From the NCBI RefSeq assembly GCF_900475935.1, contig NZ_LS483431.1:1178001-1242000 (forward strand): 64,000 nucleotides of DNA, given 5' to 3'. Source of the stretch: Campylobacter fetus subsp. fetus (lineage in GTDB: Bacteria; Campylobacterota; Campylobacteria; Campylobacterales; Campylobacteraceae). The position numbers were made by a program, and so were the translations under genes. The notes under the pieces were generated by a model that saw only the letters and a program-made list of their open reading frames with translations, did no database searches and had not been told where the DNA came from. Below, piece by piece: positions 1 through 64,000 of the stretch (position 1 is the stretch's first letter; every line of letters starts with the position of its first letter).

Positions 1-375
1 TATTATCTCTATTCGCTCTATCTGGTTTGGATCAAAAAGCATATACTCAAGAGTATTTCTACCTCTAAACCTATTACCGTCTACAAAAAGAGGTGCTCTA
101 AAGTTCTGAGTACTAAATCCTCTTAAAATAATCTGTCCCGAGCTCATTCCATCAGGAGCATAAGAAATTCCCGGCTCATCGGCTATAATGCCGGTTAAAT
201 TCGTGCTTTGTCTGCGCTTTATCGTATCGCCATCTACAACAGATACGCTTTTGCTTATATCATCAAGTTTTTGTGCACTTCTATTTGCACTTACTATGAC
301 ATCATCAAGCTTTGTACCGGCATATAAACTGCTTGCTAAAACTAAAGATAGTAAAATAGTAATCTTTTTATACAT
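1..375 (-). CDS. TonB-dependent outer-membrane receptor, N-terminal part
   Basis: The gene is cut by the window edge; 125 codons are visible, from the ATG at 375 down to base 1. The protein begins with a signal peptide (MYKKITILLSLVLASSLYAG) and continues into a plug domain with typical stretches such as LDDVIVSANR, the segment GQIILRGFSTQNFRAPLFVD, and DPNQIERIEII. This is the N-terminal plug architecture of TonB-dependent receptors, which import iron chelates, haem or other scarce ligands across the outer membrane using TonB-ExbBD energy. An AAGGAA ribosome site precedes the ATG. It is divergent from the AraC-type regulator at 477, which probably controls it. The ligand cannot be named from this part. 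Confidence 0.85.
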   Translation of the reverse strand, partial: MYKKITILLSLVLASSLYAGTKLDDVIVSANRSAQKLDDISKSVSVVDGDTIKRRQSTNLTGIIADEPGISYAPDGMSSGQIILRGFSTQNFRAPLFVDGNRFRGRNTLEYMLFDPNQIERIEII

Positions 376-433
376 TTATAATTCCTTAGATATTTTTGTT
401 ATAATACTAAAATTGATAGTAGATTTCAATATA

Positions 434-463
434 AAAATTACCAAATAAGTAGTAAATTTTACC
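434..463. promoter_or_regulatory. Candidate AraC-family direct repeats between receptor and regulator genes
   Basis: AAAATTACC (434-442) recurs as AAATTTTACC (454-463), with the conserved ends 21 bp apart, about two helical turns. This is the usual spacing of AraC-family half sites. The repeats lie just upstream of a TATTAT-like -10 (about 398-407, minus strand) serving the receptor gene, and overlap the leader of the regulator gene. Function is inferred; the AT-rich context makes chance repeats possible. Confidence 0.3.
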
Positions 464-476
464 GAAGGAGTATTTT

Positions 477-1400
477 TTGAATAAATTTATTTTAGATAAT
501 AGCGACATTTCACGCATAAATAAATCAATCCAAATAGACCAAAACAAAGCAAATATATCAACCAAAATAGTTGAAATTTCAAAAGATATAGGTCTACATA
601 TAAACAATTTTATAATTTATGAAGACAATGCCGCGAACTACGACTCGGACTTCAAAGGAGTGACGATAAACATAACTTTTAGCGCAGATCACTACTATAA
701 AAGTACTGTTTGCGACTTTTATTTAGCTCCAAAAGCCGGTCGAACTCTTATAAACTACTTTTATATGGATAAAGGAGTAATTCATTACAAAGCAAATACT
801 CAAATCAAAAACGTGATAATAACCATAAAAAACGAGTTTCTTGAAAAATATCTTGATAAAAATATAACAACAAAAATTCAAAACACGGATAGCTCAAAAA
901 TTATACAAAACAGAGCGACTTATGCTAAAACAGCATTTTGTGCAAGTGAAATTTATAAATTTATAAACCAAAAACAGATAAATGCTCTATTTATAAAAGC
1001 TAAAATACTTGAAATTTTATCTTATGAGCTGACAAATTTAAATTTAAATCTCAAAGAAAGCTTAAATTTGAGTAAATTTGATATATTATCTTTAAATAAA
1101 GCCATGGAGATTTTAAAAAACGATTATAAAAACCCTCCTTCTATAACAGAACTATCAAAGAAAGTAAGATTAAACCAATGCAAGCTAAAACAAGGTTTTA
1201 AAACTCTATTTAGAACGACTCCTTATAGCGTACATATGGATACTAAAATGCAAAAAGCAAAGGAATTTATAGAAAAAGGAGAGCTTAGTTTGAATCAAAT
1301 CTCAAAAGAATTAGGATATAAACAGCCCCATAACTTCACAACTGCTTTTAAAAAATACTTTGGATTGAATCCTAGCAATTTTACTAAAACCGTAAGCTAA
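477..1400 (+). CDS. AraC-family transcriptional regulator
   Basis: 307 residues. The last 100 residues carry the two helix-turn-helix units of the AraC/XylS family. The second is LSLNQISKELGYKQPHNFTT followed by AFKKYFGLNPSNF, the family signature. The N-terminal part has no clear cupin match by eye and resembles the PchR-type regulators that sit beside siderophore receptor genes. Translation starts at TTG (477), with a strong GAAGGAG site six bases upstream. The gene diverges from the TonB-dependent receptor, so its likely job is ligand-responsive activation of that receptor. The effector is unknown. Confidence 0.85.
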   Translation: MNKFILDNSDISRINKSIQIDQNKANISTKIVEISKDIGLHINNFIIYEDNAANYDSDFKGVTINITFSADHYYKSTVCDFYLAPKAGRTLINYFYMDKGVIHYKANTQIKNVIITIKNEFLEKYLDKNITTKIQNTDSSKIIQNRATYAKTAFCASEIYKFINQKQINALFIKAKILEILSYELTNLNLNLKESLNLSKFDILSLNKAMEILKNDYKNPPSITELSKKVRLNQCKLKQGFKTLFRTTPYSVHMDTKMQKAKEFIEKGELSLNQISKELGYKQPHNFTTAFKKYFGLNPSNFTKTVS

Positions 1401-1446
1401 ATGTGGGCGTCAAATCTACTTTTATACCTAGTTCAGATATAAAAAT

Positions 1447-3285
1447 TTATCTAACTAAACCTCTTTTAAGTTTTCTTACTAAAAATCTTGCAGGATTTAG
1501 AGAGTTTAATATACTGTTTGTAGTGCAAACAGGACGATTTAAAGCGATATCTAGCAAAATTTCAGCTCCAAAAATAGCAGTTCCAAGTCCTCTTGAACCA
1601 TGAGCGCTACTTATCAAAATATTTTCGTGGTGAACGGCAAATTCATTGTTTTTGCTATGTTTTGTCCATAATAAAGATTTGTAAATTTTCTTAAACTCAC
1701 TAGCATTATGCACGGCACCTACAATTGGAAATCTATCGCCGCTATATCCTCTAAATCCAACATTTGAACCTACTACTTTAACATCTAAATTTGTTATAAA
1801 CTCAGATAAAGAATCTATATTTTTCTCATCATCGGTAGCTCTTGCTGCGCTGCGATTATCATTTCTATCATACGTCGCGCCTACAACTTGTATGCCTCTA
1901 ACATCTTTGCACATATAACCGCGAGCGCTAAATGCGCTATTTAAATTTAAAACTTTATTTAAGTGAGTTACTTGACCTCTGACACTGCTAAGCTGCATGA
2001 ATTCGTCTGCAAAAACGTTTTGAAACAGATTTGTGCTAGCATCTCCCATAGCAAATATCACAAGAGATGAAAAAATATTTTTTGAATTTTTAAATTTAAC
2101 TACGTAACCGCCCGTGCTTTTTTCTATCGATTCAAACTCATAACCGTATTTTATATCAAACTCACTCGCTAAACTCATGCAAAGCTCTTTTGGTCGTATT
2201 TGAGCGGCACTTTTTATAAACGCTCTTGGATACGGCTCAAAATCGTTTTCAAATTTAAAAATCTCACTATCCCAAAGAGATAATCTTGTTTTTTCTAAGT
2301 CGTTCACACCATAATCATAAACGCCGCAAAAATCAGCAAACGGACTATTTGCATAAAAATGCCTAGCAAATAAAAAAGCGCTCATATGCATATTTCCTAA
2401 AGCAACCTTAGGTTTAGTTATAAGAGGCATCAAAATTCCCGCTAAATTTGAACTTCCATTTGTAGCAGCTTCACTCATTTTTTCAGCTATACAAACATTA
2501 AATCCAGCCTTTTTAAATTTAAAAGCAGCCGCTAACCCGGCTACTCCTGCACCGATAATCAAAACATCACTAAATTTAGATATATTTGGCAATGCATACC
2601 ACGGTTCTTTAAGTATTTTTGGGCTTGAGTGTTCCAAACTAGCTTCTAAAATCTCGCGTTTTTTATAATGACCTTTTAATTTTTTTATACTAAATCCATG
2701 CTCTAAAAATCTATTTTGAACTATTTTAGCACTGCTAAAAGTACGTACTTTAGCTCTATTTTTACAAAACTTGCTGAGCCTATCAAAAACTTCTTTGCTC
2801 CACATATCTGGATTTTTAGTAGGAGAAAATCCATCTAAATACCATGCGTCTGCTCTAAAACTAAGCTCATCAAAAGCATCTAAAATATCACCAAAGTACA
2901 GATCTAAAATAACTCTTTCATTTAAAAGCTTTATACGAATCAATGCACCATCTAAGATCTCATATTGCTCTATAAACTCATCAAAAAACGGTTTTAATAT
3001 CTCAAATTTAAGATATATTTCTCTTAATTCGCTCTTTTTAAAAGGATATTTTTCCACGGCTATATAGTGAAGTTCGGTACTATTTAAACTTAGAAACTTT
3101 AAAACGGTGCTAAAAAAATTTAGTCCGGTGCCAAATCCAGCCTCTGCAACAACAATAAATTTAGCATTAATTTCATCTAAGACGCTGCTATAAGTATGTT
3201 CACATTCAATCAAAGGCTCATTTGTATTAAAGTATATATCATCAAATTTAGAATTATAAAGTCCGTCGCCTCTAAAAGTTATCAT
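1447..3285 (-). CDS. mnmC: Bifunctional tRNA 5-methylaminomethyl-2-thiouridine (mnm5s2U34) synthase MnmC
   Basis: 612 residues with both halves of the fusion enzyme. The N-terminal methyltransferase has a SAM loop at 48-56 (AEAGFGTGL) and a YLDGFSPTKNPDMW segment. The C-terminal FAD oxidoreductase has the dinucleotide fold at about 242-262 (IIGAGVAGLAAAFKF) and ends with GSRGLGTAIFGAE. The oxidase domain removes the carboxymethyl group from cmnm5U34, and the methyltransferase then makes mnm5U34 in tRNAs for Glu, Lys and others. The ATG overlaps the amiA stop by four bases, so the two are co-transcribed. It is convergent with the AraC-type gene. Confidence 0.93.
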   Translation of the reverse strand: MITFRGDGLYNSKFDDIYFNTNEPLIECEHTYSSVLDEINAKFIVVAEAGFGTGLNFFSTVLKFLSLNSTELHYIAVEKYPFKKSELREIYLKFEILKPFFDEFIEQYEILDGALIRIKLLNERVILDLYFGDILDAFDELSFRADAWYLDGFSPTKNPDMWSKEVFDRLSKFCKNRAKVRTFSSAKIVQNRFLEHGFSIKKLKGHYKKREILEASLEHSSPKILKEPWYALPNISKFSDVLIIGAGVAGLAAAFKFKKAGFNVCIAEKMSEAATNGSSNLAGILMPLITKPKVALGNMHMSAFLFARHFYANSPFADFCGVYDYGVNDLEKTRLSLWDSEIFKFENDFEPYPRAFIKSAAQIRPKELCMSLASEFDIKYGYEFESIEKSTGGYVVKFKNSKNIFSSLVIFAMGDASTNLFQNVFADEFMQLSSVRGQVTHLNKVLNLNSAFSARGYMCKDVRGIQVVGATYDRNDNRSAARATDDEKNIDSLSEFITNLDVKVVGSNVGFRGYSGDRFPIVGAVHNASEFKKIYKSLLWTKHSKNNEFAVHHENILISSAHGSRGLGTAIFGAEILLDIALNRPVCTTNSILNSLNPARFLVRKLKRGLVR

Positions 3286-4901
3286 CTATTTTTCGCAAAA
3301 TAATCATCAATTCCATTTGCGATTCCCTCCGCTAATTTATCGGCGTAAGCATCATTTGCAAGGAGTTTTCCCTCTTTTGGATGAGTAATATATCCAGTTT
3401 CTATAAGAACTGCTGGCATAAGCGCACCTACTAAAACCCAAAAAGGAGCTTCCCTTACTCCTCCATCAGACACGTTATAATTAGTTCTCACAGAGCTTAA
3501 AAGATTTGTTTGGATATCGATAGCAAGTTTATTTGAGGCAATTATTTTTTCTCTATTTAAGAAATTTAAAAAGCTAATTTTAGTGAAATAATTCATCTCA
3601 TCTGTATCTGATTTATTCTCTAAATTTGCTGCTCGCATACTTCTCTCACTTCTAGTTGGACTAAGAAAAAATGTTTCTATACCTTGCATTTCAGGAGCTT
3701 TTTTACTATTTGGCGCGGCGTTAGCATGAATAGATATAAAAAGATCAGCCATCTTATCATTGGCAAAACTAGTTCTATTTCTAAGACCTATAAATTTATC
3801 TTTATCTCGCGTATAATAAACTTTGTAACCTCTATTTTTGAGTATCTTTCCAGCTTTCAAAGCTACTTTTAAAACAACATTTTTTTCATAAAGCGTTCTT
3901 GAACCGACCGCTCCGGCGTCCTTTCCACCGTGTCCCGCATCCAAAACTATAGTTTTGTTCCTAGGTATATTTTTTATGGTATTTTTATTTTGTGTTTGAG
4001 ATTTTTTATCATCTTCTTTTTTAGCTGTTTTAGCCACAGCAGAGGTCTGAGTCTTATTTTTTTGAGCGGTTTTATCACTAGTTTTTTGAGTTTGAGATTT
4101 TGAGTCTAAATTAGCAACTGGTTTTTTAGATACTCCATCTTTTATGAAAAAAATTATATTTTTATTTTCAAATTTAGTATTGATATTTTGTTTTTTATCA
4201 CTATAAAATACAACCCTTACCGTATCTTTATCAAACTGAGCGACTCTTATATCATCAGATATTTTTTGAGTTGGTTTTTTAAATTGAGTAGTTAAAATCG
4301 CATTAATATCATAAATTCTTTTATATAGCTCTTTTGTATTTAATTCAAAAGTTTTAATCTCTTTTTCATCCATATCCCTATTTAAACTCAAAACAAAACT
4401 ATCATCATCGCTACTAAATTTAAGTACCTTTAGAGGTTTTTTTACCTCATCTTCGTTCTCTTTTGAGCTGCTTTTTTGAACTTCATTCTCTACTTTTTGC
4501 TCTTTAGATTCTATTTTTTTAGCAGAAGTTTCAACTTTCGGGATAATATTTTTATTTATAGTCTGCTTTTCAGGTTTTTTTACTAATTCTTTAGTTTGAG
4601 CGTAGCTTATAATATCCTGATTTTCATAATTTTTAAGTTCGCTTTCATAAACTTTATAATCCAACCCAAGCTTTTTTGAGCCATCTACCAATCTTAAAAG
4701 AGTTTGTATTTTTAAGTCTTTATTGTCGTTTAATATAGAATGTACATAAACGCCTTTTAAATCATGATAAATACGGAGCTGTTCTTGTTTTGCCGAGCTA
4801 TAAAATTTCGTATCAAACTCGCCCAACCAAGACGAAAAGTCAGCTCCGAATGCAAACGCACTTAGGATAAATAGTAAAAGAACTCTAACTATTTTCCCCA
4901 T
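3282..4901 (-). CDS. amiA: N-acetylmuramoyl-L-alanine amidase (Amidase_3)
   Basis: 539 residues with an N-terminal signal peptide ending near FAFGA. A long low-complexity Lys/Ser/Gln/Thr-rich middle follows, around an AMIN-like segment at about 160-255. The catalytic zinc amidase domain starts near residue 315. Zinc ligands and the catalytic Glu appear as VLDAGHGGKDAGA, LYEKNVVL, ISIHANAA and LIETGYIT. It cleaves the MurNAc-L-Ala bond of peptidoglycan in the periplasm during cell separation. The start overlaps the upstream flavin oxidoreductase gene by 17 bases. A degenerate EnvC-like activator and FtsEX are encoded in the same run, a plausible functional partnership as in E. coli FtsEX-EnvC-AmiA/B. 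Confidence 0.93.
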   Translation of the reverse strand: MGKIVRVLLLFILSAFAFGADFSSWLGEFDTKFYSSAKQEQLRIYHDLKGVYVHSILNDNKDLKIQTLLRLVDGSKKLGLDYKVYESELKNYENQDIISYAQTKELVKKPEKQTINKNIIPKVETSAKKIESKEQKVENEVQKSSSKENEDEVKKPLKVLKFSSDDDSFVLSLNRDMDEKEIKTFELNTKELYKRIYDINAILTTQFKKPTQKISDDIRVAQFDKDTVRVVFYSDKKQNINTKFENKNIIFFIKDGVSKKPVANLDSKSQTQKTSDKTAQKNKTQTSAVAKTAKKEDDKKSQTQNKNTIKNIPRNKTIVLDAGHGGKDAGAVGSRTLYEKNVVLKVALKAGKILKNRGYKVYYTRDKDKFIGLRNRTSFANDKMADLFISIHANAAPNSKKAPEMQGIETFFLSPTRSERSMRAANLENKSDTDEMNYFTKISFLNFLNREKIIASNKLAIDIQTNLLSSVRTNYNVSDGGVREAPFWVLVGALMPAVLIETGYITHPKEGKLLANDAYADKLAEGIANGIDDYFAKNR

Positions 4902-5997
4902 ATACCAACTTTTTTATCAGATCTTTCACACTAATTATCTCATTTAGTCTATATCCGTTTGCGCCGGTAAAAAATAGTCCGGTCTCTTTTTTTCCTGAAT
5001 AAGCATCATAAAGTCTGTCTGCTATACAATAACCGACTTCTTTAGCTTCTTTACCACGACAACAAGGACTCACACAGTTGCTTATACACTGAATTTTAGG
5101 TCCGCTTCTTTTTTCTACTAACTCTATTAAATTTGTTCTAACTCCACGAGCAGGATATCCAACCGGACTTTTTATAAGTTTTATATCTTCTTTTTTAGCA
5201 TTTAGCAAAACACTTTTAAAATTATCGCTAGCGTCGCATTCAAAAGTTCCGATAAATCTAGTTCCCATCTGTACGCCGCTTGCTCCCAAACTTATGACTT
5301 TTGCTATATCGCCATGATCCCAAATTCCACCAGCAGCCATAACAGGAATCGGTTTTCCGCCGATCTTTTCCCACTCACTAGCTTCTTTAACGACAGGTTC
5401 TATAAGCTTTTCTAATTGAAACTCCGGATCAATACACTGTTCATAGGTAAATCCTTGATGTCCGCCGCTAAGAGGTCCTTCTAATACAACTGCATCAGGA
5501 AGTTTTTCATATCTTAGATGCCATCTTTTACATATTATTTTAAGTGCTTTTGCGGAGCTTACTATAGGGACTAAAGCAACGTCTTTGAAGCCTTTTGTAA
5601 GTTCCGGTAAATTTGTAGGAAGTCCGGCACCTGAAATTATGATATTTATCCCATGTTCACAAGCGTCTTTTACTATCCTAGCATAATCATTACTAGCACA
5701 CATTATATTTGCAGCTAAAGGTCTATCGCCGCATATTTTTCTAGCATTGTCTATGATGGCTTTAAATCCATCTCTTGAGTAGAAATTTTCACTATCATAA
5801 GGTTTATTATTTATCTCTTTAGCAATATGACTTCTATGTTCATAATAACCGGTTCCAACTGAACTTATAACTCCTAATCCACCATTTAAACTAACATTAC
5901 CAGCAAGCTTGTCCCAACTGATACCAAGTCCCATTCCACCTTGAATAATAGGATATTTTATCTCATATTTGCCTATTTTTAAGCTTTTTAGTTCCAT
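4885..5997 (-). CDS. NAD(P)H-dependent flavin oxidoreductase / nitronate monooxygenase family
   Basis: 370 residues forming a TIM-barrel FMN enzyme of the 2-nitropropane dioxygenase/nitronate monooxygenase superfamily. The N-terminal YPIIQGGMGLGIS, the VMAAGGIWDHGDIAKVISLG segment and GASGVQMGTRFIGTFE are family hallmarks for FMN binding. A C-terminal cysteine cluster (C-x3-C-x3-CC-x10-C, beginning at KIQC) may bind a metal or Fe-S centre. It could detoxify alkyl nitronates, or act as an enoyl-ACP reductase like the related FabK; sequence alone does not decide. The ATG lies next to the tyrS stop. Confidence 0.82.
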   Translation of the reverse strand: MELKSLKIGKYEIKYPIIQGGMGLGISWDKLAGNVSLNGGLGVISSVGTGYYEHRSHIAKEINNKPYDSENFYSRDGFKAIIDNARKICGDRPLAANIMCASNDYARIVKDACEHGINIIISGAGLPTNLPELTKGFKDVALVPIVSSAKALKIICKRWHLRYEKLPDAVVLEGPLSGGHQGFTYEQCIDPEFQLEKLIEPVVKEASEWEKIGGKPIPVMAAGGIWDHGDIAKVISLGASGVQMGTRFIGTFECDASDNFKSVLLNAKKEDIKLIKSPVGYPARGVRTNLIELVEKRSGPKIQCISNCVSPCCRGKEAKEVGYCIADRLYDAYSGKKETGLFFTGANGYRLNEIISVKDLIKKLVYGENS

Positions 5998-7205
5998 TAT
6001 TTTACCTTTAATTTTGCGTACGTTTTTTTACCGACTTGCAAAATATACTCACCCTTAGCAAGTTTAAGCTGCTCATCTATAACCTTTTGCTGATTTACAC
6101 TCACTGCGTTTGCTTTTATATGACGACGCGCTTCAGCGTTACTAGAACACAATGCACAATTGCTAAGCGCTTCTACTATCCAAATTTCGTCTTTAACTAT
6201 CTCAAACTCAGGCATATCGCTTGGAAGTTCTTTTTTAGAATGAACTCTGTCGAACTCATCTTTTGCAGCCCCGGCTTCACTTATTCCGTGAAAACGACTT
6301 GTAATTTCTAAAGCTAAATTCTCTTTCACTTTTTTTGGATGCAATTTTGCACTGCTAACATCTGCTTTTAAATTTAAAATATCATCAGAACTTTTATCGC
6401 TTAAAAGCTCATACCATACCCACATAAGATCGTCACTTATGCTAAGAGTTTTAGCAAAAATATCATTTGCACTCTCTGTTACGCCTATGTAATTGCCAAG
6501 GCTTTTACTCATTTTATTTACACCGTCTAAGCCTACAAGCAGAGGCATCATAATAATAGCTTGTTCTTTACCTATACCGTACGTTCGTCCAAGAGTGCGA
6601 CCCATTAAAAGATTAAATTTCTGATCTGTTCCACCCATTTCTATATCACATTTCATAGCTACACTATCATAACCTTGCAAAAGAGGATATAAAAACTCGC
6701 TTATAGCTATAGGAGTTTCGTTTTTATAGCGTTTTGTAAAGTCGTCTCGCTCTAGCATTCTAGCTACGTTAAACGTACTTGCAAGAGCGATAAGTCCATC
6801 TGCTCCTAGCTTGCTTAACCAAGCCGAGTTAAACATAACTTCGGTTTTACTCTCATCTAAAATTTTAAAAACCTGCTCTTTATATGTTTTTGCATTTTTA
6901 GCTATAGTATCATCGTCCAACACTTTTCTAGTTGCGCTTTTGCCGCTTGGATCTCCTATTTTAGCAGTAAAATCACCTATCAAAAATTGAACTATACCGC
7001 CATGTTTTTGAAGCAGTCTCATTTTATTTAAAACTACGGTATGCCCTAAGTGAAGATCAGGAGCGGTTGGGTCAAAACCTGCTTTTATATAGAAATTTTT
7101 ACCATTTTCGTAATAATTTTTAATAAGGCTTTCAATACGAGAGAAATCTATTATCTCAGCAACACCTTTTTTTATCTCTTGCATTATACTATCTATATTA
7201 TTCAT
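5997..7205 (-). CDS. tyrS: Tyrosyl-tRNA synthetase
   Basis: 402 residues from the preferred ATG at 7205, which has AAGGAGA five bases upstream; an in-frame start at 7232 would lie inside spoT and lacks a ribosome site. It is a class I synthetase with the HIGH-type motif HLGH at 52-55 ([10 protein letters not shown]), tyrosine-pocket segments [10 protein letters not shown], and the KMSKS loop ([13 protein letters not shown]). A C-terminal S4 domain binds tRNA ([13 protein letters not shown]). It charges tRNA-Tyr in the cytosol. Its end touches the flavin oxidoreductase start and its start lies just past the spoT stop. Confidence 0.96.
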
Positions 7206-7206
7206 A

Positions 7207-9405
7207 TTACTCTCCTTGATTATGGTAAGCATCAGATAGGGATTTAAACTCAGCTATCTTATACCTCTCTTTTAACTTATCTCTTATCATATTGCTATCT
7301 AAATTCTCATTTAATTCTATAGTTACGTCAAAATAATCAGCAGCAATAAGGTCATCGCTTTCGCTTAAAGTAATAGTTACTAGATCCACATTTAATTTAG
7401 CCAAATATGTTAAAAAAGCAGCTAAACTACCGCGCTTATTCTCTATACTTAAAATAATTTTATATCTATGCGGTGCGTTTCTGGTCCATTTGACAAATAT
7501 CATCTCTTCTTTATCGCTCATAAGTTTAGCAGCTCTTTCGCAAAGCTTATGATGAACTACTACGTTGTGACCATTTTTAAAGCCTATTATATCATCGCCG
7601 CGTTTTGGATTGCAGCAGTAGTCAAACTCTACACCTTTTATAGTATGATTTGAATAGACAACGATATTATCAAATTTCTGTTTTTTTACCTCATATTTAT
7701 CGGCAAATTTAAGACTAAATAATTTATCTTGTTTAGGATATTTTTTAAGTGCATTTACAACGTCTTGAAGATAAACTGAATCACTGGCGGCTCTTGCGAT
7801 TTTTTTATTTAAATTTTCACTCTCTAGCCAGTCTAATATCTTTCTTTCTCCAACATTAAATATACCGACTAATATATCCATAGCTACTTGCTGATTTACT
7901 TCTCTTATCTTTTGTCTGCAAAAACTTCTTATAGTTGCTCTTGCTTTTCCTGTTTTGACATTTGATAACCAAGAACAGCGGTAATGAGCTTCATTTCCCG
8001 TTACTATGCGGATTATATCACCGTTTTTGAGCTCTGTTAAGAGTGGTACTCGTATTCTATTGACATATGCTTCTTTAGCGTGAAGTCCTACTTCAGAGTG
8101 TATCTCATAAGCATAATCAAGAGCAGTAGCTCCACGTGGAAGAGTAAAAATTCCTCCTTTTGGAGAATAAACGGCTATATCTTCTACATATAAACTATCT
8201 TTTGCATACTCATATAGATCTTCTATGCTTTTATCATCGCCTTCTTGGGCACTTATATCGCTTAGCCAATCGAGTTTTGGAGCTATTAACCCTCCATTTT
8301 TATACTTCCAGTGAGCCGCTACACCGTACTCTGCAGTTTTATGCATATCAAATGTTCTGATTTGAGCTTCGATAATACTTTTGTTATCAAAAATAGTCGT
8401 ATGAATAGTCTGATAACCGTTTTGTTTTGGTAAAGCAACGTAATCTTTAAATCTTGAAATAAGAGGATTAAAGTTCATATGAAGGACACCTAAAGCCAAG
8501 TAACAATCTTTTGGATTTTTAACTATTATTCTTATTGCAAGTAGATCCAAAACCTCTTCCATACTGATACCTTTTCTTTGCATCTTTAGATAGATAGAGT
8601 AGTAATGCTTTATTCTTTTTTGAACTTCAAAACTATCTTCTGTAAAACCGCTAGTAAGAAGTTTTTCGCCTACTTTTTGACTAAATGAGTTGATTTTTAA
8701 CTGAAGCTGCTGTTTGTGTTCATTTATATATGAGTCTATTACGCAATACTCTTTTGGTAAAACGTACTTAAAACTAAGATCTTCTAAGATATTTTTTACC
8801 GCCGAAATTCCAAGTCTATGTGCTATAGGAGCATAAACAACTAGAGTTTCTTCTGCTATGCGTTTTTGTTTATCTGGCCTAAGGGCTTCTAATGTTAGCA
8901 TATTATGCAATCTATCACAAAGTTTTATTACAAGTACTCTAACATCTTCTATAGATACTAAAAGCATTTTTCTAAAAGTTAGCGCTGAGGCTGCTAATTT
9001 TTCATTTGAATTAGAACTAGCCAACTCATTTTCTCTTATAGCGACTATCTTAGTAAGCCCTCTTACTAAATTTGTAACCTCTTCGCCAAATTCAAATCTA
9101 ACTTCATCTTCGCTACACTCGGTATCTTCAACAACATCATGCAATAAAGAAGCTATAAGCATACTCTCATCGCCACCCATATGAGCTACGAAAGAGCATA
9201 CCAATATAGGATGTATGGCATATGGTTCTCCACTTTTTCTAAACTGACCCTCATGAAGCCTAACACAGTAATCAACTGCTTTTAAAAGCATTCCTGTGGG
9301 CTTTGCAACGGAGTATAAAACATCTTTTGCCGATTCAATATTTTTACTGACAACAACCTCTTCTATAAGCTGTTCTAGTATCTGTCCATTATCTATTTGA
9401 TTCAA
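7207..9405 (-). CDS. spoT: Bifunctional (p)ppGpp synthetase/hydrolase SpoT (Rsh)
   Basis: 732 residues. The N-terminal HD hydrolase domain is intact (His-Asp at 89-90 in LLHDVVEDT, plus [10 protein letters not shown]). It is followed by the synthetase domain ([20 protein letters not shown]), a TGS domain ([20 protein letters not shown]) and a C-terminal ACT domain. It makes and degrades the alarmone (p)ppGpp. Epsilonproteobacteria generally have one such enzyme, so it probably handles all stringent signalling. Translation appears to start at TTG (9405) inside the rpoZ 3' end, with 17 bases of overlap. Association of rpoZ with spoT is common in bacteria. Confidence 0.95.
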
Positions 9406-9610
9406 CGAATGCCTCTAACAAAACCTTGCCCTCTGATATCTCAAGAAGAGCAATATCCGTAAATTTCATTTTTGCAGCGTTTATCTTTACAAGCGGCGCT
9501 GCTCCCTCTGCTAGCATTTCAGCTCTTTTTGCTACTAGTAGAGCCAATTTATATCTATCATTGCCTACTACTTGAAGCGCTTTTGCTGCTATCTCTTCTG
9601 TTCTTTGCAT
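9389..9610 (-). CDS. rpoZ: RNA polymerase omega subunit
   Basis: 73 residues beginning [20 protein letters not shown], with the conserved [13 protein letters not shown] segment of the omega family. It assists beta-prime folding and, in proteobacteria, contributes to a ppGpp binding site on RNA polymerase, which fits its place directly before spoT. A perfect AAGGAGA site precedes the ATG. The C-terminus is short compared with E. coli omega (about 90 residues), as is usual for this lineage. Confidence 0.93.
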
Positions 9611-9622
9611 TATCTCTCCTTG

Positions 9623-10348
<726 letters not shown>

Positions 10349-10394
10349 CTAAAATTTGGGAATTATACCTAAAAACTCCTTAATATTTATTAAC

Positions 10395-11600
10395 TCATTT
10401 AAGACTAATAAGATCAAGAGGATTGATATGATAGTTTTTTTGAGTAACTTCAAATGTCAAATCCTGCTTAACTCTTCCTATAACATAACCTTTTTTTATT
10501 TTACTTCCTACTTTTATAGTAGGAGCTATCTTATCTAAATGAGCATAAATAGTATGAATACCGTCTGAATTTTCCACAATAACTACTTTATCAAGTATCG
10601 GCGTATCTTTAGCAAATACCACAGTTCCAGCAAGTACACTTTTTACTTTTGCATCTGGTTCGTTAGAGCGAAGCACGATAGATTCATTAAAAATCTTAAT
10701 ATTGTAAATAGGATCAACGTAGTCTCCGAATTTCTGCTTTACGCTAAAATTATCAAGAGGAGCTATAGTTTTTTCGCCTACGTATTTTTTAACATTACTT
10801 GTTTTATAACTAGATCCTATTTGTTTTATATCTCCAGTGTTCGCATTAGCCGGAGTATTTGGCTTGGTTTGTTTAGTCTCTTTTTTTTCATCTTCTTTTT
10901 TAGCTAGAATTTGGAGCTTCTCAAGAGTTTTTCTGAGCTCATCTTGTTGATCTTGCAGTTTTGCTAACTTTTTTGAATAAATATCTTTATCTTGCTTTAA
11001 ATTTGATAAATTGCTCTTTTGTTTGTTTTGAAGGCTTTTTAATTTTGCTTGTTTTTGTTTAAACTCTCTTAAGTCAAATTTAATTGAGTTTATCTTATCA
11101 GACTGAGATTTTATAAGATTTACGGTCTGCTCATAGTTTTTTGCTATCTTTTTAAATTCATCTTGCATAACCAAATTTAATTTAGACAAAACTTCATTTG
11201 CTATAATACTCTCTTCGCTCTCTTCATAATCGTTTGGAATTATAAGATCATACGCAAAATCCTCACTAATAATTCTAATCAATCTTTTTTCCATATCTTT
11301 TTGATTCTTTATCAAATCACTATTTTGACTAGTAAGCTTGTTTAACTCTGCATTAGCATCATTTGCGCTACTTTCCAACTCTTTTACTTGCTTAGCCAAC
11401 TCCTCTATCTGAATAGCGGTATTTTTCACATCGGCTTCGCCTTTTATTATATCGCTAACTAATTCTTCAAGTTTTTTATTTAATTGGGTTTCTAACTTCT
11501 TAGCAGAACTTAAAGTCTCTTTTTTGTCTTGTATCTTGTCAGCAACACTAGCACCGAACAAAACGACATAAAATAATAATAGTAGTGAAATAAATCTCAT
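10395..11600 (-). CDS. envC: Murein hydrolase activator EnvC-like, coiled coil plus degenerate LytM/M23
   Basis: 401 residues: signal peptide, about 200 residues of heptad-rich coiled coil (roughly 20-235), a polar linker, then a LytM/M23 domain at about 280-400. The zinc-binding residues of active M23 peptidases are mostly missing. The first His/Asp pair is absent around PIYNIKIFNES, and the usual HFE motif reads TFEV, although YAHLD is kept. That is the pattern of EnvC-type activators, which do not cut peptidoglycan themselves but switch on amidases. It sits directly behind ftsE and ftsX (four-base overlap with ftsX), the ABC-like complex that drives EnvC. The likely target is AmiA encoded nearby. 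Confidence 0.88.
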   Translation of the reverse strand: MRFISLLLLFYVVLFGASVADKIQDKKETLSSAKKLETQLNKKLEELVSDIIKGEADVKNTAIQIEELAKQVKELESSANDANAELNKLTSQNSDLIKNQKDMEKRLIRIISEDFAYDLIIPNDYEESEESIIANEVLSKLNLVMQDEFKKIAKNYEQTVNLIKSQSDKINSIKFDLREFKQKQAKLKSLQNKQKSNLSNLKQDKDIYSKKLAKLQDQQDELRKTLEKLQILAKKEDEKKETKQTKPNTPANANTGDIKQIGSSYKTSNVKKYVGEKTIAPLDNFSVKQKFGDYVDPIYNIKIFNESIVLRSNEPDAKVKSVLAGTVVFAKDTPILDKVVIVENSDGIHTIYAHLDKIAPTIKVGSKIKKGYVIGRVKQDLTFEVTQKNYHINPLDLISLK

Positions 11601-12409
11601 TTAGGCTCTCTAGACTGAAGCATCACTAGACTAACTGCTATTATAGATACCACTATAGAAGCACTAAAAAGCAGCACCGTATCGCTAAACAAGTCTAAAT
11701 TTGGAAGTTCAAAACCTATGCTAAAAACAGCATTTTGAAATATATCAAGAGCCGGAATAAAAGCATAAAACAGAGTTACTAAACTAGTCGCTATAATGCT
11801 ATCAATTATTGCTAATTTATATAGCATGGCAGATTTTAGCCAGTATGGAGCCCCAAAAAGAGTCATGATCTCGACTCTTCTTTTATGCTCATACAGCCAA
11901 ATTTTCATCTGTTTAAATATTAAAGCAACTCCCATAAGAGCTATAAGTACGGCAAAATATTCAAAAATAGATTTTGATAAAACAAGCATTTTATATACTT
12001 TATCATATGTTTTAGAAAAAGTTTCTACCTTTTTTATACCATTTATTTTTAGCAATCTACTTTGAATCTTTGACATATACTCAGAGCTTGGAAAACTATT
12101 TAATTTTAAAGAGTAAAACTTTGGAAGAGAGTTACTTAATACTGATAAATTTCTTGTTGAAACATCATTTTTAAGCCGATCTAAAACAGATTTCGTATCA
12201 AGGGGTATTAAATCTTTAAAGGTTTCAATATTTTGCTTGATCGTATCACTGCTAATCTCATTTTCAGAAACGATAATAATATTATAATCATTTCCCATAG
12301 TAGTTTCGTAATTACTTACTATCTTATCGACCATAAAACTAAACTCGATAGAAAAAAGCAGTATAACAAGCGGAAAAATAACACCTAAATGGCTTTTAAA
12401 TGATTTCAT
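11597..12409 (-). CDS. ftsX: Cell division protein FtsX
   Basis: 270 residues with one membrane segment near the N-terminus (about 9-27), a periplasmic region of about 120 residues, and three further segments around 155-260 (YFAVLIALMGVALIF, IIATSLVTLFYAFIP, LLFSASIVVSIIAVSL). This is the FtsX/MacB-like permease topology. With FtsE it forms the inner-membrane complex that couples ATP hydrolysis at the divisome to periplasmic peptidoglycan hydrolysis through EnvC. The gene overlaps ftsE by 14 bases and envC by four. Confidence 0.88.
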   Translation of the reverse strand: MKSFKSHLGVIFPLVILLFSIEFSFMVDKIVSNYETTMGNDYNIIIVSENEISSDTIKQNIETFKDLIPLDTKSVLDRLKNDVSTRNLSVLSNSLPKFYSLKLNSFPSSEYMSKIQSRLLKINGIKKVETFSKTYDKVYKMLVLSKSIFEYFAVLIALMGVALIFKQMKIWLYEHKRRVEIMTLFGAPYWLKSAMLYKLAIIDSIIATSLVTLFYAFIPALDIFQNAVFSIGFELPNLDLFSDTVLLFSASIVVSIIAVSLVMLQSREPK

Positions 12410-13067
12410 TTATCTCTCCATTTAATAGTTCAAAATGTCTATACTCGGTTCTCAAGCTAGATGGAATTTTATGAGTTACAACAACAACGCAAGTTCCAAG
12501 ACCATCTCTAGCAGACTTTAAAAGCGACCATATCACATCACTTGAATACTCATCCAAACTACCTGTAGGCTCATCACATAACAGAAGCTGAGGATTATGC
12601 ACTAAAGCCCTTGCCATAGCTACTCTTTGTTGCTCTCCGCCACTTAGTTCAAGTGGAAATTTATCTGCTTTATGAAGTAAATTTACATGATTTAGCAGCT
12701 TTGCGGCCTGTTTTTTACATACACTTTGGTTATAACCTTTAATTATAAGAGGAAGCATTACATTTTTTTCAACATTCCACTCATTTATAAGTCTAAAATC
12801 TTGAAAAATTATTCCTACTCTTTGTCTAAGAAGCGCCAAGCTTGATCTGTTTATATCTTTAAGCTCGCTTAAACATACTATTAGACTGCCTCTATTTACA
12901 GATATATCTCCGTACATAGATTTTATTAGCGTAGATTTTCCACTGCCGCTTTTGCCTGTTATAAATACAAAATCATTCACGTTTATGTTAAAATTTGCTC
13001 CATTTATAACATTTTGATCTCTTTCATATCCGATATTTAGATCCTTAGCTTCTACGATGTGCTGCAA
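12396..13067 (-). CDS. ftsE: Cell division ATP-binding protein FtsE
   Basis: 223-residue ABC ATPase. Walker A is GKSGSGKST at 38-46, the signature is LSGGEQQRVAMARAL, Walker B is LLLCDEPTGSLD, and the switch histidine is in VVVVTHK. Q-loop IFQDFRL is present. The small size and neighbouring ftsX identify it as FtsE rather than a transport ATPase. The start lies within the 3' end of trmB (16-base overlap), indicating translational coupling. Confidence 0.93.
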   Translation of the reverse strand: MQHIVEAKDLNIGYERDQNVINGANFNINVNDFVFITGKSGSGKSTLIKSMYGDISVNRGSLIVCLSELKDINRSSLALLRQRVGIIFQDFRLINEWNVEKNVMLPLIIKGYNQSVCKKQAAKLLNHVNLLHKADKFPLELSGGEQQRVAMARALVHNPQLLLCDEPTGSLDEYSSDVIWSLLKSARDGLGTCVVVVTHKIPSSLRTEYRHFELLNGEINEII

Positions 13068-14239
13068 CTTAAATACTCCTTTAGAGTGCTGTGTGCTTTT
13101 AAATTTTCATAAGTAAGAAGTGGTTTTTTAATAAAATATGAGGCTTTTGAATTCTCCACTAGTATAAAACAGTGCTCAGGTCTATAAAACGAGCCAAATG
13201 CGACCCTTAAAAGCAGTCCGCCGTTTTTTTCGCTGCTATCTTTTTTATAAATACGCTCCATATGAATAAAATAGTCATCTTTTTTTATAGTTTTATTCTC
13301 GAATTTAGACAAAATATCTTCTTCTAAAACAGTCCCAAACTCAAAATCTCCATGCAAAACTTTCTGCTCACTAACAATTAAATTTGTAAAAACAACATCA
13401 TAAATATCTCTATTTTGTTTTATCCATCTATCTTCATATTTGCTTGAAACATCTAAAAAACGATTTTTATAGATCTCCATTTTAGCTTCTTTTAAATTTA
13501 AAAAACAAGATATCGTAAAATCGGTGTAATTTTTATCATCACTCCTAAGCTCAAATGAGCCGCCTGATTTTAAAACTCTTTGACACTCATTTGCAAACTC
13601 AGCACTCACTACGCGTCTTTTTTCTGACTTTTCCCAAGGCACTGGAAAGTGTAGAAACAATCTATCTACGCTATTTGAATGGAGCAAAGACATAACCAAT
13701 CTAGCATCTAAATTCAAAAGAATGACATTTTTTAATCCCATACTCAAAGCTAGATTATTTACCTGCTCGCAAGAGCGTTTATAAACTTCTATACCAACTA
13801 CTAAAGTATTTTCATCTGTTTTTGCCTGATATAATAGATGTCTTCCGCTGCCAAATCCAATCTCTACAAAAATCTTTTTAAACTCACCGCTCTTTAGCTT
13901 TTCTAAAAACTGAATGTCGTTTAATATAAACTCTTTTTTTGCAAGTTGTTTTTCATTTTTAATAGCTATGGTCGATGATTTTAGATCTAAAACATTAAGA
14001 TCTTTATATACACTAAGAGCTTTTTGGATAGTGCCCAGACTAGCAGGACGAGTTAGCTTATCTGATTTAACTACGAATTCGGTTTTCTTATCCTTTACAA
14101 GTAAAAAAAACTCCTTTTTACCTGTTTTTGTATAGATAAGACTTTCATCACCTGCTTTTGCACTCCATAAGAACTCAACGCCATCTGCCCCAAACGGAAA
14201 TTTGAGATTTTTTAGACTGGTTGCTACGAAATTTGGCAT
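13052..14239 (-). CDS. trmB: tRNA (guanine-N7)-methyltransferase, extended epsilonproteobacterial form
   Basis: 395 residues, much longer than the roughly 230 residues of E. coli TrmB. The methyltransferase core lies at about 120-280: SAM motif FVEIGFGSGRHLLYQA at 124-139, then LFLHFPVPWEKSEKRRVVS (the family's PDPW-type loop). The N-terminal 110 residues and the C-terminal 110 residues are extensions seen in Campylobacter homologues. It makes m7G46 in the tRNA variable loop. The start shares one base with the flpA stop. Confidence 0.9.
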   Translation of the reverse strand: MPNFVATSLKNLKFPFGADGVEFLWSAKAGDESLIYTKTGKKEFFLLVKDKKTEFVVKSDKLTRPASLGTIQKALSVYKDLNVLDLKSSTIAIKNEKQLAKKEFILNDIQFLEKLKSGEFKKIFVEIGFGSGRHLLYQAKTDENTLVVGIEVYKRSCEQVNNLALSMGLKNVILLNLDARLVMSLLHSNSVDRLFLHFPVPWEKSEKRRVVSAEFANECQRVLKSGGSFELRSDDKNYTDFTISCFLNLKEAKMEIYKNRFLDVSSKYEDRWIKQNRDIYDVVFTNLIVSEQKVLHGDFEFGTVLEEDILSKFENKTIKKDDYFIHMERIYKKDSSEKNGGLLLRVAFGSFYRPEHCFILVENSKASYFIKKPLLTYENLKAHSTLKEYLSCSTS

Positions 14240-15453
14240 TACTTGGCTACTACAATAGCTTGTTTGGACTCATTTGAGTTTATGCCGTACTCGTCAATTC
14301 CTACAATTTTATAAGTATATTCAAGCCCAAATTGTATTTGGTCATCATTATAACTATTACCAACTATATCTTCTATGGCTTCTTCACCTGCAGCACTTGA
14401 TTTTAGTATTTTGTATTTTACGCTTCTGTTATCGCTTCCTGAGCTCCATGAAAGTTCTATACTTATACCATTAAAGCTAGCTCCTGTTATAATAGGAGAT
14501 TTAGGAGATGTTAGAGTATTCCCCACTACCGGATTGTTTTGTTTTGGACTTTCTAATCCGTCTTTATCTACCGCAGTTACTTTATAATACATCTGAGCGC
14601 CGTTTTCGTTTATAAGATCATCATACTGAACAGATGTCGTTTCTGTAAGTTTCAAAAGTGGAAATATCTCATTTGACGAACGATATATATTATAATGAGA
14701 AAAATCGTCATTCGTGTTTGGCTCCCATGTCAAAGTTATCTTTTTAGGAAGATTTGTTGTCGCTTGCAAATTCAAAACCAAATTTGGAAGAGCTTTCGTT
14801 TGAGCAGATATAATAGCACTTGGTCCAGAAGTAATGCCGTCAACTGTTTTAACAAGTATTCTATACCTATAATGATGATTTGGATCAAGACCATCATCTA
14901 TATACTCTACGTTTAATCTACCTTTTACCTCAGCTATACGATACCACTTATCGCTTGAAATATTATTTCTTTCAATTATATATGAAGCAACTCTAGGATC
15001 TGGATGCGGTCTCCATAAAATTTTAATTCTATTTGGCAATCCATAAACGGCTTGGGCAAAAGATACCGATTCAATTAGTTTGCTTGTAGAAACAGTTATA
15101 ATCTCTCCGTTGTTTGATATATCACCATTATTATCATAGCTTCTTAGCTCATAGCTGTACTCCGTAGATGGAGCTAAGTTTGTATCTACGTAATGAGTTG
15201 CGAATCTATCTTTGATATTTGCTACTACGCTCATTTTTCCATCTTCATTAGGATTTGAGCGATAAAGATAGTATCCGGCGATATTTTCATCATTTACAGG
15301 ATTCCACTCAAACGCTATTTGAGTCATATCGCTGATTGTTTTTAGGCTATTTATGGTCGGGAGATTTGGATTTACCTGAGATACTTTATAGGCACATCCA
15401 CTCATTAAAGCCATAAAAAGCAGAGCTAACAAACTCGGGATCAATTTTTTCAT
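14239..15453 (-). CDS. flpA: Fibronectin type III repeat lipoprotein, FlpA adhesin
   Basis: 404 residues. A lipoprotein signal peptide ends at LMSGC, with the lipidated Cys at position 20. Three or more fibronectin type III-like repeats follow, each carrying a W-P/D-Y-I-Y/L-R pattern (IAGYYLYRSN, VASYIIERNN, FSHYNIYRSS, VKYKILKSS). Campylobacter FlpA is a surface adhesin that binds host fibronectin. The binding motif reported for C. jejuni, WRPHPDFRV, appears here as WRPHPDPRV at 147-155, with one Phe to Pro change. An AAGGAGA site precedes the ATG inside the upstream pseudouridine synthase gene, which overlaps by 68 bases. Gene context also matches flpA. Confidence 0.88.
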   Translation of the reverse strand: MKKLIPSLLALLFMALMSGCAYKVSQVNPNLPTINSLKTISDMTQIAFEWNPVNDENIAGYYLYRSNPNEDGKMSVVANIKDRFATHYVDTNLAPSTEYSYELRSYDNNGDISNNGEIITVSTSKLIESVSFAQAVYGLPNRIKILWRPHPDPRVASYIIERNNISSDKWYRIAEVKGRLNVEYIDDGLDPNHHYRYRILVKTVDGITSGPSAIISAQTKALPNLVLNLQATTNLPKKITLTWEPNTNDDFSHYNIYRSSNEIFPLLKLTETTSVQYDDLINENGAQMYYKVTAVDKDGLESPKQNNPVVGNTLTSPKSPIITGASFNGISIELSWSSGSDNRSVKYKILKSSAAGEEAIEDIVGNSYNDDQIQFGLEYTYKIVGIDEYGINSNESKQAIVVAK

Positions 15454-16357
15454 TTAAAATCTCCTTGTCAATTTTTTTACTTAAAATATCATAAAAATCA
15501 GTTGGTAAAGGTGCTATAAACTGCATCTTTTCACCGCTTTTAGGGTGTGTTAAATTTAATATATAAGCATGCAGCATAACTCTTTTTATTTTACAATTTT
15601 TGCTCTTAAAACCATATAAATTATCACCTAAAATGTGGCGATTTATACTAGCTAAATGCACTCTTATCTGATGAGTTCTACCCGTGAATAACTTCGCTGC
15701 TATTAAATTTAGATCGTCTTCGCAAATAATATTCGTAAAAGCGGATTTTGCAGCTCTACCGTTTGCCGCAACACTATTTTTCAATCTATTTTGCGGATTT
15801 CTGCCTATTGGCCTATCAATAATTAATTTATCTTTAAGATTGAAATCTATCAAAGCTAAATATACTCTGCCCATACTCTTATCACTTAATTGAGCGGCTA
15901 ATGCGGAGTGAGAAGCGTTATTTTTAGCTACTACTATAACTCCACTAGTTCCTTTATCTAGCCTATGAACGATACCGGCTCTTATGTCTCCATTAAGAGT
16001 AGAGAGCATATAACCGTTTTGTTTTAGCCACTCTACCAATGTTGCTTCTTTAACGCTAGGTGCCGGATGGACTGTAAGATTTGAAGGTTTATTTAACACT
16101 AAAATATCATCATCTTCGTATAAAATTTTCACATCAAAATCAGCTTTAAACTCGCAGTTTTCAAATTTAGCCTTAGGCAAATTAAAACCGATTTTGTCGT
16201 TTAAAAGAACTTTAAATGACGGTTTTAGCATTAAATTATCATTCACATATACATTTCCAGATTTTATAAGCTCACTAATTTGATTTCTTGAAATGCTCAG
16301 ATATGAAGCGAGAATTTGATCTAGCCTAGCACTGTTGCTAGATATAAATTCATTCAA
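15386..16357 (-). CDS. RluA/RluD-family 23S rRNA pseudouridine synthase
   Basis: 323 residues. An N-terminal S4 RNA-binding domain (about 11-60, RLDQILASYLSISRNQISEL) is followed by the pseudouridine synthase core with catalytic Asp134 in HRLDKGTSG and the RTHQIRVHLA motif. It isomerises uridines in large-subunit rRNA; RluD-like activity at the helix 69 loop is the best guess. The last 22 codons overlap the start of flpA in another frame and end in an unusual tail (YGFNEWMCL). It is divergent from rodA across a 51-base gap. Confidence 0.9.
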   Translation of the reverse strand: MNEFISSNSARLDQILASYLSISRNQISELIKSGNVYVNDNLMLKPSFKVLLNDKIGFNLPKAKFENCEFKADFDVKILYEDDDILVLNKPSNLTVHPAPSVKEATLVEWLKQNGYMLSTLNGDIRAGIVHRLDKGTSGVIVVAKNNASHSALAAQLSDKSMGRVYLALIDFNLKDKLIIDRPIGRNPQNRLKNSVAANGRAAKSAFTNIICEDDLNLIAAKLFTGRTHQIRVHLASINRHILGDNLYGFKSKNCKIKRVMLHAYILNLTHPKSGEKMQFIAPLPTDFYDILSKKIDKEILNEKIDPEFVSSAFYGFNEWMCL

Positions 16358-16408
16358 TCTTAATCCTTTTTTTAGTATAATTTTACCAAAAAATTCTTAG
16401 GTTTAAAT

Positions 16409-17515
16409 TTGATACGATTAGACAAGCGTATTTTAACGCATTTTGATTTTGTTCAGCCTATTTTAGTGCTTCCTATTATTATTTTATCTTATACTCTAAT
16501 CTCTGAAGCAAATGACATGTTATCTAGCAAACAAATAGTATATTTTAGCATAGGTTTTTTAGCTTTTACATTCTTTTTTTTGATGCCTATTAGAAAGATA
16601 GAGTGGCTTATACCTACCGTATATTGGATAAATATCATTTTACTTTTCAGTGTTGATATTTTTGGTGTAAGTAAACTTGGTGCGCAAAGATGGCTAGAAA
16701 TTCCATTTGTACATTTTACTCTTCAACCTAGTGAAATTATGAAGCCATCTTTTATTCTTATGTTAGCATATCTTATAAAAAGAGATCCTCCTGGTATAAA
16801 CGGATATAATCTAAAACAGTTTTTAAAAATCAGCATTTATATATTACTACCATTTGGACTTATACTAAAAGAGCCTGATCTTGGTACGGCAATGATGCTG
16901 ATCATCACAGGATATGGTATTTTATTTATAATAGGAGTAAATAAAAAAATTTGGCTAACACTCGCTATTTGCATCGGTGTAGCAGCTCCAGTAATTTATG
17001 AAAGCTTGCACGACTATCAAAAAAAGCGAATAGTAGATTTTTTGAGTAAAGAGCCAAGCTATCAAGTAAGGCAATCTATTATAGCAATAGGAAACGGCGG
17101 AATCACTGGAAAATCGGCTGAAGAAGCTACTCAAACTAGATTTAAATTTCTACCTATAGCAACAAGTGATTTTATATTTGCCTATACTATAGAAAGACAC
17201 GGTTTTATAGGGGGCATGGTGCTTATCTTGCTTTATGGATTTTTGATAGCTCATTTATTAAGTCTTAATTATAAACTAAAAGGAAATTACTTTATAAAGG
17301 CCGTCACAAGCGGAATTTCCATTTTAATATTTATATATGTAAGTGTCAATATATTTATGACTATAGGTTTTGCGCCTGTCGTAGGAATACCTCTGCCATT
17401 TTATAGTTATGGCGGAAGTAGTTTTGTAACGTTTATGTGCTTATTTGGGATATTGCAAAACCTGCTTACATTTAGATTTGATCCTACTTATAGATTTATA
17501 AAGATCAAATTTTAA
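16409..17515 (+). CDS. rodA: Rod-shape peptidoglycan glycosyltransferase RodA (FtsW/RodA/SpoVE)
   Basis: 368 residues with about ten membrane segments. SEDS family marks are KEPDLGTAMMLI, RWLEIPFVHFTLQPSEIMK and the C-terminal GIPLPFYSYGGSSF. It polymerises lipid II during side-wall growth together with a class B penicillin-binding protein. Translation probably starts at TTG (16409) after TTAGG. A choice of RodA over FtsW rests on length and on the neighbouring genes; C. jejuni calls the equivalent gene mrdB. It converges with the Sco1-like gene, with a four-base overlap of the 3' ends. Confidence 0.92.
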   Translation: MIRLDKRILTHFDFVQPILVLPIIILSYTLISEANDMLSSKQIVYFSIGFLAFTFFFLMPIRKIEWLIPTVYWINIILLFSVDIFGVSKLGAQRWLEIPFVHFTLQPSEIMKPSFILMLAYLIKRDPPGINGYNLKQFLKISIYILLPFGLILKEPDLGTAMMLIITGYGILFIIGVNKKIWLTLAICIGVAAPVIYESLHDYQKKRIVDFLSKEPSYQVRQSIIAIGNGGITGKSAEEATQTRFKFLPIATSDFIFAYTIERHGFIGGMVLILLYGFLIAHLLSLNYKLKGNYFIKAVTSGISILIFIYVSVNIFMTIGFAPVVGIPLPFYSYGGSSFVTFMCLFGILQNLLTFRFDPTYRFIKIKF

Positions 17516-18069
17516 TGATTTTTAACTAAGTTTTGAATTTGACTTTTCACATTTTCGTATGTTAAGTTTGAAACTTCTTTTATAAACCTACCTTTTTTAT
17601 CAAATAAATATATAGACGAACTATGCGCCACAGAATACTCCATCACAGAGTCATTTAAATCTACTATTTGATATTTGGCTCCATAATTTTTAGTTACTCT
17701 ATCTAGCTCACTATCGCTAAATCTCAAACAAACAGAATTCGGATAAAAGTACTTAGCAAACTCATCACAACTTTTGATATCATCTCTTTTTAGATCAAGA
17801 GTAACAAACAAGATCTCTACAGAGTCATTTATCTTAAGCTCATTTAGAGCTGTTGAAACCAAAGTGAGTGTCGTAGGGCAAACATCCGGACAAAATACAT
17901 AGCCAAAATACAATATCTTGTATTTACCATCAAAACTCTTCATGCTAACTTCACCATTTACGGTAGTCGCTTCAAAATCATATTTAAATATTTTTAACTT
18001 ATGATTTACTAGCAAAAATGCGCCAGAAGCGATAAACACAAAGACTAACAGATATAGTATCTTTTTCAT
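17512..18069 (-). CDS. SCO1/SenC/PrrC-family thioredoxin-fold copper protein
   Basis: 185 residues with a single N-terminal membrane anchor (about 4-23) and a periplasmic thioredoxin-like domain. The copper-binding CxxxC is C60-P-D-V-C64, and the third ligand is His149 in EYSVAHSSSIYLFD. Members deliver copper to the CuA centre of cytochrome oxidase or protect against periplasmic oxidants. Campylobacter has a cbb3 oxidase without CuA, so a role in copper handling or redox sensing is more likely than CuA assembly. The gene is monocistronic by position. Confidence 0.88.
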   Translation of the reverse strand: MKKILYLLVFVFIASGAFLLVNHKLKIFKYDFEATTVNGEVSMKSFDGKYKILYFGYVFCPDVCPTTLTLVSTALNELKINDSVEILFVTLDLKRDDIKSCDEFAKYFYPNSVCLRFSDSELDRVTKNYGAKYQIVDLNDSVMEYSVAHSSSIYLFDKKGRFIKEVSNLTYENVKSQIQNLVKNH

Positions 18070-18162
18070 TCATATCCCTTTGAGTTTAATATAAACATAA
18101 CTTTGCATTGTATCACAGTAAAGATTAGAATAAAATTATATAAAACTTATTTAAATTTAGAC

Positions 18163-18178
18163 ATTGATAAATATCAAT
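18163..18178. promoter_or_regulatory. Perfect inverted repeat upstream of a chemotaxis receptor gene
   Basis: ATTGATA and TATCAAT flank a two-base AA centre. The site lies 54 bases before the receptor ATG at 18232, where a promoter would be expected. It may be an operator. No cognate regulator is identified, and the AT-rich background raises the chance of coincidence. Confidence 0.3.
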
Positions 18179-18231
18179 ATAAGATTTAATACAAAATGAT
18201 ATAAGTTTAAAAAATAATAAGGAGTATCATT

Positions 18232-19377
18232 ATGTTTAAATCACTCTATTTTAGAATGAGAATAATACATATAGCAGGAATCTTAGTTTTAGCGATAAAT
18301 GCTTTTTTCTTTACCGAAAATCAAATCGGTCAAATAGTACAATACATAATAGTTGCGGCACTGGTATTTCACGATATCGATGAAAAAAGATGGGGAGTAG
18401 ATATGACCAAAGAGATAATAAAAAAGTTGAACAATATAACATTAAACTCAGATATTAAAGTAAATACGTCTTTTAGCAAGGAAAATGGAAAAATCCTTTC
18501 GAGCATAGATGAATTTAAAGAAAATATTAAAATTATCGTAGCGGCAATTTCTGAAAATACCATTAAAAATAGTCAAAACATCAAAGGATTAGAAAATATA
18601 GGAAATTCGCTATATATTTCCAACAATAATATGAAAAATATCGTAGATATAACATATTCAAAAACAAACTCTATCAACGCCCTACTCGATAATTTTATCA
18701 AAGATATACTCCAAGCAAAAGCGGATCAAGAAAGCATGTTCAGCACATCTCAAGAAATTAAAAATTTATTAGAAGACGTGCAAAACTTAGTAAAGAAAAT
18801 TTTCAATCAAAACAGCGAACTTGCGGATCATTTCAACTCTTTAAAAAACAACATAAATTCGATAATGAAAATAGTACAAACCGTAAGTAACGTAGCAGAT
18901 CAAACAAACTTACTAGCATTGAATGCAGCTATAGAAGCAGCCAGAGCCGGAGAACACGGAAAGGGATTTGCAGTTGTTGCGGACGAGATAAGAAAGCTAT
19001 CTGAATCAACGCAAAACTCGTTAGAAGAGATAAATAATAATATAAAAGAGATCACAAAAGGTGTTGATAATAGTAAAAATTCGCTATCATCAACTATGGA
19101 AAATGTAGATTATTTACTATCAAAAAGCACAGATACGAATGAAAAATTAAACAACTTTGAATCTATTTTTAACAACAACTACAAAACCACTCAAAAGATT
19201 ATAGAACATAGCTCGCAAACTAAATCAAATTTAAAAGACATTACTGCAGAAGTAGGCAAAATCGGAATTCTAGCGGATAATAGCCTTGTAAATTCAAAAG
19301 ATATAAATGAAATTTCAAAAGATATAAAAAACAGTTTTGATGAGCTACAAAGAGCCGTAGATAGCTTTTTTAAATAA
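18232..19377 (+). CDS. Methyl-accepting chemotaxis protein without a periplasmic sensor domain
   Basis: 381 residues. Two closely spaced membrane segments at about 10-28 and 33-46 leave only a few periplasmic residues. The cytoplasmic signalling helix bundle follows, with the conserved hairpin tip at about 223-255 ([20 protein letters not shown] and VVADEIRKL). With no ligand-binding domain and no clear HAMP, it probably reports through a partner, as CetA does with PAS-domain CetB in energy taxis, or senses membrane state. It is single-gene by context, preceded by AAGGAG. Confidence 0.88.
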
Positions 19378-19385
19378 ATACTTAA

Positions 19386-19457
19386 TTGATATATTTGAGC
19401 TTAGACTCGAATATATCAAAAAAACAATTTGATAAAGATAAAAAATAGCTATTTTTT
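19386..19457. terminator. Two hairpins downstream of the chemotaxis receptor gene
   Basis: A 14-bp stem with one G-U pair and a CTTAGA loop (19386-19419) is followed by the palindrome AAAAAATAGCTATTTTTT (19440-19457). The second hairpin has a U-rich end in either direction and could act as a weak bidirectional terminator between the convergent receptor and hxlR genes. Confidence 0.4.
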
Positions 19458-19507
19458 ATAAAAATAAATTTGAAAATATCTTAAAAATTCAAATCTATCA
19501 AATAAAT

Positions 19508-19840
19508 TTAAAATCCGTTTTTATAACTCTCGCCCCAATTTTCTAAAGCGATTAAAATATTTTCTAAACTATGGCCAAGCGGAGTAAGTGCGTATTCTAC
19601 ACGCGGAGGCACTTCGGCATAAACCTTCCTGCTGATGATTTTTGCATCTTCTAACTCACGTAAATTTTGAGTTAATACGTTTTGACTAATGCTTTGATTT
19701 TTAGTTGCACTTATACTTTTTTTAAGTTCGCCAAAGCGTTTTTTACCACCCATTAAGTCTCTAATAACTAGAAATTTCCATTTATTGCCGATAAGATTTA
19801 AAGTAGTCTCCACAGGACAAGGAGAAAAATATCTATTCAT
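19508..19840 (-). CDS. HxlR-family winged-helix transcriptional regulator
   Basis: 110 residues from the ATG at 19840, which has AAGGAT upstream; an in-frame start 24 bases earlier is less well placed. It contains the HxlR pattern: SPCPVETTLNLIGNKWKFLV, then LRDLMGG-like RFGELKKS, QNVLTQNLRELEDAKIISR, and the wing YALTPLGHSL. Cys8 sits at the position used by redox- or quinone-sensing HxlR proteins. It is divergent from an NAD(P)-binding oxidoreductase gene, its probable target, with an inverted repeat in the shared intergenic region. Confidence 0.9.
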   Translation of the reverse strand: MNRYFSPCPVETTLNLIGNKWKFLVIRDLMGGKKRFGELKKSISATKNQSISQNVLTQNLRELEDAKIISRKVYAEVPPRVEYALTPLGHSLENILIALENWGESYKNGF

Positions 19841-19882
19841 GATAAAATCCTTTTTAAATTTCAAGCCAAATTATAACAAATT

Positions 19883-19900
19883 TTGAGATCAATATCTCAA
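19883..19900. promoter_or_regulatory. Candidate HxlR operator, inverted repeat
   Basis: TTGAGAT and ATCTCAA are perfect inverted arms separated by CAAT. The site lies 42 bases upstream of the hxlR-type ATG, inside the intergenic region shared with the divergent oxidoreductase. Dimeric winged-helix repressors bind such dyads. Binding is inferred from symmetry and position. Confidence 0.5.
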
Positions 19901-20079
19901 TTAAATTTAAAAATATTTAAAAAATTATACACTTTAAATCTCTAAAATAGACAATGCTATTAAAAATAATACTAAATTATAAAAAAATATCTACTTGTTT
20001 TTTAGAACTTAAATTTATTATAATTCTAGCATTAATTTTAGTATGCAAGTTAAAAATACAAATTTATTTAGGTGATCAT

Positions 20080-20715
20080 ATGAAAAAGATAGCTATATTA
20101 GCCGCAAACGGTAAAGCAGGACAAGCAATCGTTTATGAAGCGTTAAGTAGAGGTTTTAACATAAGCGCTTTTATACGAAATGGTTTAAAACAGCAATTCA
20201 AAGACGATATAAAAATCGTGCAAAAAGATATTTTTTCTTTAAATTCAGAAAATTTGGAAGGATTTGATTATATAATTGATGCTTTTGGAGAGTGGGAAGA
20301 TTTAAATTTGCATAAAAAACACATAGAACATTTATGTAAAATTTTACATAATAATAAGGCAAAGCTTGTTATAGTAGGCGGCGCAGGAAGTTTATATATG
20401 GATAAAAATCATTCAACTATGCTTATAGATATGCCAAATTTCCCAAACGAATACAAACCTTTAGGAAAAGCTATGGCTGAAGGTTTAGAGTTTTTACGCA
20501 GTGAAAACAAGATTAATTGGTTATATGTAAGTCCTCCTGCCGATTTTATTCCAGATGCCCCAAAAAGTGGTAAATACAAAATTATAAGCGAAGAATTTGA
20601 GGTAAATGACAAAGGAGAGAGCAAAGGAAGCTACAAAGATTACGCAGCAGCTTTACTTGATGCTATGTTAAATTATAAACTAAATCGAACGCGCATAGGC
20701 GTAATAGGCTTATAA
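20080..20715 (+). CDS. NAD(P)H-binding oxidoreductase, atypical short-chain dehydrogenase
   Basis: 211 residues from the ATG at 20080, preceded by TTAGGTG; the longer frame upstream has no homologous look and is rich in Leu/Ile/Lys. The N-terminal Rossmann motif is MKKIAILAANGKAGQAIVYE. KLVIVGGAGSLYMD and the WLYVSPPADF segment are typical of the NAD(P)H-binding (NmrA-like/YwnB-type) atypical SDR group. These proteins often pair with HxlR or MarR regulators that respond to electrophiles, quinones or redox stress. The substrate is unknown. Confidence 0.85.
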   Translation: MKKIAILAANGKAGQAIVYEALSRGFNISAFIRNGLKQQFKDDIKIVQKDIFSLNSENLEGFDYIIDAFGEWEDLNLHKKHIEHLCKILHNNKAKLVIVGGAGSLYMDKNHSTMLIDMPNFPNEYKPLGKAMAEGLEFLRSENKINWLYVSPPADFIPDAPKSGKYKIISEEFEVNDKGESKGSYKDYAAALLDAMLNYKLNRTRIGVIGL

Positions 20716-20739
20716 AATATACTATTTATATATTAAATA

Positions 20740-20777
20740 AAATCGCTTCAGCAAAACAAGTCAGATTGGAGCGATTT
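20740..20777. terminator. Hairpin between convergent oxidoreductase and cation transporter genes
   Basis: AAATCGCT (20740-20747) and AGCGATTT (20770-20777) form an eight-pair stem with a 22-base loop. The T- and A-rich ends suit a terminator in both directions, but the large loop makes it weak. Confidence 0.4.
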
Positions 20778-20818
20778 AAATTTATAAAACAGCATAAATT
20801 TAAATCAAAAACTATATC

Positions 20819-21805
20819 TTATAACCATTTTGGATTAGCCGTTAGACTCACTAAAAGCCAAATTTTATAGCTAGGTATCTCAAGTCTCTGCTCTATCTCA
20901 TTGCGGATACAATCTAACTCTCTTACGCTAAGTATATCATTGCTGCTAGTACTTAAAATATTAACTTCTATAATAAAAAATCTACCGCTTTTTGCAACGT
21001 GAGTATCATAATCCCTAAAGCCGTATTTTAGACTTAAACTCTGCATAATTTCTGTTATTTTATCATCAAGATCTTTAGGAGCCACCATAATTAAATCTTT
21101 AAGATTAGATATAAAAATTTTTAGCGGCGCCACAGAAAGAAAAATCGAAAATAAAACAAGCAAAATAGGATCTATATAAGGACTAAACCACTTTTCTTGG
21201 GCAGGATCAAAGATATAGATCAAACCAAAAGCTATAATGCCTCCACAGTATAAAACGCAATCTATAAGCCACTCTGCTCTATCTACGTAAATAAGTTCGG
21301 AACCTAAATATTTAGAATAAAAACTTGTATAAGTAAAAATTATAAAGCACAAGGCAAAAGCAACTATAGTATAAATCACAGCCGCGCCAAGCTCCAAAGT
21401 ATAACCTCCGCCAAAAATGCTTTTAATTGCACTAAAAAATGCATACAAACATACAACAAGCAAAATAAGACTTTTAAATAAATTCACCATAGGCTCAAAA
21501 CGAATATATCCGTATTGAAAAATATCATCGTCTTCTTTATAAATATAACGAGCAGTAACCACGCTAAGAAGTCCAAGCCCAACGCTTACAAGAGCTATAA
21601 TTCCATCAAAAACTATGGTCAAACTCTTTACGAATAGTCCAAAACCTATACCAAAAATTGCTAAAATAAGTGCGCAATACATAGAAACTTTGAGCACAAA
21701 CTGCTCTTTATGGCTAATATTTTCTTTTGTAAATTCAATATCTTGAAGTTTATTATCTCTTATCTTTTTACCGTAATTTACCGCAGCTTTGCCAAATTGC
21801 ATCAA
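20819..21805 (-). CDS. Cation diffusion facilitator-type transporter
   Basis: 328 residues with about six membrane segments between 40 and 240 and a cytoplasmic C-terminal domain (MQSLSLKYGFRDYDTHVAKS). The order and the C-terminal fold match the cation efflux (CDF) superfamily. The metal-site motifs in segments 2 and 5 are changed: FDGIIALVSVGLG and DRAEWLIDC instead of the usual DxxHxxxD and HxxxD. Substrate may therefore differ from Zn or Fe. It stands alone on its strand, with a short AT-rich leader. Confidence 0.78.
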   Translation of the reverse strand: MMQFGKAAVNYGKKIRDNKLQDIEFTKENISHKEQFVLKVSMYCALILAIFGIGFGLFVKSLTIVFDGIIALVSVGLGLLSVVTARYIYKEDDDIFQYGYIRFEPMVNLFKSLILLVVCLYAFFSAIKSIFGGGYTLELGAAVIYTIVAFALCFIIFTYTSFYSKYLGSELIYVDRAEWLIDCVLYCGGIIAFGLIYIFDPAQEKWFSPYIDPILLVLFSIFLSVAPLKIFISNLKDLIMVAPKDLDDKITEIMQSLSLKYGFRDYDTHVAKSGRFFIIEVNILSTSSNDILSVRELDCIRNEIEQRLEIPSYKIWLLVSLTANPKWL

Positions 21806-21975
21806 CTCTCCTTTATGAGTACTTTTAACATTGTAGCAAATTTAGCATTAGTATTTTTTAAAAAGATTTAAATACGATTTTAAATATATTTATTTTATAT
21901 ATTTTAAATTTTTCCAATGTAGCGTATAGATTGTTTTAAATTTAAAGCCTCATAAAAAGGCTTTAAATCTTAAAT

Positions 21976-23637
21976 TTACCATTTGCTGTTTTTAGCTTCT
22001 TTTACCGAAGTAGTTGCCATTTGACTTATTTCATTTGCAAGATCATTTGTGCTATTTGTAGCTTCTAAGTTTGATTTGGTAGTTTCATCTATATTTGTAA
22101 CGGCTTCATTTATCTGCCTTATAGCATCTGCTTGTTCGTTTATGCTTTGATTTACTTCATTTACGCTTTGAGATAGTATATTAACATTTGCTTCTATCTC
22201 ACTTAGTGAGCGTTGAGTTCTTTCAGCTAGTTTTCTTACTTCATCTGCAACAACTGCAAATCCTCTTCCGTGTTCTCCGGCTCTAGCTGCTTCTATAGCT
22301 GCATTTAATGCTAGTAAGTTTGTTTGATCTGCTATATCTTTTATTACTACTATGATATTTTTTATATCATCACTATGTCTTATAACATCATTTGCCATAT
22401 TTGATACAGAGTTCATAGAGCTACTCATCTGTTCTATAGCTGCAGCACTCTCATTTACATTAGTAGATTGATTTTTAGTTTGATTTGCTAAGTCTTGCAT
22501 ATACTCTTTTAACTGAATTGATTTTTGCTCTAGACTTTGGCCGTTTTTTAAGCTACTACTTAACATACCAGATATTTCATTTCCTAAATAGTTTATACCG
22601 TTTATAAGTCCTAACATATCGTTTTGTATACCGTGTATCTCTATTCTAGCTCTAAAGTCTTTATTTGAAAAACTAGTTAGAGTAGCTTGCATAGTAGATA
22701 TCATAGAGTGCCACTCTTTTATCATCTCATTTAATAAATTCGTAAGCTCTTTTAGCTGAGCATTGTGAGGTTTGGTTGTAACTGTTTTACTAAGAGTACC
22801 TTTTTTAAGAGAGTCTATTACAAGATTGCTCTCTTCTATTGTTCTATTATCTTGCAAGAGTCCTTCTTTGATGCTTTGTATGTTGTTGTTGATTATATTT
22901 GCCATAGTTCCAAACTCGTCTTTTGAGACGAGGGGAATAATTTGAGGTTTATCCGTCTCTCCTGAGATAAATTTAAAAAACGATGTTAAACCATCTAATA
23001 TAGCGTCTATAGATTTTTTGATAGATTTAGTTATGATTATAGATAATATCACACCTATTATTATAGACACAGCTATAATAATAATTATTGTTTTGGTTAG
23101 TAAAGATAGATAGTTTTTCATATATTCGATAGTATGATGCATAGATTGCTCGTTAACGCTTTTGGTATCAACTATGCCTTTAGATATTTTACTTCCGAGT
23201 CCAAGAAGCTTGTTTAATAATTCGTCCTTACCCCCCCCCATAGCTTGCATAAGTGTATTTTTATATATTTTAGCATTTTCTAAAACTATTTTAAAATTAG
23301 CCTCATCATCTGCTGTTGAAAACGTATTTGGGTAATCTTTTTCAAACTGATCAACGACATTTGCATACTTATTTGCCGATTGCTTTAATTTGTCATAATC
23401 TATTATATTAGCAATGTATTTATACACTTCAATTCTTAATGTAAGTAGTTCGATATTTAACTTTTCTAAATGCGTTACGGAATCAATATTTTTTTCTTTG
23501 ATAAAAGCTATAGACTCATTTGATTTCTTAAATCCCATAAATGCCGTAGTTCCGGATATTATAGTAAATAAAAGAAGAATAGCCGATAGCACCACAAGTT
23601 TAGTTTTGGTAGTTAAATTAGTAGTTAAATTTGACAT
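21976..23637 (-). CDS. Methyl-accepting chemotaxis protein with a G9 tract in the sensor domain
   Basis: 553 residues. The first membrane segment is about 14-35, a helical periplasmic ligand-binding region of about 145 residues follows, and the second segment is at about 182-203. A HAMP-like region and a signalling domain follow, with the tip at [20 protein letters not shown] and [14 protein letters not shown]. Codons 133-136 (Met-Gly-Gly-Gly) contain nine consecutive G on the coding strand (23231-23239). Slippage there would truncate the receptor just after the mid-sensor point; the reading frame here is the ON state. Ligand unknown. Confidence 0.9.
23231..23239 (-). repeat. Poly-G tract (9 G) inside a chemotaxis receptor gene
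   Basis: Nine C on the plus strand, nine G on the coding strand. I saw no other homopolymer of G or C this long in the window. In Campylobacter, G tracts of eight or more are typical sites of slipped-strand phase variation. Loss or gain of one G would shift the frame near residue 136. Confidence 0.85.
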
Positions 23638-23973
23638 ATTTTACCTTTCAATTTTATTTTCTGTTTATCATATTACGTACTAAATTTAATGTAGATATAT
23701 TTAAATTTTGTATATTTTATAAAAATATATCTTATAATTTAATTAATATATTATAATAATAATTCATATTTACTATGATTTTACAAATTTCTAACATCTA
23801 AATTAAATTTGTTTAAAGATTTTATAATTGATTGATATATAAAATTTAATATTTGACAGCAAATTTGTAAGTGCAAATGAAAGAAAATAAAATAGGCCAA
23901 TTAAGATAATAAAAAAATACCGATTGATGCTAAAAATGGAGATATATTAAAGATTATATTTAAAAATATGCAG
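23638..23973. other. AT-rich intergenic region, no gene seen
   Basis: 336 bases between the chemotaxis receptor start and tRNA-Met. It holds the receptor promoter and leader and long runs of A and T. A ten-codon frame starting at an ATG near 23877 and a short Lys/Ile-rich open stretch just before the tRNA are too short and unsupported to call. No further RNA gene is recognised. Confidence 0.6.
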
Positions 23974-24050
23974 TGGTGGGTTCACCAGGACTCGAACCTG
24001 GGACCATCCGGTTATGAGCCGGATGCTCTAACCAACTGAGCTATGAACCC
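23974..24050 (-). tRNA. tRNA-Met (CAU anticodon)
   Basis: The 77-nt cloverleaf reads on the minus strand from GGGTTCATAGCTCAG (5' end at 24050) to an encoded CCA (23974-23976). The acceptor arm pairs GGGTTCA with TGAACCC. The D arm has AGCTCAGTTGGTTAGAGC. The anticodon arm is CCGG-CTCATAA-CCGG, giving anticodon CAT, and the T arm has GGTTCGAGTCC. The 1-72 base pair is formed (G-C), unlike initiator tRNA, so this is the elongator Met tRNA or possibly a tRNA-Ile2 whose C34 is lysidinylated. Confidence 0.95.
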
Positions 24051-24210
24051 ACTTGAATTGAAGTTGGGATTATATACTTTTTTTACTTAATAATTACTTA
24101 AATTACCTTGAATCCTATCTGCTTAATTCAGCCTAAACCAATAGTATTATGCGAATCATAATTCACAACATCAAGGTATTTTTAAATTCAGCAACTACAT
24201 CATCGCGAAA

Positions 24211-25725
24211 TTAAATTTGTTTACTACTTCCTTGTTTCATTTTATCAAATTCATCACCTATTATAGATAAATTAGGTTCGTTAGACATCTTTTTGATCAT
24301 ATTGCTATATTTATTTACCAAAAGTATAGCCAAACTAGAAAATACAAATCCTGGAAGCAACTCATAAACAACGCTACTAAGACCAAAAACTATCCATAAC
24401 AACACAGTCACTCCACCCACTATCATACCAGCAAGAGCCGAAAGTGCGCTCATATGGCGTGAGTACAAACTAAACAAAAGCGCAGGTCCAAAACTAGCTC
24501 CAAATCCAGCCCATGCATTTCCTACGACACCAAGTACTGTATCAGTAGAATTAAACGCAAACAAAGTAGCTACTATAGCAACTAATATAACTGCTAAACG
24601 TCCAACCAAAACTTGAGTTTTATCACTTACGTCTTTTTTATAAAATGCAAATATAAAATCCCTTGTTATCGAGCTAGCACTTACTAACAGCTGACTTGAT
24701 ATAGTACTCATAATCGCCGCCAAAACAGCAGATATTATAACGCCGACGATAAATGGATGAAACAGAGTCTCGCCAAGCTTTAAAAATACGGTTTCAGGAT
24801 CGTTTAAAGGACTTCTTATTTCATTAAAATATACAAATCCTATAAGTCCGCTAGACATAGCACCTATGAGACCGATAACCATCCATGATATACCTATTCT
24901 TCTAGCACTATCAAGTTCTTTTGAGTTTCTAATCGCCATAAATCTAACTATTATGTGCGGTTGTCCAAAATACCCAAGCCCCCAAGCAAGCAATCCTAAA
25001 ATACCAAGAAAACTCTGTCCGGCAAATAAATTTAAATGATCTTGATTAGCGGCGGTACTATATTTATTTAATTCGCTAAAGAAATTTTCTCCATCAGGTA
25101 TATTTAAATTTAAAAAAGCAACGACTGGTATGAGAACTAAAACTAAAAACATAAGCATTCCTTGAAATGCATCTGTCAAACAAACAGCTTTAAATCCGCC
25201 AAAAAATGTATAAGAAACAACTATCAAAAGCGTTAAAATGGCCCCGGAGCTAAATCCAAGTCCAAAAAAGCTTTCAAAAGTCTTGCCCCCGGCTATAATA
25301 CCGCTACTTACATAAAGAGTAAAAAATACCAAAATGAAAATGCCGGAAATTATACGTAAAACCTTTGTTTTGTCTTTGAATCTATTTTCTAGATAATCTG
25401 GAATCGTAATACTATCTCCTGCAACTTCCGTATAAACCCTAAGACGTTTTGCCAAATATTTATAATTCGCCCAAGCTCCTATACTAAGTCCTATAGCAAT
25501 CCACATATTTGAAATACCGCTTAAATAAAGCGCACCGGGAAGACCTAACAACATCCAACCGCTCATATCGCTAGCTCCGGCGCTAAGAGCTGTTATAAAC
25601 GGTCCAAGACTTCTATTATCTAGCAAATACTCATTTAAATTTGTTCTTTTATTGTAAGATAATTTTCCTATAGCTAAAAGCACGCCAAAATACAAAGCGA
25701 TAGCGATATATGCTCCCAAACTCAT
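24211..25725 (-). CDS. putP: Sodium/proline symporter PutP-like (first copy)
   Basis: 504 residues with about 13 membrane segments. Sodium/solute symporter family marks are [20 protein letters not shown] (the Na+ and proline site region), [19 protein letters not shown] and ILAAIMS-like VLAAIMSTISSQLLVSAS. The same landmarks recur in the protein at 41727. This copy is not next to putA, so it may serve uptake of proline for osmotic purposes or another substrate. It stands alone on the minus strand. Confidence 0.87.
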   Translation of the reverse strand: MSLGAYIAIALYFGVLLAIGKLSYNKRTNLNEYLLDNRSLGPFITALSAGASDMSGWMLLGLPGALYLSGISNMWIAIGLSIGAWANYKYLAKRLRVYTEVAGDSITIPDYLENRFKDKTKVLRIISGIFILVFFTLYVSSGIIAGGKTFESFFGLGFSSGAILTLLIVVSYTFFGGFKAVCLTDAFQGMLMFLVLVLIPVVAFLNLNIPDGENFFSELNKYSTAANQDHLNLFAGQSFLGILGLLAWGLGYFGQPHIIVRFMAIRNSKELDSARRIGISWMVIGLIGAMSSGLIGFVYFNEIRSPLNDPETVFLKLGETLFHPFIVGVIISAVLAAIMSTISSQLLVSASSITRDFIFAFYKKDVSDKTQVLVGRLAVILVAIVATLFAFNSTDTVLGVVGNAWAGFGASFGPALLFSLYSRHMSALSALAGMIVGGVTVLLWIVFGLSSVVYELLPGFVFSSLAILLVNKYSNMIKKMSNEPNLSIIGDEFDKMKQGSSKQI

Positions 25726-25833
25726 TTAAAACCCCCAAAAACAATATAGTAGTTATCTTATCACATTTAAGTTTAAAAATATATATTTTTTTGTATAATT
25801 TACGATTATTCTAAATTTAAGCAAGGTTTTATA

Positions 25834-26553
25834 TTGACAAATTTATATAATGAAAAATTTTTAAAATTTATATTTTCCATAGCTATTATAATTATAGGAA
25901 TTTACTATACTTACCCAGTTAGCATAACAGATGCCCAAAAAGGCGCTTACGTAGATTCATATTTTACGACGTTAGGACTTACATTCGGCGGTATTTTTAT
26001 AGGTATCGTACTTGGTTTCATATTAGCTTTTTTAAAGTTTTTAAATATCAAAATTCTATCATTTATCATAGACGAATACATAGATATAGTAAGAGGAACT
26101 CCGGTACTTTTGCAACTCATGATATTTGCCTTTGTCATACTTGCTACTCTTAGCGATAACTTTTACGCCGCGGTAATAGCTCTTGGACTAAACAGTTCTG
26201 CATACGTAGCCGAAATCGTAAGAAGCGGTATAAACAGCGTAGATAAAGGTCAAATGGAAGCAGCTCGCGCTATGGGACTTAGCTACAGCGTTTCTATGCG
26301 CCAAATCATCTTTCCTCAAGCCGTTAAAAACATACTTCCGGCTCTTGCAAACGAGTTTATAAGCCTATTTAAAGAGACTTCGGTCGTCGGACTTATAGGT
26401 ATATTTGATCTTACTATGCAAAGTAAAAGCTTGCAAGCAACTCTATTTAGTCCCGAGCCTATCTTGTTTGCGGGAGTTATATACTACGCAAATGTTAAAT
26501 TCTTTTCGCTTCTTGCAAAACTCTTAGAAAATAGGCTAAACAAAAATGATTAA
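25834..26553 (+). CDS. Polar amino-acid ABC transporter permease
   Basis: 239 residues of the HisM/GlnP type, with about five membrane segments. The EAA-loop motif that contacts the ATPase reads MEAARAMGLSYSVSMRQIIF-like, and VRGTPVLLQLMIF is the family's N-terminal signature. TTG (25834) is the likely start, after AAGG. The last bases overlap the ATPase gene by eight. It is the inner-membrane pore of the importer encoded here through 28770. Confidence 0.92.
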   Translation: MTNLYNEKFLKFIFSIAIIIIGIYYTYPVSITDAQKGAYVDSYFTTLGLTFGGIFIGIVLGFILAFLKFLNIKILSFIIDEYIDIVRGTPVLLQLMIFAFVILATLSDNFYAAVIALGLNSSAYVAEIVRSGINSVDKGQMEAARAMGLSYSVSMRQIIFPQAVKNILPALANEFISLFKETSVVGLIGIFDLTMQSKSLQATLFSPEPILFAGVIYYANVKFFSLLAKLLENRLNKND

Positions 26554-27274
26554 AATAGAAAATTTAGTAAAAAACTACGGAAATTTAAAAGTTTTAAGCA
26601 GTATAAGCACTGAGATAAAAAAAGGTGAAGTCGTAGCCATCATCGGACCTAGCGGCGGTGGAAAAAGTACGTTTTTACGCTGCATTAACCGTCTTGAAGA
26701 GCCTACGAGCGGTCATATTTTTATAAACGGTATAGATATTTTAGACCCTAAAATCAACATAAATAAAATTCGCCAAAAAGTATCTATGGTATTTCAGCAT
26801 TTCAATCTTTTCGCAAACAAAACTGTGATGCAAAATCTCACGCTTGCTCCGCTTCAAACAGGACTTTACGACCTAAAAACAGCAAACGATAAAGCAAACG
26901 AACTGCTAAAAAAAGTCGGACTTGCGAACAAGGCAAATGCTTATCCGCATAAACTAAGCGGCGGACAAAAACAACGCATAGCCATAGCTAGAAGCCTTGC
27001 TATGGAGCCTGATATCATACTTTTTGACGAGCCGACAAGCGCACTTGATCCAGAGATGATAGGTGAAGTTTTGAGCATTATGAAAGACGTTGCTAAGGAC
27101 GGGCTTACGATGCTTGTGGTAACTCACGAGATGGGATTTGCTAAAAACGTTGCAAATAGGATATTTTTTATGGATAAAGGCATCATCGCAGTAGACGATA
27201 CTCCGAAAAACGTCTTTGAAAACTGCACTAATCCGCGTTTGAACGAATTTTTAAACAAGATACTAAATCACTAA
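26546..27274 (+). CDS. Polar amino-acid ABC transporter ATP-binding protein
   Basis: 242 residues of the GlnQ/HisP type. Walker A is GPSGGGKST, the Q loop is MVFQHFNLF, the signature is LSGGQKQRIAIARSL, Walker B is IILFDEPTSALDPEM, and the switch His is in VVTHEMGFA. It powers the permease encoded just upstream, whose gene it overlaps by eight bases. Confidence 0.94.
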   Translation: MIKIENLVKNYGNLKVLSSISTEIKKGEVVAIIGPSGGGKSTFLRCINRLEEPTSGHIFINGIDILDPKININKIRQKVSMVFQHFNLFANKTVMQNLTLAPLQTGLYDLKTANDKANELLKKVGLANKANAYPHKLSGGQKQRIAIARSLAMEPDIILFDEPTSALDPEMIGEVLSIMKDVAKDGLTMLVVTHEMGFAKNVANRIFFMDKGIIAVDDTPKNVFENCTNPRLNEFLNKILNH

Positions 27275-27288
27275 AAAAGGAAAACAAA

Positions 27289-28017
27289 ATGAAATGTTTT
27301 TTTAAATTTATCGTTGTTGCTTGTATAGCGGCTGGTTTTTCTCACGCCGCAGACGTGATAAGAGTAGGCACAAATGCCACTTATCCTCCATTTGAGTTTA
27401 TAGATGAACAAAACAAGATAGCCGGTTTTGATATGGATCTAATAGACGCTCTATCAAAAAAAGTAGGATTTGAATATAAGATAGTAAATATGAGCTTTGA
27501 CGCTCTAATACCTGCTTTAAAAGCAGGTAAAATAGACGCGGTAGCAGCGGCCATGAGCGCAACTCCTGATCGCATAAAGGCAGTCAGTTTTACAAAGCCT
27601 TACTATAATACGGAAAATTTATTTATCAAACAAGCTAAAAACGGTGATCTAACATCAAAGCAAAACTTAGATGGTAAAAAAATCGCAGTACAATTAGGAA
27701 CCGTCCAAGAAATAGCGGCTCGCGCTATGAAAGGCGTTAAAGTTATGGCAAACGAAGATATATTTGCAGCTATAATGGCGCTTAAAAACGGCAAAGTCGA
27801 TGCTGTTTTAGTAGATAGTTCTATAGGTTATGGCTACTTAAACAAGAACAAAGATCTAGCTGAGTTTCTAAAAGAACCAGATGGTAGCGAAGGCTTTTCT
27901 ATAGCTTTTGATAAAAACAAACATACCGATCTGATAGCAAAGATCAATCAAGCAGTTGAAGAGCTAAAAAGTGATGGCACTTATGATAAATTGCTTGCAA
28001 AATACGATCTAAAATAG
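27289..28017 (+). CDS. Amino-acid ABC transporter periplasmic binding protein, copy 1
   Basis: 242 residues with signal peptide ending at SHAAD. It is a type II solute-binding protein of family 3 (GlnH/HisJ type): VGTNATYPPFEFIDEQNKIA, GFDMDLIDALSKKVG and IPALKAGKIDAV. AAAAGGAAA lies before the ATG. The next gene encodes a close paralogue, so one permease/ATPase pair appears to have two binding proteins. The substrate is a polar or acidic amino acid by family; not more specific. Confidence 0.92.
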   Translation: MKCFFKFIVVACIAAGFSHAADVIRVGTNATYPPFEFIDEQNKIAGFDMDLIDALSKKVGFEYKIVNMSFDALIPALKAGKIDAVAAAMSATPDRIKAVSFTKPYYNTENLFIKQAKNGDLTSKQNLDGKKIAVQLGTVQEIAARAMKGVKVMANEDIFAAIMALKNGKVDAVLVDSSIGYGYLNKNKDLAEFLKEPDGSEGFSIAFDKNKHTDLIAKINQAVEELKSDGTYDKLLAKYDLK

Positions 28018-28044
28018 CCTCAAACAAATAAAAAGGAGAGTTTG

Positions 28045-28770
28045 ATGAATAGAATTTTTAAATTTATCTTTGCTTTGTTATTGATGCTAAACTTAGCAAA
28101 CGCCAAAACGTTGATATTTGGCTCAGACGCCGAGTATCCTCCGTTTGGCTATATGGATGAAAACAATAAAATAGCTGGATTTGACATAGATCTAGTGGAT
28201 GCTATATCTAAAAAAGCTGGATTTGAGTATAAATTTATAAAAGTCGGATTTGACGCTCTAATACCTGCTCTAAAAGTCGGCAAAATAGACGCTATCGCAG
28301 CTAGTATGAGTGCCACAACTGAGAGAAAAAAATCGGTTGATTTCTCGTCTCCTTATTTTTATACAAAAAATTTATATCTAAAAATGGCGACAGACAAAGA
28401 GATCGCTTCAAAAGACGACCTTAAGAAAAAAAGGATAGGCGCAATGCTAGGCACAGTCCAAGAAAGCGTTGCTCACGGGATAAAAGGCGCAAAAGTCATA
28501 GCCACAGAAGGCATAGCAGGAAGCATCATGAACCTAAAAGCCGGCAAAGTCGATGCCGTAATAGTAGATAGTTCAGTAGGATACGGCTATCTTAAGAAAA
28601 ACGCCGACATAGTAAAATGGCTTGAAGAAAACGACGGAAGCGACGGTTTTGCAATGGCGTTTGATAAAGATAAACATAGCGAGTTTTTAGCCAAATTTAA
28701 CAAAGCTTTAGAAGATATCAAAAGCGATGGAACATACGAAAAACTTCTTGAAAAATACGATCTAAAATAG
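28045..28770 (+). CDS. Amino-acid ABC transporter periplasmic binding protein, copy 2
   Basis: 241 residues from ATG 28045, six bases after AAGGAG; the TTG directly before it is less likely. Signal peptide ends near ANAK. It is homologous along its whole length to the preceding protein (GFDIDLVDAISKKAGFEYK, IPALKVGKIDAI, SDGTYEKLLEKYDLK). Key ligand-contact segments differ (GSDAEYPPFGYMDENN), suggesting a different or wider specificity. Confidence 0.92.
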   Translation: MNRIFKFIFALLLMLNLANAKTLIFGSDAEYPPFGYMDENNKIAGFDIDLVDAISKKAGFEYKFIKVGFDALIPALKVGKIDAIAASMSATTERKKSVDFSSPYFYTKNLYLKMATDKEIASKDDLKKKRIGAMLGTVQESVAHGIKGAKVIATEGIAGSIMNLKAGKVDAVIVDSSVGYGYLKKNADIVKWLEENDGSDGFAMAFDKDKHSEFLAKFNKALEDIKSDGTYEKLLEKYDLK

Positions 28771-28772
28771 CT

Positions 28773-28795
28773 TAGCCCTACTTTAGGGCTAAATT
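28773..28795 (+). terminator. Hairpin after the binding-protein genes
   Basis: TAGCCCTA and TAGGGCTA form an eight-pair stem with a CTT loop (28773-28791), followed by AATTT. It starts just after the stop of the second binding protein and may end or attenuate the transport operon before thiE. Confidence 0.55.
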
Positions 28796-28807
28796 TAAGG
28801 ACTTAAA

Positions 28808-29416
28808 ATGTGTCAATTATATGTTTTAACTGACAAAGAACTCACTCCGCAAAACAGTATCTCCCAACAAATTTTAGAGCTCTTAAATTCAGGTATCAAG
28901 TTAATTCAATACAGAAACAAAACACAAGATCACGATATAAAATTACTCAAATCCATAGCTAATTTATGCGATGATTTTAACGCAAAGTTTATCATAAACG
29001 ATGATCCGTTTCTAGCAAAAGCTTGCGGTGCACACGGTGTTCATATCGGAAAAGACGATGAAGATATAAAAAAAGCAAAAGAGCTACTAGGTAAGAACTC
29101 CATTATAGGAGTTAGTTGTTACAATGACATAAATTTAGCGCTAAAAGCCCAAAAAGATGGTGCTTCTTACGTTGCTTTTGGAGCGATGTATCCAAGCCAA
29201 ACAAAGCCAAACGCTCCTCTTTGCGACCATAATACTATAAAAAAAGCAAAAGAGAATTTAAACGTTCCTATCTGTGTCATAGGTGGAATAAATGCTCTAA
29301 ATTTAAAAGAAGTTAGTGCTCTTATGCCTGATCTAATAGCTATAGTAAGTGCCGCTTACTCTCCAAAAAGTATCAGTGAAAACATAACAAATTTAAACAA
29401 TATAATAAGGAATTAA
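28808..29416 (+). CDS. thiE: Thiamine phosphate synthase
   Basis: 202 residues with a TIM-barrel. Motifs include LIQYRNKTQDHDIKLL near the N-terminus, FIINDDPFLAKACGAHGVHI, YVAFGAMYPSQTKPNA and PICVIGGINALNL. It joins the thiazole and pyrimidine phosphates to thiamine monophosphate in the cytosol. An AAGGA site precedes the ATG and the stop abuts the uppP ATG. No other thiamine gene or TPP riboswitch is visible nearby. Confidence 0.93.
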   Translation: MCQLYVLTDKELTPQNSISQQILELLNSGIKLIQYRNKTQDHDIKLLKSIANLCDDFNAKFIINDDPFLAKACGAHGVHIGKDDEDIKKAKELLGKNSIIGVSCYNDINLALKAQKDGASYVAFGAMYPSQTKPNAPLCDHNTIKKAKENLNVPICVIGGINALNLKEVSALMPDLIAIVSAAYSPKSISENITNLNNIIRN

Positions 29417-30193
29417 ATGGATTTTTTAAACGCAGTAATACTAGGAATAGTCGAGGGTCTGACCGAGTTTTTGCCTGTTAGCTCGACTGGGCATATGATA
29501 CTTAGCGCAAAGCTGCTTGGACTTGAGCAAACAAGCGTGTTAAAATGCTTTGAAGTTGTTATCCAGCTAGGAAGCATCTTAGCGGTCGTGTTTATGTTTT
29601 TTGATAGATTAAAAGAGGATTTTAACCTTTGGATAAAGCTTGCTATAGGCTTTGTGCCCACAGCTATCATCGGCTTTTTGGCTTACAAACACATAAAAAC
29701 ATTTTTTGAGCCAAGCACCGTTGCTTATATGCTCATCATCGGCGGTATCGTTTTTATAGTAGTTGAGCTTTGGCATAAAAAGATAAACTATGAGGGCGAT
29801 ACGAAAACCTTACACGAAGTGAGTTTCAAACAAGCTTTTATAATAGGACTTTCTCAATGCTTTGCCATGATACCCGGCACTTCAAGAAGTGGCTCTACCA
29901 TCATAACCGGTCTACTTTGCGGACTTAGTCGTGAAGTTGCGGCTAGATTTAGCTTTTTACTAGCCATCCCTACTATGTTTGCCGCAACTGCTTATGATAG
30001 CTATAAAAACGCAGATATTTTCGTGCAAAACAAAGAAGCTTTATGGATATTTTTAGTCGGCGGATTTATGGCATTTATAGTAGCTTTGATAGTTATCAAG
30101 CTGTTTTTAAAATTCGTATCTAAATTTAGCTATATCAGCTTTGGAATATATAGGATAATACTTGGTTCTATATTTTTAATCTATATTTTATAA
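29417..30193 (+). CDS. uppP: Undecaprenyl-diphosphatase UppP (BacA)
   Basis: 258 residues with about eight membrane segments. Catalytic motifs are GLTEFLPVSSTGHMIL near residue 14 and PGTSRSGSTI near 155. It dephosphorylates undecaprenyl pyrophosphate to recycle the lipid carrier for peptidoglycan and surface glycans, and gives bacitracin tolerance when abundant. It follows thiE without a gap, with AAGGAA within the thiE end. Confidence 0.96.
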   Translation: MDFLNAVILGIVEGLTEFLPVSSTGHMILSAKLLGLEQTSVLKCFEVVIQLGSILAVVFMFFDRLKEDFNLWIKLAIGFVPTAIIGFLAYKHIKTFFEPSTVAYMLIIGGIVFIVVELWHKKINYEGDTKTLHEVSFKQAFIIGLSQCFAMIPGTSRSGSTIITGLLCGLSREVAARFSFLLAIPTMFAATAYDSYKNADIFVQNKEALWIFLVGGFMAFIVALIVIKLFLKFVSKFSYISFGIYRIILGSIFLIYIL

Positions 30194-30271
30194 ATTAGAA
30201 ATAATAACCCTTAAAATAAATATAAAAGCAACTCTATGAAATGATCATAAGTTAGAAAAAATTTAATAATT

Positions 30272-31555
30272 TTATATGGTTTGTTTAACGGCTTCTTTTA
30301 TAGAATTTAAAAGATAATCTATATCATCTTTTGTATGAGTATAGTGCAGACTAACTCTTACAAAACCGGGCTTATTTAAAAACTCATCATCATCTTTAAG
30401 CCCGAGCAAGTCGTGTCCGTATGGTCCGGCGCAAGCGCAACCGGCGCGTGATTGAACGCCAAATTTAGCGCTTAAAGTATTTGCCAATACGTATGGAGAG
30501 ATATCTTTTATATTAAACGAAAATATGGGTAGTTTTAAAGCGGATTTCGGACAGTAGCAAATCATATTTTTTATACTTTTTAGACTATCTTCAAAGTACT
30601 CGAGATGCTGCTGTTCTATCTTTTTAATCCTATCTAAACCGATATCGTTTCTTAGTTTAAAAGCTAGATAACCTCTTATTAGCTCTATTATTCCAGGGGT
30701 TCCCGCATCTTCTAAAAGCTCGACATTATCTAAATATTTTACGCTTTTTCTACTTACATAGCTTACAGTACCACCACCTGCAAATGTAGGCTGAGCGCTG
30801 CTACAAAGCTCCTTTTTAATAACCAAAAGCCCAGAACTACCAACGCCGCCTAAAAGTTTATGAGGAGAAATAAAAAGTGCATCATATAGATCACAGGGTA
30901 TATTTTCATAAGGAGAAATACTTGAAGCGTCTAATGCCACTATACCGTTATATTTCTTTACCATTTTATATAAATTTGCAATATCGGTTTTGACGCCAGT
31001 TACATTTGAAGCAGCGCTAAAACTCGCTATAATTCTTCTATTTCTATTTATTTTCAAAACTCTATCTAGCTCACCCCAGTGGATACCGCCATCAAGAGCT
31101 AAAGGAACTCTATAAATTTCACAAAGACCGCTTCTAAAGCTAACTTCGTTGCTATGATGTTCATAAGGACTAACTATAACAAGAGGTAAAGAGTCGTTTT
31201 TTAAATTTGAAATTACGTTTTGAAGTATGGTTTTAGTCGCAGGAGGAAGATAAATTCCCATAATTTCTTGAAATTTTTTTATGGCTGCGGTACTCCCAAA
31301 TCCACAAGGCAAAAGATAAAAATCATCACTAATTTCCAAAAGCGTTTTCAATCCGTTTCTAGCATTTTCATAATAATTTGTAGTAATTTTCGCACAATCG
31401 CTACATTCACTATGAGTATTCGAATATGTATGCAATACTCTTAAAATTTCATCTTCGACGCCTTTGTATCCAAGTCCAGAAGCCGTCCAATCAAAATAAT
31501 AAATCCCCTCTTTTAAAATTATATTTTCTCTTACTTTTTCTAAATTTAGCAACAA
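30272..31555 (-). CDS. Class V aminotransferase / cysteine desulfurase-like PLP enzyme
   Basis: 427 residues of fold-type I. The PLP lysine is in DALFISPHKLLGGVGSSG, with VALDASS as the Asp motif. Near the C-terminus, QSRAGCACAGPYGHDLLG resembles the active-site cysteine loop of cysteine desulfurases. Residues YFDWTASGLGYKGVEDEILR begin the protein. Sulfur transfer is possible, but an aminotransferase role cannot be excluded. It is divergent from the conserved unknown gene at 31657, an arrangement also present in C. jejuni next to flgS, as I recall it. Confidence 0.82.
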   Translation of the reverse strand: MLLNLEKVRENIILKEGIYYFDWTASGLGYKGVEDEILRVLHTYSNTHSECSDCAKITTNYYENARNGLKTLLEISDDFYLLPCGFGSTAAIKKFQEIMGIYLPPATKTILQNVISNLKNDSLPLVIVSPYEHHSNEVSFRSGLCEIYRVPLALDGGIHWGELDRVLKINRNRRIIASFSAASNVTGVKTDIANLYKMVKKYNGIVALDASSISPYENIPCDLYDALFISPHKLLGGVGSSGLLVIKKELCSSAQPTFAGGGTVSYVSRKSVKYLDNVELLEDAGTPGIIELIRGYLAFKLRNDIGLDRIKKIEQQHLEYFEDSLKSIKNMICYCPKSALKLPIFSFNIKDISPYVLANTLSAKFGVQSRAGCACAGPYGHDLLGLKDDDEFLNKPGFVRVSLHYTHTKDDIDYLLNSIKEAVKQTI

Positions 31556-31656
31556 TATTTCCTAATTATTTTTATATAATTATACAACAAACAAGATTAA
31601 GATTTCAAATTTAAACTAGTTTTTTGTATAATTACTAAAACAATGAGGAGATAGTT

Positions 31657-32508
31657 ATAACAAGTAAATTTTTAGACTCCGGCAACGATACTGGAGTACA
31701 AAACATACTTGAGTTTTACTTTGTGTTTGATAGAATTTTGAAAAATTATGATAATATTTTTGAAGCTATCGAGTATGAAATTTTGCGTAATTATAAAAAT
31801 ATATCTAAACACTTTGATTTTGATGAAAATGATAAAGAGATAAAAATATTTCTCAAAAAACTTGCAAGAAGCGATAGAAAGCGATTTAACACATTAAAGC
31901 AAATTCCACGTAGAATAGGAAGCGTAATAATAAATAACTTATTATCAAAAAATATTATACAAATCGAAAAATCCAGAGAGATAAAACCGAAATCAACCAA
32001 ACATCACAAAATCAAAAAAGAACTAAGACACTATCAAGTCCAAGACAAAATACATTTTAAAAACAACTTTACAAGATTTTGGTTTAGATTTTGTGAGCCA
32101 AATTTAGAACTATTAGATAAAAATGAGTTTGAAACTGTTTTAAATTTAATAAAGCAAGGATTTGAACTATACTGTTCGCTGCCTTTTGAACTAGCGTGTA
32201 TGGAGCTTTTAGCAAAAGAGTTAAATATACAAAAAGAGTTAATTACAAGCTACTGGGATAAAGAAAACGAAATTGATATTTTTGTAGAATTCGATGGATT
32301 TACCGTAGTTGGAGAAGCAAAGTACAAAGATAGAAAAATATGCAAGAATGTATTAAATATACTTCAAGCAAAATGCAAAAGATCAAATTTAAATCCAAAT
32401 TTAATAGCACTATTTTCAAAATCAGGCTTTAGCAATGAACTTTTAAATTTAAAAAATGATAAAATACTATTATTTGAAATAAACGATTTTAAGGATATTT
32501 ATGAGTGA
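31657..32508 (+). CDS. Conserved protein of unknown function upstream of flgS, probable AUA start
   Basis: From the frame-opening stop at 31636, no ATG, GTG or TTG occurs before GTG at 31723, which has no ribosome site. A GAGGAG site (31645-31650) sits six bases before ATA at 31657. Translation from there adds 22 residues (ITSKFLDSGNDTGVQNILEF). This gives 283 residues. The N-terminal half is basic and helical; the C-terminal part (SYWDKENEIDIFVEFDGFTV and GEAKYKDR) resembles the DUF234 nuclease-like domain with a D-E-x-K arrangement. Its end overlaps flgS by eight bases. Function unknown. Confidence 0.6.
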   Translation: MTSKFLDSGNDTGVQNILEFYFVFDRILKNYDNIFEAIEYEILRNYKNISKHFDFDENDKEIKIFLKKLARSDRKRFNTLKQIPRRIGSVIINNLLSKNIIQIEKSREIKPKSTKHHKIKKELRHYQVQDKIHFKNNFTRFWFRFCEPNLELLDKNEFETVLNLIKQGFELYCSLPFELACMELLAKELNIQKELITSYWDKENEIDIFVEFDGFTVVGEAKYKDRKICKNVLNILQAKCKRSNLNPNLIALFSKSGFSNELLNLKNDKILLFEINDFKDIYE

Positions 32509-33502
32509 ATTATTGACAAACAACAGCGAAACAAAACATATTCAAGATGGATTAAAAAGTCTTATAGAACAGACTTATCTTATAGAAAAAGAATATAAAA
32601 CTTTAACCACTTCATATGCAAATTTACAAAAATTTATCCAAGACATCGTTGAGAGCTTAGGTGCGGCTTTATGGGTGATAGATATAGATGGCAAAGCCGT
32701 ACTAAAAAATGCAAAAGCAGATGAAAACGAGCATATCTTAAGCTTAATAGATTTTAGAAAAACAAATCAAGAAGTAGAATTTGGCTCGCAATTTTATGCT
32801 ATAAAAATCACTCAAAATGACGGAAATAAAATAATCCTAGCAACAGATATAAGCGATGAAAAAAGAAGTGCAAGACTCGTATCCATGGGAGCAGTAGCAG
32901 CTCATCTCTCGCATGAGATTAGAAATCCTATAGGATCTATTTCTTTGCTCACAAGCACTCTTTTAAAAAGAGCCGATGACAAAAATAGACCCCTCATAGA
33001 GGAGATACAAAAAGCTATTTTTAGAGTTGAGCGCATCATTAAAGCAACTCTGCTATTTACAAAAGGCGTATGTATAAACAAGCAGGTATTTAACTTAGAA
33101 AAGCTTGAGCAAAACTGTAAAGTAGCAATCTCTCAATATGCTTTTAGTAAAGAAATTAAGTTTGTCTTTAGTGGATTTAATTCAGAAATCATAGGCGATA
33201 TGGATCTGCTCGATATGGTTTTTAGTAATTTTATATTTAATGCTATAGACGCCATAGAAGAGGATGAAAGCGAAAGCGGAACGATAAAAATAGAGCATAA
33301 ATTTGAAAATAATGAACATAATTTTTATATAAGCGATAGCGGAGTAAAAATAGATAAAGATATCGTTTTTGAGCCGTTTAAAACGACAAAATTAAAAGGA
33401 AACGGGCTAGGACTCGCTCTTAGTATAGAGATTATCTCAGCCCACAAAGGAAGCATTGCTTTGCAAAATGATCCAAAAGTATTTACTATTAGCCTGCCTT
33501 AG
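32501..33502 (+). CDS. flgS: Flagellar sensor histidine kinase FlgS
   Basis: 333 residues with no membrane segment, so cytosolic. An N-terminal coiled coil (about 15-55) precedes a small PAS-like region, then the phospho-acceptor His138 in LSHEIRNPIGS and a HATPase domain with FSNFIFNAIDAIEEDE and GNGLGLALS. In Campylobacter FlgS phosphorylates FlgR, which activates RpoN-dependent middle and late flagellar genes in response to the export apparatus and MS ring. The 3' end runs 14 bases into the convergent dnaE 3' end. Confidence 0.9.
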   Translation: MSELLTNNSETKHIQDGLKSLIEQTYLIEKEYKTLTTSYANLQKFIQDIVESLGAALWVIDIDGKAVLKNAKADENEHILSLIDFRKTNQEVEFGSQFYAIKITQNDGNKIILATDISDEKRSARLVSMGAVAAHLSHEIRNPIGSISLLTSTLLKRADDKNRPLIEEIQKAIFRVERIIKATLLFTKGVCINKQVFNLEKLEQNCKVAISQYAFSKEIKFVFSGFNSEIIGDMDLLDMVFSNFIFNAIDAIEEDESESGTIKIEHKFENNEHNFYISDSGVKIDKDIVFEPFKTTKLKGNGLGLALSIEIISAHKGSIALQNDPKVFTISLP

Positions 33503-36500
33503 CTTCGTTTAGTATAGCATCTAACTCTGATTTGAACTCATCACTAACAATAAATTCAGTGCTGAAAATCATCACTTCTTTATCGTAATTATTAGTTATT
33601 CTAAGTAATAATCTTTTATTTCCATTTTTTTGATGATAAGAGTGAGCAAGTTGATAAATATAATTTATTTTTTGCTTATCTAAACTTATAATATCTATAT
33701 CAACTTCAAGCTTTCCTATTATAGTAGCAGAGGCGCTTTGTTCATTCACTCTAGACTCATATCGTCTTCTATTTGTTTTAAGAGTGAAATTTCCATCTTT
33801 TGCATCATCAAGACTGATGATCTGATTTATTATAGGTTTTGACTGAGCGTCTTTATTTGGAGCAACTTTAAAAGCGTATATTGTATCTTGTTCATCTTCG
33901 CTCATATTGGCTATGAATTTACTAGTAGAATCAAAAGCTATCATCTCGGAATTACCGCTTATATCAACTATATTTAATATAGCCATTTCCATACCGCTTT
34001 TAGTTGTTCTAATATTTATATGACTCATTTTCCCTATGATAAGTATTTCACTTTCTTTAGTTAAATTTGGAATATCTTTTATTGTAGCGTGCTTGATAGT
34101 ATCAAAATAATTTTGAAATTTAAATACTTCGTCATCCGTAAGCTTGCTTGATTTCAGCGTAAATCTCTTATATAAAGCATCATCAAGGCTTATTATGTCA
34201 TTTATTTTTAGCTTGAACTGCTGACCGTCTTTATTTAAAATAATTTTAAACGCATGTGGCTCATCAAGCTCATTTTGACTCATAGATTCTATTTTTTTAT
34301 ACTCGTCAAATGCGGTAGCTTCTATATTCCCATGAATATCAAGGATATTTATGATAGCCATTTTTTTACCTGTTTTTGTTATCTTTGTAGTTGTATCTTC
34401 TATCTTACCTACTACTAATATCTCACTTCCATCTTCTACATTTTCAAATTCACTTGATACTGTGTAATTTATCTTATCTATTTTATCTCTATACTCGTCT
34501 AATGGATGACCCGAAACATAAACTCCAAGTATCTCTTGCTCGAATTTCAATATCTCTTTTTTATCAAATTCATCTTTGATATTAACAAGATCAACGCTTA
34601 TCTCACTCATACTATCATCATCGCTAAATAGAGAATTTGTAGCATTCTTTTTGATATCCGATATACGTTTTGAGTTTTCTATGATAGTTTCTAGATTATG
34701 TATGAGCATCTTTCTAGTAAAACCAAAGTCATCAAATGCGCCAGATTTTATAAGAGATTCAAAAACGCGTCTATTTACAGTCGTGCAATCTGTTTTTGAT
34801 ATAAAGCTATCAACGCTTTCAAAAGGACCGTCTTCTCTAGCTTTTATGATATCTTCCACAGCGCCTACTCCAACGCCTTTTATCGCTGCCATGCCGTATA
34901 TAATAGAGTCGCTTCCATCTTTTTGTATAACGCTAAACTCCCTTACCGAATAATTTACATTTGGAGGAAGTAGCTTTATATTAAGTCTTTTTATCTCATC
35001 GATATATTTTATAATTTTATCTATATTGTTCTCTTCGCTAGTAAGCAAAGCAGCCATAAATTCTGCCGGATAATATGTTTTTAAATACGCTGTTTGAAAA
35101 GTTATAAGCGCATAAGCCGCTGAGTGGGATTTGTTAAATCCATACTCTGCAAATTTCATAATAAGCTCAAAAAGTGCGTCTGCTTTGCCTTCATCAAAGC
35201 CGTTTCTTTTTGCTCCTTCTAAATACTGAGTTTTGAGATGCAACATTTCATCTTCTTTTTTCTTACTCATAGCGCGCCTTACAAGATCCGCGCCTCCAAG
35301 GCTAAATCCTCCGACTGTTTGAACAACTTGCATAACTTGCTCTTGATAAACTATAACTCCGTACGTCGGTTCGAGTATAGGTTTTAAAGCGGCGAAAGCG
35401 TATTCTATCTTTTTCTTACCGTGCTTAATATCTATAAAATCATCAACCATTCCGGAATTCAAAGGTCCGGGACGATAAAGCGCTATCATAGCTATGATAT
35501 CTTCAAAACAATCCGGTCTAAGCTTCGCAGCAAGAGATTGCATACCGCTTGACTCTATCTGAAATATACCCAGAGTATTTCCGCTTTGAATAGTTTCATA
35601 AGTTTTTTGATCGTTGAAATCTATTTTTTCCCATAAAATATCTACGCCAAAACGCTCTTTAATTAGTTTTTTTGCATTATCGATTACTGTTAGAGTTTTA
35701 AGTCCCAAGAAGTCAAATTTGATAAGATCAACATCTTCAAGGTAATCTTTTGTGTATTGAGTTACATAATGACCGGCTTCGGCATTGCTTTGTTTCCACA
35801 AAGGAGCCTTTTTCCATAGCTCTTCATTGCTTATAACAATACCTGCAGCATGCATTCCGGGGTTTCTATTCAATCCTTCAAGCTCACAAGAATATTCCCA
35901 AACCTGCTTTGCTAAGTCATTTTTTGCTATAAGTTCACCTATTTTCGGCTCTTTTTCGAACGCTCCATCTTCCATATCGCCTTTTTTATTTTTATGCGCT
36001 TTTAAAGTAATTCCCAACTCATCTGGTATAAGTTTTGCCATAGCATCTGCTTCGGAATATGGCATACCCATAACTCTTGCAACGTCTCTTATAACGCCTT
36101 TTGCCAAAAGCTTACCAAATGTTGCTACTTGGGCGACGTTGTATTCCCCATACTTTTCTATGACGTAATCTATAACTTCCCCTCGCCTATTTTGGCAAAA
36201 ATCCACATCGATATCTGGCATACTTATACGCTCTGGATTTAAAAATCTTTCAAATAGCAAGTTATAAGGCAACGGATCAATATCAGTAATGCGAAGAGCG
36301 TAAGCTACAAGGCTTCCAGCTGCACTTCCACGCCCAGGACCTACTGGAATTCCTCGTCTTTTTGCTTCGTTTATGAAGTCGGCCACTATAAGCATATAGC
36401 CCGGAAATTTCATATTATTTATCGTATTTATCTCAAGATCTAATCTATCTTTATAAATTTGATGCTTAGACGGATCGATAAACTCGAGTCTTTTTTCAAG

Positions 36501-37484
36501 TCCTTGTTTGCACTCATACTCAAACAAAAAACTATCATTTTCTAAATCATATTCATTTTGCGGATGAGGCAGGATTATACCGCGCTCTTTTGCATATTCT
36601 TGAGTAAATTTAAAATTTGGTGGAGTAGCGTCTCCTAATTTTATTTCTAAATTGCACTTTTCTACTATCTCGTTTGTATTTTCTATAACTTCTGGCATAT
36701 CGGCAAAAATAGCGCTCATCTCATCAGCCGATTTGGCATAAAACTCGCTTAGAACTTGTTCTCGTACTTTATCATCGAAATTTTTATTTGCTGAGATATA
36801 TACAAATATCTTTTGAGCCACTGCACTATCTTTTGTGGTATAATGGGCATCGTTTGTAGCTATTAGTTTTATACCGGTTTCCATAGAAAGCCTGATTATA
36901 TCATCATCTATTCGTTGTTGATCACCTATACCGTGTCTCATAATCTCAAGATAAAAATCATCGCCAAATATATCTTTATATTCCAAAGCAACTCTTTTGG
37001 CAGATTCATATCCGCCGGCTCCTCTTTTTAAATTTCTATCACTCAAATTTAAATGGAAATTTACTTCTCCAGCAAGGCATGCAGAGCTGCATACTAAACC
37101 TTCGCTATGTTCTCTTAAAAGTTTTTTGTTGATTCTTGGATAGTAGTAATATCCTTTTATATACGACATTGAGCTAAGATACATAAGATTTTGATATCCT
37201 ACCTCATTTTTAGCAAATAGACAAAGGTGAAATCTCTGCCTACTCTCTTTGTTGCTTATATCTTCGTGATTATGTATATAAGCTTCAAGTCCTATGATAG
37301 GTTTTATACCCTCGGCTTTCATAGTTTTATAAAAATCAAGCGCCCCATACATATTTCCGTGATCGGTTATAGCGCATGATTTTATATTTAGCTCTTTTAA
37401 TCTTTTGGCTAAAACTTTTATCTTGTTTGCACCGTCTAACAATGAATATTCGGTATGTAAATGTAAATGTGTGAAATCGCTCAT
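33489..37484 (-). CDS. dnaE: DNA polymerase III alpha subunit
   Basis: 1331 residues. The N-terminal PHP domain has HLHLHTEYSLLDGANK and ITDHGNMYG. The polymerase core includes GRGSAAGSLVAYALRITD and catalytic Asp residues in MPDIDVDFCQNRRGEV. Helix-hairpin-helix and OB regions follow. It is about 125 residues longer than I recall for C. jejuni DnaE (about 1200). The excess equals a second copy of the OB-fold region: residues 1020-1111 and 1145-1236 align along their length, separated by a 33-residue linker. It is the replicative chain-elongation subunit. The gene is single on its strand. Confidence 0.95.
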   Translation of the reverse strand: MSDFTHLHLHTEYSLLDGANKIKVLAKRLKELNIKSCAITDHGNMYGALDFYKTMKAEGIKPIIGLEAYIHNHEDISNKESRQRFHLCLFAKNEVGYQNLMYLSSMSYIKGYYYYPRINKKLLREHSEGLVCSSACLAGEVNFHLNLSDRNLKRGAGGYESAKRVALEYKDIFGDDFYLEIMRHGIGDQQRIDDDIIRLSMETGIKLIATNDAHYTTKDSAVAQKIFVYISANKNFDDKVREQVLSEFYAKSADEMSAIFADMPEVIENTNEIVEKCNLEIKLGDATPPNFKFTQEYAKERGIILPHPQNEYDLENDSFLFEYECKQGLEKRLEFIDPSKHQIYKDRLDLEINTINNMKFPGYMLIVADFINEAKRRGIPVGPGRGSAAGSLVAYALRITDIDPLPYNLLFERFLNPERISMPDIDVDFCQNRRGEVIDYVIEKYGEYNVAQVATFGKLLAKGVIRDVARVMGMPYSEADAMAKLIPDELGITLKAHKNKKGDMEDGAFEKEPKIGELIAKNDLAKQVWEYSCELEGLNRNPGMHAAGIVISNEELWKKAPLWKQSNAEAGHYVTQYTKDYLEDVDLIKFDFLGLKTLTVIDNAKKLIKERFGVDILWEKIDFNDQKTYETIQSGNTLGIFQIESSGMQSLAAKLRPDCFEDIIAMIALYRPGPLNSGMVDDFIDIKHGKKKIEYAFAALKPILEPTYGVIVYQEQVMQVVQTVGGFSLGGADLVRRAMSKKKEDEMLHLKTQYLEGAKRNGFDEGKADALFELIMKFAEYGFNKSHSAAYALITFQTAYLKTYYPAEFMAALLTSEENNIDKIIKYIDEIKRLNIKLLPPNVNYSVREFSVIQKDGSDSIIYGMAAIKGVGVGAVEDIIKAREDGPFESVDSFISKTDCTTVNRRVFESLIKSGAFDDFGFTRKMLIHNLETIIENSKRISDIKKNATNSLFSDDDSMSEISVDLVNIKDEFDKKEILKFEQEILGVYVSGHPLDEYRDKIDKINYTVSSEFENVEDGSEILVVGKIEDTTTKITKTGKKMAIINILDIHGNIEATAFDEYKKIESMSQNELDEPHAFKIILNKDGQQFKLKINDIISLDDALYKRFTLKSSKLTDDEVFKFQNYFDTIKHATIKDIPNLTKESEILIIGKMSHINIRTTKSGMEMAILNIVDISGNSEMIAFDSTSKFIANMSEDEQDTIYAFKVAPNKDAQSKPIINQIISLDDAKDGNFTLKTNRRRYESRVNEQSASATIIGKLEVDIDIISLDKQKINYIYQLAHSYHQKNGNKRLLLRITNNYDKEVMIFSTEFIVSDEFKSELDAILNEAKAG
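33777..34427 (-). repeat. Internal duplication in dnaE encoding two OB-fold units
   Basis: Bases 34152-34427 and 33777-34052 encode two 92-residue units. Shared landmarks are SEILVVGK / SEILIIGK, KMAIINILDIHGN / EMAILNIVDISGN, and NDIISLDDA / NQIISLDDA, each ending in FTLK. The units are diverged, so this is an old duplication rather than an assembly artefact. Confidence 0.85.
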
Positions 37485-37555
37485 TAGTTTTCCTTATTTG
37501 ATAAATTGTATCATATAAGTACTAAAATAAAGCTTACTCGTATTAAATTTTGTAG

Positions 37556-37580
37556 AAAAAAAGGGCTTGAAACAAGCCCG
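37556..37580 (-). terminator. Rho-independent terminator of the RRM protein gene
   Basis: On the minus strand, GGGCTTG and CAAGCCC form a perfect seven-pair stem with a TTT loop, followed by seven T. It lies just after the stop at 37588. It also separates this gene from dnaE. Confidence 0.9.
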
Positions 37581-37587
37581 TTTGAGA

Positions 37588-37836
37588 TTAATCTCTTGGT
37601 CTAGCCTCATTTACTCTAAGTGCTCTACCGCCAACTTCTTTGCCATTGGTTCCTTCAATAGCTTTTTTTGCTTGTTCATCACTACTCATTTCGACAAATC
37701 CAAAACCTTTAGAACGATTTGTTTCTTTATCTTTTACAATTTTTGCGCGTGTAACTTCACCAAAACTACTAAAAACTTCTCTAAGCTCAGACTCTGTCAT
37801 TCGATATGACAGATTACCAACATAAATGTTAATCAC
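37588..37836 (-). CDS. Small RRM-domain RNA-binding protein
   Basis: 82 residues making a single RNA-recognition motif: RNP2 is IYVGNLSY (3-10) and RNP1 is RSKGFGFVEM, with ALRVNEARPRD at the end. Similar single-RRM proteins are found in cyanobacteria and Campylobacterota and bind single-stranded RNA. The start is GTG (37836) after AAGGA at nine bases. It is monocistronic, closed by its own terminator. Target RNAs are unknown. Confidence 0.9.
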   Translation of the reverse strand: MINIYVGNLSYRMTESELREVFSSFGEVTRAKIVKDKETNRSKGFGFVEMSSDEQAKKAIEGTNGKEVGGRALRVNEARPRD

Positions 37837-38219
37837 AACTACTATTCCTTACTGCTATTTATTCCGTATAAATTCGGTTGATATAATAATACCTAAATTA
37901 ACCATAAAAAGCTATAGTAAATCTAAACTTTTCGTAAATATTTTCAAAATTTGTAAAAATTTGTTACAAAGCAATATAAAATTATACTTTTTATATTAAT
38001 AATATTTATATAATAACTTTCATTTATACATTACTTATAAAAAGCAATATTATAAAATTTATACAAAAAAAATAAGATATATTTTAAATTTATCACATAT
38101 TGTTACAAATTTACACATATATTTTTATAAATTTATTCAAATATTAAATTTAATATTACTTATTATTATATTTTTTTGTATTATTTATATTGATACCTTA
38201 AAAAAATATAGGGGGAAAT
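37837..38219. other. Very AT-rich divergent promoter region between RRM gene and putA
   Basis: 383 bases without a gene. It must hold the promoters of both divergent genes. The ten-base sequence TTGTTACAAA occurs twice (37961-37970 and 38100-38109). An AGGGGGA ribosome site precedes the putA ATG. A TATATT element near 38190 could be a -10. No RNA gene seen. Confidence 0.55.
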
Positions 38220-41200
38220 ATGATAAACAAAACCATAGAGTTGGCAAGTGAGCTACAAAATAAAATTGTGCAAAATATCTCTAGGCACGAAAAAGTTTTT
38301 CATCAAAAAATGAAAAAACTTCTGCTAAATCCACAAAACAAAGTAATGTTAATAGAGCTTTTAGACCGCTCATTTAGATGCAAAGATAAAAAATCCAGTT
38401 TTGAACTCATACAATACACGCTAAACAAATACGGTATAGCGGATTTTTTCACTTCTTATGAAAGATTTCTGCTTTTAGCTTTTTTAAATTTAGGCAAATT
38501 TATGCCTGATATCAGCGTTCCGTTTTTTATATCTCATTTAAGAAATGAAACAAAAGATATGGTTTTAGATGCCAACGAAAATAGTTTAAAAAAGCATATA
38601 AAACTAAGAAATGAAGATAATATAACATTAAATATAAACCTAATTGGGGAAGAAGTCCTTAGCGAAGCAGAAAGTTTATACCGAATACAAAAGTACGAAG
38701 AGGCGATAAAATCAAAGTATATAACATATATCTCCATCAAAATAACTACTATATTTTCTCAAATAAACATTATAGACTTTGAGTACTCTAAAAAAGAGAT
38801 AGTAAAAAGATTAGATAGGCTCTATCAACTGGCTTTAGAAGAAGAAAAAATAAGCGGAATTTCTAAATTTATAAATCTCGATATGGAAGAATACAGGGAT
38901 TTAGAACTTACGGTAGAAGCTTTTATGGATAGTATTTCTAAATTTAATATAAAAGCAGGAATCGTATTGCAAGCTTATATTCCAGATTCATATCACTACT
39001 TACAACGATTATTTGAATTCTCTAAAGAGCGCGTTTTAAAAGGATTTGCACCGATAAAAATTCGCCTTGTAAAAGGTGCAAATAAACAGAGTGAAGAAGC
39101 AATATCTTCTCAAAAAGGATGGGCTTTGCCGACATTTGATAGAAAAATAGATACGGATTCAAATTACAAAAAAATGCTTGATTTCGTATTAAGTAAAGAT
39201 AATTACAAATTTATAAATATCGGTATCGCTAGTCACAATATCTTTGAGATAGCTCACGCTTATATCAAAATAAAAGAAGCCGGCGCGACTGAGTCATTTA
39301 GCTTTGAGATGTTAGAAGGTATGAGTATCCAATGTTCATATGAACTATCAAAACTGCATGATATCATACTTTATGCTCCTGTTTGCAGCGAAGAACATTT
39401 TAATAACGCAGTCGCGTATCTAGTAAGAAGACTTGATGAAAACAGTAGTACGGATAATTTTATGCGATATTTTTTCAATCTCGAAGTAGGAAGCCGCGAG
39501 TGGAATACCCAAAAAGAGTTATTCTTAAAATCTATAGATAATATTTCAAATATAGACAACTCTGCACGCAGAACTCAAGATAGAAGCGTTAATTCGCACA
39601 CAAACGGTTCATATGATGAGTTTGAAAACGAGCCAGATACTGATTTTATCTTAGCTAAAAATAGAAAATGGGCACAAGATATAAAATCTAAATTTGAAAA
39701 TATGCAAAATTTAGAAATCTACCCAGTAGCAAAAGATATCCTAAAAACCGATGATATGGACTCTTATAAAGTTTTCGATAAACTTCTTAACAGAAAAATA
39801 GGAACCGTGCATTTAGCAAATATAGATCAGATAAATAGAGCATTAAAAACAGCAAATGAGTCGAATTACAGCGATTTAAGTCATGATGAAATTTATAAAA
39901 TACTATCAAAAGCAGCTGAAATTTTTAGACAAAAAAGAGGAGATCTTATAGGAATAGCCGCTCTAGAAGTAGGCAAAACATTTTTAGAGCTAGATCCCGA
40001 AGTAAGCGAAGCTATAGACTTTTTAGAGTTTTATCCACACTCTTTAAAAAAGCTAAAAAATGAATATCAAAATATTAAATTTACACCAAAAGGCGTAGGC
40101 GTAGTTATAGCTCCGTGGAATTTCCCTATAGGCATAACGACCGGAACTATAGCAGCTCCTCTTGCAGCAGGAAATAGAGTTATTTATAAACCATCAAGTC
40201 TTTCAGCCATAACCGGATATAAAATATGCGAATACTTTTGGGAGGCTGGAGTTCCTAAAGACGCGCTTATATTTTTACCTGCGCAAGGAGCACTGATATC
40301 AGAACATTTACTAACAAACGATAGCATAAAATTTACTATACTAACAGGTTCGGAAGATACGGCGAAAACTATACTAGAAGCAAATCCTTGCTTGATGCTA
40401 AGTGCAGAAACCGGCGGAAAAAATGCTACAATAGTTAGTAAAATGGCAGATAAAGATCAAGCGATAAAAAACGTAATCCATTCGGCTTTTTCAAATTCAG
40501 GTCAAAAATGCTCCGCAACTTCACTTTTGATACTAGAAGAAGAGGTCTATAACGATAATAATTTTAAAAAATCTTTAGTAGAAGCAGCTTCATCTTTACA
40601 AATAGGAAGTCCTTTTGAGCTTAAAAACAAACTTGCAGCATTAGCTAGCAAACCAAGCACAAAACTGATAAAAGCGATCAATGAGCTAAAATCTTATGAG
40701 CAATGGGCATTAAAACCGCAATTTATAAATGATAATCCGCATTTTATGACTCCTGCGATAAAATATGGAACAAAAGAGGGAGATTTTACGCATATGACGG
40801 AGCTTTTTGCACCGATTTTAACGGTTATGTGCGCAAAAGATCTAAATCATGCCCTGCACTTAGCAAATAGCACCGGATATGGACTTACGGCCGGATTTGA
40901 AAGTTTAGATGAAAGAGAGTGGGAGGTATTTCATCAAAATATAGAAGCTGGAAATATCTATATAAATAAGCCAACAACAGGAGCTATCGTACTTCGTCAA
41001 CCTTTTGGAGGAATTAAAAAGTCTGCCATAGGATTTGGTAGAAAAGTCGGAATATACAATTATATCACGCAATTTACCGATATCACAGAAGATGGATGCG
41101 ATATAAATTTAAAACCGTGCGATATATCAGATAAGTTAGAAAAACTAGATATACAAGGTTATGAATCAAACATTTTGAAAAGTTTAAAAGAGCTATCTTT

Positions 41201-41723
41201 TATAGCTAAAAGCTATGCTTATCATAATGAAAATGAGTTTAAAACCAAAAAAGACTATGTAAATATAACCGGCGAAGATAATATATTTTCATACACAAAA
41301 GTAAAAAATACAGGATACAGAATCAGCAAAGACGATAGTTTAAGAGATATTTTTGCGATCATTATAGCTCACGAAATTTTAGAAATACCTTTATATATAA
41401 GTTTTGAAGAAAATAGTAATATACAAATAGTATTAAAAATAGCAGACGCTTTAGGGATCGCTTTAAATTTAAAACAAGAAGATATTGTAGATTTTTCTAA
41501 GAAAATACATGAATTTGATAGAATAAGATATCTGAGTAAAGCATCTAAAAATGATATTGTTTACCAAAAAGCCGCTAAAAATGCAAAGATAATAGCAAAT
41601 GCCAAACCTCTATCAAACGGTAGATTTGAGCTGCTTTACTACCACAATGAAAAATCTTTGAGTATCTCGTATCACAGATATGGAAATTTAGGCGCAAGAG
41701 CTTTACAACATATGAAAGGATAA
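38220..41723 (+). CDS. putA: Bifunctional proline dehydrogenase / L-glutamate gamma-semialdehyde dehydrogenase
   Basis: 1167 residues. The proline dehydrogenase FAD barrel spans about 90-430 (IKIRLVKGANKQSEEA, then DSNYKKMLDF). The aldehyde dehydrogenase spans about 530-980, with VIAPWNFPIGITTGT, catalytic Glu in AETGGKNAT and catalytic Cys in NSGQKCSATS. There is no N-terminal ribbon-helix-helix, so unlike E. coli PutA it should not repress its own operon. A C-terminal domain of about 190 residues completes the chain. It oxidises proline to glutamate, feeding electrons to quinone. putP follows after three bases. Confidence 0.96.
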   Translation: MINKTIELASELQNKIVQNISRHEKVFHQKMKKLLLNPQNKVMLIELLDRSFRCKDKKSSFELIQYTLNKYGIADFFTSYERFLLLAFLNLGKFMPDISVPFFISHLRNETKDMVLDANENSLKKHIKLRNEDNITLNINLIGEEVLSEAESLYRIQKYEEAIKSKYITYISIKITTIFSQINIIDFEYSKKEIVKRLDRLYQLALEEEKISGISKFINLDMEEYRDLELTVEAFMDSISKFNIKAGIVLQAYIPDSYHYLQRLFEFSKERVLKGFAPIKIRLVKGANKQSEEAISSQKGWALPTFDRKIDTDSNYKKMLDFVLSKDNYKFINIGIASHNIFEIAHAYIKIKEAGATESFSFEMLEGMSIQCSYELSKLHDIILYAPVCSEEHFNNAVAYLVRRLDENSSTDNFMRYFFNLEVGSREWNTQKELFLKSIDNISNIDNSARRTQDRSVNSHTNGSYDEFENEPDTDFILAKNRKWAQDIKSKFENMQNLEIYPVAKDILKTDDMDSYKVFDKLLNRKIGTVHLANIDQINRALKTANESNYSDLSHDEIYKILSKAAEIFRQKRGDLIGIAALEVGKTFLELDPEVSEAIDFLEFYPHSLKKLKNEYQNIKFTPKGVGVVIAPWNFPIGITTGTIAAPLAAGNRVIYKPSSLSAITGYKICEYFWEAGVPKDALIFLPAQGALISEHLLTNDSIKFTILTGSEDTAKTILEANPCLMLSAETGGKNATIVSKMADKDQAIKNVIHSAFSNSGQKCSATSLLILEEEVYNDNNFKKSLVEAASSLQIGSPFELKNKLAALASKPSTKLIKAINELKSYEQWALKPQFINDNPHFMTPAIKYGTKEGDFTHMTELFAPILTVMCAKDLNHALHLANSTGYGLTAGFESLDEREWEVFHQNIEAGNIYINKPTTGAIVLRQPFGGIKKSAIGFGRKVGIYNYITQFTDITEDGCDINLKPCDISDKLEKLDIQGYESNILKSLKELSFIAKSYAYHNENEFKTKKDYVNITGEDNIFSYTKVKNTGYRISKDDSLRDIFAIIIAHEILEIPLYISFEENSNIQIVLKIADALGIALNLKQEDIVDFSKKIHEFDRIRYLSKASKNDIVYQKAAKNAKIIANAKPLSNGRFELLYYHNEKSLSISYHRYGNLGARALQHMKG

Positions 41724-41726
41724 GAC

Positions 41727-43202
41727 ATGGAATCAGTAAATTTTAGTATAGAAATAGCAGTAACATTTGTAGCATACTCAGCTTTGATGTTGTTTATAGG
41801 ATTTTATTTTTTCAAACAAAATAAAAGCACAGAAGACTACTTTTTAGGTGGAAGAAGCATGGGGCCTGCAGTATCTGCCCTATCTTCAGGAGCTTCTGAT
41901 ATGAGCGGATGGCTGCTCATGGGGCTTCCTGGAGCTTTGTACGTAAGCGGATTTTCACAAAGCTATATAGCTATAGGTCTTACTGTAGGCGCATTTTTAA
42001 ATTGGAAATTTGTAGCAAAAAGGCTTAGAATTTATACTAGCGTAGTAGCAAATTCTATCACTATACCTGATTATTTTGAAACGAGATTTGATGATAAATC
42101 TCATATTTTAAGGATACTTTGTGCTATCGTCATTTTGATATTCTTTACATTTTACGTATCGGCAGGATTAGTCGGAGGAGCTAAGCTTTTTGAAACAACA
42201 TTCGGTTTTGCATACGAAAATGCTTTGACAACAGGTACTCTAATCATAGTTATATACACATTTTTAGGTGGATATAAAGCTGTTTGTTGGACAGATCTTG
42301 TGCAAGGTCTGCTTATGATGTCGGCTCTGATCATAGTCCCCATAGCTATGATCTATCATATAGGCGGTTTTGGTGAAGCTATTAATATAATAGAAAATAT
42401 AAAACCGGGGGCACTTTTAATGAATGAAGGCATAGGCGTTCTTGGACTGATATCAACTCTTGCTTGGGGACTTGGGTATTTTGGACAGCCTCATATATTA
42501 GTACGTTTTATGTCTATAAGATCTGTCAAAGATATACCCACTGCTACTTTTATAGGCATATCTTGGATGGTTATTTCTCTGATTGGGGCTTGCCTTATAG
42601 GAGTTGTGGGAATAGCTTACGTTTATAAATTTAATCTTAGTTTGAGTGATCCTGAAAAAATATTTATCGTGATGAGTCAACTGCTTTTTAATCCTTGGAT
42701 AAGCGGTATACTTCTTTCAGCTATTTTGGCTGCGATTATGAGTACAGCAAGTTCTCAGCTTTTGGTATCTAGCTCTACTATAGCCGAGGATTTTTACAGA
42801 AGGATATTTAATAAAACAGCGTCTTCAAAAACAGTTATGAACTTAGGAAGAGTAGGAGTACTGATAGTCGCTCTAGTAGCTTTTATCATATCAACAGATA
42901 AAAACTCGAGCATATTATCTATAGTAGCTTACGCTTGGGCTGGATTTGGCGCTAGTTTTGGAAGCGTTATGCTATTCTCGCTGTTTTGGAGTAATATGAC
43001 TAGACTAGGAGCTATAGCGGGTATGATAGTAGGAGCTATAACAGTAGTAGTTTATAAAAACTTTTTATCTGCATATTTAGATATTTATGAGATAGTTCCC
43101 GGATTTATATTTGCATCTTTGGCGATCATTGTAGTAAGTTTATGTACAAAAGTAAGGCCCGGTACAAAAGCAGCTTATGAAACTATGATTAAAGAGTTAT
43201 AA
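41727..43202 (+). CDS. putP: Sodium/proline symporter (second copy, putA operon)
   Basis: 491 residues and about 13 membrane segments. Family marks are [51 protein letters not shown] and [18 protein letters not shown]. Operon position directly after putA argues that proline is its substrate. It is clearly related along its length to the protein at 24211. Confidence 0.94.
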
Positions 43203-43212
43203 CAATATATCT

Positions 43213-43242
43213 AGTATCACCGATTTTGGTGATACTATTTTA
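43213..43242 (+). terminator. Terminator of the putAP operon
   Basis: AGTATCACC and GGTGATACT form a perfect nine-pair stem with loop GATTTT (43213-43236), followed by ATTTTAT. It begins ten bases after the putP stop. Confidence 0.85.
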
Positions 43243-43451
43243 TAGATAAATATTAAAAATTTAAAAAATATTTGTAAATTTAAGATTCGAATTTAATATC
43301 TATAATTCCCTAATAATCACTATTTTCTGCATATATTAGCCACTAATTTAAATTATTATTTAATATTAAGTATAAAATTAAATAAATTTTAAAACTTATT
43401 TGTATAAAATAATTAACAAATAAAAATTAAACAAAAAGGAGGGAATCGAAT

Positions 43452-43952
43452 TTGAGACAATGCAAAGCATTTACAAATCTTTTTGGCGTGTTTATCGTGT
43501 TGCTATTTGTCCTATTTGGCGTAGGCTTTTATACGTTTTATAACGCCAAAGGTACTTCATACTTTAGCAACGATAGTAAATCCTGTAATAACTGTCATAT
43601 AATGAATGACGTATATAACGACTATCTAAATGCGCCACACTCTAAAAAAGTCGCGGGCAAGCCAAGAGCAAGCTGTGTAGACTGCCATTTACCGCATAAT
43701 TTCATAGATAAATGGATCGCAAAAGGCAAAAGCGGTTTGAGCCATGCTTACTCATTTACATTTAAATTAGATGAGTTACCGACAAATTTAAGCGCAACCA
43801 ACAACAGTAAAATGATGGTGCAAAATAACTGTATCGAGTGCCACACAGAAATAGCATCTAACGTGATCAACTCAACAACAAATCCACACAATGACAGATC
43901 TCTAAGCTGCGTATCATGTCATACCGGTGTCGGACATAAAAGAGGATTTTAA
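43452..43952 (+). CDS. nrfH: Cytochrome c nitrite reductase small subunit NrfH
   Basis: 166 residues of the NapC/NirT family. One N-terminal membrane anchor (about 9-29) is followed by four CXXCH haem sites: CNNCH, CVDCH, CIECH and CVSCH. It takes electrons from menaquinol in the inner membrane and passes them to NrfA. TTG (43452) is the likely start, behind an extended AAAGGAGG site. A 248-base AT-rich region upstream should hold the promoter. Confidence 0.94.
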   Translation: MRQCKAFTNLFGVFIVLLFVLFGVGFYTFYNAKGTSYFSNDSKSCNNCHIMNDVYNDYLNAPHSKKVAGKPRASCVDCHLPHNFIDKWIAKGKSGLSHAYSFTFKLDELPTNLSATNNSKMMVQNNCIECHTEIASNVINSTTNPHNDRSLSCVSCHTGVGHKRGF

Positions 43953-43967
43953 AATAAAGGAGAAAAT

Positions 43968-45791
43968 ATGAATAAAAAAGGTGTTATCTATTTTGCAATT
44001 ATTGTTGTTATCATAGCGATAGCAGCAGTATTGATGCTAAATAAAGATATTAGTAAAAAACAAAATGAAGGTACAGGAGGCATAGCCTCTAAGGAATTTG
44101 TAGAGCTTAGCGATAATAACCCTACTTTCGATCATTGGGGTAAAAACTTCCCAGATTATCTTGATATGTACTTAACTGTAGAAACAGAAAAACCTGTTAG
44201 TACCGAGTTCGGAGGTAACTTAGCTTACTCTAAGCTTATACGCTATCCACAACTTACTATGTTATGGGCCGGATATCCGTTTTCTATAGACGCAAATGAA
44301 GAAAGAGGTCACTTCTGGGTTCAAGTCGACCAAATGGACACAGCAAGAAACAACAAAGACTTTTTAAATGCACACGGATTTGCAGCATTTGGCGGACAAC
44401 CTGCTGCATGTATGAACTGTCATAGCGGCTGGTCTCCTTGGCTATACAAAAATGCTGCAAAAGGCGACTGGATAGCATTTAACTCTACAAAATACTGGAC
44501 TATGATAAAAAACGTTCCAGCAGTAAATGGTATGGAAGAAAACTCTGTTGAACACAGCGGTCCTCACGGTGGTAAAAGAATGGGCTTAACATGTGCTGAT
44601 TGTCACAATCCAAAAGATATGAGCCTAAGACTTACTAGACAAGCAGCTATAAACTCTTTAATCATGAGAGGTTATGAAGCAGACAAAGAACAAGGCGTAA
44701 AAGCCACTAGAGAAGAGATGAGAACTCTAGTTTGTGCACAATGTCACGTCGAGTATTACTTTAAACCTACTGGTGAAAAAGTAAAAGTAATGGGTGAGAG
44801 CATAGCAAAAGACGCTACTAAAACATGGTGGAACGGAAAACAAAAAACTTATGACGAATTTGATTCTTGGAGAGACGGAAATAAACCTACACAGATCGAA
44901 GTTGATGGTATAGAGCTTATATACCCTTGGTCGTACTGGAAAAAAGGAACTCCATTTAGAATTGAAATGTTCGATGATCATTATGAAGCGGTACGCGGTG
45001 TATTTGATAAAGACTGGCCTCATAAAATAACAAAAGCTCCTATGCTAAAAATCCAACACCCAGAGTACGAGCTATATAGCGGCGGCGTACATGCCGCAAA
45101 CGGCGTAAGCTGCGCTGATTGTCATATGCCTTATATCAGAAAAGGTTCTAAGAAAATGACAAATCACAATGTTACATCTCCGCTTGCAAACATAAATGCG
45201 GCTTGTAAAACTTGCCATACTCAAAGTGAAGATTATCTAAAATCACAGATAAAAGATATCCAAAACTCTGTAGCGTTTGATCTTAGAACAGCTGAATACA
45301 GCATCGTAAGTCTTATAACAGATATCAAAAATCTAAGAGACGCTTTAAGTGCTATGCCGGCATTCCAAAAAGACGGTAAGGCTGATGAAGGTAAAATTTC
45401 TGCTGAACTAAAAGACGTCCTAGAACTTCATAGAAAATCTCAAATGAGAGCTGACTTTGTCGGCGCTGAGAACTCTACTGGATTCCATAACCCAAGAGAG
45501 GCTTCGAGAATGCTTCTTCAATCTGTGGATATGGCTAGACAAGGTCAAACTCAGCTTGTGCAAATCGCTGCTAAAAACGGTATAACCGGCTTCAAAACAT
45601 CTAATCTCGGTTTTGAAGATATGCAAAAACTAAATCCGGGCGAGATACGCTATAAAGTAGATCTAAACGGACATAAAGCAGGCGATAGATACTATGAGCA
45701 TGACTATATAAACGGAAATCCACCTTCTAATCTTATAGAAGATGATAAGAATTTAAAACCATACAACTATAACGTTGTAGATAAAAAATAA
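43968..45791 (+). CDS. nrfA: Ammonia-forming cytochrome c nitrite reductase NrfA
   Basis: 607 residues with an N-terminal hydrophobic export segment (about 5-23). Five haem sites are visible: CMNCH (148-152), CADCH, CAQCH, CADCH and CKTCH. The first, at the catalytic haem, is CXXCH where most NrfA proteins have CXXCK. Campylobacter is a known exception, and then the special NrfI lyase is not needed. It reduces nitrite to ammonium with six electrons in the periplasm and also helps against nitric oxide. It is co-transcribed with nrfH after 15 bases. About 100 residues longer than E. coli NrfA. Confidence 0.96.
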   Translation: MNKKGVIYFAIIVVIIAIAAVLMLNKDISKKQNEGTGGIASKEFVELSDNNPTFDHWGKNFPDYLDMYLTVETEKPVSTEFGGNLAYSKLIRYPQLTMLWAGYPFSIDANEERGHFWVQVDQMDTARNNKDFLNAHGFAAFGGQPAACMNCHSGWSPWLYKNAAKGDWIAFNSTKYWTMIKNVPAVNGMEENSVEHSGPHGGKRMGLTCADCHNPKDMSLRLTRQAAINSLIMRGYEADKEQGVKATREEMRTLVCAQCHVEYYFKPTGEKVKVMGESIAKDATKTWWNGKQKTYDEFDSWRDGNKPTQIEVDGIELIYPWSYWKKGTPFRIEMFDDHYEAVRGVFDKDWPHKITKAPMLKIQHPEYELYSGGVHAANGVSCADCHMPYIRKGSKKMTNHNVTSPLANINAACKTCHTQSEDYLKSQIKDIQNSVAFDLRTAEYSIVSLITDIKNLRDALSAMPAFQKDGKADEGKISAELKDVLELHRKSQMRADFVGAENSTGFHNPREASRMLLQSVDMARQGQTQLVQIAAKNGITGFKTSNLGFEDMQKLNPGEIRYKVDLNGHKAGDRYYEHDYINGNPPSNLIEDDKNLKPYNYNVVDKK

Positions 45792-45810
45792 GCTCTTAAA
45801 AGCTGATTTT

Positions 45811-45846
45811 GCCAGACTTCATATGAGGTCTGGCTTTAAAAATTTA
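45811..45846 (+). terminator. Terminator of nrfHA
   Basis: GCCAGACTT and AGGTCTGGC pair over nine positions (one G-U) around loop CATATG, then TTTAAAAATTT. It lies 19 bases after the nrfA stop. Confidence 0.85.
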
Positions 45847-45902
45847 TTTAGATAATCAAATTTATATAACTACAAAATTTCTTTTTAGTTTTTAAATTCG
45901 TA

Positions 45903-46442
45903 TCAAAATAAAAGTCCGTCTTTTACTTCTATATATTTTTCATTGCCTTGTAAAACTTTAACTAACTCTAAAGCAAATTCCATAGCAGTAGCAGGTCCTT
46001 TAGAAGTAATGATATTCCCATCTATAACAACATTTTTATCTGATACATAGCCGCCTTTTGCAACTACTTTTTCAAAACCGGGATAGCAAGTATAACTATC
46101 TCCCAAAACATTGGAGGTACTAAGAGCCCATGGCGCGGCGCAAATGGCTCCTATAAATTTATCCTTCTCATCAAAATCTTTTAAAACTTTTTGAAGTTTT
46201 TCACTTTTAGCTAAATATTCGGCTCCAGGAAGTCCGCCCGGTAAAACTATCATATCAAAATTATCAAAATTGATATCGTCGAAAGCAACATCGGCTTTCA
46301 TACTAACATTATGAGCACCGATAGCCGTATCACTATTTAGCCCAACAAATACGGCGTCTATACCTGCTCTTCTTAGCACATCGATAATAGTTGTTGCCTC
46401 AATCTCTTCAAATCCATCTACTAACATAACAGCTACTTTCAT
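45903..46442 (-). CDS. DJ-1/PfpI-family protein
   Basis: 179 residues with the DJ-1/ThiJ fold: VAVMLVDGFEEIEATTIIDV at the N-terminus, the nucleophile elbow Cys in IGAICAAPWAL, and VVIDGNIITSKGPATAMEFA. The E-C-H-type pocket fits YajL/DJ-1 proteins, linked to oxidative or carbonyl stress and chaperone-like activity. The old label thiazole monophosphate biosynthesis is not supported. It is transcribed away from the adjacent selenoprotein genes. Confidence 0.92.
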   Translation of the reverse strand: MKVAVMLVDGFEEIEATTIIDVLRRAGIDAVFVGLNSDTAIGAHNVSMKADVAFDDINFDNFDMIVLPGGLPGAEYLAKSEKLQKVLKDFDEKDKFIGAICAAPWALSTSNVLGDSYTCYPGFEKVVAKGGYVSDKNVVIDGNIITSKGPATAMEFALELVKVLQGNEKYIEVKDGLLF

Positions 46443-46513
46443 TAATACTCCTTATATGAATTAAAAAATTATAGCCAATTGTAGCAAATATCACACAATA
46501 TTTTTATGCATTG

Positions 46514-46522
46514 TGCTATTAT
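46514..46522 (+). promoter_or_regulatory. Extended -10 promoter of the first selenoprotein gene
   Basis: TGCTATTAT is an extended -10 (TATTAT at 46517-46522), 27 bases before the ATG at 46550. CACAAT (46494-46499) and ATTGTG (46510-46515) form an inverted repeat across it. The same element is found before the second gene (46927-46935). Confidence 0.6.
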
Positions 46523-46549
46523 ATTTGATATCTTATGAAAGGATTTAGT

Positions 46550-46792
46550 ATGGAAGTAAAAATATTTTACTGCAACTCTTGAGTTAACTTTCTCACAAAA
46601 GCTTCTAGTGTAGAAGACGAATTAAACAAGAATTTCCCTAGTGCGAAAGTTTCTAAAGAGGTTGGCGAAAAAGGCGGTTTTAAAGTTGAAGCTGATGGAA
46701 AACTAATTTATGACTATAATAGTTTCCCTAGACCGAAATTTCCAGACAATGGAGAGATAACTGCTACAATCATAAGAGAATTTAATCTCTAA
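46550..46792 (+). CDS. selW: SelW-like (Rdx family) selenoprotein, copy 1, Sec-UGA at 46580-46582
   Basis: 80 residues when UGA is read as selenocysteine: MEVKIFYCNSU, then VNFLTKASSVEDELNKNF, and later GGFKVEADGKLIYD, FPRPKFPDNGEI. The CxxU at the end of the first beta strand, the G-F-x-V-x-x-D-G-K strand and the FPRP..FP segment match the thioredoxin-like Rdx family (SelW/SelT/SelH). AAAGGAT precedes the ATG. Reading continues 70 codons beyond the UGA and stays conserved with the paralogue at 46964, so UGA is recoded rather than a stop. The role is a thiol/selenol oxidoreductase; partner unknown. The gene is invisible to standard callers. Confidence 0.9.
46602..46616 (+). promoter_or_regulatory. 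Bacterial SECIS hairpin, selenoprotein copy 1
   Basis: CTTCTA and TAGAAG pair over six positions around a GTG loop, starting 19 bases after the UGA. Short stem, small G-containing apical loop and 16-37 base distance fit bacterial SECIS elements that recruit SelB. Confidence 0.75.
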
Positions 46793-46800
46793 TATAACAA

Positions 46801-46849
46801 AGCCTTTGAATTGTAATTCAAAGGCTATTTAAATTTAAATAGCCTTTTT
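46801..46849 (+). terminator. Two overlapping, mutually exclusive hairpins between selenoprotein genes
   Basis: Hairpin A: AGCCTTTGAATT pairs with AATTCAAAGGCT around GT (46801-46826). Hairpin B: AAGGCTATTTAAA pairs with TTTAAATAGCCTT (46821-46846), followed by U residues to 46849. They share AAGGCT at 46821-46826, so only one can form. B has the U tract of an intrinsic terminator; A would exclude it. A simple tandem terminator is the plain reading; an attenuator is the interesting one. Confidence 0.75.
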
Positions 46850-46926
46850 GATAATGATAATTTATTATTATATTAAATATATATCAAAAAATTATATTAA
46901 ATATTATAAAATATTTATGCATATTA

Positions 46927-46935
46927 TGCTATTAT
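46927..46935 (+). promoter_or_regulatory. Extended -10 promoter of the second selenoprotein gene
   Basis: TGCTATTAT, identical to the element before copy 1, lies 28 bases before the ATG at 46964. The bases upstream (ATATTTATGCAT) are also shared with copy 1, so the promoter was part of the duplicated unit. Confidence 0.6.
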
Positions 46936-46963
46936 AACAAAATATTTTCATAAAGGATAAGTG

Positions 46964-47203
46964 ATGCAAATAAAAATATTTTACTGTAACTCTTGAAATT
47001 TCCGTCCAAAAGCTTCTAGGTTAGAAGATGAGCTAATAAACAATTTTCCTGGTGTGGAAGTTTCTAAAGAGATAGGCAACAAAGGCGATTTTATAGTTGA
47101 AGTTGATGGAAAGGTGATTTATAATAATCATGATTTTCCAAGACCTAGATTTCCAGATGCTGGAGAAGTAACTGAAATTATAAAAAAAGAATTTAATATA
47201 TAA
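46964..47203 (+). CDS. selW: SelW-like (Rdx family) selenoprotein, copy 2, Sec-UGA at 46994-46996
   Basis: 79 residues with UGA as selenocysteine: MQIKIFYCNSU, then NFRPKASRLEDELINNF, GDFIVEVDGKVIYN and FPRPRFPDAGEVTEI. It matches copy 1 throughout and lacks one residue directly after Sec. The CNSU-NFRP form is the one I recall for Campylobacter SelW, so this copy is probably the ancestral type. AAAGGAT and GTG lie before the ATG. The gene is closed by a bidirectional terminator shared with efp. The selA, selB, selC and selD genes are not in this window. Confidence 0.92.
47013..47027 (+). promoter_or_regulatory. Bacterial SECIS hairpin, selenoprotein copy 2
   Basis: CTTCTA and TAGAAG pair around a GGT loop, starting 16 bases after the UGA. 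The stem is identical to that of copy 1, while only the loop changes (GTG to GGT). Confidence 0.75.
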
Positions 47204-47208
47204 AAACT

Positions 47209-47231
47209 AAAAGCCCTAATATAGGGCTTTT
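47209..47231. terminator. Bidirectional terminator between selenoprotein copy 2 and efp
   Basis: AAAAGCCC and GGGCTTTT, extended by TA/TA pairs, form a ten-pair stem with a three-base loop. It has U-rich ends on both strands and sits between two convergent stop codons. Confidence 0.9.
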
Positions 47232-47234
47232 AAT

Positions 47235-47804
47235 CTATTTGTTTGCTCTTTCTATATACTCGCCTCGCACGGTATCAACGCGAATAACTTCGCCTTCTAA
47301 TACGTGAAACGGTATCTGAACTACGGCACCACTCTCTAATGTGGCTGGTTTTTTATTACTTCCTTGAGTATCGCCTTTGAAGTTTGGCTGAGTTTCAACA
47401 ATTTTCAACTCCACTACTTGAGGCACTTCAACACCAATAGCTTTACCGTTATGAAATAAAATTTGAACCATCATCCCATCTATCATCCATTTTTTTGCCT
47501 CGCCGATATCTTCATCAGATATAGCAACTTGCTCATAGCTCTCAACATCCATAAATTGACAAAATTCTCCATCATCATAAAGGTATTGCATCTCTTTTTC
47601 TACTAAATTTGGAGATTCGCATTTATCCCCCGCATGAAAAGTTTTTTCTAAAACTTTTCCATTTACAAAAGACTTAATTTTTACTCTAACAAATGCGGCG
47701 CCTTTTCCAGGCTTTACATGTTGATACTCAACTATTTTATATGGAACGCCGTCTAACTCTATCTTTAAACCTTTTTTTAAATCACCCATTGAATATGAAG
47801 CCAT
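47235..47804 (-). CDS. efp: Elongation factor P
   Basis: 189 residues with the three-barrel EF-P fold. The N-terminal KOW-like domain contains the tip loop [15 protein letters not shown], with Lys at about position 34 available for modification. It ends with [15 protein letters not shown] and GEYIERA. It rescues ribosomes stalled at polyproline. No epmA/epmB is seen in the window. It follows serA by 14 bases on the same strand. Confidence 0.96.
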
Positions 47805-47818
47805 ATATTCTCCTTAAA

Positions 47819-49396
47819 TTATAATACTGCGTATTCAGCCCAAACACAAGTTTCTAGTGCATTTAGCTTTGCTAAAATATCTTTTTTAATATCATCGTCG
47901 ACTAATATAACCGCCAAAGCAAAACCATTATCATCGCGACCAAGCCTAAAGTCTGCTATATTTATTTTCTCTTCGGCCAATATAGAGCTGATAGAGCTGA
48001 TAACGCCTGGTACATCTGTATTTTTAAATACTATCATTCTGCCTTTTGGCTTAAAATCAGTCTTAAATCCATTAACATTTACTATTCTTTGTTCAGTCTC
48101 GCCAAAAACAGTTCCGCTTATGGCAGTAGCATCTTTATCTGTTATGATTTTAACTGTTAATTTGTTTTTGTATCCGCTTTCTGGTAAAGTAGTTGCAGAT
48201 ACTTCGACGCCTTTTTCTTCGGCTTTAAATTTAGCATTTACATAATTTATAGTATCGCCCAAAGTCTCTTTAAGGCAACCAACTATAGCAAAAGTAAGCA
48301 TTGAATTTGCATACTCTGCGATAGATCCTTCGGCCTCTATCCTAATAGCTTTTATAGGTTTTTTATTTAGCTGGGCTCCAAAGTATGACATTTTAGATAT
48401 AAGCTCTACATAAGGAGCAACAAAAGGAGGTAAATCTTCTGTTTTGATAGGCAAATTTAGCGCATTTGGGTAACAAATTCCTTTAGCTGCGCTTATAGCT
48501 TGTTCGGCTGCCGCAATCGCTATATTTTTTTGAGATTCGTATGTATTTGCACCGAGATGAGGAGTAGCACTTACATTTTCAAGATCAAGCAAAGGATGGT
48601 TTATGGCAGGTTCTTTAACAAATACATCAATCCCTGCGTAAGATATCTTTCCGCTTTGTAAACCTTTTAAAAGCGAATCTTCGTTATACAGTCCTCCCCT
48701 GGCACAGTTTATCAAACGAACTCCATTTTTCATTTTAGAGATCTCTTCGTCACCGATCATATCTACTGTTTCTTTATTTTTTGGAGTATGGATAGTAATA
48801 AAATCACATGCTAAAATATCATCGAAATTCATAGTATAAGTAACGCCCATATCAGTAGCTTTACTAGGATCGATATATGGATCATAAGCTATAACTTTCA
48901 TACCAAAAGCAAGACTTCTAAAAGCTACTCTTGAGCCTATATTTCCAAATCCGATTACGCCAAGAGTCTTTCCGTAGAGCTCATTTCCGTACCATTTTTC
49001 TCGTTTCCAAGTTCTGTTTTGCTGCAAATCATTAACTGAATTTATATATTTTCTTGCACTATTTAATAAGTGGCACATAGTCATTTCAACTGCGGCTATA
49101 GTGTTTGCCGTAGGGACATTCATTACGATAATCCCTTTTTTAGAACAGCCGTCTATATCTACATTATCTACGCCTACTCCAGCCCTAACAAGCGCTTTTA
49201 AATTCTTACAAGCCGCGATAAATTTATCACCGCAATCAGTAGAACTTCTAGTGATTGCCACATCGGCCTGAGGTAAAATATCTAAAAGTTTATCTTTAGG
49301 CAGATCTACTGCATCAATTACACGCAAATCGCTCTGCGCATTTAATAGCTCAAAACCAACCGGATGTATTGCATCGCAAACTATAACTGTTTTCAT
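47819..49396 (-). CDS. serA: D-3-phosphoglycerate dehydrogenase
   Basis: 525 residues, the long type with an intervening domain and a C-terminal ACT domain. The NAD-binding motif is LGVIGFGNIGSRVAFRSLA near 145. Catalytic residues are in NCARGGLYNEDSL (Arg) and the ATPHLGANTYESQ His. The ACT region begins at IVFKNTDVPGVISS. It catalyses the first step of serine synthesis and is probably inhibited by serine. Confidence 0.95.
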   Translation of the reverse strand: MKTVIVCDAIHPVGFELLNAQSDLRVIDAVDLPKDKLLDILPQADVAITRSSTDCGDKFIAACKNLKALVRAGVGVDNVDIDGCSKKGIIVMNVPTANTIAAVEMTMCHLLNSARKYINSVNDLQQNRTWKREKWYGNELYGKTLGVIGFGNIGSRVAFRSLAFGMKVIAYDPYIDPSKATDMGVTYTMNFDDILACDFITIHTPKNKETVDMIGDEEISKMKNGVRLINCARGGLYNEDSLLKGLQSGKISYAGIDVFVKEPAINHPLLDLENVSATPHLGANTYESQKNIAIAAAEQAISAAKGICYPNALNLPIKTEDLPPFVAPYVELISKMSYFGAQLNKKPIKAIRIEAEGSIAEYANSMLTFAIVGCLKETLGDTINYVNAKFKAEEKGVEVSATTLPESGYKNKLTVKIITDKDATAISGTVFGETEQRIVNVNGFKTDFKPKGRMIVFKNTDVPGVISSISSILAEEKINIADFRLGRDDNGFALAVILVDDDIKKDILAKLNALETCVWAEYAVL

Positions 49397-49399
49397 AAT

Positions 49400-49873
49400 T
49401 CAATCTTCCTTTATCTTAGAATGAATATTGTATTTTTTTAAATTTGAAACTATATCCTGTGCTGCTTTTTTATCGTCCGTATTGAGATGTATAATAGCAT
49501 CGTCACCCTTTTTTACTATGGTTAAATTTACTTTGAACTCATTAGCAACTCTAGTTATACAAAATACAGAGTAGAAATCACATCTATCTATAACAAGTTC
49601 AAAATATTTTTGTGACTGATCAAATTTAGCATTATCGTTTATTTCGATAAACATTAAATTTGTAGGTAAAATAGAGTCGTTCTTTGTAAAAGCGGCAATT
49701 TTTTCAAACCAATTTCCAGCCTCTTTATACGAATAACCTAAATCATTACTAATGTTTTGTACAGCGGCCGTATGAGGAGCTCCTACTTGAGAAAATTTCC
49801 AAAGAAGTGCTCCGCCGCTTAAAACGAGTAGTAAAAGTATAATAAATACTATAAAGAGACTATTTAATCTCAT
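49400..49873 (-). CDS. Membrane-anchored hypothetical protein
   Basis: 157 residues. One N-terminal membrane segment (about 5-27, FIVFIILLLLVLSGGALLW) is followed by about 130 soluble residues with no motif I recognise. Two cysteines (RCDFYSVFC) may form a disulfide if the domain is periplasmic. It stands between rpsA and serA with gaps of seven and three bases, an order I recall also in C. jejuni, so it is a conserved member of the operon. Function not assignable. Confidence 0.8.
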   Translation of the reverse strand: MRLNSLFIVFIILLLLVLSGGALLWKFSQVGAPHTAAVQNISNDLGYSYKEAGNWFEKIAAFTKNDSILPTNLMFIEINDNAKFDQSQKYFELVIDRCDFYSVFCITRVANEFKVNLTIVKKGDDAIIHLNTDDKKAAQDIVSNLKKYNIHSKIKED

Positions 49874-49880
49874 AGGTGAA

Positions 49881-51554
49881 TTAAGCTAACTGCTCTTTTA
49901 TAATATCGCCGAGCGTCATTTTATCATCATCATTTATTTCGTTTAAAACTTCTCGCTCTTTTTGTCTAGCAAGTCTTTTTACGCTCAATCTAATTCTATT
50001 TTTCTTCTCATCTATGAAAGCTATCGCAGCCTCTATTTTATCACCGGCTTTTAGTGTAAGAGGATCAAGAGAACCGATATCTTCTTTTCTTATAAGAGCA
50101 TCAACATTACCCTCAAGGCTAACAAAAATACCAAAATCTTTAATATCCCTTACAGTACCAGTTACGATATCTCCAACCGAATGAACTTTAGCATATTGCG
50201 TTACAGGGCTATCTTTTAAATCTTTTTGGCTAAGAGATATCTTTTGATTTTTATCATCTATTTTTATAATCTTAACATCTATTTCATCGCCTGTTTTTAG
50301 TATATCTTTACATTTATCATTTCTATCCCAAGATGAATCTTCATTATGCAATAGACCTTCAAGAGCTCCAACACGTACGAATGCTCCAAAATTTGTTAGA
50401 GTCGTAACAACACCTTTTACGATATCTCCTTCTTTAAATTTAGAACTAAACTCGTCAAACGGCTTTGGAAGTAAATTTTTAAGACTAACTCTAAGTCTTC
50501 TCTCATTTACATCAATTTCAATAACTTCAACATCTAACTCTTCATTTTCTTTTATAAAATCTTTTGGATTTTTTATATTTTTATCCCAAGAAATTTCACT
50601 AATATGCAAAAATCCTTCGATATCATTTCCTAAATCAACAAAAGCACCATAAGGCTCGATATTGCTAACTATAACTTTTATAGTGTCACCAACTTCAAGA
50701 CCATCTTTTATCTCATCCCAAGGATCTGGAGTAGCTGCTTTTATAGATAATGAAAGATGTTTTTTATCGTTATCGTATTTTATAATCTTAACGTCAACTT
50801 TATCACCCTCTTTATAAAGAGTGTTTGGATTTACCGGACCTTTGTAACTGATTTCGCTATAATGAACTAAACCATCTATACCGCCTACATCAACAAACAT
50901 ACCATAAGTTGTGATTTTTTTGATTGTACCTTCAATAATATCTGTATTATCAATGATATTTGCTATAGCTTCTTTGCGTTTTCTTCTATCTTCATCAAGT
51001 AATTTTTTACGAGATACAATGATGCTTTGATCATTTTTATCTACTTTTAAAACCTTAGCCTTAAATGTTTTATTCATAACTTGATTTGAATCTCTAAAGC
51101 CACTTTGTGATTTTGGCATAAAAAATTCAATGCCATCTTCGCTTATAGCTACGAAACCGCCTTTGTTTTTAGAGATTATTTTAATATCATAAATATTCTC
51201 AGCATTTTCATCAAAATTGTCAATAAAAGTTTTTACTTTTTCTTTTCTAAGAGCTTTTTTATGAGAAACTATAGGTCTACCATTTCTTGAACCTGTTATA
51301 GCAACTTTGATTGTATCGCCTATATTATATAGCAAACTACCACTGTCATCCGTAATCTCAGATATATTCATCACACCTTCTGATTTTTTACGAACATCAA
51401 CAAAAACCTCGTCATCTTTTATATTAACGATGACACCATCACAAATAGTACTTTCTTCAGCCTTTAAAGACTCCTCAAACATAGCGGCAAAATCTTCCTC
51501 AACATCAATTTTATCGCTCATGTCATTACGAACAATCTTGTTCACCTCAGCCAT
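49881..51554 (-). CDS. rpsA: 30S ribosomal protein S1
   Basis: 557 residues with six S1 repeats. Repeats 3-6 have typical beginnings such as EGTIKKITTYGMFVDVGGI, GDTIKVIVSNIEPYGAFVDL, DIVKGVVTTLTNFGAFVRVG and DIVTGTVRDIKDFGIFVSLE, and ends such as KKHLSLSIKA. It binds mRNA and helps initiation on structured leaders. Its leader (51555-51654) holds the promoter and separates it from ispH. Confidence 0.96.
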   Translation of the reverse strand: MAEVNKIVRNDMSDKIDVEEDFAAMFEESLKAEESTICDGVIVNIKDDEVFVDVRKKSEGVMNISEITDDSGSLLYNIGDTIKVAITGSRNGRPIVSHKKALRKEKVKTFIDNFDENAENIYDIKIISKNKGGFVAISEDGIEFFMPKSQSGFRDSNQVMNKTFKAKVLKVDKNDQSIIVSRKKLLDEDRRKRKEAIANIIDNTDIIEGTIKKITTYGMFVDVGGIDGLVHYSEISYKGPVNPNTLYKEGDKVDVKIIKYDNDKKHLSLSIKAATPDPWDEIKDGLEVGDTIKVIVSNIEPYGAFVDLGNDIEGFLHISEISWDKNIKNPKDFIKENEELDVEVIEIDVNERRLRVSLKNLLPKPFDEFSSKFKEGDIVKGVVTTLTNFGAFVRVGALEGLLHNEDSSWDRNDKCKDILKTGDEIDVKIIKIDDKNQKISLSQKDLKDSPVTQYAKVHSVGDIVTGTVRDIKDFGIFVSLEGNVDALIRKEDIGSLDPLTLKAGDKIEAAIAFIDEKKNRIRLSVKRLARQKEREVLNEINDDDKMTLGDIIKEQLA

Positions 51555-51654
51555 CTTGGTCCTTTTATCTATAGATTTTCCTTAGTGTCACTATTGACTA
51601 CAAGTATCAGATTGTATCTCATTTTAGCTTTGAATTACATTAACTATATGAACC

Positions 51655-52494
51655 TTAGCTATCTTTATGAGTTAAATTTTCTAGTTTATTTATAACATTT
51701 TGTATCACCCATTCAGGGGTACTGGCCCCTGCGCTGATACCGCATAATTTTTTATTTTGAAACCACTTTAATTCAAGCTCATTTTCACTTTCTATAAGAT
51801 AACTATCTGGACAGAGATTTTTTGATATTAAATACAGCTGTTTTGTATTTGATGAATTTTTTCCACCTATGATTACCATCACATCGGCTCTACTTGAAAG
51901 TTCTCTTACGGCTTCTTGATTTTCTAATGTAGCATTACAAATAGTATTAAAAACCCTTACTTCTTTTACTCTTTGCATTAAATAACTTACAATTTTAGTA
52001 AATTTTTCTATTTTCTTGGTAGTTTGAGATACTACTGCTATTTTTGATGGAAGCTTAACTGTTTCAAGCTCACTTTCATCTAAAATCACATAAACATTTT
52101 TACTAGAGTAACTCATCACACCTTTAACTTCTGGGTGATTTATATCTCCAAAAAATACTATCTCATATCCTTCGCTACTCATTTTTTCTACTATTTGTTG
52201 TGGTTTTGTAACAAATGGACAAGTTGCATCTATAATCTCTACGTTGCGCGATTTTAAATTTGCCAAACCTTCTTTTGTTATACCGTGAGTTCTTATAATA
52301 GCTTTTTTTTCATTTTTAAGCTCACTTATATCTTTTAATGTTTTAACATTAAAATTATTTTTTAGTCTATCAATCTCAAGGCTATTATGTATAAGCTCAC
52401 CTATTGTAGATGCATTTTTTGAATTTTCGGCTATTTTTATGGCTCTTTTTACTCCGAAGCAAAATCCATAACTTTTAGCTAACTCAATCTTCAA
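51655..52494 (-). CDS. ispH: 4-hydroxy-3-methylbut-2-enyl diphosphate reductase
   Basis: 279 residues. Three cysteines bind the 4Fe-4S cluster: SYGFCFGVKRAI at residue 12, DATCPFVTKPQ near 94 and NTICNATLENQEA near 190. GGKNSSNTKQL and ISAGASTPEWVI are family marks. It makes IPP and DMAPP in the last step of the MEP pathway. It overlaps aroA by 11 bases. Confidence 0.96.
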   Translation of the reverse strand: MKIELAKSYGFCFGVKRAIKIAENSKNASTIGELIHNSLEIDRLKNNFNVKTLKDISELKNEKKAIIRTHGITKEGLANLKSRNVEIIDATCPFVTKPQQIVEKMSSEGYEIVFFGDINHPEVKGVMSYSSKNVYVILDESELETVKLPSKIAVVSQTTKKIEKFTKIVSYLMQRVKEVRVFNTICNATLENQEAVRELSSRADVMVIIGGKNSSNTKQLYLISKNLCPDSYLIESENELELKWFQNKKLCGISAGASTPEWVIQNVINKLENLTHKDS

Positions 52495-53761
52495 CTCTAG
52501 CTCCCAACTCTCTTAAAAAATAACTAAATTTAGGAAAGGACGTTGCTATAAACTCACTTTTTTCTATATTCATACCACATTTTAAACCTAAAATAGCAAA
52601 ACTCATAGCTATCCTATGATCCCCATGACTATCTATGGTAGCACTGTTTGGTTTGCCGCCTTTAATGCTAAATCCATCTTCTAATTCAACTGCTTCTATA
52701 CCGCACTTTTTTAATGCAGCTACGGTTATGGCTATCCTATCACACTCTTTTACACGCAGCTCTTTTGCATTTTTTAATGTGCTAACTCCATTGGCACATG
52801 CAAAAGCTATAGCAAGAGCGGGGGCTTCATCTATAAGCCAAGATATATTTTGATTTACATCTACGGATTTTAATTCTGAATACTGTACACAAATATCGCC
52901 TATATCTTCATATGTGCTACTAGTTTTTGTACATGTTATTTTGGCGCCCATTTTTTCTAGTACTTTGTACGCTTCTATGCGAGTTTTATTAAGCAAAATA
53001 TTTTTTATAATTATCTTCGAGCCGGGGATTATAGCCGCTGCTACGGCGTAAAAAAAGCATGAGCTAGGATCATTAGGCACATCTAAAATAAGAGGTTTTA
53101 AATAAGCTCCCTTTAGAGGTTTAACTTCTATTTCAAGCCCGCTTTGAGATATTTGAGCTCCCATTCCTAAAAGCATTCTCTCACTATGATCTCTACTTAG
53201 TTCAGGCTCTTTAAATTTGCAACCAGCCGAGCAAAGCCCGGCTAAAATAAGAGCGGTTTTTACTTGAGCTGAAGCAACTGAACTATTGTATGCAAAATAA
53301 TTAAGCTCTCCGCCCCTAATTGCTAATGGAGCTTTATTTGCGCAGTCTCTACCATCTATTTTTGCGCCTATTTGCATCAATGGAGAAGCTACTCTTTTCA
53401 TCGGACGCTCATTCAAATATTTATCTCCGCTTAAGACAAAAAAGCCATCGCATCCCGCTAAAAGTCCCATAAAAATTCTCATAGCAGTACCCGAGTTGCC
53501 GCATTCCAAAATAGCATTTGGGGAAACAATCTTTTTTGGAGGAGTAATGAGATAAACTCCGTTTTTAAACTCCACTTTAGCACCGAGTTTCTCTATAATT
53601 TTCAATGAGTTCATAGTATCTTCGGCTTCTAAATAATTACTGATTTTGCTTACTTTATCACTAAGAAGTGAAAATATAGCACATCTATGGCTTATAGATT
53701 TATCGCTCGAAACCTTATTAAACTCAGCATCAAATGGATTATTTAACGCTTCTACTATCAT
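52484..53761 (-). CDS. aroA: 3-phosphoshikimate 1-carboxyvinyltransferase (EPSP synthase)
   Basis: 425 residues. PEP and shikimate-phosphate motifs are present: SDKSISHRCAIFSLL, LECGNSGTAMRIFMGLLAG, LNERPMKRV, KVKTALILAGL-like QVKTALILAGL, RVKECDRI and SHGDHRIAMSFA. It catalyses the sixth step of the shikimate pathway. The ATG overlaps the pheT stop by four bases. Confidence 0.96.
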   Translation of the reverse strand: MIVEALNNPFDAEFNKVSSDKSISHRCAIFSLLSDKVSKISNYLEAEDTMNSLKIIEKLGAKVEFKNGVYLITPPKKIVSPNAILECGNSGTAMRIFMGLLAGCDGFFVLSGDKYLNERPMKRVASPLMQIGAKIDGRDCANKAPLAIRGGELNYFAYNSSVASAQVKTALILAGLCSAGCKFKEPELSRDHSERMLLGMGAQISQSGLEIEVKPLKGAYLKPLILDVPNDPSSCFFYAVAAAIIPGSKIIIKNILLNKTRIEAYKVLEKMGAKITCTKTSSTYEDIGDICVQYSELKSVDVNQNISWLIDEAPALAIAFACANGVSTLKNAKELRVKECDRIAITVAALKKCGIEAVELEDGFSIKGGKPNSATIDSHGDHRIAMSFAILGLKCGMNIEKSEFIATSFPKFSYFLRELGARVED

Positions 53762-56094
53762 CTTAAACCTATGCCCAGCTTATCGTTTAGAGCAGCTAAA
53801 ATTTTATCTATTGTATCTGCTATTTCTTCATCTTCAAGCGTTTTTTGCATATCTTGAAACGTAAATTTAACACTTAAGCTAACTTTGTCAGCAAGAGTCT
53901 CATCGCTATACAAATCAACAGGTAAAAACTCTTTTAAAGTAAGTATATTTAAGTTTTCTATGCAATTTTTAATTTCGATATATGGTAGATCTTTAGGAAC
54001 TATAAAACTTAAATCCCTACTTATACTTGGAAATTTAGAGTAATTTTTAGCCATTTTTGCACTAAATTTGATCTTATCAAAATCAAGTTCGCAAACATAG
54101 GTTTTAGGCAGATCTCTTTTTAGCTCTAAGTTAAGATCTAATCTTCCTATATAGCCTATGTAATTGCCATTTTTATATATAGATGCTTGTTCGAATTCGC
54201 TTAAAAAAACTATATTTTTACCGTTTTTTAGCTCTATTTTTCCGATTATATCTTGAATCAAATTTGCAAAAGTAAAAAAGTCGATTTCGGCTGGTTTTGC
54301 ACCATTTAAAAGAGTCGGCTCATTTATAAGACCGCTAGCTATAAATCCAAATTTAGAACCTTGAATACCTGTTTCATCAAATACATCTCCAAATTCAAAA
54401 AGCCTTACTGATCTTTTCGAATTTTTAACATTTCTTTCGCATGAATTTAAAAGATGATTTATCAAAGTAGGTTTTAAGACTGCTAATTCGTTATTTATAG
54501 GATTTAAGATTTCAGTGCGACTTGGTTTAAATCCAAGCGCCTCAAGCTCTTCGGCGTTATCAAATATATAATGTACGCATTCAAAAAATCCAGCCATAGC
54601 AGCTTTATGACGTAGATCTTTAGAGTGTTTATAGCTTTCAAATGTAGGATTTATTCTGTTTTTTTCACTAAATATCAACGGAGTTGAAGGTATATTATCG
54701 ATACCTATTATCCTTACTATTTCTTCACAAATATCATGAGTATTGCGTATATCGTGACGATAAAATGGCACTCTTGCATAAATTTGCTCTTGTTCAACAT
54801 TAAAAGTTATATCAAAACCGAGCTTTTTAAGTATCTTAATAACATCATTTCTTGAAATTTCACTACCTATCATATTGCAAATTTCAGGACAATTAAAACT
54901 CACTATGGTCTGCTCTTTTTCAAGTAAAATTTGCTGCGCTCCTGCATATGGAGCTATTTTTTTATTTTTAGAAAATAGATCAAAAAGAAGATCCATACCT
55001 ATGCTGAGTTTTGGCTCGCTTCCCCTACTAGACCTATAAGTAGCATCGTCTTTTGGCTGCTTTTTATCGCCTCCTATGGCAGATGCTATCACATCTGGCT
55101 CGGTATAGCTTGCTTCGATTATTATTACTCTTGAGCATTCATCAAGTCTAGCTTCGTCCGTTTGCCAAATTCCGGCTTGACCAAGACACTTTCCGTCGGA
55201 ATAAACGCCGTAAGATCCGTTTGCTTCTATCTTTATATCAATATTTATCTTATCTTCATCATCTTTTGCTATCTTATGATAATCATAAACTCTAAATAAA
55301 ACTCCAGTCGCATGAGTAACATACTCTAAAACTTTTTGTATAGAATTTGTTTTAGAACAATCTATTAAAGCCAATCTGAGATCTGTTTTTAAGCTAATTT
55401 CAAAATTATTTTTAAGCTCAATAGCCCTATATAAAAATGAGCCGTCGATCTTCTCGTCGCAATGTATGCTAAGTATTCTACCTATACCAAGAAGTTTCTC
55501 CTCTTCTTCTCTAGGAGTTCTATCTCTCATAGGAATATCCAAAGCAACGCTAAGGTCTCTTGCTACACCGTTTATACTAAGACAATCCCCTCTATTTGGC
55601 GTAAGATCAATCTCTATAATATCATCGTTAAATATAGGATACTCTCTAAGCTCTTTACCTAATATAAGCTCGCCGATACTATCATCAAGGATTATTATGC
55701 CATCATTTATCTTAGCTAGTCCAAGCTCGCTACTAGAACACAGCATTCCAAAACTTGCTACTCCTCTTAATTTTGCAGATTTTATCTCAAGTCCATTAGG
55801 CATGATAGCTCCCACTAAAGCGCAAGCTACAAACTGTCCTGAAGCTACATTTTTTGCTCCACAAACTATCTGAAGCACTTCAGTACCGACATCTACTTCG
55901 CAAACATGCAAATGGTCGCTATTTTCATGTTCAACGCAAGTTCTAACTTGTCCTACAACCACTTTTTTAGGAGCAGCAATACTTTTTAAACTATCAACTT
56001 CTAAGCCTATAGAATTTAATTTATCACATATTGTTTCTGTGCTGATATGGGAAACATCGACCCACTCATTTAGCCAATTTTTACTTATTATCAT
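53758..56094 (-). CDS. pheT: Phenylalanyl-tRNA synthetase beta subunit
   Basis: 778 residues. The N-terminal tRNA-binding (EMAP-like) domain shows [20 protein letters not shown] and [14 protein letters not shown]3/4 and B5 domains follow with [20 protein letters not shown], then the inactive class II core, then a C-terminal ferredoxin-like anticodon-binding domain ([15 protein letters not shown]). It works as an alpha2-beta2 tetramer with PheS and edits mischarged Tyr. Confidence 0.96.
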
Positions 56095-57083
56095 TTAAAC
56101 TGCTCCAAAAGTCTGATATCACCCTCAAATAGGCTTCTTAAATCTGGAATTTGATGAAGCAACATAGCAAATCTCTCTACTCCAAGACCAAACGCATAGC
56201 CGCTTACATTTTTATATCCTACGGCTTTAAATACATTTGGATCTACAACGCCACTTCCTAATACCTCAAGCCAGCCAGTCTGCTTGCATACTCTACAGCC
56301 TTTACTTCCACAAAATATACAGCTAATATCAGCCTCTGTGCTAGGTTCTGTAAATGGAAAAAAGCTAGGTCTAAATCTAACTTTTACCTCTCCAAACATA
56401 TATCTTAAAAAATCTTCTAAAATATATTTTAAATTTGAAAAGCTGACACTCCCTTCATCTTCTACAACAAGTCCTTCTACTTGGTGAAACATAGGAGTAT
56501 GAGTTAGATCTAAATCGCGTCTAAAAACAGCTCCCGGAGCTATCATACGAATAGGCGGTTTATTATTCAACATGGTTCTTACTTGAACAGGACTTGTGTG
56601 AGTGCGAAGAAGTCTAAAATCTTTTAAATAAAACGTATCTTGCATATCTCTTGCTGGGTGGTATTTTGGGAGATTTAAAGCTTCAAAATTATGAAAATCA
56701 TCCTCGATGAGAGGTCCGCTTTCTATGCTAAAATTCTGCGCTACAAAATACTCAATTATCCTATCCATCGTATCCATAACAGGATGAAGTGCACCGGTAT
56801 TTAACGGCTCGTTAAAAAGCGTAATATCTACAGCGCTAGCTCGCATTTTAGCTTTTATAAATTCTTTTTCAAGAATAGATTTTTTATCATTTATATGAAC
56901 GGTTAAAGTATCTCTTTTGATATTTAAATTCTCGGCAAAAGCTTTTTTTTCATCCGAAGGAATATCTTTTAACTTTGCAAATTCGTTCGTTATAATGCCT
57001 TTTTTTCCGAAAAGTTCAACTCTTATTTTTTCAAGTTCGTCAAGGCTCAAAGCTTGATCTATCTTATCAATTATCTCTTGCAA
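56091..57083 (-). CDS. pheS: Phenylalanyl-tRNA synthetase alpha subunit
   Basis: 330 residues. The N-terminal coiled-coil arm is followed by the class II catalytic core: motif 2 [34 protein letters not shown], and motif 3 [20 protein letters not shown]. Cysteines in [17 protein letters not shown] form a zinc-ribbon-like patch typical of longer bacterial PheS. It overlaps pheT by four bases. Confidence 0.96.
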
Positions 57084-57210
57084 ATTACCTACCTTGTCTA
57101 AAATTTCGCTATCATTGTACCCTAAAATTGATTAAATTATCTATAAAAGCATCTATAAATTAACAAATAATTAGATATAATTGTGCTTAAATTTAAATTA
57201 GGAGATAGCA

Positions 57211-57570
57211 ATGCCTTGCATTTTTGAAAAAATAGTAGCCGGTGAAATACCATCAAATAAAGTACTTGAAAATGATAAATTTCTCGCATTCCACGATATA
57301 AATCCTAAAGCGCCTGTACATATACTTATCATACCAAAGAAGCACTATGAAAATTTTCAAGTAATGGATCCTAGCCTTATGGAGGAAATGACGAAATTTA
57401 TTCAAGAAGTTGCAGCTACTATCGGTGTAGATAAGACAGGTTATAGACTAGTTACAAACTGTGGTGAAAATGGAGGACAAGAAGTTATGCACTTGCATTT
57501 TCATCTACTAGGCGGAACTATATTAAAATGGACGGATAGTCACTCAAACGATCCAAAAGATAGTTTTTGA
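57211..57570 (+). CDS. HIT-family nucleotide-binding protein (Hint-like)
   Basis: 119 residues with the histidine triad HLHFHLLGG near 93-101 and the N-terminal CIFEKIVAGEIPSNKVLEND. Hint proteins hydrolyse nucleoside phosphoramidates and AMP-lysine. An AGGAGATAG site precedes the ATG. It diverges from pheS across 127 bases. Confidence 0.93.
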   Translation: MPCIFEKIVAGEIPSNKVLENDKFLAFHDINPKAPVHILIIPKKHYENFQVMDPSLMEEMTKFIQEVAATIGVDKTGYRLVTNCGENGGQEVMHLHFHLLGGTILKWTDSHSNDPKDSF

Positions 57571-57573
57571 TAT

Positions 57574-57591
57574 AAGAGCCATAAGGCTCTT
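57574..57591. terminator. Hairpin between convergent HIT and stress-protein genes
   Basis: AAGAGCC and GGCTCTT pair around loop ATAA. The flanks are T/A-rich but have no long U run, so termination strength is uncertain. Confidence 0.55.
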
Positions 57592-57595
57592 AATA

Positions 57596-58444
57596 CTACA
57601 TAAAAACAGGAATCGGAGTATTTTGCAAGAAGTACTTAGTTGTTCCGCCAAGATACATCTCTTTCAATCCATTTTCACCATAACTGCTTGCTATAACCAT
57701 ATCGAATTTGCCATTTAAAGCATTTTGAAGAAGTGCTTCTCCTGGAACCGATGTAGTTTTTACGACTTCAAAAGTAGCGTTGATGCCATGAAAAGATAGA
57801 TATTCTAAAATATCTTTTTCTATGGTTTGTTCATTTTGAAAATACTTATTTGTAACTATAATATGTACTTTTTTTGAATTTTTTACTAAAAACATAGACT
57901 GAGTTATAGCTCTTGATATACTAGAAGTCCCATTCCAACCGATTAAAATATTATCTGCTTTAAACTCTGTTAAAGTTCTTGGGATTACTATCGCATTTTT
58001 TCCACTTTTTATAACAGCAGAATCAAAAGTAGCAGTAGGTTCTCCTTCTGGCGGACAAGCAGCGACTATCATATCGCAAAACTTCGCTTCATACTCTACA
58101 ACTTTGCTTCTAACGCCTTCTTTAGTATGGAACTCGGCAGTTGGTACGCCTGCTACAGGTTTATCACTGATAGTTATACCTAATTTATCGCAAAGAGAAC
58201 TAAATATCTCATAATTTCTCTTCTTCTCATCATCTAATTCCGAAATTACGGTATCTTTAAAAGTGCTAAATATATTTCCTCTATTTAAAGCCATTTCAAG
58301 ATTGCACACTAGACTAAAATCCATCTGAGAAGCAAGAAAGCTTATGTGTGTTTTTAAAGCTTTACTAACTAGCAAAGCACCGTATAATCTATCTTCAAAA
58401 TTATCTCCGCCGCCTATAGGGAAGAACAGTTTTTTAATCTCCAT
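57596..58444 (-). CDS. Tandem-domain universal stress protein
   Basis: 282 residues made of two Usp domains (about 1-145 and 150-282). The second ends with ASSYGENGLKEMYLGGTTKY, a GxxG...GGT arrangement like the ATP-binding loop of UspA-type proteins. The first half lacks a clear loop. The exact role is unknown; family members respond to starvation or oxidative stress. It is downstream of pnp, 21 bases from its stop, and may share the transcript. Confidence 0.85.
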   Translation of the reverse strand: MEIKKLFFPIGGGDNFEDRLYGALLVSKALKTHISFLASQMDFSLVCNLEMALNRGNIFSTFKDTVISELDDEKKRNYEIFSSLCDKLGITISDKPVAGVPTAEFHTKEGVRSKVVEYEAKFCDMIVAACPPEGEPTATFDSAVIKSGKNAIVIPRTLTEFKADNILIGWNGTSSISRAITQSMFLVKNSKKVHIIVTNKYFQNEQTIEKDILEYLSFHGINATFEVVKTTSVPGEALLQNALNGKFDMVIASSYGENGLKEMYLGGTTKYFLQNTPIPVFM

Positions 58445-58465
58445 GATAAACCTCCGTTATTAAAT

Positions 58466-60652
58466 TTAATTAAGATCCAATGATATTTTTCCGCCTTTAA
58501 TATCTGAAACTTTTACCTTTATCGTATCACCCTCTTTTAAAGGTGAAACTATTTTTGAAATATGTAAAAGCCCGTCAACTCCATCTCTTAAAGATATAAA
58601 TGCACCAAAAGCAGCCATTTTTTTAATTTCGCCTTCAAACTCATCACCTATGTTAAAAGGAGTTACGTTTTTATACTCTCTTTTGTTCCTAAAACCGCCG
58701 CTTCTCTGCTCTTTTTGCGTAATTTGTATAATATAATCTTTAGCAGCTTCTACCTTTTGTCTCTCTCCCCCGGCTATCTTTACTTCGCCTTTATCTCTGT
58801 CAAGATCTATGCTAACTTCAAATTTTTCTATAATCTCTTTTATGGTTTTTCCGGCCTGTCCTATTATATCAACTATTTTACTAGGATCTACGCTAAATAA
58901 CTCTAACTTTGGTAAAACATCCTCATTCACGACTATTTCTTCATCTGCTTTAACCATTAAATTTAAAATATGATCTCTAGCTTCTTTTGCTTGGTATAGC
59001 GCTTCTTTTAATACATCTAAACTAATTCCGCCTAATTTGATATCCATCTGAAGAGCGGTGATGCCGTCTTTTGAGCCTGCGACCTTGAAGTCCATATCTC
59101 CATCGTGGTCTTCAAGCCCCATTATATCTGTTAAAACAGCGTGCTCATCACCTTCAAATACAAGCCCCATCGCTACTCCGGCTACAAGCTTGATCGTTTC
59201 GACTCCTGCTGCTCTAAGTGACAAAGAGCCGCCACATACACTAGCCATAGAACTTGAACCGTTACTTTCTAAAATTTCGCTAACAACTCTTAACGAGTAC
59301 GGACTATTTAAATCTATACTTGGATAAAGAGCTCTTTTTGCTAAATTTCCATGTCCTAACTCGCGTCGTCCAGGAGCCTTTAAAGGACTTGCCTCGCCTA
59401 CGCTAAATCCAGGAAAATTATAATTAAACATAAATTTATCGGCAACTGCATTTTTTTCTGTCAAGTACTCACTCATTTGAGCATCATTATCGGTACCTAA
59501 AGTAGTTACAACAAGAGCTTGAGTTTGACCGCGGGTAAATAGACAACTTCCATGTGCATTTGGCAAAATATTCGTCTCTATACTGATCGGCCTAACATCT
59601 TTTAGACCTCTTCCGTCGGCTCTTTTTTTATCTTTTATAATACCTGTTCTAACTAACTTTTTCTTATATTTTCCAAGTATATTCGAGATAAGAGCTTCAT
59701 CCCAGCCCTCTTTTTGAGCAACTTCACTAAGAGCTATTTGTTTAGCTATTTTAGAAAGCTCACTCGCTCTTTCGCTTTTAGCCATTTGATTTATAGCCGC
59801 TTTTACATCTTCTTTGTAAAATTCATTTATATATATCGCAACATTTTCATTTTCTATCTCTGGCTTGTACTCTAAATTTGCAGTCTCTTTTTTGTAGTTA
59901 CGAAACGCCTCTTCATATGCGTTGCTTCCTTTTAATATAGCTTCTGTAGCTAATTTTATAGCATCTATCATAAGATCTTCACTAAATTCATTCATTTTTT
60001 GTCTTGAAACGAAACCTTCATTTAAACTAGGATCCATCATAGGATCTATAGCGATGACTGGTACAATTTCATTTTGTTCATTGGGTAAACTTCTCATTTC
60101 TATCATAAGAAGTTCATCTTTTACGCCTGCCACGTAAAGATCAAGAGCAGAGTTTTTTAGCTCTGAATTGCTTGGATTTATAACAAATTTACCGTTTATA
60201 TGCCCTACCCTAACACCGCAAACCGGACTGTTAACCGGAATATCACTAAGATATAAAGCTACACTCGCAGCATTTAGCGACACTACTTGCAAATCCACTT
60301 CTGGATCGCTACTTAAAACCATTACGACAATCTGAGTCGGATATGCATAGCCTTTAGGGAATAAAGGTCTTAAACTTCTATCTATAATACGGCTTGTTAA
60401 TGTCTCAAAATCTCCTGGTTTAGTCTCTCTTTTGACATATCCTCCTGGTATTCTACCAGCGGCGTATTGTTTTTCTATATACTGCACGGTAAGAGGTAAA
60501 AAATCCTCTTCTACTTGAGCATCTTCTCTAGCAACCGCGGCTAATACAACTGTATTTTTTACACGCATTAACACTGCGCCGGCTGCTTGTTTGGCAACCT
60601 TATTAAGATCAAAAATTTCAATTTGATTATTTACTTCTATTGAACACTGCAT
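58466..60652 (-). CDS. pnp: Polyribonucleotide nucleotidyltransferase
   Basis: 728 residues: two RNase PH cores (about 10-225 and 310-545) with [15 protein letters not shown] and [19 protein letters not shown] in the active second core, then a KH domain ([19 protein letters not shown]) and a short S1 domain ([17 protein letters not shown]). It degrades RNA from the 3' end using phosphate and aids small-RNA stability and growth in the cold. Confidence 0.97.
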
Positions 60653-60661
60653 AAAAACTCC

Positions 60662-61342
60662 TTATTTTTGTAATGGTAAGTAATACGGACTATCTTCTAA
60701 AATAGACATAATGGCTTCTGATGAGGGGGATATTTTATCTTTATAATAAAAATCCACGTCAACAAAATTCGCTATCTTTTTAACACAAAATATACTATCG
60801 ACTAAGGTATTTAGATATGGCACTATATTTAAAGGCATAAGAGGTGTAGCATAAACAATGGATCTAGCTTCTAAATTTATAAGAGTTTTTATACATACCA
60901 AAGCCGTAGCACCTGTCTGGCAACCCTCATCTATGAGCAAAATATTCTTTCCTTTTAAATCACCTAACAACTTTCCTTTTCTATATCTATACACATTTTT
61001 TAATATTTTTTCTTCATATTTTCTATGAGCCTCTCCATATATAAAATCCAAAGATATATTAAAAGCTTTTATAAGCTCATCATTTACGACTATCTCTTCA
61101 GTTTCGCTCACCATTCCTATCTCGCATTCTGGATTATTTGGTGCTAAAATTTGTTCACTAAAAAGTAGCTCATAACTCAACTGCAAAGATGAAGCTACTT
61201 TATCTGTCAATACAACAGAATCTAAAGATGATCCAACAACAACGAAATCATTGTCTATAAGCTCGTTTTTTGGCAGTATATCAAGTAGCTTTTCAGCGGC
61301 GTCAAGCTCATTTTCAAATTTAAGATCATCTGGACTTATCAC
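60662..61342 (-). CDS. Type I phosphoribosyltransferase-fold protein
   Basis: 226 residues. The PRPP-binding loop reads ILLIDEGCQTGATALVCIK, close to the usual VDD-x-x-TTG-x-T; the flexible loop and VVGSSLDSVVLTDKVAS near residue 40 complete the fold. Base specificity is not evident, and the sequence resembles proteins annotated only as phosphoribosyltransferase. It overlaps lptD by four bases. Confidence 0.8.
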   Translation of the reverse strand: MISPDDLKFENELDAAEKLLDILPKNELIDNDFVVVGSSLDSVVLTDKVASSLQLSYELLFSEQILAPNNPECEIGMVSETEEIVVNDELIKAFNISLDFIYGEAHRKYEEKILKNVYRYRKGKLLGDLKGKNILLIDEGCQTGATALVCIKTLINLEARSIVYATPLMPLNIVPYLNTLVDSIFCVKKIANFVDVDFYYKDKISPSSEAIMSILEDSPYYLPLQK

Positions 61343-63525
61343 TGTTTCGCCTCATTATTTTGCTCTATAGAAAAGTCATATCCAACCCCGCCTAATGGAT
61401 AAAAACTAAAATACAGATAGAACCCTTGACTTTTTTTGGATTCTAAACCGGCGCTGGTATTTTTCGGTTCTATATCTTCTTGATATACAAGACTATAATC
61501 CCAGCATTTTCTTTTGTAATTGATACCGGTTCTCCACATCTTCGTATAACTTCTTTGAACGTCATAGTCAAAACCCGCAAAAAACCTATAATTTCTAGGT
61601 AAATTTATACTCAAAGACGAACTCAAATAACTCTCTTTATCATAAATTAATTTATTGTCGCTATTTTTATCGTATGTATGCCACAAAGCGACGTTAAAAC
61701 GTGAATTCGCGTAGCTAGTTCCGCTTTGAATTTTCGCCAAACTATTATCTATGTGTGAATACTCAATCTTATTTGCAAAATTAAAATTACCAAAATATAA
61801 ATTCAGCCTATTTTCTAAATTTTCAAAATCACTGTCGTCTATATTAAATCCTTGTTTTATACTATGTCTTAAAAATTTCTGTCCATCAGAGCCATAAAAA
61901 AACTGTACAAAATCAGCAGTAGTGCTTTCTTTGCTATATTTTTTGTCAAGTCCGCTCACAAAATTTTCTTCAAATAAATTTGAATCGGTTAATTTTATAT
62001 TATTACCACTTTGATCTATCATATAGTATTTTAGTAAATTATTTTCTATATTTCCATTAGAATAACCGGGTTTTATATAATCAAGTTTTAAATTTATGGT
62101 ATGATAGAAGTTGTTATAAGCTTTTGCTAAATCTGTTTCTATAAGAAATTTATGGTAATGGTTTATGTAGTCATTAAAATTATCATCTATAAACTCACCA
62201 TTTGCATAAAGTCTATTATTTTTATATGCTATATGAGTCGCATATATATTTTCCGTTATTGAAAAGTTTGCGTAATCATCTAAAATATTAAAATTTAAAC
62301 CGACTGGAAAATCTATCTCGTATTGAGATGCTCTAGTTCCGATACTTCTTGTATAATTATGATATTTAGCATCAAATGAATATATTAAATTCGGCACTAT
62401 AAAAGTTGATGTGAAATTGTGATACTGTAACTTTGGAAGCTCTTGAAGAGTATCGTCGTTTCCGTATTTCGAACTGATTTTTGCAGTGTCTATATAGTAT
62501 TTTGCATAAGCACCAAAATAATTTTCGTCGGTAGTTATAAAATAATTTAATTTAGACTGCACAAGCGAATCATAATCTCCATTTTTTTTACCGCGTAAAT
62601 TAAGATAATCTATATCATTTAACTTTGTATATCTAAGCCATAAACCTTCAGTAAAATCACCGTCTATTAGATATTTTACCAATCTATCTCTATCATATTG
62701 AACTTCAAAACCCGTATGATTTCTATTTTTTAAATTCTCTTTTTCTTTATAACTATTTTTTTCATTAAATATACCACTTCTGATAAGTCCACCAGAATAA
62801 GGCGAATCTGCAAATCTAAATGTAGAGTAAATACCGCTTCCTCTATTTGTTCTTATTTGCGGATCAAACTCCAAGTCCCACTCGTCGGCTATAGCTATAT
62901 AAAACGGTTGTAAGTACATAACTCCGTTACTCTTGCTGTATGCTATTTGAGGCGACAAAAAGCCTGTTCTTCTAGTTTTATCGGTAGAAAATCCAAAATA
63001 CGGCATATAAAAAACAGGCGTATCTTTTATATAAAAAACAGGATTATAAAGATGCATAAATTTGCTCTGTTTATCTAACTCACCGCTGCTAAAATTTATA
63101 TGCCAATCTGGATCTTGAACATTGCAACTAGATACGATAGATTTAGAAGCAAAATACGTCTCTTCAGTACTACAGCTTTCATCGCTTTGTATCCAGATCT
63201 CTTTATTTTTATCCATAGCAAAACTACCGTCAAAATTCAAATCATTTGTTTTTAAATTTATCATCACATAGTTTGAACGCGATGTTTCGCTATCGCCTCT
63301 TAACATATTTACATTTCCAAAAAGCTCTACAATTTCACTTTTTTGATCATATATAGCTCTATCAGCAGTAACCAAATAATTTTGAGAATATAAAAGAACG
63401 TTGCCGTTTGCATTAACTATGTTTCCGTTTTTTTCAACACTATCAGCCAAAAATTCAATATTTTCCACTCGTGCAAACAAAAAAGAAACAAACAAAAAAG
63501 ATAAAAGTATTTTCTTAATAAGCAT
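61339..63525 (-). CDS. lptD: LPS-assembly outer-membrane protein LptD
   Basis: 728 residues from the ATG at 63525; it gives a clean signal peptide (MLIKKILLSFLFVSFLFARV), whereas the longer frame start would sit well inside the RDD gene. An OstA/LptA-like jelly roll (about 25-140, VEKNGNIVNANGNVLLYSQN) is followed by a large beta-barrel rich in alternating aromatic strands. It inserts lipopolysaccharide or lipooligosaccharide in the outer leaflet with LptE. It overlaps the RDD gene by 11 bases. Confidence 0.92.
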   Translation of the reverse strand: MLIKKILLSFLFVSFLFARVENIEFLADSVEKNGNIVNANGNVLLYSQNYLVTADRAIYDQKSEIVELFGNVNMLRGDSETSRSNYVMINLKTNDLNFDGSFAMDKNKEIWIQSDESCSTEETYFASKSIVSSCNVQDPDWHINFSSGELDKQSKFMHLYNPVFYIKDTPVFYMPYFGFSTDKTRRTGFLSPQIAYSKSNGVMYLQPFYIAIADEWDLEFDPQIRTNRGSGIYSTFRFADSPYSGGLIRSGIFNEKNSYKEKENLKNRNHTGFEVQYDRDRLVKYLIDGDFTEGLWLRYTKLNDIDYLNLRGKKNGDYDSLVQSKLNYFITTDENYFGAYAKYYIDTAKISSKYGNDDTLQELPKLQYHNFTSTFIVPNLIYSFDAKYHNYTRSIGTRASQYEIDFPVGLNFNILDDYANFSITENIYATHIAYKNNRLYANGEFIDDNFNDYINHYHKFLIETDLAKAYNNFYHTINLKLDYIKPGYSNGNIENNLLKYYMIDQSGNNIKLTDSNLFEENFVSGLDKKYSKESTTADFVQFFYGSDGQKFLRHSIKQGFNIDDSDFENLENRLNLYFGNFNFANKIEYSHIDNSLAKIQSGTSYANSRFNVALWHTYDKNSDNKLIYDKESYLSSSLSINLPRNYRFFAGFDYDVQRSYTKMWRTGINYKRKCWDYSLVYQEDIEPKNTSAGLESKKSQGFYLYFSFYPLGGVGYDFSIEQNNEAKQ

Positions 63526-63970
63526 TACAAACCACTGTTTTAGCCAACTTATCGTGCCAAGTTTGTCTAGCTTGATTGCTAAGAGCCCACACAAATCCTA
63601 AATAAAACAGCCATTCGCTAAGCACTCTTACAACAGCTCTTAAAAAACTAGCCTGCAAACTAGGCTTAGATAGCATAACAGTATCTATGCATATGATTTT
63701 AAAGATCATTTTTCCGGGGGTCGCACCATAGTACCAGATGAAAAACGTCTGATAAATAACTCTTAAAAGTGCAATCTGAAAAACCATATTTGATATCATA
63801 AGCATGAGAGCCTCTATATCATCTGAAGCTTTAGCTAACGCGTTATAGTACGCTAACATGAACAACAAACTTATCAGAATTTCATCTACGCAGTAAGCCC
63901 AAAGTCTTTTATTTATGCTTGCTACTTCTATATTTTCTCTATCTAATTTATCTAATAAATTTTCACTCAT
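63515..63970 (-). CDS. RDD-family membrane protein
   Basis: 151 residues with an RDD-type start (KRLWAYCVDEILISLLFMLA) and three membrane segments at about 30-48, 55-85 and 110-130. TPGKMIFKIICID is the family's internal motif. Function is uncertain; some members affect ion homeostasis or form part of lipid-related operons. The ATG lies inside the purD stop (ATGA), showing translational coupling. Confidence 0.85.
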   Translation of the reverse strand: MSENLLDKLDRENIEVASINKRLWAYCVDEILISLLFMLAYYNALAKASDDIEALMLMISNMVFQIALLRVIYQTFFIWYYGATPGKMIFKIICIDTVMLSKPSLQASFLRAVVRVLSEWLFYLGFVWALSNQARQTWHDKLAKTVVCNAY

Positions 63971-64000
63971 TTAAGTGCCTGATACGCTATATCTTTGCGG
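63967..64000 (-). CDS. purD: Phosphoribosylamine-glycine ligase (C-terminal end only)
   Basis: Only the last ten codons and stop are visible: RKDIAYQALK. This is the typical end of PurD (YRKDIG/AxxAL). The call rests on this short tail and on my memory that purD precedes this gene set in C. jejuni, so it stays tentative. Confidence 0.6.
   Translation of the reverse strand, partial: RKDIAYQALK

Follow-up and report, generated by a model that had tools for sequence, protein, structure and literature searches.

SelW is the closest described relative of the two genes analyzed in this study. In C. jejuni, the full-length read-through of SelW has been documented through Ribo-seq and mass spectrometry (PMC11955535). 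Passages of a 2015 study by Cravedi et al. describe SelW as known in Campylobacter and often absent from annotation, and they report a putative SelW of C. fetus without an optimal SECIS (PMC4607533). The latter gene is probably one of our two genes in another C. fetus genome, and it could be either of them; the main-text passages of the study mention neither a pair of genes nor a Cys paralog (PMC4607533). Switches between Cys and Sec are known in other families (PMC1794560). In a 2006 survey, 33 changes from Cys to Sec and 15 from Sec to Cys were tallied, none of them in SelW-like proteins; Sec was regarded as the original state of the latter (PMC1794560). The published rules for bacterial SECIS elements specify a stem of 4-16 bp, a loop of 3-9 nt with a G at position 1-2, a distance of 16-37 nt between the UGA and the loop (PMC13188914), and a folding energy of -7.5 kcal/mol or below (PMC13188914). 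In the open-licence literature, we found no paper on a tandem SelW pair or on gene conversion between Sec and Cys paralogs, and the searched literature yielded no report on the effect of the UGA-SECIS spacing in bacteria.

This study investigated a window of 64,000 nucleotides from Campylobacter fetus subsp. fetus, in which a first-pass annotation had proposed two tandem SelW-like selenoprotein genes. In our assessment, the locus most probably comprises two separately transcribed Rdx/SelW selenoprotein genes, of which the second (copy 2) is an ordinary SelW and the first (copy 1) is a paralog of the C. fetus group that takes the Sec form in this genome. The kind of protein is already known; the new part is a Sec/Cys switch at a tandem paralog.

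Results

Both genes were located on the + strand and were flanked by a DJ-1-type gene (dj-1) and efp, both on the - strand. Each gene consisted of an ATG, nine codons, a UGA, and an open frame that extended up to a TAA. The proposal of two genes of 80 and 79 residues, each with its own ribosome site and ATG, was confirmed with respect to coordinates, lengths, and AAAGGA sites, which were read from the sequence together with the UGA of copy 2.

46538..46543, + strand: ribosome site AAAGGA of copy 1
46550..46792, + strand: copy 1 gene, Rdx/SelW paralog in the Sec form, 80 aa (MEVKIFYCNSUVNFLTKASS...)
46580..46582, + strand: in-frame UGA (Sec) of copy 1, codon 11; the aligned codon in the relatives G014 and G003 is Cys (TGC)
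46952..46957, + strand: ribosome site AAAGGA of copy 2
46964..47203, + strand: copy 2 gene, canonical Campylobacter SelW, 79 aa (MQIKIFYCNSUNFRPKAS...)
46994..46996, + strand: in-frame UGA (Sec) of copy 2, codon 11

The annotation had further placed an in-frame UGA at the U of YCNSU and sequence conserved over about 70 codons behind it, and this description agreed with our results. Both UGAs were located at codon 11, and copy 1 contained no further stop or frameshift across 69 codons. The codon-usage log-odds past the UGA were +21 for copy 1 and +26 for copy 2 in frame, whereas the other frames and the reverse strand tested gave values between -5 and -16. When both strands of the 64 kb were scanned, an ATG followed by nine codons, a UGA, and at least 60 open codons occurred at exactly two places. 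With the standard code, no ORF of at least 50 aa was found on the + strand at the locus. The statement that the genes are missed by normal gene calling is only partly right: a family model for such proteins, NCBIfam NF041051, exists and copy 2 passes it.

Putative signals for transcription were identified on both sides of each gene; the terminators were located through terminator prediction and the upstream elements in the sequence.

46514..46523, + strand: -10-like sequence TGCTATTATA upstream of copy 1, a putative promoter element
46801..46826, + strand: intrinsic terminator 3' of copy 1
46927..46936, + strand: -10-like sequence TGCTATTATA upstream of copy 2, a putative promoter element
47208..47232, + strand: intrinsic terminator 3' of copy 2, bidirectional and common with efp

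The ten bases TGCTATTATA preceding copy 1 and copy 2 were identical, and those of copy 1 were unscored in the sigma-70 scan. Four intrinsic terminators were predicted in the region, compared with 0.2 expected. Because each gene has its own terminator and the same ten bases upstream, the pair resembles two separate transcription units rather than an operon.

The assignment of both proteins to the Rdx (SelW-type) family was borne out by the Pfam scores, which were 41.5 bits for copy 1 and 56.3 bits for copy 2 and thus above the curated cut-off of 22.6 for Rdx (PF10262). In the NCBIfam model NF041051 (SelTWH_Campy, cut-off 88), copy 2 scored 93.6 bits, whereas copy 1 scored 69.1 bits and is therefore not filed in that equivalog. 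The CxxU motif followed the first strand and read YCNSU in both copies. The AlphaFold model of copy 1 (mean pLDDT 88) had the order E-H-E-E-E-H and matched solved bacterial SelW-type structures with Foldseek E values down to 6e-5 and TM of about 0.8. The model resembled the Rdx thioredoxin-like fold of the bacterial SelW-related structures 2fa8, 3dex, 2oka, 2obk, and 2p0g, although the sequence identity across the structural matches was only 17-28%; the match to mouse SelW (2npb) was weaker (E 1.7e-3, TM about 0.7). The closest solved sequences of copy 2 were likewise SelW-like.

Copy 2 shares its family, UGA position, and SECIS with the SelW of Campylobacter (NF041051; C. jejuni selW / CJnc60). 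It is the ordinary Campylobacter SelW, which occurred once per genome in most of the Campylobacter genomes searched. In contrast, copy 1 remains under the family cut-off, carries one additional codon after Sec, and lacks NxRP, and no counterpart of copy 1 was found in C. jejuni.

An Rfam search of the window matched tRNA only; the SECIS was therefore modelled in this analysis. Both hairpins listed below matched the resulting covariance model.

46602..46616, + strand: SECIS hairpin of copy 1, CTTCTA-GTG-TAGAAG, 19 nt past the UGA
47013..47027, + strand: SECIS hairpin of copy 2, CTTCTA-GGT-TAGAAG, 16 nt past the UGA

The 42 nt from the UGA onward aligned without gaps in 20 relatives and contained a 5-bp hairpin. 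All five pairs were formed in each of the 20 relatives (100% of cells), and compensatory changes among these relatives were observed at four of the five pairs; none of 500 shuffles performed as well. The covariance model (R1) matched copy 2, which was inside its training set, with 59.0 bits (E 1.4e-11) and copy 1, which was outside it, with 33.8 bits (E 6.6e-6). Copy 1 was thus the second-best match in the window, and the next match had an E value of 0.78. Copy 1 aligned to the model with a 3-nt insertion directly after the UGA; its UGA-to-stem distance was 19 nt, compared with 16 nt in 20 of the 20 aligned relatives. The Cys copies of G014 and G003 did not match the SECIS covariance model.

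Both hairpins have a 6-bp stem, with the loops GTG in copy 1 and GGT in copy 2, and the UGA-to-loop distances counted on the sequence were 25 and 22 nt, respectively. The two hairpins thus fall within the published stem, loop, loop-G, and distance rules. The folding energies in windows of 46-61 nt were -6.9 kcal/mol (copy 1) and -4.2 kcal/mol (copy 2), neither of which reached the limit of -7.5, and the short hairpins, at -4.2 kcal/mol, were also above it. This limit looks too strict here because the C. jejuni-type SelW gene, whose kind has documented read-through (PMC11955535), reaches only about -6 kcal/mol. By folding energy, the hairpin windows of copy 1 and copy 2 were no more stable than shuffles. 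The evidence for the SECIS is carried by covariation and not by energy.

The genome carries tRNA-Sec with the anticodon TCA (UCA). In the profile search, selB (287 bits) was above the cut-off, selA scored 513 bits and adjoined selB, and selD was above the cut-off with one in-frame TGA. The absence of selB or selC had been named as an observation that would speak against the proposal; the full set (tRNA-Sec, selA, selB, and selD) was present. The selD gene (L017, G000:C1:309802-310701) is itself a selenoprotein gene, and the Sec pathway thus partly depends on its own product. In three genomes of the same genus (G006, G007, and G013), selB was above the cut-off, yet no SelW-like gene of either kind was present. 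In the mechanism that we propose, the mRNA hairpin directly past each UGA would recruit SelB with Sec-tRNA-Sec, and the UGA would be read as selenocysteine, which would complete the redox motif C-N-S-U. Copy 1 and copy 2 would then act as small thioredoxin-fold thiol/selenol oxidoreductases.

To place the pair among relatives, we used sets of 153 family genomes and 397 Campylobacterota genomes, with one genome per species, in which the present genome is G000. A SelW-like gene was present in 103 of the 153 family genomes, nearly always as one copy with one TGA, and orthologues with the same UGA were found in about 100 genomes. Copy 2 was in the Sec form in all five genomes of the genus that carry it. 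A second copy was found only in the genus of the window and was always directly upstream of the Sec copy (153 family genomes). The paralog represented by copy 1 occurred in five genomes of the C. fetus group only: it was Sec in the present genome, Cys in G014 (YCNVCPKITAES) and G003 (YCSSCSQITAES), and a broken relic in G002 and G005. No other tandem double-Sec SelW pair was detected in the 153 family or 397 phylum genomes; such a pair is thus unusual. The only other double-Sec genome of the 397, G375, carried two Sec-type SelW-like genes approximately 16 kb apart (C96:103754-103969 and 119813-120046). SelW-like matches containing a TAA besides the TGA were observed in G123 (L049) and G077; these are possibly decaying copies or stretches beyond the gene end.

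G014 was the closest relative of G000 in the set (93% in selB). The gene tcuB was absent from G000 and present in G014 at 65.5 kb, and tcuRABC is described as common to all C. fetus testudinum strains and lacking in fetus and venerealis (PMC4943207). We infer that the present genome is a mammal-associated C. fetus, G014 is C. fetus testudinum-like, G003 is C. iguaniorum-like, and G002 and G005 are C. hyointestinalis-like.

Copy 1, the two Cys copies, and the two relics share one locus, with dj-1 on one side and the Sec copy on the other. The Cys copies have the same 80-aa length as copy 1 and the same 3' features (GEKG, ADGK, YDYN, and FxL), but they contain CxxC with TGC and no SECIS, whereas copy 1 in this genome contains CxxU with UGA and a SECIS. 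A clade of copy 1 and the two Cys copies was separate from all Sec copies (100/99); all three members contain the additional residue behind U/C, have lost NxRP, and carry GEKG, ADGK, and YDYN in the 3' part. On these trees and alignments, copy 1 is a separate, older paralog that is restricted to the C. fetus group; it is neither a plain duplicate of copy 2 nor a recent one with a subsequently altered active site. The extra Val and the changed NFRP segment that the first-pass annotation had noted in copy 1 are both present. They are marks of the paralog and not a new change, because the Cys copies also have the additional residue and lack NxRP. Since these active-site traits are common to the paralog, the divided redox role that had been proposed would be a property of the paralog family.

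Along the branch leading to copy 1, eight synonymous and seven nonsynonymous changes had accumulated in the 3' part, the latter being below the neutral expectation (p 0.016). The dN/dS between copy 1 and the Cys copy of G014 was about 0.27, which indicates looser selection than for copy 2 and its orthologue (0.04). The SECIS and the selection pattern of copy 1 favour a working selenoprotein, although some doubt persists because its spacer is longer and the paralog has decayed in both G002 and G005.

The identity between G000 and G014 changed abruptly around copy 1.

46500..46980, no strand assigned: divergent segment comprising copy 1 and the spacer, G000-G014 identity 63-75%

Just outside this segment, the identity was 92-94% on the left and 90-97% on the right. 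The copy 1 segment thus appears as a recombination-scale mismatch between two sister C. fetus lineages. Other parts of the region exhibited uneven identity as well. In the stretch of the DJ-1 gene that lies closest to copy 1 (46300-46399), the G000-G014 identity was 92%, compared with only 52-56% to G002; in the remainder of the gene, G014 and G002 were 80-93% identical, and the DJ-1 gene looks like a recombination mosaic. The identity in nrfH-nrfA (window 43452-45791) was 90-92% among G000, G014, and G002, whereas that in serA and rpsA was only about 80-83% between G000 and G002; nrfH-nrfA was unaligned at this place in G005 and G003. The nrfHA module is a probable exchange between the C. fetus and C. 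hyointestinalis lineages.

Discussion

Although the spacer of copy 1 has 3 additional nt, its UGA is likely read as Sec. Against this reading stand the 19-nt spacer, the score below the NF041051 cut-off, the decay of the paralog in G002 and G005, and the fact that TGC and TGA are a single change apart. Copy 1 could accordingly be a decaying Cys paralog in which a nonsense change from TGC to TGA stops translation, a reading that we consider quite unlikely. One base change would suffice for it, only relics of the paralog are left in G002 and G005, selection on copy 1 (dN/dS about 0.27) is looser than on copy 2 (0.04), and the spacer exceeds that of all relatives by 3 nt. However, copy 1 has a SECIS hairpin that is absent from the Cys copies, its 5' part is of the Sec type, no other stop or frameshift has arisen over 69 codons, and nonsynonymous changes on its branch are below neutral (p 0.016). 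That chance or a sequencing artefact produced the pattern, with no selenoprotein involved, is extremely improbable, since the genome is finished in a single contig with 99.94% completeness, orthologues in about 100 genomes have the same UGA, and the SECIS covaries; for copy 2, the conserved UGA and the covarying hairpin refute an artefact.

How Sec and Cys came to alternate at copy 1 is a separate matter, and the two histories considered here are both compatible with the reading of two selenoprotein genes. The chances are about even that copy 1 kept an ancestral Sec. In such a history, a duplication would have yielded two Sec genes, copy 1 would have gained one codon after the UGA, Cys would have originated a single time in the lineage of C. 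hyointestinalis and C. iguaniorum, and recombination would have carried the Cys allele into G014. The additional codon is common to the Sec copy 1 and the Cys copies, and in the full-length protein tree, the two Cys copies group to the exclusion of copy 1 (99/95). In copy 1 and the spacer, G014 is closer to G002 (79-89% over most of the length) than to its sister G000 (63-75%), with normal flanks, and the segment tree groups G014 with G002 and G005 (85/89). Recombination between testudinum and hyointestinalis/iguaniorum-like strains has also been described at flaAB/maf (PMC4943207), which we count in favour of an ancestral Sec. Nevertheless, the AU test failed to reject G000 and G014 as sisters in the segment (p 0.10), the neighbouring dj-1 strongly groups G000 with G014, and sites at which G000 stands alone dominate the segment, such that the odd one may be G000 and not G014. 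It is possible, with a probability nearer one in three in our judgement, that copy 1 was instead ancestrally Cys across the group and regained Sec via gene conversion from copy 2, in a tract from the ribosome site to approximately codon 20 that included the UGA and the SECIS. Among the sites that distinguish Sec from Cys copies, 14 of 14 up to nt 59 are Sec-type in copy 1, compared with 22 of 47 beyond (max-chi-square, permutation p 0.005), and trees of the 3' part place copy 1 together with the Cys copies (99/98 to 100/98). Immediately upstream of copy 1, the final 35 nt most resemble the upstreams of copy 2, and those of copy 2 resemble the upstreams of copy 1; furthermore, an ITAES block occurs in the relic of G002 as well as in the Cys copies of G003 and G014. 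However, a continuous tract would also have brought the shorter spacer of copy 2, and the extra codon would have had to arise again. When the Sec/Cys codon was masked, the AU test on the 5' part failed to reject the grouping of copy 1 with the Cys copies (p 0.33-0.49), and a common Sec/SECIS constraint could yield the same mosaic. Neither placement of copy 1 was rejected when the AU test was applied to the short halves. We lean slightly toward the ancestral Sec over gene conversion because the extra codon would then have been gained once. The specific proposal that a Cys protein became a selenoprotein in one step, when its neighbour overwrote the first 20 or so codons with the UGA and SECIS together, appears somewhat unlikely. 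As a main claim, an ancestral Cys with copy 1 as a clear product of gene conversion was dropped, since G014 is hyointestinalis-like in exactly the copy 1 segment and the AU tests rejected neither placement.

Under our preferred reading of two selenoprotein genes, the same SelW paralog occurs in a Sec, a Cys, and a dead state among very close relatives, whose genomes also contain an unchanged Sec copy. This provides a matched pair for testing the benefit of Sec, the function of the 3-nt longer UGA-to-SECIS spacer, and the route of the switch. Because the current family model misses copy 1, the selenoproteomes of C. fetus may be under-counted. Copy 1 offers a natural test of the gain or loss of Sec in genes. 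Gene conversion, if true, would be a concrete route from Cys to Sec; otherwise, a stop codon and an RNA hairpin must arise together.
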